The notes beneath the pieces are model-generated. The model saw only the letters and a list, made by a program, of their open reading frames with translations, had not been told where the DNA came from and searched no databases. From Nanobdellati archaeon (GTDB lineage: Archaea > EX4484-52 > WAPT01), in the NCBI GenBank assembly GCA_015520605.1, contig WAPT01000004.1:1-46359 (forward strand): 46,359 nucleotides of DNA, read 5' to 3'. The position numbers were made by a program, and so were the translations under genes. The stretch's first letter is position 1. Every line of letters starts with the position of its first letter. This document shows, in pieces, positions 1-46,359 of this stretch.

Positions 1-371
1 AGAGCTATGCGAGAACCTTTATCTCTCCAGGGACTCTATTACGTTTAAATATTCGCGATACAATATCTTATCAGGTTTTTTGTGTCCCCATTCGGGCATC
101 ACCTCCTCAAAAATTTTTTGATCATAGCGAAGCGGAGGTGATGCCCTCTAATTTTGATTTGTATTCTGCAGTTTATATGTTTGAGAGTGTTATTGTTCTC
201 TTATCCGAACGGTCTCCATATAAAAAACGAAAAAAATATATATCATTGTCATTAATAGTAATAAATAATAATGTACTGGAAATAATGGATTGAATCCGAA
301 TCTAAACTCTCTTTCAAAACTGTCGATAAGCCAAATTAAATATCTGACAACAGTTTTGTGGGGTGATCTAA
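1..371. other. Stretch before the first confident gene
   Basis: No gene here is well supported. It holds a perfect 13-bp inverted repeat (94-146, listed separately) and two small ORFs starting inside its arms. A 26-codon minus-strand ORF (99 down to 19) starts MPEWGHKKPDK and ends at TAA. A 50-codon plus-strand ORF (141-293) starts MPSNFDLYSAVYMF. In both, ATG directly abuts a GGAGGTG sequence, which leaves no normal Shine-Dalgarno spacing, so either could be chance. Positions 220-290 are very AT-rich. An AT-rich AAATTAAATATC element near 335-346 could be the TATA box for the gene at 372. Confidence 0.4.
94..146. repeat. Perfect 13-bp inverted repeat carrying SD and anti-SD sequences
   Basis: The left arm (94-106) reads GGGCATCACCTCC and the right arm (134-146) is its exact reverse complement, with a 27-nt loop. 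The loop contains a second, nested palindrome, TCAAAAATTTTTTGA. The left arm includes ATCACCTCC, which matches the 3' end of archaeal 16S rRNA (the anti-Shine-Dalgarno). The right arm includes the matching GGAGGTGAT. An RNA from either strand would form a strong hairpin that hides a ribosome-binding site. Confidence 0.8.
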
Positions 372-797
372 ATGAAGATGATATATCGCGTTTTGATCGG
401 GATGTGTGCCGGTATAGACAATATCTTTCCGAGCGGTGCGCAGGATATAGTTAACATTATAGGAGCTAGTATAGGTACTGAACTTGCTAAGGAACTGAAA
501 GCTCGCGGGATAAATGAGAATAGCACCATACAGGAGATATTTGATAAGCTGGGAGAGGAGCTTAAAATTGCGGATGATTTGAGGATAATTGAAACTGAGG
601 ATGGTGTAGAAGTTGAGATAAAGGGCTGCAATGTGTGCCCAAAGAAGGTGGGCGGATATCCCATCAGAAAAACAGCCTGCCCGGTAGGTGGTATAATAGC
701 TGGTATGTTAAGAGAAATAAGGGGTACGCTACTTTCAATGACACCCGACCTCACCCCGGGAGAAAAGTGTAAGATAACCATAAAAAAGGAAGAGTAA
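372..797 (+). CDS. Small conserved-looking protein with a C-terminal Cys cluster, function unknown
   Basis: A 141-residue soluble protein I do not recognise with certainty. The N-terminal half (residues about 20-75) looks helical. It is followed by a short beta-rich segment and a Cys-containing region (residues about 83-107) of the form GCNVCPKK...TACPVGG, then an amphipathic GMLREIRG helix. That C-terminal pattern is loosely reminiscent of V4R/heme-NO-binding-like sensor domains, whose C-terminal cysteines can bind metal; this comparison is from memory and weak. The start is supported by GGGGTGATCT about 6 nt before ATG 372. The next gene follows after 8 nt, so the two are probably cotranscribed and may act together. 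Confidence 0.6.
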   Translation: MKMIYRVLIGMCAGIDNIFPSGAQDIVNIIGASIGTELAKELKARGINENSTIQEIFDKLGEELKIADDLRIIETEDGVEVEIKGCNVCPKKVGGYPIRKTACPVGGIIAGMLREIRGTLLSMTPDLTPGEKCKITIKKEE

Positions 798-805
798 AAG
801 GTAGG

Positions 806-1120
806 GTGAATGTTTTGGTAGATGTGCGTTACTTGCAGGCAGCACGTGAAATAGTACATGGCATGAGGGAAATTATAGGCAAAACTGCGATCACTCTGGC
901 CAGAGAGGTCAAAGGTATAGAGATAGATGATGAAGGAAACGTGGTGAGCGTCTCCGATGAAAGGATCATAGAAAAACTGATGAAAAAATATAAAACCATA
1001 AATGTGCTTGCACCAATGCTAATGGCACGGTGTCTCGAGAGACTGCTGGAGAAGGGACTTGGGCTCCCTCCCAATATTCCCGAGGAAATAAAGAAATGGA
1101 TAAGAATAGATCAAAAATAA
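806..1120 (+). CDS. Small hypothetical protein, cotranscribed with the gene at 372
   Basis: A 104-residue protein starting at GTG 806, only 8 nt after the upstream stop. No family recognised. The sequence is mostly amphipathic helix, with no signal peptide, membrane span or cysteine pair. It has one acidic turn (residues about 36-43, GIEIDDEG) and ends in a basic WIRIDQK tail. Codon use resembles its neighbour's. The tight spacing suggests translational coupling and a joint role with the Cys-containing protein. A shadow frame on the other strand (1019-1240) reads partly protein-like beyond this gene's end, but has no start context that I trust. Confidence 0.5.
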   Translation: MNVLVDVRYLQAAREIVHGMREIIGKTAITLAREVKGIEIDDEGNVVSVSDERIIEKLMKKYKTINVLAPMLMARCLERLLEKGLGLPPNIPEEIKKWIRIDQK

Positions 1121-1397
1121 AATTGAGATTGAACCTAAGGGCATTTTCAACAAGCCGTTCAATAATATTTTGGCAACTATAACTTTTTTGTTATCGTCTG
1201 TCCCACAAAAGGATATCACATCTCGTATACCGTCTCTCACATCATGAGATTTTTCCGAACAACCCCGCCATAAAGTTTATAAATTTGAGGTATGATATGA
1301 TGAGGGTGTAAGGTTCTCGGTCATGCACAAAGTATTAAAAATCTAACTTACATATCATGTTCACCACCAACTATACACGCCTTACCTCATATCGGGT
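1121..1397. other. Gap between the small gene pair and tRNA-Lys
   Basis: A TATA-like GTTTATAAATT lies near 1275-1285. On the minus strand, a short open frame around 1130-1240 reads VRDGIRDVISFCGTDDNKKV, which looks protein-like and may be a gene remnant, but it lacks a convincing start and runs into the opposite-strand gene. No RNA gene is recognised. Confidence 0.3.
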
Positions 1398-1535
1398 GGG
1401 CCCGTAGCTCAGTCTGGTAGAGCGCCGGGCTCTTAACGAGGAGGGCGAAGCTTTTAACCAGACTGCCCTCCCTGCCATCTGGCAGGAGCGGAAGACACCC
1501 GGGAGTCGCGGGTTCAAATCCCGTCGGGCCCACCA
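1398..1535 (+). tRNA. tRNA-Lys(CUU) with a 61-nt anticodon-loop intron
   Basis: The acceptor stem GGGCCCG (1398-1404) pairs with CGGGCCC (1525-1531). The discriminator is A1532 and CCA is encoded (1533-1535). The anticodon stem CCGGG (1425-1429) pairs with CCCGG (1498-1502). The loop has CTCTTA up to position 37, giving anticodon CUU at 1432-1434. The intron (1436-1496) sits at the canonical archaeal 37/38 site and contains its own strong hairpins. The T-arm (1508-1524) is normal. The gene lies just upstream of rpoH and may be cotranscribed with it. Confidence 0.93.
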
Positions 1536-1580
1536 TTTAATACCTGCCCTCCCGTCCTGTCCAACCCAGATAACTGCCCA

Positions 1581-1832
1581 ATGGTGGTTGACATTAAGAA
1601 GGAGATCATCCTAAATCATGAACTCGTTCCGAAGCATGAGATTCTCAGTGAGGAAGAAACCCAAGAGCTTTTGGAGAAACTCGGGATAAGCAAAAAACAA
1701 CTACCCAGAATTTATGCTTCAGACCCCGTTGCCAAGATTCTCGGAGCAAAGCCGGGTGATGTAATAAAGATAACGAGGAAGAGTCCAACGGCCGGAGAAT
1801 CCATATATTATAGGGTGGTGGTTAAGGGATGA
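1581..1832 (+). CDS. rpoH: DNA-directed RNA polymerase subunit H (Rpo5/RpoH)
   Basis: An 83-residue protein matching the archaeal H subunit, which corresponds to the C-terminal domain of eukaryotic Rpb5 and sits in the lower jaw of RNA polymerase near downstream DNA. The typical family pattern is visible: an N-terminal [11 protein letters not shown] segment, a central [12 protein letters not shown] motif, and a C-terminal [18 protein letters not shown] turn followed by a YYRVVV strand. Full length for the family. The ATG at 1581 starts at the conserved N-terminus. The stop overlaps the rpoB start by four bases (1829-1832), the usual order and coupling in archaeal rpo operons. Confidence 0.97.
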
Positions 1833-4800
1833 ACCTGGGTAAGAGTTTTTTGGACGAACTTGCAAATGATGGGGCGCTGGCAAGACACCAGATAGAATCT
1901 TATAATGATTTTGTCACCAGAAGACTGCAGGGAATAATCGACGAGATAGGGAAGATTCCGATAGAACTCCCAACGGGAGAGGAGCTCTACATCAAACTGG
2001 GTAAAGTGATGGTCGGAGAACCGCAGGTCAGAGAACCTGGAGGGAACATCGAGCCCATCCTTCCGCACGAAGCGAGGCTAAGGAACATAACTTACGCGGC
2101 CCCCGTTTTTGTTGAGATGACTCATGTGTTCGAGGATGTAGAGTACAATACCGAAACTGTGGAAATAGGGGAAATCCCCGTGATGGTCAAGTCCGTTCTT
2201 TGCCCGCTTTCAAAGATGAGCAGGGAGGAACTAATAAGGGTCGGAGAGGATCCTGACGATCCCGGCGGGTACTTCATAATCAACGGTACTGAGAGAGTTG
2301 TGGTTATTTCTGAGGAGGTGGCTCCCAACAGGTTGATACTCCAGAAGAAGAAAGGGGAGTATTTTATTAGGATAAACTCAGAAAAGAGGGGGTTTGTCCA
2401 AAAACACATATTTGAGAGGCAGAAGGACGGGATAATAACCACAAGGCTTACCGGGGTGCAGCAGCCCATCCCGCTGATAGCGGTGATAAAGGCTCTGGGC
2501 ATGGACAGTGATAAGGATATAATCGAAACTATAAATGCAGAGGAGGACGAGCTGGAGGATGTGTACCTCAACATTTATGGTGTTGAGGTGTACGGGAAAG
2601 ATGATGCTGTGGATTACCTCGGTAGAAAGATGAAGATAACTCAAAAAGAACAGAGACCCGAGAGGGTCTATCACCTCCTCGACAATTATTTCCTACCGCA
2701 TCTTGGAACAACCCCTGCAAGCAGGCTAATTAAGGCGAGATACCTTGCCATGGTGATGAGGAAACTCATAAAGCTCAGAAGGGGCAAGATAGCGCCTGAT
2801 GATATAGATCACTATGCCAACAAGCGCCTCAGAATGGTCGGCGAGCTCATGGAGATGCTTGTCAGATCTGTTATTCTCGGAAGATGGGGGTTGATAGCGA
2901 GGCTGCAGTACAACTACCAGAAAATGATGAAGCGTGGCAGAAAACTCCTGAAATTGCAGAGCACGGTGGTTTCTGAAGTTTTCACCAAGCAGATAATGAG
3001 AGCTATGGCTACAGGAAACTGGGTTGGTGGAAGAACCGGAGTCTCTCAAAGACTCGAGAGAAGCAACTTCATAAGAAGCGTTGCCCATCTTAGGAGCGTT
3101 GTTTCGCCTTTATCCTCTGCACAGGAACATTTTGAAGCGAGAGAGCTCCATCCCACTCAGTGGGGCAGGATATGTGCCATAAGAACGCCTGAAGGCCAGA
3201 ACATAGGGCTCAGGAAGTTTCTTGCGATAGCCGCCGAGGTAACAACAGAAGCCACAGAGGTGGAAAACACCAAAATAATCTCCACCCTGAATGCTCTCGG
3301 TGTTAATGAAAAGGACAGAGTAGGAACTGAGGTTTACCTTAACGGTAACTTCATTGGATACCACCTGGACGGCAAGAAGCTTGCCGAGATGCTGAGAGAG
3401 AAGAGGAGGAAGGGTGTCATAACAAGGAGAATGAATGTCGCATATTCTGCTGATAGGAACGAGGTTGTCATAAACACCGATGCCGGCAGGGCGAGAAGAC
3501 CTCTCATTGTTGTTGAGAAAGGAAAATCAAAACTTACCCAGGAGTTGAAAGAGAAGCTCCTTAAGGGAGAGATAACATGGAAGGACCTCGTGGAGAAGGG
3601 AATAGTTGAGTACCTCGATGCTGAGGAAGAAGAAAACGCTTATGTCGCTCTTCGGGAGGAGGATCTGACGGAGGAACACACACATTTGGAGATTGACCCG
3701 CTTTTCATACTCGGAGTTGACGCTTCCCTCCTTGTGCTTGCGGAGAAGGACAGGGGTGACAGGCTGAACTACGGTACGAGAATGATAGTGCAGTCCCTCG
3801 GGCTTTACATGAAAAACTACCTCATAAGAACAGACACATCAGCATATCTCCTCGCTTACCCGCAGCTTCCGATAATAGCCTCTGATGCCTCGAAATTTGC
3901 AGGGTTGGAGGAGCATCCAACTGGCCAGAACCTCGTCATTGCTGTAATGCCCTTTGAAGGTTATAACATGGAAGATGCGCTCATCGTCAACAAAGCTTCG
4001 ATAGAAAGAGGAATGGGCAGGTCATACTTCTACAGGACATATATAACAGAGGCAACTAGGTATTGGGGAGGACAGGAGGATGAGATAAGGATCCCTGACC
4101 CAACCGTCAGGGGCTTCAAGGGTGACTTTGCATACAGACATCTTGATGAGGACGGAATCGTGCCTCCCGAGACAGAGGTTAAGGGCAACGATGTGCTGGT
4201 GGGTAAAATTTCTCCAATAAGATTCCTCGGGGTTCTCAAGGAGGTCAGGATGGGAATAAAAGCGGTGAGGGACAACTCTGAGACCGTAAATCCGAGAGAG
4301 GACGGTATAGTGGACAAAGTTATTGTGACGGAGAACGATGAGGGCGATAAGCTTGTAAAGGTGACGGTTAGGGAGCCCAAAATGCCTGAAATTGGAGACA
4401 AATTCGCAACGAGGCACGGGCAGAAGGGAGTTATAGGTCTCATAGTTCCGGAGCAGGACATGCCATTCACCAGGGATGGTATAACACCCGATATCATAAT
4501 AAACGCTCATGCCATTCCATCCAGAATGACTGTTGGCCAACTTCTGGAAATCATAGGTGGTAAGGCCGCAGCTCTGGCAGGGGAGAGGATGAATGGTACG
4601 GTCTTCAAGTCTAACGAAGAGATGATAATAAAGGCTTTAGAGAAGGCTGGCTTTAGATATGACGGTAAGGAAGTGCTGTATGATGGTGTCACCGGCAAGA
4701 AATACGAGGTACACATTCTCGTAGGGGTGGGTCATTACTTCAGGCTGTACCATATAGCATCACACAAGATACACGCAAGGGCAAGGGGTCCCGTTACCCT

Positions 4801-5122
4801 CCTCACTAAGCAGCCCACGGAAGGAAGAAGCAGAGAGGGCGGTCTGAGGTTTGGAGAGATGGAGAAGGACTGCCTCATAGCGCACGGGGCGGCAATAACC
4901 CTTAAGGAAAGGTTCAGCTCCGACCGCACCAAGATCTATGTGTGTAAGGACTGCGGAAGCATAGCCATGTTTGATTACATAAAAGGGAGACCGATATGTC
5001 AGTTGTGTAGATCCGAAAACGTGGAGGAGGCCGAGGTGAGCTATGCATTCAAGTTACTGCTTGACGAGCTGAGAGCGATGCACATAAACCCGAAGCTTAA
5101 GGTCGGTGAGGAGGAAGAATGA
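1829..5122 (+). CDS. rpoB: DNA-directed RNA polymerase subunit B, unsplit (Rpo2/RpoB)
   Basis: A 1097-residue, uninterrupted second-largest RNA polymerase subunit that forms one side of the active-site cleft. Visible landmarks are [14 protein letters not shown] (about residue 710, hybrid-binding region), [12 protein letters not shown] (about 856, catalytic-site lysines), [19 protein letters not shown] followed by [11 protein letters not shown] (about 990-1015), and a C-terminal zinc ribbon with CKDC and CQLC pairs (about 1038-1057). In many Euryarchaeota the gene is split into B'' and B'; here a single frame covers both parts. It overlaps rpoH by four bases, and rpoA1 follows after 25 nt. The ATG at 1829 is favoured by the overlap and the N-terminal match. 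Confidence 0.98.
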
Positions 5123-5147
5123 AATATGAAGGAGGGTGTGGTGCCAC

Positions 5148-7646
5148 ATGAGTAAGGTCATAAAGGCCATAAAGTTCGAGATTATGTCTCCTCAGGATGT
5201 AAAGAAACTCGCTGTAATGAAAGTGACAACTTCCGAGGTCTATGACGCTGACGCCTATCCTGTGAAGGATGGTGTGACGGATCCTAGGCTCGGGGTGGTG
5301 GACCCCGGCATAAGGTGCAGAACCTGCGGTGGAAGGTTCGGGGAATGTCCGGGACACTTCGGGTATATAGAGCTTGCAAAGCCCGTACTTAATGTTCTTT
5401 ATCTCAAACAGATAAAAATACTTCTCAGCCTGACATGCCCGGAGTGCGGAAAGCTACTTGTTGACAAGTCGAAAGTGAAGACAGATGCGGAGAGGCTCAA
5501 GGCGGAGGTGCCAAAACAGTGTCCGCACTGCGGTGCGAAGATAGAGAAGGTGAAATTTGAAAAGCCATACCACTTCTACAGGGGAGAAAAACAGCTTAAT
5601 CCCGAGGAAATAAGAGCGCATCTTGAAAAAATAAGTGATGAGGATGCTCATGCTCTTGGACTGAAGGGGGGTAGACCTGAGTGGCTAGTGCTCACGCTGT
5701 TGCTTGTGCCTCCGATAACTGCAAGACCTTCCATAACTCTCGAAACCGGCGAGAGAAGCGAGGATGACCTCACACATAAGCTCGTTGATATAGTCAGGAT
5801 AAACCAGAGGCTTGCCGAAAATCTGGAAATCGGAGCTCCACAGTTTATAATAGAGGATCTCTGGGAACTTCTTCAGTACCATGTTGCCACATATTTTAAT
5901 AACGAGCTTAGCGGTGTGCCTCCGGCAAGGCACAGGAGTGGTAGGCCGCTCAAGACTCTTTCCCAGAGACTCAAGACTAAGGAGGGAAGATTTAGACACA
6001 ACCTGACGGGCAAGAGGGTTAATTTTTCCGCTAGGGGTGTTATCTCTCCTGATCCACTGATCAGTATCAATGATATCGGTGTCCCTCTGGAGGTTGCAAT
6101 GACTCTGACCATTCCTATAAAGGTCACGTCTCACAATATCGGATTCCTCAAGCAGCTTGTGAGGGATGGAAGTGATAAATACCCCGGAGCGAATTATATA
6201 ATAAGACCGGATGGAACAAGAAAGAGAATACTCCCGGACAATAAGGAAGATCTGGCTGAAGAGCTTGCTGAGGGATACGTAGTTGAAAGGCATCTGCTTG
6301 ATGGAGATATCGTTCTCTTCAACAGGCAGCCCTCACTTCACAGAATGTCCATCATGGCTCACAGAGTAAGGGTCATGCCCGGAAAGACATTCAGGCTTCA
6401 TCTGGCGGCATGCCCGCCTTATAACGCGGACTTTGATGGAGATGAGATGAACCTCCATGTTCCACAGACAGCCGAAGCAAGAGCTGAAGCAGAAGAGTTA
6501 ATGCTGGTGGAGAAAAACATAAGGTCTCCAAGGTTTGGCGGCCCTATAATCGGTGCTACGCAGGACTTTATAAGCGGAGCTTATATTCTCACAAAGAAAG
6601 GCAGCAAGTTCAGCAGGGAGGAAGCGGCACAGATCTTGGCTGCTGCAGGTGTTTATGTTGACCTCGATAAGGATGAGTACGAGGGTAAGGAACTGTTCTC
6701 CATGCTTCTACCGGACGACCTCAACATGGAGTTTAAGGCTGCTTGCTGCCAGAAGTGCAGCGAGTGTAAGAAGGAGAACTGCGAGTATGATGCTTATGTT
6801 GTCGTGAGAAACGGCAGGCTTGTGTGCGGAGCAATAGACAGCAAGGCGATATCTCCCTTCAAGGGACTGCTCCTTGACAAGATAGATATGGAGTACGGAC
6901 ATGAAGCTGCAAGGGAATTTCTCGACAGAGTGACAAAGATGTGTATCCGCGCTCTCATGATAAGAGGCTTCACAATTTCCATATCCGACATTGATCTACC
7001 CGCAACCATCAAAAAAGAAATCAAAAAAATCATAAATAAGACCTACAAGAAGATAGACGAGATAATAGAACGCTACCACAAAGGAGAGATAGAACCATAC
7101 CCGGGTAGAACCGTTGAGGAGACAAGAGAGGATCTTATTATGGCAGAGCTCTTCAATGCTGTGAACGAGGTTCAGGAAATAATAAAGGCAAACTTCAAGG
7201 AGACTGATGCGATGGTCATGGCAAAGACCGGCGCAAGAGGTAGTCTGCAGAACCTGACCTACATGGCGGGACTTGTGGGTCAGGAAATGATAAGGGGTGG
7301 TAGAGCATTCAGGGGCTTCAAGGGAAGGACTCTTGCGCACTTCAAGAGAGAAGATCTCGGCCCGAAGGCCCACGGGTTTGTTGAGTCGTCTTTTATAAAG
7401 GGTCTCGATCCAATCGAGTTTTTCTTTGAGGTTATGAAGGGTAGAGAGGGTATTATGGACTCATCACTTAAGACCAGAGTATCCGGTTACTTGGAGAGGA
7501 GGCTTGTGAACGCCTTACATGATCTGAGAGTCGATCACGACTGGACAGTCAGGGACGCTGCGGGCAGTATCGTGCAGTTCATACCTGGAGAAGATGGAAT
7601 AGATCCCGCGAAGAGCAGCTGGGGTAAGCTTACGGGTGGTGCATGA
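5148..7646 (+). CDS. rpoA1: DNA-directed RNA polymerase subunit A' (Rpo1N)
   Basis: N-terminal part of the largest RNA polymerase subunit, 832 residues from ATG 5148 (MSKVIKAIKF). A GTG four codons upstream (5136) is in frame, but it abuts the GGAGG site at about 5131-5135, and the family N-terminus begins at MSK. The N-terminal zinc-binding region is CRTCGGRFGECPGH (about residues 57-70), with further CPEC and CPHC pairs. The Mg-binding catalytic loop NADFDGDEMN is at about residue 426. The bridge-helix-proximal region (TGARGSLQN) is also clear. As in all Archaea, the largest subunit is split, and A'' follows with a 4-bp ATGA overlap. Confidence 0.98.
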   Translation: MSKVIKAIKFEIMSPQDVKKLAVMKVTTSEVYDADAYPVKDGVTDPRLGVVDPGIRCRTCGGRFGECPGHFGYIELAKPVLNVLYLKQIKILLSLTCPECGKLLVDKSKVKTDAERLKAEVPKQCPHCGAKIEKVKFEKPYHFYRGEKQLNPEEIRAHLEKISDEDAHALGLKGGRPEWLVLTLLLVPPITARPSITLETGERSEDDLTHKLVDIVRINQRLAENLEIGAPQFIIEDLWELLQYHVATYFNNELSGVPPARHRSGRPLKTLSQRLKTKEGRFRHNLTGKRVNFSARGVISPDPLISINDIGVPLEVAMTLTIPIKVTSHNIGFLKQLVRDGSDKYPGANYIIRPDGTRKRILPDNKEDLAEELAEGYVVERHLLDGDIVLFNRQPSLHRMSIMAHRVRVMPGKTFRLHLAACPPYNADFDGDEMNLHVPQTAEARAEAEELMLVEKNIRSPRFGGPIIGATQDFISGAYILTKKGSKFSREEAAQILAAAGVYVDLDKDEYEGKELFSMLLPDDLNMEFKAACCQKCSECKKENCEYDAYVVVRNGRLVCGAIDSKAISPFKGLLLDKIDMEYGHEAAREFLDRVTKMCIRALMIRGFTISISDIDLPATIKKEIKKIINKTYKKIDEIIERYHKGEIEPYPGRTVEETREDLIMAELFNAVNEVQEIIKANFKETDAMVMAKTGARGSLQNLTYMAGLVGQEMIRGGRAFRGFKGRTLAHFKREDLGPKAHGFVESSFIKGLDPIEFFFEVMKGREGIMDSSLKTRVSGYLERRLVNALHDLRVDHDWTVRDAAGSIVQFIPGEDGIDPAKSSWGKLTGGA

Positions 7647-8815
7647 TGACGTCTGGGAAGAAGAACAAAGGTGCTGAGAAGATGAATAAATCTGGAGTAA
7701 CGGCCGATAACAACAAGGCTGTACTATCCATCAGGCTCCCAAAGCGGTATGAGGAAGAGATAAGTGAGCTTCCTCCAGAAGAACAGGAGAAGCTCAGGAA
7801 ACGTTATTTTGAGATGCTCTATGACATTGGAGAAGCTATAGGAATGGTGGCTGCTCACTCCATATCCGAGCCGGCAACTCAGACAACGCTGAGAGCATAT
7901 CATGCTGAAGGTAGAGTTCAGCTCGTCACAACCAAGGGTTTGCCGAGGCTCATAGAGATTTTTGATGCAAGGAAAGTACCTTCCACACCTTCAATGACCA
8001 TCTATCTCGATGAGGAACACAACAATAAGGAAGCTGCAAGAAAGATAGCAGCCGAGATCAGGGAGACCAATCTCGAGCAGATAATGAAGGAAGACTCTCT
8101 TAACCTCATGGAGATGAAGGTGGAGATAGTTCTCGATGAGAACAAGCTTGCTGAAATAAATATGACAGCAGAGGATGTAGTAAGGGTACTCAAGAAAAAT
8201 TTGAGAAATGTGGATGTTAAGGTGGAGGATAAAAACAAAATATCACTTGAATCAAAAAAAGGCGAGGTTAACTTAAGAGATCTTCAGGCCATAAGGATTA
8301 AAGCCAGGACAATTCACATCAAAGGCATAAAGGGAATAACACAGGTCATAGTGGAGAAAGACGGAGATGATTGGATAATCAGGACGCTTGGCACAAACTT
8401 GAAGAAGGTTCTAATTATGGATGGTATTGATCCAAGAAGAACAAAATCCAATCACATTTTTGAGGTTATGAAGGTCCTCGGTGTTGAGGCCGCAAGAAAC
8501 CTCATCGTAGAGGAAACTTTAAAAACTTTGAGGGAGCAGGGTGTTGATACGGATGAGAGGCACGTCATGCTAATTGCAGATATTATGACTTTTTCGGGTG
8601 TGGTCAAACCTATAGGCAGATACGGTATCGCTGGAGAGAAAGCATCGGTGCTCGCTAAGGCCAATTTCGAAGAAACGATAAAACACCTGACCAATGCTGC
8701 CGCCAAGGGAGAAGTGGACGATCTGAAGAGCATCTTTGCCAACGTGATAGTGGGCAACCTCCCGCCCATCGGAACGGGCATGTTCAGACTTGGACTCAAG
8801 GAAGATGGAGAGTGA
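7643..8815 (+). CDS. rpoA2: DNA-directed RNA polymerase subunit A'' (Rpo1C), unusual trigger loop
   Basis: C-terminal part of the largest RNA polymerase subunit, 390 residues, with a charged N-terminal extension of about 45 residues. Family features include the trigger-loop block followed by GLPRLIEIFDARKVPSTPSM, the GDDWIIRTLGTNL region and a C-terminal MTFSGVVKPIGRYGIAG. The trigger-loop block (residues about 70-92) reads AAHSISEPATQTTLRAYHAE, where nearly all RNA polymerases have AAQSIGEPxTQ(M/L)T..TFHxxG. The catalytic His (AYH) and the Gln/Leu contacts are kept. The changes are Q to H, G to S, F to Y, and a rewritten distal part (AEGRVQ). The frame is intact and flanked by normal neighbours, so the gene is very likely functional. 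Confidence 0.96.
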   Translation: MMTSGKKNKGAEKMNKSGVTADNNKAVLSIRLPKRYEEEISELPPEEQEKLRKRYFEMLYDIGEAIGMVAAHSISEPATQTTLRAYHAEGRVQLVTTKGLPRLIEIFDARKVPSTPSMTIYLDEEHNNKEAARKIAAEIRETNLEQIMKEDSLNLMEMKVEIVLDENKLAEINMTAEDVVRVLKKNLRNVDVKVEDKNKISLESKKGEVNLRDLQAIRIKARTIHIKGIKGITQVIVEKDGDDWIIRTLGTNLKKVLIMDGIDPRRTKSNHIFEVMKVLGVEAARNLIVEETLKTLREQGVDTDERHVMLIADIMTFSGVVKPIGRYGIAGEKASVLAKANFEETIKHLTNAAAKGEVDDLKSIFANVIVGNLPPIGTGMFRLGLKEDGE

Positions 8816-8821
8816 TGAAGT

Positions 8822-9106
8822 ATGCCGAGCGATATCGAACAATTAATAGTGGACGCTGTCAAATCGGGTAAAGCGATGATTGGCGCAGAACAAACCATCA
8901 AAGAGCTCAAGAAGGGGAACATAGCGAAAATTGTTGTAGCGCGTAACTATCCGGAGGGGGAGAAATCGAGAATTAAGTACTACGCTGAGCTTGCCGGAGC
9001 GGAGTTCGTAGAGTTCCAAGAAGATAATAGGGAGCTCGGCGTTCTCTGTCAGAAGCCCTTTGGAGTCTCTGTGTTGGGCATAGCGAAGAACATAAAAAAG
9101 AAGTAA
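8822..9106 (+). CDS. rpl30e: Ribosomal protein eL30 (L30e)
   Basis: A 94-residue protein of the L7Ae/L30e family, a large-subunit component that binds kink-turn RNA. Typical features are GKAMIGAEQTIKELKKGNIAKIV near the N-terminus, a central NYPEG...IKYYAELAG stretch and a C-terminal ELGVLCQKPFGVSVLGI. Full family length. The start at 8822 follows the rpoA2 stop by 6 nt. Its position after rpoA2 and before nusA is the standard archaeal order, supporting one long transcript for the polymerase and ribosomal genes. Confidence 0.97.
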   Translation: MPSDIEQLIVDAVKSGKAMIGAEQTIKELKKGNIAKIVVARNYPEGEKSRIKYYAELAGAEFVEFQEDNRELGVLCQKPFGVSVLGIAKNIKKK

Positions 9107-9115
9107 GGGATCATA

Positions 9116-9541
9116 ATGACCGCAGTAAAAGTGAGATATACGACCGAGGATCTGCTCACCATCTCAGCATTTGAGAAGCTGACCAGAACAGAGGTGGTGG
9201 ACTATCTTGATTTTGGGGATGTCGCTTACTTCGTCATAAAGGGCAGAATATCTAATGTTATCGGTAAGAAAGGTGAAAAAATAAGACGGATAGAAAACCT
9301 ATTGGGTAAGAGGGTGAAAGTCTTCAGACACGCTGATGACCTCGAGACATTTCTAAGGAATTTGATGCTGGTGGATGTCAAGAGCACGAAAATTTTAAAA
9401 AATGATGGCAAGATAATTGTAAAGGTTGAGGTAAACCCGAAGGATAGGCCTATAATTATCGGGAGAGAGGGTAAAAATATAAAGGCCATTAAAGAGTTTT
9501 TAAAGAGACAGTTCGATGTTGATGACGTAAAGCTTAAATGA
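9116..9541 (+). CDS. nusA: NusA-like transcription termination factor, KH-only
   Basis: A 141-residue archaeal NusA made only of the two KH RNA-binding domains, without the N-terminal polymerase-binding and S1 domains of bacterial NusA. The two GXXG loops are visible: VIGKKGEKIRRIE (first KH, about residues 45-57) and IIGREGKNIKAIK (second KH, about residues 113-125). Proposed roles are RNA binding during transcription elongation or rRNA processing. It lies 9 nt after rpl30e and before rps12, the usual place. The ATG at 9116 is the only sensible start. Confidence 0.96.
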   Translation: MTAVKVRYTTEDLLTISAFEKLTRTEVVDYLDFGDVAYFVIKGRISNVIGKKGEKIRRIENLLGKRVKVFRHADDLETFLRNLMLVDVKSTKILKNDGKIIVKVEVNPKDRPIIIGREGKNIKAIKEFLKRQFDVDDVKLK

Positions 9542-9601
9542 AGTTCAAAAACATTCGCGCGTCAATCCGACAAAAAACATGAGTTTATGTGGTGTGGTGG
9601 T

Positions 9602-10030
9602 ATGGCGAACGGCCTTTATTCGGCGAGGAACATTATAAGGAAGGAGAAAGAGAACAAATGGCATGATCCGTATTACAAGAGAAGAGTTCTTAGATTGAAG
9701 GAGAAAGCCGATCCTCTGGAAGGGGCACCCCAAGCAAAGGGCATAGTGCTTGAGAAGCGTATGATAGAGGCTAAGCAGCCCTATTCGGGCATGAGGAAGT
9801 GTGTCAGGGTACAGCTCATAAAAAATGGTAAGCAGATAACCGCATACTGTCCGATGGACGGAGCGATAAATCACATTCAAGAGCACGATGAGGTGATAGT
9901 GGAGGGCATCGGAGGGCCAAAGGGCAGGAAGTTCGGAGATCTCTCTGGAGTTAGGTGGAAGGTCGTTATGGTAAACGGCATCTCGCTCAAGGAGCTGGTG
10001 AGGGGTAGAAAGAAGAGGACAACCAGGTAA
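9602..10030 (+). CDS. rps12: Ribosomal protein uS12
   Basis: Small-subunit protein at the decoding centre, 142 residues from ATG 9602 ([10 protein letters not shown]). An in-frame ATG at 9587 would add only MWCGG, and that stretch (GTGTGGTGG) is the likely ribosome-binding region. Key features are [31 protein letters not shown] (the conserved PNSA/PYSG loop near the A site) and [18 protein letters not shown], ending in a basic KKRTTR tail. It is followed by rps7 as in the archaeal str operon. The elongation factor genes that often come next are absent here. Confidence 0.97.
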
Positions 10031-10046
10031 CAACGGTGTGAGGGAT

Positions 10047-10655
10047 ATGGCTGGAGTGGATATCAAGCTCTTCAACAAGTGGAGTTTCAAGGGAGTTAAG
10101 GTGGATGATAGGGGGCTTGAGGCTTACATAAACCTGAAGCCAATGATATATCCCAAAAGTGGAGGTAGGTATGCCAAGCAGCAGTTTTACAAGTCCAAAA
10201 TGAATATAGTGGAGAGACTTGCGAACAAACTTTTTGTACCGGGTCACAAGGGTAAGAAACATAAGTACACAAGTGGTCATTGTGTTGGAAAGACACTGAA
10301 CGCATTTGCCATTATTGATGAAGCATTCGAGATAATTCACAAGAGAACGGGTCAGAACCCCATACAGGTTCTCGTTAAAGCAATAGAAAATGCTGCCCCA
10401 CTGGAAGAAGTCATAACTTACCAGAAGGGAGGTATATTTGTAAGAGAGCCGGTGGTAACCTCACCCCAAAGAAGAGTGGACCTCGCTTTGAGACACATAG
10501 CACAAGGTACATATCAGAAGTGCTTCAATAGCAAAAAGAGTGCTGCTGAAGCTCTGGCAGAGGAGATTCTCGGTGCTTACAACAAGGATCCTTCAAAAAG
10601 CTATGCATACGAGGAGAGGGTAAGACGGGAAAAGGAGGCTGCAAGTTCAAGATGA
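10047..10655 (+). CDS. rps7: Ribosomal protein uS7
   Basis: Small-subunit head protein that nucleates assembly on the 3' major domain of 16S rRNA. It has 202 residues from ATG 10047 (MAGVDIKLFN), preceded by GGTGTGAGGG; an in-frame GTG at 10038 is less likely because it overlaps that site. Conserved stretches are NIVERLANKLF, KTLNAFAIIDEAFEIIHKRT, AIENAAPLEEV and SPQRRVDLALRHIAQG, with a C-terminal YEERVRREKEA helix. It is the last gene of the cluster. The next gene is convergent after 37 nt of T-rich sequence, which probably ends both transcripts; no fusA or tuf follows. Confidence 0.97.
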   Translation: MAGVDIKLFNKWSFKGVKVDDRGLEAYINLKPMIYPKSGGRYAKQQFYKSKMNIVERLANKLFVPGHKGKKHKYTSGHCVGKTLNAFAIIDEAFEIIHKRTGQNPIQVLVKAIENAAPLEEVITYQKGGIFVREPVVTSPQRRVDLALRHIAQGTYQKCFNSKKSAAEALAEEILGAYNKDPSKSYAYEERVRREKEAASSR

Positions 10656-10692
10656 AGCAGCCACATTTTCTTTTATTCATCACTCATTATTT

Positions 10693-11217
10693 TTATTTCG
10701 GAAGTATTATGCCGCAGATATCATCATAGTTCCCTTCCACATAAGCTTTTGCTGCAAGAGCACACAGAAAAGCATCGAACTCGTGTTCACTGACTCCCTT
10801 CTGTCTTTCAATGCCGTAGATCTCCTGCACAGCTCTTGGAAACGTTTCTATAATTTTGATGCTGTGTTCCCTTTCTATCATCTCCTTCAGCCTCATCGCC
10901 CTCTCCACAAGAATTCTCATACCTCTGAAAACGGGAGGTAATACTCTATACCCACGCTGGATCAGCATGCGATCACAGGTTCTAAAGGCACCTTCACCCT
11001 CACTTGGAAAGGAAAGGGGAGCATCGATCGCAACCACAACCGGTTTGAACCTGCTGATGGTCCTCAGAATTTCCCCATCGGTGTGCATAGTGAATGTTAT
11101 GATTTTCTGCTCTTCATCACCCAGCTGTTTGAGAAAATAAACGCAGACTCCTGTGTCATTTTTCTCCTTACCCGCGAGATCAACTCCCATTACGGGCATC
11201 CATACACCGCTAGCCAT
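10693..11217 (-). CDS. DUF429 family protein, predicted RNase H-fold nuclease
   Basis: A 174-residue protein of the DUF429 type. It begins with a GVDLAGKEKNDTGVCV strand pair typical of an RNase H-like fold, with an Asp at the first catalytic position. Next comes VVAIDAPLSFPSEGEGAFRTCDR, containing the second Asp and a family hallmark, and near the C-terminus SEHEFDAFLCALAAKAY, containing the third acidic position. Nuclease activity is inferred from the fold, not shown. It overlaps the end of rpiB by 8 bp on the same strand, so the two probably share a transcript. The link between them is unclear. Confidence 0.85.
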   Translation of the reverse strand: MASGVWMPVMGVDLAGKEKNDTGVCVYFLKQLGDEEQKIITFTMHTDGEILRTISRFKPVVVAIDAPLSFPSEGEGAFRTCDRMLIQRGYRVLPPVFRGMRILVERAMRLKEMIEREHSIKIIETFPRAVQEIYGIERQKGVSEHEFDAFLCALAAKAYVEGNYDDICGIILPK

Positions 11218-11695
11218 GCTTTTTCATAAACTCCCTCTCGAGTTTTTTAATCTTCTCAACCCTCCTGATCCTTTTTTCCTCCCTTCCGAACCTCGCATGC
11301 AGAAAAGCTTCAACAACCTTTTTTGCCACACCTTCTTCCAGAAACCTGCCTGCCAAGCAGGCGACATTCGCATTATCATGCTCAACCGCTATCCCTGCGC
11401 TTCTCTCATCCCATATTTGAGCAGCGTAAATGCCCGGGAACTTATTTGCGGCTATGCACATACCTTGACCGGATCCGCAGATGAGAACCCCCCTTATATC
11501 CTCATTGTTATCATCACTTTCCTTTTCCTCCAGAAGCTTTCTACAGAGCTTTTCCGCGTAATCGACAAAATCATCTTCAGCATCGTACTCATAAGGGCCA
11601 AGATCAACAATATCGTAGCCTTTTTCTTTGAGAAAGCTAGCAAGTGCTTTCTTCATCTCAAAGCCCGCGTGATCGCTTGCTATCAGAACCCTCAT
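11210..11695 (-). CDS. rpiB: Ribose-5-phosphate isomerase B
   Basis: A RpiB/LacAB-family sugar-phosphate isomerase of 161 residues from ATG 11695 (MRVLIASDHAGFEMK). The longer frame to 11788 adds 31 residues that match nothing and overlap the divergent promoter. Hallmarks are SDHAGFEMKKAL (substrate-binding loop), YPDxVDLGPY-like IVDLGPYEYDAEDDFVDYA, CGSGQGMCIAANK (catalytic Cys and phosphate loop), and EHDNANVACLAGR. It would interconvert ribose-5-phosphate and ribulose-5-phosphate. Many Archaea use RpiA; a B-type enzyme is less usual but known. It is divergent from the AFOR-type gene, and an AT-rich segment between them can serve both promoters. Confidence 0.93.
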   Translation of the reverse strand: MRVLIASDHAGFEMKKALASFLKEKGYDIVDLGPYEYDAEDDFVDYAEKLCRKLLEEKESDDNNEDIRGVLICGSGQGMCIAANKFPGIYAAQIWDERSAGIAVEHDNANVACLAGRFLEEGVAKKVVEAFLHARFGREEKRIRRVEKIKKLEREFMKKHG

Positions 11696-11767
11696 AAAAA
11701 TAAGCGCATATAAAATTTTAAATAAGGAAAGCACGAGTCTTGAACTCTTGGAACCTGTGCGAAAACC

Positions 11768-11776
11768 TTTATATGG
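11768..11776 (+). promoter_or_regulatory. TATA box of the AFOR-type gene
   Basis: The sequence CTTTATATG, preceded by GAAAAC, lies about 26 bp upstream of ATG 11799. This is the archaeal TATA-to-start distance of a leaderless transcript. It decides the start codon: the upstream in-frame ATG at 11748 would lie before the TATA box. Confidence 0.75.
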
Positions 11777-11798
11777 TTTTTCTACCAATTACACCTTC

Positions 11799-13781
11799 AT
11801 GCCGCTGCCGGAAAGAAAAGCACTATTCATCGATACTGGCCAGAGAGAGTGGAGGATTGAAGAGGTTGAGGACGAAAGAATTCTGGGTGTCCTTGACTTT
11901 GGTGTTGAAATGCATCTGAACAGATATGAGTCGTGGCGTCACCATCCGATCAGTCCAAAAAATGCTCTCATCTTCGGAGTTGGACCGCTTGCCGCATCCA
12001 ATATTCCGGGCACGCACCGCCTGATCTTTTGTGCGAGGTCCCCTATTTGGAAAGGGTTCTTTACATCCACCATGGGCGGAGCAGGCTACGTTTTTTGCGG
12101 GTTGAATGTTAACTTCTGTTCGATAGAGGGAGAAAGCAGCACACCTCTCATACTCAGAATCTCTAACATAAACGGCAAACTTAATGTGGAGTTCTTCGAG
12201 ATGGACAATGACCAGCTGCTTGCCATCTACGGTGGCTACAGGGGCAAGCGCGGCCTTTACGCTCTTCAGCAGTACGTCATAGACAACTATGGAAACGTGT
12301 TCGTTGATAACAACATTCCGTTCAGGGTTCTTGCCGTGGGACCGGCAGCGCTGAACACATACTACGGAGCTATATGCTCAACAGTCATAAGAAATGGCAA
12401 AATGCTTGATGGCATAAATGAATTTGCCGGAAGGGGTGGCTTGGGCAGCGTTATGGCTCAAGCTCACGGTGTTGTTGCGGTAATTTACGGTGGGAACGAC
12501 TGTCACAAACACGAGAAGCTGAGCGATCAGCAATTTGTGGAGAGAATCTTTGAGGAGGAGTTCGGAAAGAAGATGATAGAAGTCATTATGGAGAAGGGTA
12601 AAAAGTACTACTACGATCCTGCCGTTGGGTCTGGAGGAACCTACGGGGTAAACTTCTCCACTCTGGGATCATGGCTGCTCTTCCTCAACTGGTCTTCCGT
12701 GTACTGGAGTGAGGAGAAGAGGCAGGAAGCGTACGAGAAGCTGATAAAGAATCATTATCTCAAACAGTTTAATGAGGAGATTATCAAACCAAGAAAGTTC
12801 ATGAACTGTGGAGAGCCATGCCCGCTCGTGTGCAAAAAGTATTCAGACTACAAGAGGGATTATGAACCCTACGAGGCTAATGGACCTAATGCCGGGATTG
12901 TTGATATGAAGGCAGCAGACATGGTGGTGGAGAAGGTAGACGAGCTCGGATTTGACGCTATACAGATAGGCACCATAATCTCTTGGATAATGGAACTTAT
13001 GCACCGCAACATGCTGAAGCCAGAGGACTTTGATCTGAAAAAGAAACCCGCATTTGATATTGACAGGCTGGACGTAAAAGCATCGTTCCATAACGCTGAG
13101 ATTGCCGTGAAACTCGTTGAAAAGATAGCTTATGGAGAAGATCTCGGTAAAATTTTCGCGCAAGGTATAAGACTTGCGGCTGAAGACCTTGAATCCATGT
13201 TCCATCATCCCGCTCACGAAGGGGAGTTCAAGGACTTTGCTGTTTACACCCCTTATGGGGAAGATGGAGAGATAGCTCCATGCCAGTACTGGGTTCCTGG
13301 CTTTTTCATTCCGTTACCCATTCAGGGTAAGTTCCTCACATATTATCATGCTGAGTGGCTCGATCCCTACGAGCTCGGAAGGAAGAGTGGGGAGCGCACG
13401 ATAAAGGAGCTTTACTCTACCAACAACGGGCTCTGCAGGTTCCATCGGGGGTGGAGTGAGAAGATAATAGAGCGCATAGTCAATGAGGCTTTTGAGACTA
13501 CCATAAACTTCTACGAGCATCACAGAAGGCTCGCTGCAAGGATCTGGCTGTATGATGAGAGATGCAGTCTCAAGCCCACATTCTGGGACTCGGAAAGGGT
13601 TGTGGATGTGATATGGAAGCACATAGAGAAACTTTACGAGGGAAATAAGCAGAACAAGGAGCTGAAAAAATGGGTGGAGATGTTCCGTAAAGACAAGTGG
13701 CTGGCAGCAAAACATTACTGGCTCAGGGTGCTGGATGGAATTCACGACGCTATCGGGATGGAGAGGGAGGTAAAGATCTGA
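11799..13781 (+). CDS. Aldehyde:ferredoxin oxidoreductase-family tungsten enzyme
   Basis: A 660-residue AOR-family protein that would oxidise aldehydes (or a related substrate) at a tungsten bis-pterin centre and pass electrons to ferredoxin. The start at ATG 11799 is set by the leaderless promoter. The 4Fe-4S ligands are C337, C341 and C345 (NCGEPCPLVC) plus C495 (IAPCQYW); the spacing is C-x3-C-x3-C rather than the C-x2-C-x3-C of Pyrococcus AOR. Pterin-binding segments such as GGAGYVFCGLN, GRGGLGSVMAQAHG and ELGFDAIQIGTIISW are recognisable. It stands alone with no ferredoxin or pterin gene nearby, so its substrate cannot be read from context. Its 3' end overlaps the convergent metallopeptidase gene by 32 bp. 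Confidence 0.9.
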   Translation: MPLPERKALFIDTGQREWRIEEVEDERILGVLDFGVEMHLNRYESWRHHPISPKNALIFGVGPLAASNIPGTHRLIFCARSPIWKGFFTSTMGGAGYVFCGLNVNFCSIEGESSTPLILRISNINGKLNVEFFEMDNDQLLAIYGGYRGKRGLYALQQYVIDNYGNVFVDNNIPFRVLAVGPAALNTYYGAICSTVIRNGKMLDGINEFAGRGGLGSVMAQAHGVVAVIYGGNDCHKHEKLSDQQFVERIFEEEFGKKMIEVIMEKGKKYYYDPAVGSGGTYGVNFSTLGSWLLFLNWSSVYWSEEKRQEAYEKLIKNHYLKQFNEEIIKPRKFMNCGEPCPLVCKKYSDYKRDYEPYEANGPNAGIVDMKAADMVVEKVDELGFDAIQIGTIISWIMELMHRNMLKPEDFDLKKKPAFDIDRLDVKASFHNAEIAVKLVEKIAYGEDLGKIFAQGIRLAAEDLESMFHHPAHEGEFKDFAVYTPYGEDGEIAPCQYWVPGFFIPLPIQGKFLTYYHAEWLDPYELGRKSGERTIKELYSTNNGLCRFHRGWSEKIIERIVNEAFETTINFYEHHRRLAARIWLYDERCSLKPTFWDSERVVDVIWKHIEKLYEGNKQNKELKKWVEMFRKDKWLAAKHYWLRVLDGIHDAIGMEREVKI

Positions 13782-14193
13782 GATTTTCCTCAAAAATCTT
13801 GGAAGATGGGCCGTAATTTTTCGTTCCCTTTGCCTTGAGGTAAAGATTTGTATATTTTTTAACATTCCTCGAATTTACCCAATCGTGGTGCCTAAACCCT
13901 CCGCCAAAGCATTTAGGTATGTGCATCAGTTCATGAATCACAGTTTCCACTTTTTTCTCGGGGCTGAGCTCGTCAAAGTTTTCAGAAATAACTTCGATGA
14001 TGTAGTAGGGTTTGAGTCCCAGCGCTTTTTGCCATATTTTACCAAGACCGTGACATCTCGCAATAACTCTTTTTGATGATGAACCGTAACTCCTGATAAA
14101 TATCACTCTGTTGAGATCTATGTGCTCCCAGCCCAGCGTTTTCACAATGTCTTCCGCAAGTTCTCTTACGTCATGAGCTATCACATATTTCAT
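13750..14193 (-). CDS. Predicted zinc metallopeptidase-like protein
   Basis: A 147-residue protein with a clear HExxH zinc motif, HELMHIPKCFGGGFRHHDW (His87, Glu88, His91, with further His residues at about 102-103 that could give the third ligand). The N-terminal half is mixed alpha/beta with no signal peptide or membrane helix, so it is cytoplasmic. Small HELMH proteins of this kind are widespread in Archaea and usually annotated only as putative metallopeptidases; I know of no assigned substrate. The start ATG 14193 is the first in frame. The 3' end overlaps the AFOR-type gene tail to tail by 32 bp. Confidence 0.75.
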   Translation of the reverse strand: MKYVIAHDVRELAEDIVKTLGWEHIDLNRVIFIRSYGSSSKRVIARCHGLGKIWQKALGLKPYYIIEVISENFDELSPEKKVETVIHELMHIPKCFGGGFRHHDWVNSRNVKKYTNLYLKAKGTKNYGPSSKIFEENLRSLPPSPSR

Positions 14194-14228
14194 AACGCTT
14201 CATCACCCTGCTGAAAAGCAAGTTAAGG

Positions 14229-15218
14229 TCATAGAAGTTTGCTGAGCTTTTCCGCAAGCTCCTCAGGTAGTGTGTGGATAACGGATTCCTCGTAGAAAAT
14301 TTCCATGAACCCTCTATCGCAGGTGTAATGAGGATTTGGATCCGGTCTGGCAATAAACCTTGCAAGGACGGGAAGAGATTCTGCCTCCTTCTCGGTGAGA
14401 GGGAACATTATCGTCGCGTTCATACTTTTGAATCCGGCATTTTCATAAGCTCTGAGCATTCTGAAGAAATCAGATGCCACGTTTTTGACTTCGTCTGTGG
14501 TGTGTCCGTCAAGGGGCTTTCTCTCCCCTATCCCATACGTTTCAGCGTTCGCCACGGGAGCAAAGCTACACACGAAATCAAAATAATCTCCGCTTCCGGC
14601 GAACCTTTCCTTATCCTCATTTCTCAGCAGGTTCCAATAACACTTTCCGTGCTTCCTTCTGAATTTTTTTGAAGCTTCTATAAGTAAATGATGCGCATAA
14701 AGCACGGAGTCCTCGCAAACAACCTGCATGTGCGGGTGCTCTATTGAAGCTCCTGCGGGATACATGAAGTTAAGGTTGATATAGATGTACTGTCTGCCGT
14801 GCTTCGATGTGAGGTATTCGTAATATTTACGGATCGCCAGGAACGCGTTTATCCATGTCTGTTTGTGTATTCTCGATATCTGCGTCTCGTGATTCCCTCC
14901 AAGCACAACAATGGTATGGTTCTTTGCAAAAGGATACTTATTAGGCACAAGAACGACCTTGCTCTTGCCTGAGCCGGCGATAATCCTCCCTTCTTTCCCA
15001 CCGATTTCCTCATCCACAAATCTCTGAAGCGTTTCATCCCACTTTTCCTCACAAAAAATGCACGCATCACTTTCTGTTACTCCTCCTTCCTTTTTGGTAA
15101 GCGCAGTAACGACGTGCGGTCTCTTTGCTCTCGTGACGTTTATCCTTACCTTTCTCCCCGTGAGCGGATCGTGTCTGATTTCAAGAATGCTTACCTCCTC
15201 TTTTCCGGAAGGATCCAT
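14229..15218 (-). CDS. galT: Galactose-1-phosphate uridylyltransferase-like (HIT superfamily)
   Basis: A GalT-type nucleotidyltransferase of 329 residues if it starts at ATG 15218 (MDPSGKEEV). A TTTATTAA element about 26 bp upstream supports that leaderless start; longer in-frame starts exist at 15257 and 15347. Family features are EIRHDPLTGRKVRI at the N-terminus, a zinc-type CIFC pair, the VLVPNKYPFAKNHTIVV segment, and the catalytic GASIEHPHMQVV, whose His-Pro-His holds the uridylylated histidine. A second HYTCDRGFMEIFYEE block is near the C-terminus. It would exchange UMP between UDP-glucose and galactose-1-phosphate; archaeal homologs may use other sugar phosphates. No galactose genes are adjacent. 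Confidence 0.85.
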   Translation of the reverse strand: MDPSGKEEVSILEIRHDPLTGRKVRINVTRAKRPHVVTALTKKEGGVTESDACIFCEEKWDETLQRFVDEEIGGKEGRIIAGSGKSKVVLVPNKYPFAKNHTIVVLGGNHETQISRIHKQTWINAFLAIRKYYEYLTSKHGRQYIYINLNFMYPAGASIEHPHMQVVCEDSVLYAHHLLIEASKKFRRKHGKCYWNLLRNEDKERFAGSGDYFDFVCSFAPVANAETYGIGERKPLDGHTTDEVKNVASDFFRMLRAYENAGFKSMNATIMFPLTEKEAESLPVLARFIARPDPNPHYTCDRGFMEIFYEESVIHTLPEELAEKLSKLL

Positions 15219-15409
15219 GCTTTTAATCTCGTAGACCTCCTTAATAAACGCGAGCATGTGAACCCTTAGGACTTCTCTGTTTATTAAGGTTTTGGTAATT
15301 TGAGATGTAACGTCTCCCACGAAATCACTCGGCACAGAAGAAAGCACGCAGGCTTAGATCAGCAAGCACTTTCCCAGCATGAACAGACAAACACAACGAT
15401 AAATATCGA

Positions 15410-16060
15410 TCACTTCATAATCCCCACAAAGAACGCGTGATCCTTCTCGAACGGATCAAGTCTGAGCTCCGCCCTTATCTCAAACATTTCTTCCAGCTTT
15501 TTCCTGCACTCCTTAAAGATCTGCTTCGGTTGCTTGCTAACATCTATGCTTCTCGCTTTTACCGCTATCATCACCCATCCCCTCTTTTTGAGAAACGCCT
15601 CAGCATTTCTCATCAGTATCTCTATCTGGTCGGGCTGAGCAACATCTTCATATATGACATCAACTTCCTCAACAAGGTGTGCATATTCAGCAGGAATCCT
15701 GGCATCCCCCAAAATCGGGGCTATGTTCTTTCTTTTTTTACACACGAGCATGAGATCTCTTATCACTCTTGGAGAAAACTCCACACCGTATATTATGCCC
15801 TCTTTATCCACAATATCCGAAATGTGGCTTGCTGTCGTTCCCGAGGCTATACCGAGATAGAGAACCTTCGTGCCTCTGTCGAGAGGGAGAAATTTGAGAC
15901 CTTTATGGAGGGCTGCGCAGAGCTTGCTTTTCCTTGGATTCCACAATCTATAGCGCTTTCCACCTCTCACCACTATCTGTTCATCATAAACCTGCTGCTT
16001 CCACACGTCAAAGGTTGCGAAGTGCTTCCCAATTCTTATCAGATTTTGAGGCAGCTTCAT
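15410..16060 (-). CDS. flpA: Fibrillarin, box C/D RNP 2'-O-methyltransferase
   Basis: A 216-residue fibrillarin, the methyltransferase of box C/D RNPs, which 2'-O-methylate rRNA and tRNA under guide RNAs. It has the archaeal N-terminal domain (VRGGKRYRLWNPRKSKLCAAL), then a Rossmann methyltransferase with SAM-binding VLYLGIASGTTASHISDIV (about residues 85-103), the GVEFSPRVIRDLM strand, and YEDVAQPDQ plus MIAVKARSIDVSKQ with the catalytic Lys-Asp residues. Full length. Its ATG overlaps the Nop5 stop by four bases, the conserved archaeal nop5-flpA operon. Confidence 0.97.
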   Translation of the reverse strand: MKLPQNLIRIGKHFATFDVWKQQVYDEQIVVRGGKRYRLWNPRKSKLCAALHKGLKFLPLDRGTKVLYLGIASGTTASHISDIVDKEGIIYGVEFSPRVIRDLMLVCKKRKNIAPILGDARIPAEYAHLVEEVDVIYEDVAQPDQIEILMRNAEAFLKKRGWVMIAVKARSIDVSKQPKQIFKECRKKLEEMFEIRAELRLDPFEKDHAFFVGIMK

Positions 16061-17112
16061 GCTTCCACTCCCTTCTGGAGTCTCCTCATCTCCTCTTCAA
16101 GCTCAGCTTTGAGTTTGTCCCCCTCAAACTTCTCCGGATTAAAGTAATCGAGCTTAACCGCTATGGCTATTTTGCTCGCGAGCTTTCTTGCCATCTTGCC
16201 CCTCATTCTCTTGGGAACTCTCTGGATGTACGGCGTCAGAAATATGACCCCATGCTTGGGAGACTTTCCCTTTCCGCTCAGGTAGCGGAAAAGAGCCTTT
16301 TCAGCTCCAAGAACCTGAATGGTGGACGAAGGCAACTTTGCAAGCTTCTCGAAGCTACCGGCAAGCGTTAAAAGCTTTGCGGCTATCTCCGCCCCGATGA
16401 TGTGAGTTGTGTTCGGCATCAGCTCTTCCATCTTACGCTTGAGCTCAGCTTTGAGCTCCTCTCTCGATCTGTACAGATCCTCTATCCTCGAGGCAAATTT
16501 TCGTATGACCTCAAGTTCATCATTCTTCATGTCAAACCCGACGCTGTCTTCACCCCTGTACAGTTTCTTCACAATATACTTCACTATTTCCTCGTTCTCC
16601 TCCGTCCTTACAAACTCCGGGTAGTACATGCCGTACCATTCCCTCAATCTCACAACGAGAAGGTTTATGGCCTTATCAAGTTCGTCTATCGCTTCGGCAA
16701 GGTGCATTATATGCCTGTCAAGGTATTGTGATGATTTAAGCCTGAGTTTGGTGTAAGTATAAGCTACCTCGCTCATGAACCTGACAAAAGATTTTTTGTC
16801 CTTTGCAAAACCGTGCTTTCTGGCAATACTGAACAGGTTTTTCCTGACCTGCTTACCTGCAAGGTTCGGAAACTGGAATGCCTGTCCCTCCTTCTCCCTT
16901 TCAAAGACCACATCATGGGATGGAGAGAAGCGCTCCACGATCTCCCTTTCGTCATCGCTCAGTTGCTTGCCTGAAACTTCGAGAAGTTTTCTTGCCACCA
17001 TCTCCGGATCTTTTTCAAAAATGAGTTCATGCACAATTTTTTCAGCTTCATCAACGACGAAAATTCCTGGAGGAGAAATGGAAACAAAAAGCTTTGGCCT
17101 TGAACTGCTCAT
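16057..17112 (-). CDS. nop5: Nop5/Nop56-family box C/D RNP scaffold protein
   Basis: Core scaffold of the C/D RNP, bridging L7Ae-bound guide RNA and fibrillarin. From ATG 17112 (MSSSRPKLFV) it has 351 residues; the longer frame to 17154 lacks promoter support, while TTTAAAAAT centred near 17139 sits about 27 bp upstream of 17112. Features are an N-terminal fibrillarin-binding domain, a central coiled-coil with LREWYGMYYPE, and the C-terminal NOP domain, including PNTTHIIGAEIAAKLLTLAGS, QVLGAEKALFRYL and TPYIQRVPKRMRGKMARKLASK. It is divergent from rps17e with a shared promoter region. Confidence 0.96.
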   Translation of the reverse strand: MSSSRPKLFVSISPPGIFVVDEAEKIVHELIFEKDPEMVARKLLEVSGKQLSDDEREIVERFSPSHDVVFEREKEGQAFQFPNLAGKQVRKNLFSIARKHGFAKDKKSFVRFMSEVAYTYTKLRLKSSQYLDRHIMHLAEAIDELDKAINLLVVRLREWYGMYYPEFVRTEENEEIVKYIVKKLYRGEDSVGFDMKNDELEVIRKFASRIEDLYRSREELKAELKRKMEELMPNTTHIIGAEIAAKLLTLAGSFEKLAKLPSSTIQVLGAEKALFRYLSGKGKSPKHGVIFLTPYIQRVPKRMRGKMARKLASKIAIAVKLDYFNPEKFEGDKLKAELEEEMRRLQKGVEA

Positions 17113-17178
17113 ACATCCTGTGTTAGAGAGAAGATTTTTAAAGGTAAGGCTCAAAGAAGTTTGGTGTGGTGGTGACGC

Positions 17179-17370
17179 ATGGGAAGAATAAGAACGGCGA
17201 TGGTTAAGAAGATTGCAAGAAGACTTGTGGAGAAGTACCCGGAACTATTTACTGCTGATTTTGAACACAACAAGAATGTTCTTAAGGAGCTCAATATAAT
17301 CCCGACAAAGAAGCTGAGAAACAGGGTAGCTGGCTACATGGTAAGGATAGTCAAAAACAGAAAGTTCTGA
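17179..17370 (+). CDS. rps17e: Ribosomal protein eS17 (S17e)
   Basis: A 63-residue small-subunit protein, full length for archaeal S17e. The sequence reads GRIRTAMVKKIARRLVEKYP, then FTADFEHNKNVL and a basic RNRVAGYMVRIVK C-terminus, all typical. The start ATG 17179 follows a GGTGTGGTGGTGA Shine-Dalgarno-like stretch by 4-6 nt. It is divergent from nop5, so rRNA modification and ribosome assembly genes share a promoter region. The downstream gene is convergent. Confidence 0.96.
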   Translation: MGRIRTAMVKKIARRLVEKYPELFTADFEHNKNVLKELNIIPTKKLRNRVAGYMVRIVKNRKF

Positions 17371-17398
17371 TTTTTTCATCTTCAGGGAATTTCCAAAT

Positions 17399-17425
17399 CC
17401 TCAATGTTCTTTGCACCCACGAGGA
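17399..17425. repeat. 27-bp direct repeat, downstream copy after the IPP isomerase stop
   Basis: Identical over 27 bp to 17540-17566, which lies inside the isomerase gene. The offset is 141 bp, exactly 47 codons. Read on the minus strand in the isomerase frame, this copy follows the TGA stop and gives YMESILVGAKNIEDLEIP before the next stop. Confidence 0.9.
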
Positions 17426-17438
17426 TACTTTCCATGTA

Positions 17439-18527
17439 TCATTCTTGTTCTCTGGTGGCAAACGAGCGAATGTTAACACTTCTCGCCTCCAACCACTCCT
17501 TTACAAATCCCGTTATGATTACGTTCTTCTTTTTCAATTCCTCAATGTTCTTTGCACCCACGAGGAACATGAGCATTTTGAGCTCCTTTATCCATCTCTC
17601 TATAATTTTTTTAACTTCCTCATGACTTTCCATTGCTGCCTTGAGAAATGGTCTTGCCCCTCCAAAGTAGTTTGCACCGAGCGCTATTGCTTTCCCACCA
17701 TCCGTCCCGCTCCTCACACCGCCGGAGGCGATCACAGGCAGGTTGGTTGAAAGGACACACTCAACAACGGATATCGCTGTGGGGATTCCCCAGTTTTTGA
17801 ACACCACGCCCAGATCATTTTCCCTTTGGCGTAGATGTTCCACATAGGCAAAGGAAGTTCCTCCCGCGCCACCAACATCGATCATGCTGAAGCCCGATTT
17901 TTCAATCCTGACGGCAACCTCTCTTGATATGCCGGCCCCCGTTTCCTTGGCTATGATGGGAAAGCTGACGTGTTTTATTATGTCTTCGACAACGCTAAGC
18001 GCATTTCTCCACTTTCTGTCTCCTTCAGGTTGCACAACCTCCTGCAGCGGATTAAGGTGAAGTGCTATAGCATCAGCGTCCATTCTCTCCACAGCTTCGA
18101 CCATCTCCTCCAGCCCGTAGCCGTTAGAAAATTGCACGATCCCAAGATTTGAAATCAGGGGTATGGAGGGGGCAACATCCCTTACCTGATAGGTGTACCA
18201 TAGCCTCTTATTCTCTATTGCGGCCCTTACAGAACCGACACCCATCGCTATACCACATTCTTCTGCTGCTCTGGCGAGGTTTACGTTTACCTTATGTGCT
18301 ATTTTAGCCCCGCCCGTGATCGCTTCTATCACAATCGGAGCGTTCATCTTTTTTCCAAACATCCTGCAGGATGTATCAACATCATCCATATCCGTTTCTG
18401 GCAGCGCATTATGTATGAGATGAACATCATCAAACCCGGGAGAAATATCCGCCTCAACATCCTCTCTCATGCAGAGCTTTAGGTGATCTTCTTTTCTTTT
18501 TTCAATCATTCTCAGCACATCATCCAT
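17439..18527 (-). CDS. fni: Type 2 isopentenyl-diphosphate delta-isomerase
   Basis: An FMN- and NADPH-dependent IDI-2 that converts isopentenyl to dimethylallyl diphosphate for archaeal ether lipids. It has 362 residues from ATG 18527; an in-frame GTG at 18545 would add six residues but is only about 16 bp from the TTTATAAG TATA element. Motifs are EKRKEDHLKLC at the start, PIVIEAITGGAK, LHLNPLQEVVQPEGDR (substrate loop), PIIAKETGAGIS, GGAGGTSFAYVE and ASGGVRSGTDGGKAIALGA (FMN phosphate site). The C-terminal FLVGAKNIEEL segment is repeated after the stop codon (see the 27-bp repeat), suggesting a past partial tandem duplication. Confidence 0.95.
   Translation of the reverse strand: MDDVLRMIEKRKEDHLKLCMREDVEADISPGFDDVHLIHNALPETDMDDVDTSCRMFGKKMNAPIVIEAITGGAKIAHKVNVNLARAAEECGIAMGVGSVRAAIENKRLWYTYQVRDVAPSIPLISNLGIVQFSNGYGLEEMVEAVERMDADAIALHLNPLQEVVQPEGDRKWRNALSVVEDIIKHVSFPIIAKETGAGISREVAVRIEKSGFSMIDVGGAGGTSFAYVEHLRQRENDLGVVFKNWGIPTAISVVECVLSTNLPVIASGGVRSGTDGGKAIALGANYFGGARPFLKAAMESHEEVKKIIERWIKELKMLMFLVGAKNIEELKKKNVIITGFVKEWLEARSVNIRSFATREQE
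17540..17566. repeat. 27-bp direct repeat, copy inside the IPP isomerase gene
   Basis: Codes on the minus strand for LVGAKNIE near the isomerase C-terminus. It is identical to 17399-17425. Confidence 0.9.
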
Positions 18528-18623
18528 ACTCTCATTTTCCGGCACAAAAACTTATAAAGCATCTCGCCTATACAGTTTCAATATGCACTTTCAAAAGCCC
18601 AAAATACCCGAGGTGGTGTTTAA

Positions 18624-19274
18624 ATGCCGTTAGGAGAGGTTGCAACAACATTTGTGCAGAATTTCATAGCTTACATACCGAACCTTGTGCTGGCAGCGCT
18701 GGTGCTCGTGGGTGGTTACATAGCGGGCAAGGTGGTTGAGACAGTGACATTCAAGTTGCTCAGCAGGACAGCAATAGAAAAGTTCTACAAGGAGAGAACG
18801 TATTTAAGCGTGGCTTTCATATTTGCGCTGATCTTTAAGTGGGTGACCATCCTGTACTTCTTGGAGTACGCAGCGGAGATTGCAAAGATAACAGCACTCG
18901 TAAATCTTCTAAACAGCATCATAGCGATAGTGCCGGGGATCATAGGCGCGGCAGCAGTGCTTCTTGGAAGCTACGGCGTAGGACTTTACATTAAGGACGA
19001 TATCTTCAGAACAAAAGAATTCTACGGTAATCTGCTGGGGAAGCTAATATTCCTCTTCATACTCTACGTCGGCATAACAATCTCACTTCAGCTGCTGCAC
19101 ATACCCACGGCTCTCCTGAACTATCTGCTGTTGCTGATAGTCGGTGCGTTTGCCTTTGGAATAGCTTTAGCAATCGGGCTTGGACTTAAGGACCTCGTGG
19201 CAGAAGTCGCAGAGAGCTACATTAAGGAGTACATTCAGACCGGTGGCAAACAGGCGAGGTCAAGAAAGAAGTGA
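18624..19274 (+). CDS. Integral membrane protein with MscS-associated TM-helix repeats
   Basis: A 216-residue polytopic membrane protein with about five hydrophobic segments (residues about 10-40, 58-82, 90-118, 135-158, 160-190). Two glycine-rich helices, LVLAALVLVGGYIAGKVVE and GAFAFGIALAIGLGLKDLVAEVAESYIKEY, resemble the conserved TM helix repeat found in MscS-related proteins. The MscS beta domain is missing, so channel function is only a guess. The start ATG 18624 follows GAGGTGGTG at good spacing. The C-terminus is short and very basic (KQARSRKK). It stands alone between the divergent isomerase gene and the convergent thrS. Confidence 0.75.
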   Translation: MPLGEVATTFVQNFIAYIPNLVLAALVLVGGYIAGKVVETVTFKLLSRTAIEKFYKERTYLSVAFIFALIFKWVTILYFLEYAAEIAKITALVNLLNSIIAIVPGIIGAAAVLLGSYGVGLYIKDDIFRTKEFYGNLLGKLIFLFILYVGITISLQLLHIPTALLNYLLLLIVGAFAFGIALAIGLGLKDLVAEVAESYIKEYIQTGGKQARSRKK

Positions 19275-19289
19275 CACGATCAGAACATT

Positions 19290-19356
19290 CAGGATTTCGG
19301 TTTAACTTTTGACTTTTCGACCGTTTTTCTTTTTCTATCTTCATTATTTTTTGTAG
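19290..19356. terminator. T-rich convergent terminator region
   Basis: A short gap between convergent genes holds several T-runs on the plus strand (TTTTTCTTTTTC near 19324-19335 and ATTTTTTG near 19347-19354) and no stable hairpin. Archaeal RNA polymerase terminates on T-runs, so this likely ends the plus-strand membrane protein transcript. The evidence is compositional only. Confidence 0.45.
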
Positions 19357-19365
19357 AGCCAGATG

Positions 19366-21237
19366 TTATCCCACAAATTGAGGCCTCTTTGAAAGCTTCT
19401 CGGGAAGGTAGAGCAGTCTGAATGGCTTGCCTCTTGTTTTCTCCCGTATTTCTTCAATGAGCTCCTCAACACTCATATCGATCTGCTTGTTCTTTTCCCT
19501 TACCCTGATGGAGAGCCTGCCCGTTTCAACCTCTTTCTTTCCCACCACAACAATGTAAGGTACCCATTCTTTCTCAGCTTCCATGATCTTCTTGGCAAGC
19601 GTAATGTCCCTGTCGTCTATATCAACCCTTATATTCTCTTTCCTGATTTTTTCAAGAAGTTGAAGCGCATGATCCAAGTATTCATCGCTAACGGGACAGA
19701 TTCTTACCTGTGTTGGTGCAATCCATAGAGGGAAGCAAGGTTTCTCACCCCTCTCCTTCCTCATCCACTGCCTCTCGAGGATGGCGTACAGATTCCTGTC
19801 TATACTACCGCTTATGCTCGCATGCAGAATTAGCGGGTGCTTCTTGCTTCCATCTTTGTCCACATAGATTATATCAAAGCGTTCCGCATTCTCAATGTCT
19901 ATCTGCACGGTAGAGAGGGCTGATGCCTTTCCGAGACAGTCCACCACATTGAACTCGAACTTGAGGATAAAGTAGAAGGGCCTTTCCTCCCACATCTCTA
20001 TGAGCACAGGCTTGTTTAACATCTTCACGAGGCTCTTTATGAAATCTTTGTTTTCCTCGTAGAAATCTCTGACAAACCTTATCGCAACTTCATAATCCAG
20101 CTGCAGATCCTCCATCCATTTCATAGCGAGTTTCATCTGATTGACGAACTCCTGCTTAGCCTGCCCTACATCCGCAACAAGCGTGTGCATATCCGGCATG
20201 GTGAAGCATCTGAGCCTTCTCAACCCCACAAGCTCGCCTTTCTGCTCCCTCCTGAAACTGTAGTGGGTGAGCTCATAAAGTCTTACTGGCAGATGTTTGT
20301 AGGAAATTATCATGTCGTGCTTTATCAGATACTGTCCGAAACATGCGGCGAACCTCAGAAAATAACGATCGCTCCCGGAGTAGACCACGTATTGTCTTGC
20401 TGGAAACCTGTGAAGGTACTTGGACAGATTGGGGTGGTTGAAATCGTACATGATTGGGGTTTCAACTTTCATCGCACCGTATTCCAACAGTAAGTTTGTG
20501 ACATGGTCTTCCAAGAGGTTCTTGATAAGCTCGCCCTTCGGATACCATCTCAGATTGCCTGCATCGCTACCAGGTTCATAGTCAACAAGCTCCATCTCTC
20601 TCATAAGCTTAACGTGAGGCGGTACCTGATCGACGGCCCTGACCTTCGAGATTTCATAGTCTGCAAACTTCTTCAGCTCGGGATGCTCTGAGAAGTCGAA
20701 CTCTTCAACGGGGATGAGCTCGCCATCTGGCGTCATGATGTACCAGTAGGATTTGAGCTTCTCCTCGGCTTTAAGAGCCTCGCTTATCTCTTCCTCCCGC
20801 TCACTCTCTTTCTTCTCCCCCACCCCGATCGTTCTGCTCAGCTCAGCAAGAGGATGGCCCTTGCACCTCACCTCAAATGCCTTGTACCAACCAAAAGGTG
20901 CTCTTACAACTTCCTCAAATTTATCCTTCAATTTCCCCTCGGCTATCTTCAGAATTCTCAGAGCATCTCCCGGTTGAGCCGGATCGTTGGTGAGATGTAC
21001 CCAGGGGTAGATTACAACCCTCCTGGCATCAACCTGCTTTGCGACCTTTTCAATCTCATCCACAAGCATGCTTGCAGCTTCTTCAGGATCCGCTTCGTCG
21101 CCCTTCTCAACGGAAACGAAGGCAACGAGCGCTTCTTCCACTCTTATTTTCTCCAGCTTTACCTCTTCAGCCCCTTTTATTGCCTTCTTCTTGGGCTCGA
21201 ACTCTATGTGATCGGAGTGAAGCAGGAGCACGCGCAT
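19366..21237 (-). CDS. thrS: Threonyl-tRNA synthetase, archaeal type
   Basis: A 623-residue class II aminoacyl-tRNA synthetase. The N-terminus ([19 protein letters not shown] to about residue 145, with [16 protein letters not shown] and [20 protein letters not shown]) is the archaeal D-aminoacyl-tRNA deacylase-like editing domain, which removes mischarged serine. The catalytic core has motif 2 ([23 protein letters not shown]) and zinc-binding positions typical of ThrRS (Cys in AACFGQY, His, His). The C-terminal anticodon-binding domain includes [16 protein letters not shown]. Full length. Monocistronic, convergent with the gene at 18624; the start codon ATG 21237 matches the conserved N-terminus. 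Confidence 0.97.
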
Positions 21238-21345
21238 GAGACATCACATGGAAAAGGTAGCGAGAAAAATATTTAAAAACTTCATGGGATTTTATTTTTG
21301 GTATTGCTTGCAATTGAACAGAGCTTTTCTGATTTCATTCTCGGC

Positions 21346-21421
21346 AGCCCCGTGGTGTAGCGGCCAAGCATGGGGGGCTCTGGACCCCCAGACCCAGGTT
21401 CGAATCCTGGCGGGGCTACCA
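21346..21421 (+). tRNA. tRNA-Gln(CUG)
   Basis: The acceptor AGCCCCG (21346-21352) pairs with CGGGGCT, followed by discriminator A and encoded CCA. The anticodon stem GGGGG/CCCCC closes a CTCTGGA loop, giving anticodon CUG. The T-arm is CCAGG-TTCGAAT-CCTGG. No intron. Confidence 0.95.
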
Positions 21422-21478
21422 AAACCCTTAGGCTAGGCACAGGATCCAACCTTTCCTTCTAACGTTCCCTCAAGCATC

Positions 21479-21544
21479 TTAACTTTTAGCGAGTTCCTTT
21501 ACGAGCTCGGCAAGAAAAAAGCTCGCTTTTATCCTGATCCGCAT
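21479..21544 (-). other. 21-codon ORF in the tRNA-Gln to manA gap
   Basis: Reads MRIRIKASFFLAELVKELAKS then TAA. Another short frame, MLEGTLEGKVGSCA, begins just after in a different register. Together they look like a shortened or frameshifted small gene, but there is no ribosome-binding site and no recognisable family. Nothing else is seen between 21422 and 21615. Confidence 0.2.
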
Positions 21545-21615
21545 TGCCAGAGTACACGATTTAGGTGGAGTAGTCATAACCAATCACAGTGATAATCAAA
21601 ATCAAAGCGCTCATC

Positions 21616-22476
21616 TTACCCTTTCTTTTTCTTTTTCGGAAAAATCCTCGCAAAATAACCGCTGCCAACCACTTCATACTTTGTGTGCGGCATCACCAAG
21701 CAGCTCTCATACTCTCCAAGGATGAGAGCATGTTCTGTCTCGGCGTCAACAACTTTAAGAGCGCTGTCAGTAGAAACAAGCACATTAAAAACATCATCGG
21801 TAAAAGCGAGACCTTTTCCCTGCTCAACCGTCAGCATCTCCACACCAAACTCCTCCATCTCCAACCTCATTCTTGTCTTCCTGACCTCCAGCTTCCTTAT
21901 GCATTTCCTTCCTTTTTCCGCGTGCGTTTCCCTTCCGTAAGGATCGTAAAGCCTGTAGGTTAGGTCTGAAGGTGTTGAGACCTCCAGCAGGAATATGTTC
22001 TCGGCTGTGTGGACGAGTCCAGGAGGTATTGGAAATGCGTCGAAAATATCAGCCTCGATCTTATTGAGGCTGGAAGGGGAGAAATCAACGTCATCATCTT
22101 TCAGTCCAAGATAAACCGTCCCACGACTGAGAGCAAGCCAGCCTTCCGCCTTGCCCCTGTCTTTCTCTCCGAGGAGCTTGGCATCATCATCTGATGGATG
22201 AACCTGAACGCTGAGCATCCTCCCGACATCGAGCACCTTTACCATGATGGGGAACTCCTCAAAGCCCTCGAGGATCTCGTCCCCCCTTTCTTTCAGAAGC
22301 TCCGTGAGGAGCTTTTCCCTTCCGCCCATAAGAACCCTGCTGATACCTTTCGGGTGAGCAGAGACTTCCCAGGATTCTCCGGCTTTCTTAACCCCCCTGT
22401 ACTTTTCGAGCCTCTCTCCGGCCCAATCCTTAACTTTTATGACGGGAATGTTCTTCAAAATTCTCTCCATAAACAA
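21616..22476 (-). CDS. manA: Mannose-6-phosphate isomerase, class I (cupin)
   Basis: A 286-residue type I phosphomannose isomerase-like protein, interconverting mannose-6-phosphate and fructose-6-phosphate with a zinc ion. The two diagnostic motifs are GESWEVSAHP (about residues 33-42) and LSVQVHPSDDDAKLLGE (about residues 87-103), where Gln and His bind metal. Further cupin strands include FPIPPGLVHTAENIFLLEVS, with the second metal His. The C-terminus is a lysine-rich tail. ATG 22476 and ATG 22470 are both possible starts. It likely supplies mannose for glycans or compatible solutes; neighbours do not say which. Confidence 0.9.
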   Translation of the reverse strand: MFMERILKNIPVIKVKDWAGERLEKYRGVKKAGESWEVSAHPKGISRVLMGGREKLLTELLKERGDEILEGFEEFPIMVKVLDVGRMLSVQVHPSDDDAKLLGEKDRGKAEGWLALSRGTVYLGLKDDDVDFSPSSLNKIEADIFDAFPIPPGLVHTAENIFLLEVSTPSDLTYRLYDPYGRETHAEKGRKCIRKLEVRKTRMRLEMEEFGVEMLTVEQGKGLAFTDDVFNVLVSTDSALKVVDAETEHALILGEYESCLVMPHTKYEVVGSGYFARIFPKKKKKG

Positions 22477-22599
22477 ATCGTTTGGTTGTGTAGATTTTTA
22501 CCGCTTTCGGTCTGGAGAGTTGAGCGGGAGGAATGGCAAGAAAATAGCAAGAAAAAGCTTCGAGAATCCCCGAAAACAAAATGAGAAAAAGGCATACCT

Positions 22600-23310
22600 C
22601 TAAACATAGAGCCTCACACGCACATTCGTGAGAATTTTTTCGCACTCCTCTTTCAGTTTAATGAGCAATTCCCTGTCAGCGGGTTTGGTTAGTTTATCAG
22701 CAACCGCGCACATCTCTGGAGGTACGAACTGCTGCAGAACATAACTTGATTGGGGCGGTAAAGATCGTGCTATCTCAATAATGTCCGCGGGTGTTAGCAG
22801 TTCCTCAACCACCGTCGTCCTGAATTCGTGAGCCACACCGTAGCTTGTTACGATTTCCACACTTTTTCTTATTTTTTCCATGAATTCCTCGTCTACCCTG
22901 TGACCGCACACTCCGGAGTACTTTTCGGGAGTGAGCGGAGCCTTAACGTCCATCGCCACGAAATCCACGAGTCCCTTGCTCAAAAGGAGTTCCAGCATCT
23001 CCGGATTTGTGCCGTTGGTGTCTATTTTCACCGCGTACCCGATTCTTTTCAGTTCCTGTGCAAAAAGCAACAGTCCTTTCTGGATCGTGGGCTCACCGCC
23101 GGAAATCACCACCCCGTCCAGAAACGCTCTCGCACCTTCTAAGTATTCCAGGATATCCTGAACATTCAGGTTTCCCCTTTTAAGAGGGATCAAATGCCGG
23201 TTATGGCAGTAAACGCAATTGAGGTTACATCCTTGGAGGAACACCGCTGATGCTATCTTCCCGGGAAAGTCGATGAGTGTGAGTTTCTGAAATCCTCCTA
23301 TCTCTATCAT
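22600..23310 (-). CDS. nrdG: Anaerobic ribonucleotide reductase activating protein, radical SAM
   Basis: A 236-residue radical SAM enzyme that generates the glycyl radical on NrdD. The 4Fe-4S motif is C28-x3-C32-x2-C35 (GCNLNCVYCHN), followed by the GGEP motif (VVISGGEPTIQ) that contacts SAM. The N-terminus reads GFQKLTLIDFPGKIASAVFLQGC, typical of the longer archaeal and bacterial NrdG2 type. Its ATG overlaps the nrdD stop by four bases, so the two are translationally coupled and driven from the nrdD promoter. Confidence 0.95.
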   Translation of the reverse strand: MIEIGGFQKLTLIDFPGKIASAVFLQGCNLNCVYCHNRHLIPLKRGNLNVQDILEYLEGARAFLDGVVISGGEPTIQKGLLLFAQELKRIGYAVKIDTNGTNPEMLELLLSKGLVDFVAMDVKAPLTPEKYSGVCGHRVDEEFMEKIRKSVEIVTSYGVAHEFRTTVVEELLTPADIIEIARSLPPQSSYVLQQFVPPEMCAVADKLTKPADRELLIKLKEECEKILTNVRVRLYV

Positions 23311-25439
23311 ACGCTCACAACCTTAAGAGAGCTATCAAATGCGGCTCTGTCCTCAAACTCTGCTCTCTTTCCGTCATTCCACTGCTCTACAGGCCTTATA
23401 TATCCGACCACTCTGGAGTAAACCTCGCAACTCGTTTTCTTACCCTCGGCAGCACACTTGGGACATACATAATGTTTGCCTTTCAGATAGCCGTGTACTG
23501 GACAGATGCTGAATGTGGGTGTGATCGTTATATAGGGTATTCTGAAATTCATGAACACCTTTTTAACGATGGTTTTAACAGCGTCCTTCGGTGGATTGCT
23601 CTCTCCGAGGAATATGTGGAACACGGTTCCGCCTGTGTACTTACACTGGAGATTCTCCTGCAACTTCAGGCACAGGAAGAGATCTTCAGAATAGTTCACG
23701 GGAAGCTGGCTTGAGTTGGTGTAATACGGCTCGGCTTTTTTCTCTCTCACCACCTCCTCGTTTGCCACTATGATATCGGGATACTTTTTCTTATCCAGTT
23801 TCGCAAGCCTGTATGATGTACCCTCTCCCGGAGTAGCCTCAAGGTTGTAGAAGTTCCCCGTCTCCTCCTGAAATTTAAGTATCCTCTCCCTTATGAAGTC
23901 CAGAACTTTCTCGGCAAATTCCACACCTTCTTTAGTTCCTATATCTGTGCCGAGAAAGTTCAGGCAGCACTCATTCATTCCTATTATACCTATCGTGGAG
24001 AAGTGATTTTTCCAGTATTCTCCAAACCTCGCATGCACATTCCTGAGGTAGTACTTGGAATAAGGATAAAGACCACGCTCGGTGAGCCTTTCGATCAGTT
24101 TTCTCTTTATTTCCAGAGAGTTTTTTGCCAGTTCCAGAAGATAGGAGAGCCTCTCTAAAAACTCATCATCATCTCTGGAAATATAGCCCAACCTCGGCAT
24201 GTTTATCGTAACGACACCTATCGACCCTGTGAGGGGGTTCGCACCGAAAAGTCCGCCTCCCCTCTTTTTGAGATCTCTGGTGTCCAGCCTTAACCTGCAG
24301 CACATGCTTCTGATATCCTCGGGCTTCATGTCCGAGTTTATAAAATTGGCAAAATACGGTATGCCGTATCTTGCGGTCATCTCCCACACAGGGTCAAGAA
24401 CCTCGCTCTCCCAATCAAAGTTATCGGTTATGTTGTATGTAGGAATGGGAAATGTAAACGGTCTGCCCTTGGCATCACCTTCCATCATAACCTCGGCAAA
24501 GGCTCTGTTGAACATATTCATCTCTTCCTGGAAATCCCCGTAGCACTTGTCTTGGGGCTTGCCTCCTATTATCACAGGCTGATCTTTCAGGAATTCCGGA
24601 ACCCTGAGATCAAGTGTAATGTTGGTGAAAGGCGTCTGGAAGCCCACCCTTGTTGGTATGTTTATGTTGAATACAAATTCCTGCAATGCCTGCTTCACGG
24701 CCTTCTCGTCCAGTCCGTCATAATATATAAACGGCGCAAGCAACGTGTCGAAATTTGAAAGTGCCTGTGCTCCAGCAGCTTCCCCCTGAAGCGTGTAGAA
24801 GAAGTTTACGATCTGTCCGAGCGCGGATCTGAAGTGTTTTGCGGGTTTGCTCTCTACCTTTCCTCTCACACCTTTAAATCCGCTCAGGAGGAGATCCTGA
24901 AGATCCCACCCCACGCAATAAGGGCCAAGGAAGCCGAGATCGTGTATGTGGAAATCTCCATCAATATGAGCGTTCCTTATTTCCATCGGGTAAACTTTGG
25001 TCAGCCAGTACTGAGAGACAACTATGGAGGATATGTGGAAGTTGAGACCCTGAAGGGAATAGGTCATATTCGAGTTTTCCTTGACGCGCCAGTCGCTCTG
25101 ATTTATGTAATTCTCAACGATCTCGATGTTGGTAAAAAGGTCCGTAAACTTCCTTAATTCTTCATGCTGTTTGCGGTACAGTATGTACGCCTTTGCGGTT
25201 CTATAATGACCATTTTCAACAAGGATCTTTTCCACGGCATCCTGCACCTGCTCAACAGTAGGTATCTCAGTATCGAGATTCTTTTCGAGGTATTCCACGA
25301 CTTTGTCAGCGAGCTTCTCAGCAAGCTTGTAATCACTACCTCCAACAGCCCTGGCGGCTTTAAATATTGCGTTCGCAATTTTGCTCTTGTCGAAATCCAC
25401 AATCCTGCCATCTCTTTTTCTTATTTTTGTTATCTTCAT
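23307..25439 (-). CDS. nrdD: Anaerobic ribonucleoside-triphosphate reductase (class III)
   Basis: A 710-residue oxygen-sensitive enzyme that reduces NTPs to dNTPs. It has an N-terminal ATP-cone regulatory domain (KITKIRKRDGRIVDFDKSKI, residues 1 to about 95), then the catalytic barrel with FHIHDLGFLGPYCVGWDL and substrate-site cysteines (MCCRLRLDTRDL). A C-terminal four-Cys zinc site (ICPVHGYLKG, CPKCAAEGKKTSC) is followed by the glycyl-radical region, VVGYIRPVEQWNDGKRAEF. A GGAGGTG Shine-Dalgarno precedes ATG 25439. The promoter contains a perfect palindrome shared with the divergent DUF4443 gene. Confidence 0.96.
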   Translation of the reverse strand: MKITKIRKRDGRIVDFDKSKIANAIFKAARAVGGSDYKLAEKLADKVVEYLEKNLDTEIPTVEQVQDAVEKILVENGHYRTAKAYILYRKQHEELRKFTDLFTNIEIVENYINQSDWRVKENSNMTYSLQGLNFHISSIVVSQYWLTKVYPMEIRNAHIDGDFHIHDLGFLGPYCVGWDLQDLLLSGFKGVRGKVESKPAKHFRSALGQIVNFFYTLQGEAAGAQALSNFDTLLAPFIYYDGLDEKAVKQALQEFVFNINIPTRVGFQTPFTNITLDLRVPEFLKDQPVIIGGKPQDKCYGDFQEEMNMFNRAFAEVMMEGDAKGRPFTFPIPTYNITDNFDWESEVLDPVWEMTARYGIPYFANFINSDMKPEDIRSMCCRLRLDTRDLKKRGGGLFGANPLTGSIGVVTINMPRLGYISRDDDEFLERLSYLLELAKNSLEIKRKLIERLTERGLYPYSKYYLRNVHARFGEYWKNHFSTIGIIGMNECCLNFLGTDIGTKEGVEFAEKVLDFIRERILKFQEETGNFYNLEATPGEGTSYRLAKLDKKKYPDIIVANEEVVREKKAEPYYTNSSQLPVNYSEDLFLCLKLQENLQCKYTGGTVFHIFLGESNPPKDAVKTIVKKVFMNFRIPYITITPTFSICPVHGYLKGKHYVCPKCAAEGKKTSCEVYSRVVGYIRPVEQWNDGKRAEFEDRAAFDSSLKVVSV

Positions 25440-25463
25440 ACCAACACCTCCTCACTTCCCTCT

Positions 25464-25482
25464 ATTGGATACCGTATCCAAT
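25464..25482. promoter_or_regulatory. Palindromic operator candidate in the nrdD promoter
   Basis: ATTGGATAC-C-GTATCCAAT is a perfect 9-bp inverted repeat with a one-base centre. It starts 25 bp upstream of the nrdD start codon. The nrdD TATA box is at 25497-25505, so transcription should begin around 25472, inside the palindrome. A bound protein would block initiation. The divergent winged-helix gene next door is the obvious candidate regulator. Confidence 0.65.
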
Positions 25483-25496
25483 AAAGGATGTGTAAA

Positions 25497-25505
25497 GATA
25501 TAAAG
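25497..25505. promoter_or_regulatory. TATA element between nrdD and the DUF4443 gene
   Basis: GATATAAAG on plus, CTTTATATC on minus. It is placed about 25 bp from the inferred nrdD transcription start and about 26-28 bp from the TTG/GTG start of the divergent gene. It could therefore serve both directions. A second TATA-like CTTATAAAT lies at 25516-25524. Confidence 0.55.
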
Positions 25506-25524
25506 ATAACGAAAGCTTATAAAT

Positions 25525-26169
25525 TTGGTGGAGGGACACAGCTCGCATAACCAAACCAAAATAAGCAAAATAAGGACCCAGAAGAAGTTCGATGCTCTTG
25601 ATATTCTACGGGTCTTTCTGCTAATCGGAGAGAAGGAAGTTGTGGATCGCGGGAGTCTCGCTGCTCTCGCGGAACTTGGAGAGGGGAGTGTGAGGACGAT
25701 TTTAGAACACCTCGTGAGCAAGGGGTTGGTTGTTAAAAGAAAGCGTGGAAATTCCCTAACTCCCGAGGGAAAGGTGCTGTTTCAAAAAATTACAGCAATT
25801 CTTACCATTCCGAAGAGGGTGCGATTTGATGTGTTCAAGGATGGTTTCGTTCCTTACGGTAGTGTTCTCGAGAATTACGTTAAGGAGAGAGCAAGGACGC
25901 TGTACAAAGCGAGGGACCACGCTATAAGGATGGGTTGCGAGTCAGCCATGATTCTGATCTGCACGCACAAGCACATTAAAGTGCCGTATGTCAGAAAGTG
26001 GAACTTTGACGAGCTCAGAGAGGAGTTTAATGTGAAAAAGGGCGATTTAATCATTCTGACCTCGGCACAAACACGAAGAACAAGCGAGAAAGGAATACTG
26101 GCGGTGGCCCGTTTTCTTTCAGACGAGTTTTCAGCGATTTTCGGTATGATCGTTGATGAAGAAAATTGA
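25525..26169 (+). CDS. DUF4443 winged-helix protein, candidate nrdDG regulator
   Basis: A 214-residue protein. Residues about 20-95 form a winged helix-turn-helix (DALDILRVFLLIGE, GSLAALAELGEGSVRTILEHLVSKGLVVKRKRGNSLTPEGKVLF). The C-terminal 110 residues form a DUF4443-like ligand-binding domain with KARDHAIRMGCESAMILICTH and KKGDLIILTSAQT. No ATG is available; TTG 25525 or GTG 25528 starts a leaderless message about 26 bp from the TATA element. It is divergent from nrdD with the palindrome between them, which suggests it represses or senses nucleotides for nrdDG, playing the part NrdR plays in bacteria. That role is inferred from position alone. Confidence 0.75.
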   Translation: MVEGHSSHNQTKISKIRTQKKFDALDILRVFLLIGEKEVVDRGSLAALAELGEGSVRTILEHLVSKGLVVKRKRGNSLTPEGKVLFQKITAILTIPKRVRFDVFKDGFVPYGSVLENYVKERARTLYKARDHAIRMGCESAMILICTHKHIKVPYVRKWNFDELREEFNVKKGDLIILTSAQTRRTSEKGILAVARFLSDEFSAIFGMIVDEEN

Positions 26170-26279
26170 TGTGCGGTTTTTGAGGTTCACTCAGATGTAT
26201 GACCTTTTCACCTTTTCATTAGGACCTTAACTTCTCCTCATGAAAAACTTTTTATCGTTTTGGTTCCCAATATCCGGGT

Positions 26280-26939
26280 ATGAAGGGGCTTGAAATCGAA
26301 GATGTAAAAATAGAGTGGCTCGGTCACGCTTCTTTCAGGGTAACGGGTAAGGATGTTATTATTTATCTTGATCCTTACATTCTGGATGATAATCCACCAA
26401 AAGCAGATATCGTGCTCGTCAGCCACGATCACTTTGACCACAAGGACGATGAAAACATAAGGAAGATAAGCAAGGAAGACACAGTGGTGGTGGGACCCGA
26501 AAGTGTAACGAAGGAGTATGAAAACAGCGTTACTGTGAAGCCCGGTGATGAGGTAGAAGTTAAAGGCGTCAGAATAAAAGCTGTGCCTGCTTACAACCCT
26601 GAAAAGCCGTTTCACCCGAAGGAAAAGGGCTATGTGGGTTTCATCTTTCAGGTTGGCAGCGTGAAAATATATCACCTCGGAGACACAGAATTCATTCCCG
26701 AAATGGAAAGTCTGGCAAGCGAGAACATCGATGTTGCTTTGCTACCAATTGGCGGTACATACGTTATGGATGAGGAGCAGGCAGCAAAGGCAGCAAACTT
26801 AATAAGGCCAAAATATGTTGTCCCAATGCACTACGGTAAATGGAGAGACATAGACCTGCCGGGGGATGTGAACAAGCTGAGATCAATGCTGGATCAAGAT
26901 ATCCAGTTAGTGGAACTGGAGCCGGTGAGAAAAGAGTAA
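26280..26939 (+). CDS. Metallo-beta-lactamase-fold hydrolase, UlaG/UPF0173-like
   Basis: A 219-residue MBL-fold protein. The metal motif is SHDHFDHKDDENI (HxHxDH, about residues 61-66), preceded by WLGHASFRVTG, typical of the UlaG-like branch. A later metal-binding Asp lies in YHLGDTEF, and a final His in VVPMHYGKW. No RNA-processing beta-CASP domain is present. Such proteins act as lactonases or unknown hydrolases, and the substrate cannot be told from context. The start ATG 26280 lies about 30 bp after the AT-rich stretch AAAAACTTTTTATCG. Monocistronic. Confidence 0.88.
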   Translation: MKGLEIEDVKIEWLGHASFRVTGKDVIIYLDPYILDDNPPKADIVLVSHDHFDHKDDENIRKISKEDTVVVGPESVTKEYENSVTVKPGDEVEVKGVRIKAVPAYNPEKPFHPKEKGYVGFIFQVGSVKIYHLGDTEFIPEMESLASENIDVALLPIGGTYVMDEEQAAKAANLIRPKYVVPMHYGKWRDIDLPGDVNKLRSMLDQDIQLVELEPVRKE

Positions 26940-27006
26940 CATATGCTTCATTTGTCCTTTTTTCTTAACTTGCTCACTCAGCAGGATCTAACTCGTTAAT
27001 AACTCG

Positions 27007-27600
27007 TTAAGCCTGATGATATTTGCTTAGCGCTCTCTCCAGTCTGTCCAGAAAGTTGAGGACCATCTTCATCTTTTCTTTTATCATTTTTATCATTTTC
27101 TTTCCAGTTTCTGTTTGTAGCATGTTTTCGGCTATTTCCATCTTCTTTTTGTACCATTCTATTGTTTTCTCGATGCTCATACCTCTTTGCCCCGCGCTCA
27201 TAAACACCCTAGCTATGCCTATGGCGCCAACACCCTCCAGCTTGTCAGCATCGAAAAGAATTCTCGCCTCATTTTCCGTTATCTCTACCGGAGTTTCAGT
27301 CGAGTGCTGTCGTATGACTTTAAGAATCTCCTCCACCTTCTCTTTCGGGAATTTGAGCTCGTTCATGATTTTCTCAGCTTTCCTTGCTGAAAGCTCAACA
27401 TGTTCTTTTTTTCTATCGTATGGCGAGTCAACATCGTGGAGCAGGCATGCAGAAATGAGAACGAAGTAATCCACATCAATAGCCTCTCTTTTTGCTATTT
27501 CCAGTGCGTTCTTTGTAACACGAAGTAAATGATCCAGTTTATGTGCAGCGGACTGCTTCTCAGCTTTGCTGAGAGTCTCCCTTACCCTTTCCTCAAGCAT
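27007..27600 (-). CDS. HD-domain phosphohydrolase
   Basis: A 197-residue cytoplasmic HD-family protein from ATG 27600; a GTG at 27615 would add five residues. Metal-binding residues are visible as HKLDHLLRV, ACLLHDVD (the HD pair), IRQHSTE and LFDADKLEGVGAIG, the arrangement of YedJ/YpgQ-like predicted phosphohydrolases. Those act on nucleotides or small phosphates, but no substrate is known for this archaeal group. The C-terminal 60 residues are a lysine-rich helical tail (MIKMIKEKMKM). It lies 64 bp downstream of the small membrane protein gene on the same strand. Confidence 0.85.
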   Translation of the reverse strand: MLEERVRETLSKAEKQSAAHKLDHLLRVTKNALEIAKREAIDVDYFVLISACLLHDVDSPYDRKKEHVELSARKAEKIMNELKFPKEKVEEILKVIRQHSTETPVEITENEARILFDADKLEGVGAIGIARVFMSAGQRGMSIEKTIEWYKKKMEIAENMLQTETGKKMIKMIKEKMKMVLNFLDRLERALSKYHQA

Positions 27601-27664
27601 GAGAACAAGCTCCACTTATTCCGGCTTGAGCTCAACGTTCCTTAGAAGGTTCTTAACCCGGCCA

Positions 27665-27892
27665 TTACACATACTTGCTCGCACCCACAGCCACACCGAT
27701 CCAGCAAAGTCCCGCTACAAGAAACATCACAAAAGCGATTATTAATGCTCCGTAATATCCGGCCTTTGTGGTGCCCACAGTCCATTCCAAATGTCCTGCT
27801 ATCCAGCTTCCCGCGAGCATGAGCAAAGCTCCGAGCACCCAGAACAGTATATATCTGCCCTCTCTGATCCGTCCGACATCCCCGAACTGCAT
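27665..27892 (-). CDS. Small two-helix membrane protein
   Basis: A 75-residue protein with two clear hydrophobic segments (residues about 14-34, ILFWVLGALLMLAGSWIAG, and 45-70, GYYGALIIAFVMFLVAGLCW). A short charged N-terminus (MQFGDVGRIREGR) precedes them. The family is not recognised. The start ATG 27892 follows an AT-rich stretch (AATAAAGTTTTT on the opposite strand). It sits 36 bp downstream of the PiT-like transporter gene and may belong to that transcript. Confidence 0.55.
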   Translation of the reverse strand: MQFGDVGRIREGRYILFWVLGALLMLAGSWIAGHLEWTVGTTKAGYYGALIIAFVMFLVAGLCWIGVAVGASKYV

Positions 27893-27928
27893 AGCGTTTT
27901 ATTAAGTTTAATCTCTTAATAAAGTTTT

Positions 27929-28855
27929 TTACAGGATCAGCGCCACAAAAAACCCCACAAGGAGAGACAAAAGGGGTACAAGCACAACATTTCTGACAAA
28001 GTTGTGAACGATCTTTCTCTCCAGAAGTTTGATGTTTTTGACGTAGCTCATCCCGAGCAGTGACGCGAAGATGGCGTGATTTATACTGACGGGCATGCCC
28101 AGAGATGAGAAAAGCAACACGGACAGAGCGGCACTAGTTTGCGCAATCATCACCATGCTCACATCCAGATTCTCAAGCAGTTTTGGTGGTATCGTGTAGA
28201 GTAGCCAGTATCTCGCAATAACACCGAAAATCACAAAGATCGCTGTCACCTCCAAAAGCACGGTTTTGCTGCTCACAAATTCGGACAGGGGAGCAAGTGA
28301 TGTAGCCACTGTACTTGAACCGTAAGCGGTTGCGAGAAGAGTGAGCGAGAGGACCATCATCAGTCTCAAAATGGACTCTCTTTTTACAGGAGGAATGGTG
28401 TTCAGGAAGTTGCGCACCGGCTGCGCTACAGCAAAGGAAAGGAGAACTGCTGCAATCATGCTCATGACCCATGAAAGCATAACCTCTGCCAACCTATCGA
28501 GGTACAAATTCACACTCTCACCCAGCGCTATTCCCGCTATGCACATCACCATGATCTGCTGAACCGAGGACGGCACATCCCTCAGACTGAGCAGGAACAT
28601 AATGAAAAATGTGAGCATGCTTGCAAGAATGAAGGAATGAATGTTCATCTGAGCTATGCCGCCGGAGACTGTGGTAACAACCTTCCTCCCGAAAAAATAG
28701 AAGCCTGCAAGCACAAAACTCACGAGAAGAATTGTTGAATTCTTCCTGTCGAGAACCTCAGATCTGACAGGCATAATGATGAGGAGCGGGACATTGATGG
28801 TACATACAGTTGCGAGTGGCAGAAGCAGTGCCATTAGTTCAAAGTTTGTATGCAA
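27929..28855 (-). CDS. PiT-family permease homolog lacking the phosphate signature
   Basis: A 308-residue membrane protein with about nine or ten hydrophobic segments, paired with a DUF47 gene as phosphate permeases (PiT) usually are. The internal duplication of PiT is visible, and MPVSINHAIF (about residues 254-263) matches the PVSTTHA motif. The two signature loops, normally GANDxANA, are replaced. The first is near residues 18-34 (CTINVPLLIIMPVRSEVL). The second is near residues 177-190 (AYGSSTVATSLAPL), with the Asn-Asp pair missing. The transporter fold is therefore clear, but phosphate as substrate is doubtful. The frame is open throughout, so this is divergence rather than decay. Confidence 0.8.
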   Translation of the reverse strand: MHTNFELMALLLPLATVCTINVPLLIIMPVRSEVLDRKNSTILLVSFVLAGFYFFGRKVVTTVSGGIAQMNIHSFILASMLTFFIMFLLSLRDVPSSVQQIMVMCIAGIALGESVNLYLDRLAEVMLSWVMSMIAAVLLSFAVAQPVRNFLNTIPPVKRESILRLMMVLSLTLLATAYGSSTVATSLAPLSEFVSSKTVLLEVTAIFVIFGVIARYWLLYTIPPKLLENLDVSMVMIAQTSAALSVLLFSSLGMPVSINHAIFASLLGMSYVKNIKLLERKIVHNFVRNVVLVPLLSLLVGFFVALIL

Positions 28856-28868
28856 CGCTTACCACCTC

Positions 28869-29519
28869 TCAAATCTTCATGGAAGCTGCTATCACGCCCA
28901 GCATGTCCGCGGCGTCCTGCAGATTGTCGCTTATTTCTTCAGCGGTATCTATCAGATCTTCCGTGCACTTCTCTCTCCAAAAGAGATTATCCTCGCTTTT
29001 CACGAGATTTTTGAAAACTTCGTGCTTGATGTCATCTATTCTGGATTCGAGCTCATTGATCCTTGCGATTTTTTCCTGCATTCTCGTCTCATCCCCCTTG
29101 AAAAAGCTGAGCAGCGCATCACAGAAACAATCGCATGCTTCTTTGGTTATATCCAGAATTTCCAGAATGTGGTTCCTTATTCCATCGTCCACGCGCTGCG
29201 TTGCCTCATAAATTTTCGCGCAGTCCTCAATCCTATCTATCACATTGTCCATTCTTTCCGCTAGGGTAAAGAAGAGATGCCTCGATTGCGGGAGAAATGC
29301 CCCCTGAAACAGCAGCCTTTCAACATTCCTCCTTACTTCGTCTCCATGCATTTCGTTCTTGGAGATTTTTCTCACGAGACTTCTATCGTCTTCCTTAACC
29401 ATCTTTATGAGAAGGACGCATGTGCTCGTGCCCAGATTGGCAAGCTCAACAAGTTCGCTGAGCACCTCATTCTCCAGGGAACTTCTGATCGAGCTGAAGA
29501 TTCTGGACAGCAACCTCAT
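28869..29519 (-). CDS. DUF47/PhoU-like regulator of the PiT-type permease
   Basis: A 216-residue all-helical protein of the DUF47 (PhoU-like) family. Metal-binding-type acidic patches are seen in EMHGDEVRRNVERLLFQGAFLP, AERMDNVIDRIEDCAKI and ELESRIDDIKHEVFKNL, with ADMLGVIAASMKI at the C-terminus. DUF47 proteins sit next to PiT genes in bacteria and Archaea and are thought to control transport. The gene ends 13 bp before the permease start on the same strand, so the two form an operon. The start ATG 29519 is the first in frame. Confidence 0.92.
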   Translation of the reverse strand: MRLLSRIFSSIRSSLENEVLSELVELANLGTSTCVLLIKMVKEDDRSLVRKISKNEMHGDEVRRNVERLLFQGAFLPQSRHLFFTLAERMDNVIDRIEDCAKIYEATQRVDDGIRNHILEILDITKEACDCFCDALLSFFKGDETRMQEKIARINELESRIDDIKHEVFKNLVKSEDNLFWREKCTEDLIDTAEEISDNLQDAADMLGVIAASMKI

Positions 29520-29681
29520 GATTCATTATGTGTTCGAAAACCGGTTATAAAGATTTTGGTAGTGTGTGGTTGTGCTTAATTATCCAGAATTTTTGGACAG
29601 CACCCACCACACGATAGAAAAATTTTTTAATACCTTGCATCTATTTTTATTATGTTCACCCACATCTGCTCTTTTTTCCGC

Positions 29682-29759
29682 AGCGGGGTAGAGCAGCCTG
29701 GAGTGCTCGCCGGGCTCATAACCCGGAGGTCGCAGGTTCAAATCCTGCCCCCGCTACCA
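29682..29759 (+). tRNA. Initiator tRNA-Met(CAU)
   Basis: The acceptor AGCGGGG pairs with CCCCGCT, giving the A1-U72 pair of archaeal initiators, and CCA is encoded. The anticodon stem CCGGG/CCCGG with three consecutive G-C pairs around CTCATAA is the initiator hallmark. The T-arm is GCAGG-TTCAAAT-CCTGC. No intron. A TTTTTTAATACC element about 50 bp upstream is a likely TATA box. Confidence 0.94.
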
Positions 29760-29802
29760 TAAAACTTTGCAGAATCTCGTTCTTTGCTGAAATCTCCCAA
29801 AA

Positions 29803-29813
29803 CCTATAAAAAG
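29803..29813 (+). promoter_or_regulatory. TATA box of the gyrBA operon
   Basis: CCTATAAAAAG. An archaeal transcript would start about 25-28 bp downstream, near 29830-29832, exactly at the ATG of a 21-codon ORF that overlaps the gyrB start. Confidence 0.6.
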
Positions 29814-29831
29814 CTTCTTACCCAATGAAGC

Positions 29832-29897
29832 ATGTTCCTCGCGGATTTTCTAAATCCTGTAAAGATCTTGCCTGCGGGGCTGGTTGAGCATGGTTGA
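29832..29897 (+). CDS. Possible 21-residue leader peptide overlapping gyrB
   Basis: Reads MFLADFLNPVKILPAGLVEHG, then TGA. Its ATG falls at the predicted transcription start, so it would be translated leaderless. Its last codons overlap ATG 29890 of gyrB in another frame, an arrangement that could couple translation of the two. There is no family match, and the ORF could be chance. Confidence 0.3.
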   Translation: MFLADFLNPVKILPAGLVEHG

Positions 29898-31806
29898 GGA
29901 AAGAAGGGAAAGCTATAACGCTTCAGCGATCAAAGTTCTGGAGGGGTTGGAAGCTGTAAGAAGGAGGCCCGCGATGTATATCGGTAGTGTGGGGAAGCGT
30001 GGTCTTCATCACCTTATCAATGAGGTGGTGGATAACAGCGTTGATGAAGCGCTGGCAGGGTACTGTACAAGAATAGTTTTAACGCTTCATTCTGACGGTT
30101 CGGTGAGCGTGGAGGACAACGGCAGGGGTATTCCGGTTGACATACACCCCCAGTACGGCATCTCAGCTCTCGAGCTTGTGATGACGAAGCTTCATGCTGG
30201 AGGTAAGTTCGACAGGAAGGTGTATAAGGTTTCTGGCGGACTGCATGGAGTAGGTGTCAGCGTTGTCAATGCTCTTTCTGAATGGATGGAGGTCATAGTG
30301 AAAAGAGACGGAAAGGTATGGAGGCAGCGCTATCAGCGGGGCAAACCCATAACTCCGGTTGAAGTTATAGGAGAGACGAAAGAGACAGGAACCTACGTCA
30401 GGTTTAAGCCTGATCCGGAAATATTTGATGATACAAGGTTTGATCCATCCGTTATTGAATCAAGACTTAAAGAGCTTGCTTACCTCAATCCCGGACTTGA
30501 AATAATATTGATCAATGAGAAAGCTGGCGAGAAAAAGGTGTTCAAGTTTGAGAGGGGAATTATGGATCTTGTCAGGGATCTCACGCGAGAAAAAGGCCCG
30601 CTTCATGAGGACATCATTTATATTCGGGGAGAACAGAACGGCGTGGTGGTGGAAGTTGCTCTTCGTTACACTCAGATGGATGGTTCGAGTGAGTTCTCCT
30701 TTGCCAACAACATAAATACAATAGAGGGTGGAACACATCTCACAGGATTCAGGATGGCGCTCACCAAAGCTGTAAAGGAAGCTATGGAGAAGCAGGGCTT
30801 GATAAAAGAAAAGGGACTGACAATTGAAAGTGAGGACGTAAGAGATGGCCTGACAGCTGTAATTTCCGTTAAGGTCCCCGACCCTCAGTTTGAGGGCCAG
30901 ACAAAAACAAAGCTCGGGAATACGGAGGTAAAGAACATAGTTTACAGCACAGTATATGCTAACCTCAAAGAATATTTTGAAAAGCATCCTGACACGCTTA
31001 AGACCATTGCCAACAGGATCCTGCTTGTTGCAAGAGCAAGGATAGCGGCGAAGAGGGCAAGGGAGCTTGTAAAGAGAAAGACTGCTCTGGAGTCAACGAC
31101 CCTGCCCGGAAAGCTCGCGGACTGCATAGAGAAGGATCCTGATAAGTGTGAACTCTTCATAGTGGAGGGGGAGAGCGCTGGAGGCAGCGCGAAGCTGGCA
31201 AGGACGAGAACAACGCAAGCGGTGTTGCCCCTCAGGGGGAAGATAATCAATGTGGAGAAGGCAGGATTGGTCAAAGTGCTGCGCAACGAGGAAATAAAAG
31301 CGCTTATCGCTGCTATCGGCACGGGCATCGGGGAAGAGTTCGACATAAAGAAGCTGAGGTACGGCAGGATAATCATAATGACGGATGCTGATGTTGATGG
31401 AGCGCACATAAGAACTCTGTTACTCACATTCTTCTACCGCTACATGCCGAAGCTTATAGAAGAGGAGCGCATCTATATAGCTATGCCACCCCTCTACCGC
31501 ATAAAGGCGGGGAAGGAGGTGAGATATGTTTACAGCGAGGAAGAAAAAGAAAGGGTGCTAAAGGAGCTTGAAGCTAAGGGTGTCAAGAATGTGGAGGTTC
31601 AGAGGTACAAAGGTCTGGGCGAGATGAACCCTGAGCAGCTGTGGGAGACGACCATGAATCCCGAAACCAGAGTGATAAAGAAGGTATTCATGGAGGATGC
31701 GATAGAAGCTGACAGAATCTTCTCCATTCTCATGGGTCCGGATACTCAGCCTCGAAAGGAGTTCATCATGAGTCATGCAAAAGAGGCTGTGAATATCGAT
31801 GTGTGA
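29890..31806 (+). CDS. gyrB: DNA gyrase subunit B, bacterial type
   Basis: ATPase and TOPRIM subunit of DNA gyrase, 638 residues from ATG 29890; an in-frame TTG at 29884 would add two. The GHKL ATPase shows EVVDNSVDEALAG, EDNGRGIPVD, GGKFDRKVYKVSGGLHGVG and a Gln-Thr-Lys loop (FEGQTKTKLGN). The TOPRIM domain has LFIVEGESAGGSAK (about residue 424) and MTDADVDGAHIRTLLL (about 498). The C-terminal YKGLGEMNPEQLWETTMNP block is classic. Gyrase reached Euryarchaeota from bacteria, and its pairing with gyrA here matches Archaeoglobus, halophiles and methanogens. It introduces negative supercoils. Confidence 0.98.
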   Translation: MVEERRESYNASAIKVLEGLEAVRRRPAMYIGSVGKRGLHHLINEVVDNSVDEALAGYCTRIVLTLHSDGSVSVEDNGRGIPVDIHPQYGISALELVMTKLHAGGKFDRKVYKVSGGLHGVGVSVVNALSEWMEVIVKRDGKVWRQRYQRGKPITPVEVIGETKETGTYVRFKPDPEIFDDTRFDPSVIESRLKELAYLNPGLEIILINEKAGEKKVFKFERGIMDLVRDLTREKGPLHEDIIYIRGEQNGVVVEVALRYTQMDGSSEFSFANNINTIEGGTHLTGFRMALTKAVKEAMEKQGLIKEKGLTIESEDVRDGLTAVISVKVPDPQFEGQTKTKLGNTEVKNIVYSTVYANLKEYFEKHPDTLKTIANRILLVARARIAAKRARELVKRKTALESTTLPGKLADCIEKDPDKCELFIVEGESAGGSAKLARTRTTQAVLPLRGKIINVEKAGLVKVLRNEEIKALIAAIGTGIGEEFDIKKLRYGRIIIMTDADVDGAHIRTLLLTFFYRYMPKLIEEERIYIAMPPLYRIKAGKEVRYVYSEEEKERVLKELEAKGVKNVEVQRYKGLGEMNPEQLWETTMNPETRVIKKVFMEDAIEADRIFSILMGPDTQPRKEFIMSHAKEAVNIDV

Positions 31807-31835
31807 AGACAGATTCCTGAGTTGTGGTGAATAAA

Positions 31836-34259
31836 ATGCCACACGGGTTAATGACACTTGAAGTACCGCTTGAGCAGGAAATGAAGCAGGCGTATCTTGA
31901 TTATGCGATGAGCGTTATAATAGGCAGAGCTCTGCCCGATGTTAGAGATGGCCTAAAGCCGGTTCACAGGCGCATTCTTTACGCAATGTATGAAATGGGA
32001 CTGCTCCACAACAAACCGTACAAGAAGTCCGCGAGAGTGGTTGGAGAGGTGCTGGGTAAGTACCACCCGCATGGTGACGCTTCAGTATATGATGCTCTCG
32101 TGAGGATGGCGCAGGACTTTGTTATGAACTACCCGCTGGTGGATGGTCATGGAAACTTCGGTAGCATAGATGGTGATCCTCCAGCTGCGATGCGTTACAC
32201 TGAAGTAAGGCTCTCAAAAGTAGCGGAGGGAATGCTGAAGGACATTGATAAGGAGACTGTTGATTTCGTGCCCAACTTCGATGGCACGTTAAAGGAGCCT
32301 GTGATACTGCCGGCAGCCTTCCCCAACCTTTTGGTAAATGGCTCTTCCGGAATAGCGGTGGGGATGGCTACGAACATACCACCGCACAATCTAAACGAGA
32401 TCATCGACGCGCTTGTATATCTCATAGATAACCGAAACCGCGAGATAAAGGATGAGGAGCTTCTCGCCATCGTCAAGGGCCCCGACTTTCCAACTGGTGG
32501 AATCGTTCTTGGTGTTGACGGAATAAGGAAAGCCTACCTTACGGGAAAAGGCAAGATCATAATCAGAGGCAGAGTCAATATAGAGGAAGGGAGGAGAACA
32601 ACAAAAATTGTCATAACTGAAGTGCCATATCAGGTCAACAAGGCAAGGATGATTGAAAGAATAGCTGAGCTGGTTAGGGAGGGGATCATAGACGGTATAA
32701 AGGACATAAGGGATGAGTCCGACAGAGAGGGTCTCAGGGTGGTTATCGAGTTGAGGAGGGATGCTGATGCTAACGTTGTTCTCAACCAGCTCTATAAGCA
32801 CACAGAGCTTGAGACGTCTTTTAATGTTCTGAGTCTTGCGCTGGTGGATAATCAGCCGAGGATCCTGACTCTCAGACAGATGCTGGAAGAATTTCTCAGG
32901 CACCGCTTTACAGTAATAAGGAGAAAGGCAGCTCATGAACTGAGGCTCGCAAAGGAGAGAGCACACATAGTTGACGGATTGCTTGTCGCTCTTGCAAACA
33001 TCGATGAGGTCATCGAGCTGATCAAGAAGTCGAAGGACAGAAAGGAAGCAATGCAAGCCCTCATTTCCAACTTCCAGCTCAGCGAGAAGCAGGCTGACTC
33101 TATCCTCACCATGCAGCTACAGAAGCTCACCTCGATGGAAGTTCAGAAACTAAGAGAGGAGAAGAAGGAGCTTGAAAGGAGAATAGAGAACTTGGAAAGA
33201 ATAATGAGGGACGATGATGAGGTCTACCGAATTCTCAGGGAGGAGTTTCTTGAGCTCAAGAAAGCGTACGGAAGGCCGAGGAAAACAAGCATAGAGGAAC
33301 GCTATGAAGAGATAGATCTGGAGGATCTGGTGCAGGAAGAGGAGGTCATGGTGGTCTGCACTAGGGACGGTTTTATAAAGAGAGTACCTGCAAGGCTCTA
33401 CAGGTCACAGAGGAGGGGCGGAACCGGAATAATAAGTCAGAAGAGCGGTGAGAAGGATTACACGAAGCATTTGATTGTTTGCTCTACTCATGACACACTA
33501 CTTATATTCACAACAAAAGGGATCGTAAGGGCACTTAAGGCCTATGAAGTGCCTGAAGCAAGCAGGCAAAGCAGGGGCAAGCATCTGAGCCAACTTGTTA
33601 GGCTGGGTGGTGAAGAGAGGGTTGCGACCATATTACCCCTCAAAAAGGAAAATTCCTGCAAGTACCTCATTATGTACACGAAAAGAGGTGTGGTGAAAAA
33701 GAGCGAGCTGAACCTTTTCGAAAACGTAAGACGGAGCGGAGTCATAGCGATAAAGCTTAGGAAGGATGATGAGCTTGTGGGGGCAATGCTCACATCCGGC
33801 AGAAACACAATACTCCTTGCCACAAAGAATGGTATGGCAATTCTTTTCAGAGAGGAGGATGTAAGACCTATGGGAAGGAATGCTGCAGGTGTTGCCGGCA
33901 TAAAGCTTGAGAATGATGATGAAGTTGTGAGCGGAGATGTTGCGGATACCTGTGAGTACACCCTTACTGTGACTTCGAGAGGGTTTGTAAAGAAGACGAA
34001 GCTTGATGAGTACAGGGTCATAGGCAGAGGTGGTAAGGGAGTAATCAACATAAAGGTCAGAGAAAAGAATGGAGAGGTTGTGGCGGCCCTTTGTGTGAAT
34101 GACAACGATGAACTGGTTGCCATCACCGCCAGCGGAATGGCAATAAGGGTCAGTGTGAAGAGCATACCCGAACAGGGTAGAAATGCGATGGGTGTGAGAC
34201 TCATAAAACTTAAAGAAGGAGATAGTGTGGTGGACGCTGCAAAAATAATTAATATTTAG
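31836..34259 (+). CDS. gyrA: DNA gyrase subunit A
   Basis: Breakage-reunion subunit of gyrase, 807 residues from ATG 31836, placed 6 nt after a GGTG site; an upstream in-frame GTG at 31824 is less likely. Catalytic Tyr121 lies in AAMRYTE, one residue off the E. coli numbering. The region [22 protein letters not shown] and [20 protein letters not shown] is intact. The C-terminal beta-pinwheel starts with a GyrA box, QRRGGTG (residues 525-531), which marks a true supercoiling gyrase rather than topoisomerase IV. It follows gyrB by 29 bp and forms one operon with it. Confidence 0.98.
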
Positions 34260-34321
34260 CGATAATTTAACGGTATAAGGATAATATACCGCGTGTCCAT
34301 CTCTTGCTCTCTTGCTATTGT

Positions 34322-34394
34322 GGGCCGGTGGTCTAGTGGCTATGACGTCGCCCTCACGCGGCGAAGGTCGGCGGTTCGAATCCGCCCCGGCCCA
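34322..34394 (+). tRNA. tRNA-Val(CAC)
   Basis: GGGCCGG (34322-34328) pairs with CCGGCCC, followed by discriminator A; CCA is not encoded. The anticodon stem TCGCC/GGCGA closes CTCACGC, giving anticodon CAC. The T-arm is GGCGG-TTCGAAT-CCGCC. No intron. An ATAATATA element about 35 bp upstream is a likely TATA box. Confidence 0.94.
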
Positions 34395-34519
34395 TAACCA
34401 CCTCTCTTTCTGAGGAAGAGTACCTTCACTTGAAATTATCCCAGCAAAACTCTCACCAAAATTTAAAAATTCATACGCTATAAGTAATTTCGTTCTATCA
34501 TAAAAGCGGTATCATTCCT

Positions 34520-34649
34520 GCGGGGGTTGCCGAGCCTGGCCAAAGGCGCTGCCTTGAGGGGGCAGCCGCCGCGGTGTATGAGCTGGGCAGCGCCGCAGCG
34601 GCTCATTCCCTAAGTGGGTTCGTGGGTTCAAATCCCACCCCCCGCACCA
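34520..34649 (+). tRNA. tRNA-Leu(GAG) with a non-canonical insertion, probably an intron
   Basis: The acceptor GCGGGGG (34520-34526) pairs with CCCCCGC, followed by ACCA. The anticodon stem CTGCC (34549-34553) pairs with GGCAG (34561-34565) around TTGAGGG, giving anticodon GAG. The expected variable arm is TCCCTAAGTGGGTTC (34607-34621), matching the 15-nt arm of the neighbouring tRNA-Leu. About 41 nt (34566-34606) lie between the 3' anticodon strand and this arm. They pair internally (GCCGC 34565-34569 with GCGGC 34598-34602; ATGAGC with GCTCAT), as expected of an intron outside the anticodon loop. Exact splice points are uncertain. Confidence 0.85.
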
Positions 34650-34786
34650 CATCCTTTATTTTTTCTGTTCTCTTTTTCTCCGTGAATTTTACCTTAAGCC
34701 CCCGTGTCTAACGGCACGCTGAACATTTAAAATCTTAAGTTCGAAAAAATAGTTTGCAGACTTTTCGCGCTTCCTTTCTCTTGTAT

Positions 34787-34875
34787 GCGGGGGTTGCCGA
34801 GCCTGGCCAAAGGCGCGGGGCTTAGGACTCCGTGGCTTAGTGCCTGCGTGGGTTCAAATCCCACCCCCCGCACCA
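34787..34875 (+). tRNA. tRNA-Leu(UAG)
   Basis: GCGGGGG (34787-34793) pairs with CCCCCGC, followed by ACCA. The anticodon stem CGGGG/CTCCG closes CTTAGGA, giving UAG. The class II variable arm is TGGCTTAGTGCCTGC, and the T-arm is GTGGG-TTCAAAT-CCCAC. The acceptor, D and T arms are nearly identical to the tRNA-Leu(GAG) 270 bp upstream, suggesting a tandem duplication. No intron. Confidence 0.94.
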
Positions 34876-34983
34876 CCAAACTAATTAGGTGAGGCAATTC
34901 TGCTTTTGTAACCACTCACCAATAAAAAATTTAAATTTGCCACGAAATTGTATTCGTCATGTGCCCGCGTACTCTTACCCCGG

Positions 34984-35700
34984 GTGATTCGTACACTGAA
35001 CAAGAATGAAATAGGGTTTGATTCGGCAACCACAAGGATTTTCGTGGAGACTCCAGAAGGGAAGAGATACGGGATTGAAGTGGGTTTAGGAGAAAAGTTA
35101 AGCGTAGAGAGAATTTACGATTTGCTAAGAGAGAAAGAAGGCGACATTAACCTTGATGAGTGTAGTTTGGTAGTATGGGGATCCCCACAACTTGGCAAGA
35201 ATGTTGCGTTGAGTATATACCGCGCTGTGAAAGATGAGACTGGTAGAGTTGTTGGTGTGGACCCTTCTTTCCAATTCACATATATGCCATGCGAAGATCT
35301 CGTGTTGGAATATAAGATACCTCTAAGGGAAGTACGTGCTATAGAGGGTGTGGAAGGATGTTTTATCACAACTGCTGTTATGGAGCAGGGTGGTGAGCGA
35401 GAACTGAACATCCTAAGAAATTTCCGGGACAGTGTAATGAAAAAGAGTTCGGTAGGAAGGATTCTCGTTGACGTGTATTATAAAATATCTCCTTCAATTG
35501 CATTCAGATTAAGGTCAAGACCTGTTCTGAAAAAGCTGATCAGGAATTTGTTTATAGCGCCCTGTGCACGGCTTCTAAAATTTAAAGATGGAAAAAATTC
35601 TTTGCTTCAGCGTCTCATCAACGTCATTGTACTGATAATATACATTTTGGGGGTGCTTTTTGCAGCCATAACTGTGAGGTTGCCGGGCTCGAAAACTTAA
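34984..35700 (+). CDS. CFI-box domain membrane-anchored protein
   Basis: About 238 residues from GTG 34984; the frame is open back to a TTG at 34948, and the start is not settled. Residues 1 to about 120 form a domain I do not recognise, mixed alpha/beta with FVETPEGKRYGIEVGLGEK. It is followed by a CFI-box-type domain (about residues 126-195): CFITTAVMEQGGERELNILR, then FRDSVMKKSSVGR and the YYKISPSIAF segment. A hydrophobic segment near the C-terminus (about 205-230, VIVLIIYILGVLFAAI) should anchor it in the membrane. CFI-box domains usually end large secreted or envelope proteins. Here one is attached to a small cytosol-like head with no signal peptide. Function unknown. Confidence 0.65.
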   Translation: MIRTLNKNEIGFDSATTRIFVETPEGKRYGIEVGLGEKLSVERIYDLLREKEGDINLDECSLVVWGSPQLGKNVALSIYRAVKDETGRVVGVDPSFQFTYMPCEDLVLEYKIPLREVRAIEGVEGCFITTAVMEQGGERELNILRNFRDSVMKKSSVGRILVDVYYKISPSIAFRLRSRPVLKKLIRNLFIAPCARLLKFKDGKNSLLQRLINVIVLIIYILGVLFAAITVRLPGSKT

Positions 35701-35701
35701 A

Positions 35702-35800
35702 ATGCCCTTTGGTAGTCTCAGCGAGACCGTCCGGATAACAAACACAAAGCATTTCCTCAATTACCTCAAGAGCTTCCCGGTCCTTAAGCAGCTAAAGTGA
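35702..35800 (+). CDS. Possible 32-residue protein after the CFI-box gene
   Basis: Reads [20 protein letters not shown] and continues for 12 residues to TGA 35798-35800. The ATG lies 1 nt after the upstream stop, and the 3' end overlaps the convergent thiI stop by 9 bp. There is no family match or strong ribosome-binding site. It may be a real small gene or a remnant of the preceding one. Confidence 0.3.
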
Positions 35801-36976
35801 TTTTTGAGTCTTTTCACGCGGGTCAATGATAAGAATCTCCGTATTCTTTAGTGCTTTCTCAACTAAATCTTCGGTGTTCATGATGTTTTCAATTTTTATG
35901 ACCGTATCAAGTTTTGATCTCGTTTCCGGATGTTTCGCTATCATCAGCGAGCAGCAGTCTGGGTAAGGTCGGATCGAAATCTCGTATGTGCCTATTTTTC
36001 TGGCAAGGTTTATGGTTTCCTCCTTATCAAAACCAGCCAGAGGAGTAAGCACGGGAAGCCTCGAGGCCTCGTAAATTACAGCAAGATTATCTAAGGTCTG
36101 TGAAGCAACCTGTGCAACGTTATCTCCTGTAACAAGAGCTTTAGCACCTTCTTTACGTGCTATCTCGCATGCTATTCTCATCATGAATCTTCTGTAAATT
36201 ATCATTCTGTATTTTGCTGGCACGAGCTTTATTATTTCTCTCTGTGCATCTCCAAAATCCACCATATATAGTTTGCTCCTATCCTGATATTTCGCAAGAA
36301 CTTTGACAATCTCCTCTATCTTCCTTCTTACTTCCCTGCTGTGGATTGTTTGGTTAAAAAAGTGTACAAAAACCACTTTGCAACCCCGTTTCATAAGGAG
36401 AAAGGCCGCTACGGGGCTGTCTATACCCCCCGAGAGAAGGGAAATGACCTTTCCAGATACGGAGACAGGCAAACCTCCTATACCATCAACTCTCTCAGTG
36501 TACACATAAGCTTCTTTCTCGCATATTTCGATGTGCACAACAACATCCGGTTGTGTAAGGTTGACTCTCTTGCCCGTACTTTTCACTATTTTTTCGCCAA
36601 CAATTCTGTTTACTTCCATAGAATTGTAAGGAAAGTTTTTGTTCGATCTGGATGTGCTGACCTTAAAACTCTTGAATTCCTTATCTTTCAGGACAAGAAG
36701 ACAGGTCTCAGCAATTTTATCCAGATCCAGCGGAACTATTTCTGCAAGTGCGAAATATTTTATTCCAGGCGTGGTTCGTAGCGCTTCCCTTATTGCATTG
36801 ATGTTACTGTCGTCCTTCAACTCAACAAGAATCCTGCCGGATCTTCTTTTTGCCGATCCACCGAGGCTTTTGATCTTAGAGTTGATATTTTCCATAAGTT
36901 TTCTCTCAAAAAAGACTCTGTTCGCACCCTTAAGTCCTATTTCAGAATAGTGCACAACAAAAACCTTTCTGGTCAT
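35792..36976 (-). CDS. thiI: tRNA sulfurtransferase ThiI
   Basis: A 394-residue ThiI that adenylates U8 of tRNA for 4-thiouridine and may supply sulfur for thiamine. Domains are an N-terminal ferredoxin-like domain ([17 protein letters not shown]), THUMP (about residues 60-170, with [15 protein letters not shown]) and a PP-loop ATPase with [19 protein letters not shown] (about residue 185). The C-terminal part has [16 protein letters not shown] and [14 protein letters not shown]. There is no rhodanese domain, as in most archaeal ThiI. The two adjacent cysteines (DCC) are candidates for sulfur transfer. The start ATG 36976 matches the family N-terminus. Monocistronic. Confidence 0.96.
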
Positions 36977-37056
36977 AAGGGTCAGATTTCGTTTTTATTA
37001 ACTTAAAATTATAATGAAGAATGACAGGGGATCAAAGAATGGGAGGAATAAAGCTG

Positions 37057-37638
37057 TCACTTACCCCTGCCCTGGTTCGCCCTTATACTTGGTCTGACTT
37101 TCTCGGCACCCTTACCCTTGTTTCTGAGGCCCCTGGCTTTCTTTCCAGCAGAGGTTAGCCCCCTGAACACCCTTCCCTTGTGAGCCTTACCAGTTATCCA
37201 TCCAAGGTGTCTGTCGTTCTTTATCGCTGGATGGTGGGGGTCAAGCATTATTACCTCATACCAGATATACTGACCGTCTCCCCCAACATAGTAGCTATTC
37301 AACACCTCAAGGTTGGGGAATTTCCTTGCCGCTCTTTCTTCTGCTATCCACTGAAGACTCTTCTTGGGGCTGAAGTAAACGAAACCATATCTCTTTGGTC
37401 TCCTACCCTGCCTGTGCCTTGGTCTCTCCCTCCCCCCTCTCTTAACACGTACTCTCACAACTATAACTCCCTGCTTTGCCTTGTAACCGAGTGCCCGTGC
37501 TCTATCAATCCTTGTTGGCTTATCTATCCTAACAACAGCAGGCTCTCTTCTCCACCTTATCAGCCTTTCCTGCCAGAGCTTGCCGAGACTTTCCTTAGGT
37601 CTCTTCCATAGAGCCCTTACGTACTGATACATTCCCAT
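37057..37638 (-). CDS. rpl15e: Ribosomal protein eL15 (L15e)
   Basis: A 193-residue large-subunit protein, full length. Conserved segments are [73 protein letters not shown] and a basic [20 protein letters not shown] tail that threads into rRNA. A TATA-like element (TTTATATTT on plus, near 37690) is placed to start a short leader on this strand. The gene stands alone next to thiI. Confidence 0.97.
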
Positions 37639-37756
37639 AACTCATCCCTTAGAGAATGGCATGTTATTACAGGTTTTTCATCTAGCGCAACATTTATATT
37701 TTTAACTGTGTCGGAAAACTGCGGGAATCTTTGTAATTATAGATGCCGCGCTGTTA

Positions 37757-37870
37757 ATGACCGCAATCATTGCTAAGAGTGCCGAGCAGGGATCCGCGCA
37801 GGGAATTAGCATTTATAACATCGCCGTAGGAGTGCTACTTAGTGCCCTGGCATTCATCAAAGCCGTATGA
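37757..37870 (+). CDS. Possible small hydrophobic protein opposite gatA
   Basis: ATG 37757 opens MTAIIAKSAEQGSAQGISIY followed by NIAVGVLLSALAFIKAV and TGA. The same frame is open back to about 37706 and adds another hydrophobic run, FVIIDAALL, making a possible two-helix membrane peptide of up to 53 residues without a standard start. It overlaps the gatA 3' end by 14 bp. The rest of 37639-37856 shows only a TATA-like element shared with rpl15e. Confidence 0.35.
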   Translation: MTAIIAKSAEQGSAQGISIYNIAVGVLLSALAFIKAV

Positions 37871-39311
37871 CGGGATCATTTGAGAACATTTTTTCAATTT
37901 CGTTGGATGCCTTTAGCACTTTCATATCATCAAAATGGTCTCCAATGATCTGCACGCCCACCGGTAAGTTGACGACCTTGCCTGTAGGAATGGAGATGTG
38001 CGGCAATCCTGCAAGGTTGGGCGGAACTGTGAGAACATCCATCGCGTATATTTCTGAAGGCTTCATGTCTTTAACAGATTGAATTTCAGGAGGACGTACG
38101 GGCATCGTGGGATAAAGAATAAAATCCGCATCCTTCAGAATTTTTTTGAAGGTTTTTATCACGAGAGTTCTGACCTTCATGGCTCTCAGATAAAACGCAT
38201 CCCTGTACCCTGCCATTCTGGCAAAAGTGCCCAGCAGGATTCTGCGCTTTGCCTCCTCTCCAAACGCCTTGCTCCTTATCTCGCTGAAGTACTCATCGTA
38301 GTGTTTTCCTTCCGGATTTTCAGAATAGCCGTATCTCATTCCGCAGAACTTCGCGAGGTTTGTTGAAGCCTCAGCTGTTGCGATTATGTAATAGGCTGCA
38401 AGCGCCTCTGTTATCAGCGGAAGAGAAACACTTATGATTTTGGCCCCTTCACTCTCAAGCTCAGTCACAAACTCATGGAAAACATTCAAAACCTTTTCAT
38501 CTTTTATGGCATCTAAACACTCTTTCGGAATCGCGAATTTCATATTCCTAATGCCCGGCTTGGGTATTGCATTTTCCCAATTTTCAAGCCCTACACTTGT
38601 TGAATCCTTGGGATCTTTTTTAGCGATTAGTGGAAACACAAAAGCAACATCATCGACACTTTTTCCCATAAGTCCTATTTTATCCAGCGAGTTGGCGTAG
38701 TCTATAAGACCGTAGCGGCTCACCACCCCATATGTCGGGGTAAAGCCAACAACACCACAGAAGGACGAAGGACAGGATATTGATCCACCTGTGCTTTCAG
38801 CCAATGCAACGTGCGGAAAAGTGGCGAGAGCGGTTATACAAGCTGCTCCTCCAGAAGAGCCGCCACAGACTCTCTTCGGATCGTGAGGATTCTTGGGTGT
38901 GCAGAACGCGCAGTTGGTGCAGAAGGTTCCAAAACCGAATTCATCTGTTGCAGACTTACCTATTATAATTGCTCCCTCATTTTTCAATAACCTTACCGCG
39001 GTGGCATCAAAGAACGGTACATAATTTTCCAGTATTTTGCTTCCTGCGGTTGTTCTTATCCCTTTCGTGCAGATGTTGTCTTTCACCGTCACCGGAAGAA
39101 ACGGTACTTCAAGGTTTTTCCAGCTTCCTGAGAAAATTTGTTCAGCATCTCTAATGACATCTTCAGAACTTCTCAGCGTTATAAACGGTTCATGAGCTGG
39201 ATTAACTGTTTCACATTCTCTAACAGCTTTTTCGAGAACGTCAAACGGATCAACACTTTCCGCCTTAATTTCGGCCACGAATTCCCTTACACTTTTGTAC
39301 TTTTTTACCAT
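37857..39311 (-). CDS. gatA: Asp/Glu-tRNA(Asn/Gln) amidotransferase subunit A
   Basis: The amidase subunit of GatCAB, which releases ammonia from glutamine to convert Asp-tRNA(Asn) or Glu-tRNA(Gln). It has 484 residues. The Ser-cisSer-Lys triad is visible: Lys77 in VTVKDNICTKG, cis-Ser152/153 in VCGGSSGGAACI, and nucleophile Ser177 in STGGSISCPSSFCG. The C-terminal DVLTVPPNLAGLPHISIPTG is typical. gatC lies 65 bp upstream on the same strand; gatB is not in the window. Archaea use this enzyme mainly for Asn-tRNA, while GatDE serves Gln. Confidence 0.95.
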   Translation of the reverse strand: MVKKYKSVREFVAEIKAESVDPFDVLEKAVRECETVNPAHEPFITLRSSEDVIRDAEQIFSGSWKNLEVPFLPVTVKDNICTKGIRTTAGSKILENYVPFFDATAVRLLKNEGAIIIGKSATDEFGFGTFCTNCAFCTPKNPHDPKRVCGGSSGGAACITALATFPHVALAESTGGSISCPSSFCGVVGFTPTYGVVSRYGLIDYANSLDKIGLMGKSVDDVAFVFPLIAKKDPKDSTSVGLENWENAIPKPGIRNMKFAIPKECLDAIKDEKVLNVFHEFVTELESEGAKIISVSLPLITEALAAYYIIATAEASTNLAKFCGMRYGYSENPEGKHYDEYFSEIRSKAFGEEAKRRILLGTFARMAGYRDAFYLRAMKVRTLVIKTFKKILKDADFILYPTMPVRPPEIQSVKDMKPSEIYAMDVLTVPPNLAGLPHISIPTGKVVNLPVGVQIIGDHFDDMKVLKASNEIEKMFSNDPVIRL

Positions 39312-39376
39312 TCAACTCACCAGCAATTCAAACTGTAGTTATTTTTCACCGATAAACGCACGAAATTAAAATCACT

Positions 39377-39673
39377 TCACTTTTCAATGATCTTTGGACC
39401 TTTAAAGTAACCGTCCTCTTTGTTCGAAGTATTTGAAAGAGCAACTTCTTGAGGTATGCTTTCTCTTTCTTCATCTTCTCTAGTCACATTTTTGATCGGA
39501 ACGGGCTGAAATGAGGGATCAACACCATCAACATTTACCTGCTGGAGGGTGTGGAAACCCTCCAGAATTGATTTTAGGTCTTCGGCATATTTCCGAATTT
39601 CTTCATCACTTAACTTGAGTCTTGCAAGAAAAGCAACCTTTCTCACAGTGTTTTCGTCCACCCTTATTTTCAT
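39377..39673 (-). CDS. gatC: Asp/Glu-tRNA(Asn/Gln) amidotransferase subunit C
   Basis: A 98-residue GatC from ATG 39673 (MKIRVDENTVRKVAFLARL); the longer frame to 39742 adds 23 hydrophobic residues that fit no GatC. The N-terminal helices and LKLSDEEIRKYAEDLKSIL are family-typical. The extended chain with GVDPSFQPVPIKNVTREDEE wraps GatA at the GatA-GatB interface. The C-terminus ends GYFKGPKIIEK; the usual ending is a FxVPxxL-type segment. It is first of the gatC-gatA pair. Confidence 0.93.
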   Translation of the reverse strand: MKIRVDENTVRKVAFLARLKLSDEEIRKYAEDLKSILEGFHTLQQVNVDGVDPSFQPVPIKNVTREDEERESIPQEVALSNTSNKEDGYFKGPKIIEK

Positions 39674-39751
39674 GTGGAGAATATAGATGTGATAAAATTT
39701 TAAAAACTGATCCGAGATGGAGGGATGGAGGAAGAAAAACATTACTGTAAC

Positions 39752-40090
39752 TTAACTATACTCCCTCCAGGTATGTTTGCACTTTGTGCAGCGGTAGAAC
39801 CTCGTTTCAGGTTCATCACTGCTCCTTGTCTGCATCGTCCACCACTCCGCTGTATCGTTTCCACACTTAGGGCACTCTATGGTGGTCGTCGGATGTTTTT
39901 GCACTTGGCTTTCCTGATCCACTACAGGTATGCTATCCTTTGCCGCGTCATGTTCTATTTTTTCCGTTATTTTAAAATTCTCCCCGTCCTTTATCTTTTC
40001 CTTCCTTCCGCATCTCATGCAAACAAGCTCGACCTTGCCGTCTTTTTTGACAGGATGCATCAGACTACCGCATTTTTTACAAATTTTGAT
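39752..40090 (-). CDS. tfs: Transcription cleavage factor TFS with an apparent AUC start
   Basis: Archaeal TFIIS/Rpb9-like factor that rescues backtracked RNA polymerase. The first ATG in frame (40060) would cut off half of the N-terminal zinc ribbon. Reading upstream gives KICKKCGSLMHPV, the standard TFS N-terminus, so translation must begin at ATC 40088-40090 (normal form M-K-F-C). Upstream of it the frame has only ACC, TGC and then TGA. A perfect GAGGTGAT lies 5 nt before the ATC. The total is 112 residues: ribbon 1 (CKKC...CMRC) and C-terminal ribbon CPKCGND with the catalytic acidic pair in RSSDEPETRFYRCTKCKHTW. Confidence 0.9.
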   Translation of the reverse strand: MKICKKCGSLMHPVKKDGKVELVCMRCGRKEKIKDGENFKITEKIEHDAAKDSIPVVDQESQVQKHPTTTIECPKCGNDTAEWWTMQTRSSDEPETRFYRCTKCKHTWREYS

Positions 40091-40095
40091 GGTGC

Positions 40096-40103
40096 ATCAC
40101 CTC
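40096..40103 (-). promoter_or_regulatory. Shine-Dalgarno site of tfs
   Basis: GAGGTGAT on the minus strand, fully complementary to the archaeal 16S 3' tail, ending 5 nt before the ATC codon proposed as the tfs start. The ATG overlapping this site (frame MHHQNL, then stop) is out of frame. Confidence 0.75.
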
Positions 40104-40138
40104 ACAACCGAAAGATAAAAACTCAAAAACCACGAACA

Positions 40139-40618
40139 TTATCGACATTTTATCGGTGGTACGGTACCGACAAGTTCAGAGAGCAGTATCTTGGGATATC
40201 CTAGGTACGGGATTCTATAGACAACCTTTCCGACCACATTTTTTATCGGCACCAACCACGGATCGGGTATGGGGTTATTGTCCCCCCAGGTGCGAAGCGT
40301 GCCGTTCGGAAACTTTTCATATACTCTGTGAACTATAAGCCTTCCATCAACGGGACTTTTGTAAACTATAATTGTCCCGTTTTGTCTGCCGGCAACTATA
40401 TCATTAAAGGTGACGCCCTTCACAATAAGCAAATCTCCTCTATCCAATGTAGGGAGCATCGAGCACGATACGACCGAAACTATTGGGTCATGCGTGTGTA
40501 GCGCAAAGGCCATTATCTGGTATATGAGGAAAGCGAGGAACATTCCCAAAAAAATGTAAATAATATCTCCGGATTTCCTAATGAATTCAGTTTTTTTCTT
40601 TTCTTTACGGGAGGGCAT
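40139..40618 (-). CDS. Signal peptidase I, archaeal SEC11 type
   Basis: A membrane-anchored serine protease that removes Sec signal peptides outside the membrane. It has 159 residues from ATG 40618 (MPSRKEKKK); an in-frame start at 40633 adds five. A basic cytosolic start precedes one membrane helix (about residues 20-40, IIYIFLGMFLAFLIYQIMAF). The catalytic Ser lies in SCSMLPTLDRGDLLIV, and the general-base His in DGRLIVHRVYE (His replaces the bacterial Lys). The conserved Asp region is TWGDNNPIPDPW. Full length. Confidence 0.93.
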   Translation of the reverse strand: MPSRKEKKKTEFIRKSGDIIYIFLGMFLAFLIYQIMAFALHTHDPIVSVVSCSMLPTLDRGDLLIVKGVTFNDIVAGRQNGTIIVYKSPVDGRLIVHRVYEKFPNGTLRTWGDNNPIPDPWLVPIKNVVGKVVYRIPYLGYPKILLSELVGTVPPIKCR

Positions 40619-40730
40619 AATCTCACACCGCAAAAATCTGAGCTAAGTATAAACGCCAGAAAATTTTAAAAAGTTCTGTTTTAAGTGAACAGATTTTCGA
40701 CAAATGCTGTATGGAGTGGTCGGTTAATAT

Positions 40731-41012
40731 TCATTTCTCTTTTTCGGAGATTGAATTTTTGAAAGCCTCCTCCAGAGCTTCAAAGGTCTTCTTGAGTCTT
40801 TCAATGGCATCAAGCACGGACTTTACAGGGTCTTTACCCCTCACGATGAGCTTTGGCGTGCCTATATAAGGATGGTCCTTGTCAAAGGCAACAAAAGTGA
40901 CAGTATCATCGTCCCATAATTCCTGCCGGAGAAGGTTCGGAAGATAAGCATCCGCGCCCCCGATTTCAACGATAAGTGTCCCGTCATCCTGTTTGTTGAG
41001 ATTTACTTCCAT
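40731..41012 (-). CDS. rpoL: DNA-directed RNA polymerase subunit L (Rpo11)
   Basis: A 93-residue homolog of eukaryotic Rpb11 and the bacterial alpha N-terminal domain. It pairs with subunit D on the polymerase assembly platform. Diagnostic features are LPNLLRQELWDDDTVTFVAFDKDHP, then YIGTPKLIVRGKDP and a long C-terminal dimerisation helix ending in charged residues. Full family length. The start ATG 41012 matches the conserved EVNLNKQDDGTLIVEI strand. It lies 36 bp downstream of dph2 on the same strand, which may cotranscribe it. Confidence 0.95.
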   Translation of the reverse strand: MEVNLNKQDDGTLIVEIGGADAYLPNLLRQELWDDDTVTFVAFDKDHPYIGTPKLIVRGKDPVKSVLDAIERLKKTFEALEEAFKNSISEKEK

Positions 41013-41047
41013 CCTTATAACACCTCTATTTACCCTATGGCGGACAT

Positions 41048-42064
41048 TTAATCAATGTCTATAACCTTTAAATATTTAAGTAAAGTGCTCCAGCTTATAA
41101 CGGGATTGGGAAACCTCTCCTTATCTTCCTCCAGTCTTGGGCATGCGAGATTGACAAAAAAATCGACCTCTAACCCCTCCAGATTTTCCCTCGAAATGTT
41201 GTCTCCAGAAATGATAACAATGTCCTTACCCATTTTTTGGAGCGCTTCTTTGACTTTCCAAGGGTCAGCGAATCTCTGTCCCAGCTTGGTGCTCGTCACA
41301 ACTCCAATGCATTTTGCTTCCTTGAACTTTTCCACAAGGATCAGACGTTGTTTAGTGAGCCTTTCCTTCTCCTTGAAGTCAATGAATCTGGCGGTCCTTT
41401 CTTCCACATTCACGTGCAGAATGGGTTTTTTAAGGTTGAGAATCGCGCCTCTAACATGAAAAGCGCCTCCCGCGATAAGGATGTGAACATCTATTCTTCT
41501 CTCAACATGTTTGAGAGCGGAATAATCACAGCCAAGCACCACACCCTCCAGCGCGGTTCTCGAGCTTCTTGCCGTAAATACATTTATGTTGCGCTTTTCC
41601 AGCTCCGTCCTAAGCCTTTCTGCAATCTCAACGTTCTGCACCGTAGCCCCGATGCTCACAGCCCTTGTACCTTTATCCTTCAGAATCTCTACGCACTCAT
41701 CGATGAGACGGGAAAGTCCCTCCCGACCTACTTCAGCTTTTACCGGGTAGAAAAGCACCCCTAAACCCTCCTTCTTCACCCACCCCGATGTTTCAACAAG
41801 CGGCGCATGTCCCAGATGCAAAATGACATCGCAACCTTCAATTTTCGCTCTGTGGAATGGCAGATCACAGCTGCCGAAGCAGGGCTCCACATCCACCACA
41901 ACTTCGAATCCCTTATTTTCAAGGCATCTCGCCACGTTTATGGCTTGCTTTTTTATTCCCTCAGGAACTTGAAGAAAAATCCGTATCCTTTTCTTTTCAT
42001 CTTCCAGCGCTGCTCTCCAGCTCTCCAGAAGCTGAACGATCTCATTGACACACACTCTGTACAT
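41048..42064 (-). CDS. dph2: Diphthamide biosynthesis enzyme Dph2, noncanonical radical SAM
   Basis: A 338-residue enzyme that transfers 3-amino-3-carboxypropyl from SAM to the target histidine of EF-2. Its three iron-sulfur cysteines are recognisable, one per domain: PCFGSCD (about residue 62), VVLGCDYSAL (about 176) and NLACPRLEEDKERFPNPVIS (about 305). The archaeal enzyme is a homodimer. ATG 42064 is preferred over TTG 42073 because a TTTTTAATAA element lies about 25 bp upstream, giving a leaderless start. EF-2, its substrate, is not in the window. Confidence 0.94.
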   Translation of the reverse strand: MYRVCVNEIVQLLESWRAALEDEKKRIRIFLQVPEGIKKQAINVARCLENKGFEVVVDVEPCFGSCDLPFHRAKIEGCDVILHLGHAPLVETSGWVKKEGLGVLFYPVKAEVGREGLSRLIDECVEILKDKGTRAVSIGATVQNVEIAERLRTELEKRNINVFTARSSRTALEGVVLGCDYSALKHVERRIDVHILIAGGAFHVRGAILNLKKPILHVNVEERTARFIDFKEKERLTKQRLILVEKFKEAKCIGVVTSTKLGQRFADPWKVKEALQKMGKDIVIISGDNISRENLEGLEVDFFVNLACPRLEEDKERFPNPVISWSTLLKYLKVIDID

Positions 42065-42073
42065 TTTAGGCAA

Positions 42074-42509
42074 TTCTTGCCGTATTATTAAAAAATTTCC
42101 TCTTTTTCGTTAGGTTATGGATTCAGAGACCAAACGGGATAGCATTTTGGTCTGTAGGAATGACGAAATCCTGCCACCGGGAGAAAATCCGCGCAAGCTA
42201 CGGCCATGGAATGTAGCATGCTCTAGAAGGATATCTAAAGTCTGGAGAGAGCTTTAAGAAATGCGCAATTCGTGATGTTATTGGGGGGTTAAGGGTTGAG
42301 ATCTACGATATCGGAATTTTCAAGCATGATAAACGACATTTTCGAGAAGGAAGGCAAGCGCCACATGACTCTACGGGTGATTGTTAGATTGGAGGGTAAG
42401 CATTTTTTCTTCAACTCAAAAACACGATAAAATGGGAGGGCGGAATGATGGAAGCACTAAGAAGCCGCGGCTTGGTAAATTTATGACCGCCCGGTATTCT
42501 TCATCTCCA
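42074..42509. other. Gap with two possible small ORFs
   Basis: No confident gene. On the plus strand, 42117-42257 reads MDSETKRDSILVCRNDEILP and on to 46 residues. Another frame, 42296-42430, starts at TTG after GGGGGG and reads LRSTISEFSSMINDIFEKEG, ending in HFFFNSKTR (44 residues). Both have protein-like composition but no recognised family, and may be remnants of one gene. The bases next to 42117 also hold the dph2 promoter on the other strand. Confidence 0.35.
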
Positions 42510-43118
42510 CTACCTGCTATAAGCTACAGCATCTTTAATGCACCTCTCCAACTCATCTAACGTCCTTACAATTCTTGCATCTGGTACCATCTCCCTTAGC
42601 TTCGGTGGTGGGTTGAAGAGAATTGGAAAATCACACGTATGAAGCATGCTCACATCATTGAAGCTATCGCCAACACATATCGTCCTAAATCCCAGCTTTT
42701 GAAGGAATTCAACCACGAGGTGCTTCTTTCCACCGACTCTTATTCTGAAGCCCACGATCGTATCGTCCTCTATTTCGAGGTTGTTCGCCAGCAGAAGATA
42801 ATTCCCGAGCTTTTTAACCACTGGCAATGCGATCTCATAGAAGGTGTCGGAGACCATTACAACTTGTACAACTTCGTTCACTCTCTCAAGGAATTCTGAA
42901 GCTCCATCAACCGGATCCAAAGTCTCCACAACTCTCCTTATCTCCGAGAATTTAATTCTCCTGCTTTTCAGGGCTTCAATTCTCTTTTTCATTAGCGCCT
43001 CAAAATCCCCCACATCCCTGGTGGTGAGCAGAAGCTCCCGAACATTTAGCTTCTTCCCGATCTCAACCCAGAGCTCAGGGATTAAAACACTTTCAAGGTC
43101 TGTGATAAGAATATACAA
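42510..43118 (-). CDS. thrH: HAD phosphatase, ThrH-like (phosphoserine/homoserine type)
   Basis: A 203-residue HAD hydrolase matching ThrH, a phosphoserine phosphatase with phosphoserine:homoserine phosphotransferase activity in Pseudomonas. Similarity runs along the whole length: ITDLESVLIPELWVEIGKK (motif I, Asp nucleophile at about residue 7), TTRDVGDFEALMKKRIEAL, VVMVSDTFYEIALPVVKKLG (motif II), KLEID-like NNLEIEDDTIVG, and CVGDSFNDVSMLH (motif IV). The start is TTG 43118, directly preceded by GAGGTGGT at about 5 nt. The longer frame to 43235 adds 39 unrelated residues. Length equals ThrH. The true substrate is uncertain. Confidence 0.85.
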   Translation of the reverse strand: MYILITDLESVLIPELWVEIGKKLNVRELLLTTRDVGDFEALMKKRIEALKSRRIKFSEIRRVVETLDPVDGASEFLERVNEVVQVVMVSDTFYEIALPVVKKLGNYLLLANNLEIEDDTIVGFRIRVGGKKHLVVEFLQKLGFRTICVGDSFNDVSMLHTCDFPILFNPPPKLREMVPDARIVRTLDELERCIKDAVAYSR

Positions 43119-43264
43119 GCGACACCACCTCACACCACAAGGGGTTCGAAATCTTCTGAAGAATCTGGTGGACAAGGAAAAAATAAAAATTTGCCAGCGG
43201 AGCATTTGAATAATGTCCGGACATGAGAACAACAAACGAATGCTAAGTTATCGGGATTGTTAAA

Positions 43265-43707
43265 GTGAAACTTAATGGCCAAAGCGGAGTACTTAAACCT
43301 TACGAAGGTACTTATTATCTCGTGAGTTGCATTGAGCCCTGTCCCTCCATCGAACAGTTTGAGAGACTTGCCGAAATAGACCGATCGTTGATTCTGCTCT
43401 GAACGTTTACAAAAAGCTAAGGGAATGCATAGATGTGTTTAGAGATGCGCTTGGAAGGTGTTGTACGGAAGAAAATTTCTTAAGCTCAGCTGAGAAGGGA
43501 GTTCTTAGAGATTATTATTTGGTAAGAAATCCGAGTAATTACGGTATTTTACTACCATCTTCCGAATAACTTCCGAGATACATGGGAGAAATCGACGTTT
43601 TTGACATGATTCTACCGTCGGGAGAAATCGATGTACATGTTTTCGGGCCAGTAGAAGGAGAAGGTGTTAAGCTTGACGGGTTTGTAGCAAGAATATTAGA
43701 TTACTAA
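43265..43707 (+). pseudogene. Decayed gene of unknown family (one frameshift, one stop)
   Basis: GTG 43265 opens VKLNGQSGVLKPYEGTYYLV, running through SCIEPCPSIEQFERLAEI to about 43380. A single-base shift near 43383 leads into a second frame, SALNVYKKLRECIDVFRDAL, which continues to LLPSSE and meets an in-frame TAA at about 43567. The same frame resumes with LPRYMGEIDVFDMILPSGEI and ends ARILDY-TAA at 43705-43707. Repaired, it would be about 147 residues. Composition is protein-like throughout, so this is a recent pseudogene or contains sequencing errors. The family is not recognised. Confidence 0.6.
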
Positions 43708-43722
43708 AAATAATTACAGGAT

Positions 43723-43779
43723 GACAATGGAATAATAATATAGATTAAACACTAAATAATAATATCATATTATTATATT
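43723..43779. repeat. AT-rich block with a 10-bp palindrome beside orc1/cdc6
   Basis: Nearly pure A/T over about 57 bp. It contains ATAATAATAT-C-ATATTATTAT (43756-43776), a perfect 10-bp inverted repeat with a one-base centre. It lies immediately after the orc1/cdc6 stop codon. It could act as a terminator or, as AT-rich DNA next to an initiator gene, as an unwinding element. Confidence 0.6.
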
Positions 43780-44790
43780 TCACACAATCCTGTACTTCCT
43801 CCACCTCACATCCCCCTCAGCTTTGACAAGCTTCAGACTTACAAGTCTTTCCATGTATGCTCTGTACGTCCTCTCCGCCACAGGGTTTTTACTTCTTTCC
43901 ACGTAAGCCTTGTAAAGATCGGCAGAGCTCATTTCCCCGTGTTCCTCGACGATGGAGTAAAGCAACCTCATTTCCCCGTTTAGAGTTGAGAGTATCTGTT
44001 GCACCTTGAGCTTCTTTGCAGCTTTTATTGATTGTAACACATCCTCCTTCTCTATCCTACCTGCTCCTCTGCTCTCAGCGAGCATTGCAGCATTTCTCAG
44101 CGTGGCTATGGCAACACGCGCATCCCCATCGGCTGCAACGGCCACCACCCGTAAGAGGTGGGGTTCGATTGCCCCCGGCCTCAATCCCACTTCCGCTCTT
44201 TCCTTCAGTATGTCTACAAGTTCATCTGGCTTGTACTTTGGAAACTCCACGAAGTTCAGGAGAAGAGAGCTCTTGATTCTGGGATCGAGGTCAGCAAGCG
44301 CATATGGATCGTTGGAAATGAGAACAAGCGCAGCACCACCCCTCGATAAATCATAAAGCATATCTTTATCCTCCATCCTGTCAACCTCATCTAAGCATAA
44401 AACCACATTATAATTCTTCCTTTCCACGATACGGAAAAAACTCTCGAGAAGTTCCGCAGGGGTTCTCTTGAGCGGAGCGAGCGGATCAACACAGCTCAGC
44501 ATAGCTGAAGCGATGGCATGCTTACCTGTTCTTTCCCAGCAGTTTATATAGATGGGTTTAAAGCTTACACTCCTTGTTGAAAGCTCTTCAAACATGTACT
44601 TGATGAGGGTTGTCTTACCCGTTCCCGGAGGACCGTAAAGAAAGAGGTTGAGAGCTCGTCTTCCTTCAATTAGAGGATTCAGACATCTTTCAACTTCCTG
44701 AATCTGTCCCTCACGGTGAAGCATCCTTGAAGGAATGTAAGCCTCCTCGAAAACATCTTCTTTGAAGATTATCGGGTAATCCTCATTCAT
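43780..44790 (-). CDS. cdc6: Orc1/Cdc6 replication initiator
   Basis: A 336-residue origin-binding AAA+ ATPase. It has Walker A GPPGTGKT (residues 53-60), Walker B LCLDEVDRME (131-140), sensor 1 LISND, and the sensor 2 region GDARVAIATLRNAA. The C-terminal winged helix is residues about 265-336 (LNGEMRLLYSIVEEHGEMSS and RTYRAYMERLVSLKLVKAEG). At 336 residues it is somewhat shorter than the usual 380-415; the N-terminal region before the AAA+ core is compact. Archaeal origins commonly lie beside such genes, and both flanks here are unusual: an AT-rich palindrome downstream and a repeat cluster upstream. Confidence 0.94.
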   Translation of the reverse strand: MNEDYPIIFKEDVFEEAYIPSRMLHREGQIQEVERCLNPLIEGRRALNLFLYGPPGTGKTTLIKYMFEELSTRSVSFKPIYINCWERTGKHAIASAMLSCVDPLAPLKRTPAELLESFFRIVERKNYNVVLCLDEVDRMEDKDMLYDLSRGGAALVLISNDPYALADLDPRIKSSLLLNFVEFPKYKPDELVDILKERAEVGLRPGAIEPHLLRVVAVAADGDARVAIATLRNAAMLAESRGAGRIEKEDVLQSIKAAKKLKVQQILSTLNGEMRLLYSIVEEHGEMSSADLYKAYVERSKNPVAERTYRAYMERLVSLKLVKAEGDVRWRKYRIV

Positions 44791-44888
44791 AATCTAAATC
44801 TGAACAGGAAAAGGTAAAAACGTAACGATTTTTGAGAGCACTATCGAAGGAATAAAAAAGATAACACCAATCCAATCCAGAAAAAGGA

Positions 44889-45057
44889 TGGTCCCGGGGG
44901 GATGTTCTGCCAGCCATCAAGTCTTATCTTATCCTTCTGGCTGGCTTTCGAACCCCCGACCTCCGGCTGGCCAAGACACGGGGGCGAAATCCATCGCAAT
45001 CTTTTGCCCCCTGTGGTCATATAAGACCGGCGCTCCAACCAGCTGAGCTACGGGACC
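44889..45057 (-). tRNA. tRNA-Ile(UAU) with two introns, one in the T-loop
   Basis: Minus strand. The acceptor GGTCCCG (45057-45051) pairs with CGGGACC (44896-44890); discriminator A; no encoded CCA. The D-arm is GCTC-AGCTGGTTG-GAGC. The anticodon stem CCGGT (45030-45026) pairs with GCCGG (44967-44963) around CTTATA, giving anticodon UAU (45023-45021). Intron 1 (about 45019-44969, 51 nt) is at the usual 37/38 site. The T-stem GGGGG (44957-44953) and CCCCC (44901-44897) enclose TTCGA, about 44 intron bases (about 44947-44904) and AT, which join to TTCGAAT. Intron 2 has a perfect GCCAGCC/GGCTGGC hairpin and GTTC/GAAC pairing near the junction. Confidence 0.85.
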
Positions 45058-45205
45058 GGGAAACCAACGGCATTGTGACGAGATATAAGTAGAAGGGTAA
45101 TTTTAAAAAATTTGCATGAAGCTGAGAATGCTTCGCCAATTCAACAGAGGTTAAGTATCTATCCTCGATATATATTTTCAAAATTCTATTTAATCCAACG
45201 AAAAG

Positions 45206-45215
45206 ATTTATATAG
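45206..45215 (+). promoter_or_regulatory. TATA box far upstream of ftsZ
   Basis: GATTTATATAG-type element, a near-consensus archaeal TATA box. Transcription would start near 45232-45238, about 255 nt before the ftsZ start, so the repeat cluster would be transcribed as a long leader or belong to a separate short RNA. Confidence 0.55.
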
Positions 45216-45237
45216 ATATTAAAGGCAGGATTTAATT

Positions 45238-45403
45238 AAGCGGGCTGAAGAATCAGATCACGAACTTCCAGCTTACATGGGAAAAATTTTGCGGGCAAAA
45301 ATTCAGATTAGCTGTTGCGGACTGAAGGTTTTGCGGGCTTGAACTATCTCGCAGTCTGTAGCTTTTACTCAGCGTACAGACCGCTCGGATTCTTGCGGGC
45401 AAA
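45238..45403. repeat. Five GCGGGC-type motifs upstream of ftsZ
   Basis: Copies are AAGCGGGCTGAAG (45238-45250), TTTTGCGGGCAAA (45287-45299), TTGCGGACTGAAG (45315-45327), TTTTGCGGGCTTGAA (45329-45343) and TTGCGGGCAAA (45393-45403), all on plus. The first and third also share CTGAAG. Spacing is irregular, so this is not a CRISPR array. The remaining sequence from 45058 to 45490 has no ORF that I trust. Confidence 0.65.
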
Positions 45404-45490
45404 TAATAGTGGGGACTTTGGAAAATAAAAACATTTCGGTAGTGTAACCTATAGCTCAAAAAATGCATGCTAAAAAAGCGGAGGGGGTTG

Positions 45491-46359
45491 ATGGAAATGG
45501 AGTCTATTATACAAAAGGCAATCGAAAGGCAGATGAATAGGGAGGTTCCTTGCGTTTATGAAGCGGAAAAGGAGGAGGAGTTTTTGATGCCGCAGGAGGC
45601 CAGAATAGCGGTTTTGGGCATCGGCGGGATGGGGTGCAATGCGATAAATAGGCTGAGCACGATAGGTATCATCGGAGCCGAGACCATAGCCATGAACACG
45701 GATGCAAAACACCTCAAAATGATCAAAGCTGATAGAAAGATTCTTCTGGGACAGGAGATCACCAGAGGTCTTGGCGCGGGAGGTTATCCGGAAGTAGGAA
45801 GGCGGGCTGCTGAGGAGTCCATAAATGAGATAAAGGACGCTCTTCGTGGCATGGACATGGTTTTCGTGGTTGCCGGTATGGGTGGGGGTACTGGAACTGG
45901 AGCCGCGCCCATAGTCGCGGAGGTGGCAAAGCAGCAGGGCGCAATAGTTATCGGAGTTGTCACCATGCCCTTCAGGATAGAGGGTGCAAGGATTCACAAG
46001 GCTGAGGAAGGTTTGATGAACCTCAGGAGGGTAACCGACACGGTGATTGTTATAGAGAACGACAGACTGCTCGAGATAGCGGGAGAGATGTCTCTTGATC
46101 AGGCCTTTGCAGTCGCGGATGAGATTATCGTCACAATGATAAAGGGAATAACCGAGACCATATCAACACCATCGCTTGTGAACCTGGACTTCGCTGATGT
46201 CAAGGCAGTGATGAGCGTCGGAGGCGTGGCGATGATAGGAATAGGAGAGAGTTCCTCCGCATCAAGAGCAAGGGAAGCTGTTGAAAAAGCTCTTGAGAAC
46301 CCGCTGCTTGATGTGGATTACACCGGGGCCAACGGAGCACTCATACACATAACCGGAGG
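45491..46359 (+). CDS. ftsZ: Cell division protein FtsZ (3' end outside window)
   Basis: The first 289 residues of a tubulin-like GTPase that forms the division ring; the frame is open to the window edge. A charged N-terminal extension (about 37 residues) precedes IAVLGIGGMGCNAINRL (nucleotide-binding T1 loop). The tubulin signature GGGTGTG is at residues 131-137, followed by the T5-T6 segment VVTMPFRIEGARIHKAEEG and ND-RLLEIAG. The T7 catalytic loop is NLDFADVKAVM. A GGAGGGGGTTG site precedes ATG 45491; a second in-frame start, MPQEARIAV, exists about 33 codons later. Archaea with FtsZ often carry two paralogs, and only one is visible. Confidence 0.96.
   Translation, partial: MEMESIIQKAIERQMNREVPCVYEAEKEEEFLMPQEARIAVLGIGGMGCNAINRLSTIGIIGAETIAMNTDAKHLKMIKADRKILLGQEITRGLGAGGYPEVGRRAAEESINEIKDALRGMDMVFVVAGMGGGTGTGAAPIVAEVAKQQGAIVIGVVTMPFRIEGARIHKAEEGLMNLRRVTDTVIVIENDRLLEIAGEMSLDQAFAVADEIIVTMIKGITETISTPSLVNLDFADVKAVMSVGGVAMIGIGESSSASRAREAVEKALENPLLDVDYTGANGALIHITG

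Follow-up and report, generated by a model that had tools for sequence, protein, structure and literature searches.

A probable tRNA-Ile(UAU) gene with two introns in a DPANN archaeon whose phylum lacks detectable TiaS

A three-exon tRNA-Ile(UAU) gene and its host

The window (the whole stretch of 46,359 nucleotides that was analysed) carries a three-exon tRNA-Ile(UAU) gene on its minus strand at 45057..44889, the reverse complement of 44889-45057. The gene is also present in two further genomes of the genus (G032 and G033), the whole precursor there being 95% and 81% identical. Its parts and flanking elements, from 5' to 3', are:

45083..45088, minus strand: TATA-box-like TTATAT, 26-31 nt upstream of the tRNA, a probable promoter element; identical in G032, replaced at roughly this position by CTATAC in G033
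45020..45057, minus strand: exon 1, with the acceptor 5' strand, D arm, anticodon 5' strand and loop up to A37, anticodon UAU; identical in G032 and G033
44969..45019, minus strand: intron 1, 51 nt at position 37/38, with bulge-helix-bulge spacing; site shared with UAU tRNAs of other DPANN genomes
44947..44968, minus strand: exon 2, with A38, anticodon 3' strand, variable region, T-stem 5' strand and T-loop TTCGAA (54-59), from the ARAGORN fold and the three-genome comparison
44903..44946, minus strand: intron 2, 44 nt at T-loop position 59/60, with a 7-bp intron helix GCCAGCC/GGCTGGC; kept in G032 and G033
44889..44902, minus strand: exon 3, with T60, T-stem 3' strand, acceptor 3' strand and discriminator A73, CCA not encoded, from the ARAGORN fold and the three-genome comparison
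44881..44885, minus strand: T5 run just 3' of the tRNA, a probable terminator; a T-run is also present in G032

The joined exons (GGTCCCGTAGCTCAGCTGGTTGGAGCGCCGGTCTTATAAGCCGGAGGTCGGGGGTTCGAATCCCCCCGGGACCA) give a 74-nt sequence that ARAGORN calls as tRNA-Ile(tat), with a full cloverleaf of 7-bp acceptor, 4-bp D, 5-bp anticodon and 5-bp T stems and A73, and leaving either intron in place abolishes the call in the default mode. A preliminary description, made from the sequence alone, had proposed a UAU anticodon in a cloverleaf that closes only once two insertions are removed, and this holds, as do its placement of the first insertion at 37/38 and its 7-bp hairpin within the second. It was also right to put the second insertion in the T-loop, although the splice point falls after TTCGAA (59/60) rather than after TTCGA, a shift that leaves the mature sequence unchanged.

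Unspliced, the gene is detected neither by ARAGORN nor by Rfam, whether in a cmscan of the window end or in a search of the whole genome with the tRNA model; with two introns, such tRNA genes are missed by standard annotation. An Rfam match to mir-204 near the window end was set aside as chance. The folding z-score of the locus is -4.5. As judged from these features, the locus is a real tRNA-Ile(UAU) gene, and the resemblance goes beyond chance similarity. Of the tRNAs compared, the organism's own tRNA-Ile(GAU) is the closest, identical at 63 of 75 positions, and A73 together with the Ile-like body is consistent with charging by IleRS. Descent from eMet or Ile2 is not favoured, the identity being 58/74 both to eMet and to an Ile2-like CAU tRNA, in a comparison of few sequences by pairwise identities only.

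The genome comprises 863 kb in 27 contigs and is 90.7% complete. The nearest RpoB sequences belong to MAGs named DPANN group archaeon (98%), archaeon (90%) and Nanohalarchaeota (about 60-64%), followed by Aenigmatarchaeota. By these neighbours the host is a DPANN archaeon and not a euryarchaeote, so the euryarchaeal setting first assumed for the locus does not apply. Elsewhere in the window, on the plus strand, lie a tRNA-Lys(CUU) at 1398-1532 that the Rfam tRNA model detects but ARAGORN does not, interrupted at 37/38 by an intron of some 60 nt; a protein akin to archaeal glyceraldehyde-3-phosphate:ferredoxin oxidoreductase at 11748-13781, far under the family cut-off (582 of 1300 bits) and of uncertain substrate; and adjoining genes for bacterial-type DNA gyrase B and A at 29884-34259, here in a DPANN archaeon.

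Distribution of TiaS and of tRNAs for AUA

The codon AUA is decoded with lysidine in bacteria, with agmatidine in archaea and by a UAU tRNA in eukaryotes. In the longer ORFs of the window AUA accounts for 445 of 915 Ile codons (49%), in line with the earlier remark that it is a frequent Ile codon here, and at this frequency it needs a good reader.

We searched whole genomes in six frames with the TiaS profile PF08489, and all four archaeal controls were positive each time. A search for tiaS had been proposed as a check, and it returned no match in the organism's own genome or in any of the 34 genomes of its phylum (7 families, 12 genera). Nor did the profile match any of the 279 genomes sampled in the phylum to which a Pacearchaeota MAG belongs. 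Among 50 named genomes, every DPANN-labelled one was without TiaS, while seven of the eight non-DPANN genomes had it (Thermofilum and relatives, Thermococci, a Euryarchaeota MAG and a Methanoflexus).

UAU tRNAs were surveyed with a pattern for the tRNA 5' half bearing this anticodon. It matched 19 of the 34 genomes of the phylum, with one copy each, including five of the seven high-quality genomes and missing the other two. Matches were found in 147 of the 279 genomes from the phylum of the Pacearchaeota MAG (about 145 after subtracting two with spurious matches alone), and ten further genomes outside the host phylum, nearly all DPANN-labelled, matched among the 50 named ones. No TiaS-bearing named genome had a UAU tRNA, and all of these had CAU tRNAs. 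In the Methanoflexus phylum three of 152 genomes matched the pattern, none credibly as a tRNA, with a D-loop far too short (GCTCAGGGAAGAGC); three similar spurious matches were discarded from the Nanoarchaeota set. Replacement of the TiaS route by the UAU tRNA, as had been suggested for this lineage, is supported by these genome searches (TiaS 0/34 and 0/279), whereas its restriction to a single lineage is not, since the pattern extends over several DPANN phyla.

A search for tRNA-Ile2(CAU) had also been recommended. A second elongator-type CAU tRNA was found by the CAU pattern in none of the phylum's genomes, each having at most one, as expected if elongator Met alone remains. The pattern is not fully sensitive, recovering at least two copies in only two of eight non-DPANN controls, and for this reason the CAU-tRNA count is weaker than the TiaS result. 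With a genome 90.7% complete and many tRNAs hidden from searches by introns, a tRNA-Ile2(CAU) could still be concealed. One could also imagine a real, spliced UAU tRNA that shares AUA with a CAU tRNA modified by some enzyme other than TiaS. The enzymes known to make agmatidine and lysidine belong to unrelated families, which makes a third, unknown one conceivable; yet since no genome of the phylum shows more than one elongator-type CAU tRNA, and one has to be elongator Met, we regard shared decoding as very improbable.

Conservation and splicing geometry

The three genomes of the genus agree in every one of the 74 exon bases and have both introns at the same sites. The introns themselves diverge, and against the more distant of the two congeners intron 1 is identical at 36 of 51 positions and intron 2 at 28 of 49. 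Their helices are preserved through these changes, with GGGGGC/GCCCCC against GGGAGC/GCTCCC in one intron and GCCAGCC/GGCTGGC against GCCAT/ATGGC in the other.

In an archaeal bulge-helix-bulge (BHB), the exon stem is separated from the intron helix by a 4-nt strand of the central helix and a 3-nt bulge, giving 7 nt on each side. A search for this motif, one of the checks first proposed, recovered the exact spacing on both sides in six of six introns (two introns in each of three genomes): the anticodon stem or T-stem is followed by 7 nt, the intron helix and again 7 nt in 3/3 genomes. Among shuffled introns, BHB spacing arose in 37 of 1800 cases for the 37/38 site and 15 of 1400 for the 59/60 site, or about 1-2%, in controls that cover the whole set of DPANN tRNAs tested rather than the genus alone. 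Cuts after the second bulge base land at 37/38 and 59/60. Both central helices are weak and relaxed, consisting of C-G, U-G, U-U (U-A in G033) and A-U at 37/38 and of U-A, U-A, C-G and G-A at 59/60. The GTTC/GAAC helix originally put forward as the BHB is one base out of the working register: cut in the standard way, it would yield a T-loop of 5 nt, and G033 (GAAA) no longer has its outer G-C pair.

The organism's genome has a single gene for the splicing endonuclease EndA (PF01974, E = 1.3e-26), located at about 1587-2200 (+) of locus L012, with a single-domain product and an open frame of about 204 aa; EndA is present in 27 of the 34 genomes of the phylum. The protein aligns with solved archaeal EndA chains, and the insert that precedes its catalytic His resembles the one in chain 3iey, possibly a feature of broad specificity.

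Nearly all DPANN UAU tRNAs that we parsed have an intron at 37/38, and an intronless UAU relative (L191) has the same A37-A38 junction. Ordinary DPANN UAU tRNAs show an intact T-loop, TTCAAAT or TTCGAAT. Introns at 59/60 in the T-loop occur in four Aenigmatarchaeota-type UAU genes (L154, L156, L158 and L159), and T-stem introns in three UAU genes (L157, L162 and L183); such T-arm introns in other DPANN archaea defeat simple tRNA finders. In the wider DPANN set, 15 of 45 introns at 37/38 and four of seven at 59/60 passed a single-structure BHB test, and on these counts many introns in DPANN archaea seem to be of a looser form than those in this genus. A 49-nt T-loop intron at 59/60 interrupts the eMet(CAU) gene of G033 (L147) but not the orthologous genes of G000 and G032 (L145/L146); the 59/60 site of eMet, compared across these genes, shows a recent intron gain or loss inside the genus.

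These observations bear on two further readings, each of which we rate a shade below shared decoding. The locus might be a tRNA pseudogene in decay, its insertions being accidental, with AUA read instead by a hidden tRNA-Ile2(CAU) that has a divergent modifying enzyme, as could be argued from the failure to detect the unspliced gene and the many tRNAs of this genome hidden by introns. Decay sits poorly with identical exons beside diverging introns whose changes keep the helices, with the exact BHB spacing and the conserved upstream sequence, and with the recurrence of UAU tRNAs across DPANN archaea without TiaS. No more probable is a tRNA spliced at 37/38 alone whose T-loop insertion stays as an enlarged T-loop hairpin: although the 59/60 central helix has only three Watson-Crick pairs and a G-A, removal of the insertion restores the T-loop 54-60 consensus TTCGAAT exactly, the BHB spacing fits precisely, introns at 59/60 are known (PMC4090602), and a similar insertion sets the G033 eMet apart from orthologues that lack one at this place.

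Proposed decoding of AUA

We conclude, with a probability of roughly 0.92, that this is a functional two-intron tRNA-Ile(UAU) that is spliced and reads AUA, in an organism where TiaS and tRNA-Ile2(CAU) would be unnecessary and TiaS is gone. The gene would be of the tRNA-Ile3 type, in a small-genome DPANN archaeon, and its precursor would carry BHB introns at 37/38 and 59/60. From the structure, EndA is predicted to cut both introns, after which the exons would be ligated. U34 of the mature tRNA would pair with AUA, no modified C34 being required, and TiaS and an agmatidine-modified tRNA-Ile2(CAU) would therefore become unnecessary. In the phylum the profile searches show TiaS to be gone, and it is apparently missing from other DPANN phyla as well. 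The tRNA would be charged by IleRS and would presumably avoid misreading AUG. From sequence and genome comparison we infer transcription, excision of both introns, Ile charging, AUA decoding and the evolutionary order of events.

DPANN monophyly is disputed, and with several DPANN phyla lacking TiaS and many of their members encoding a UAU tRNA, this trait could serve as a testable shared character. On balance we lean towards loss or primary absence of TiaS, with a UAU tRNA reading AUA, being ancestral to all DPANN rather than an oddity of Nanoarchaeum; it would then be a character that bears on DPANN monophyly and on U34/AUG misreading. The question that it raises is how U34 avoids reading AUG.

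Comparison with known systems

The agmatidine route, tRNA-Ile2(CAU) with TiaS, serves the same codon AUA. It needs modification of C34, whereas our searches here turned up no TiaS and no second elongator tRNA with CAU.

Introns at 59/60 have precedents: the position is listed among the non-canonical tRNA intron sites, and such introns abound in Crenarchaeota and Nanoarchaeota (PMC4090602). The site is the same here and the T-stem likewise forms the exon side of the BHB, while the host lineage and the tRNA differ. UAU tRNAs were initially taken to be rare in Archaea; they have already been described in Nanoarchaeum, Korarchaeum and ARMAN-2 and occur in many DPANN genomes in our survey. Both UAU tRNAs and 59/60 introns are thus known, and the more interesting part is the DPANN-wide pattern of a UAU tRNA in place of the missing TiaS. 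In the open-licence literature we came across no account of whole DPANN phyla without TiaS in which UAU tRNAs are common, and the pattern may be new, though not certainly so.

The pre-tRNA-Ile(UAU) of ARMAN-2 (Ca. Micrarchaeum acidiphilum) is, like the present one, an intron-bearing precursor from a DPANN archaeon, and it is cut in vitro by the organism's own EndA (PMC12397907). That enzyme is of the three-unit epsilon2 type (PMC12397907), in contrast to the one single-domain EndA here. Nanoarchaeum equitans and Korarchaeum cryptofilum have tRNA-Ile3(UAU) instead of tRNA-Ile2(CAU), the Korarchaeum gene containing an intron, and surveys regard these archaeal UAU tRNAs as two isolated exceptions (PMC6000648; PMC8450103). 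Our organism resembles both in that UAU replaces CAU, and Korarchaeum also in the intron-bearing gene; it differs in having two introns, one of them in the T-loop, and in that the trait is found across a different DPANN phylum.
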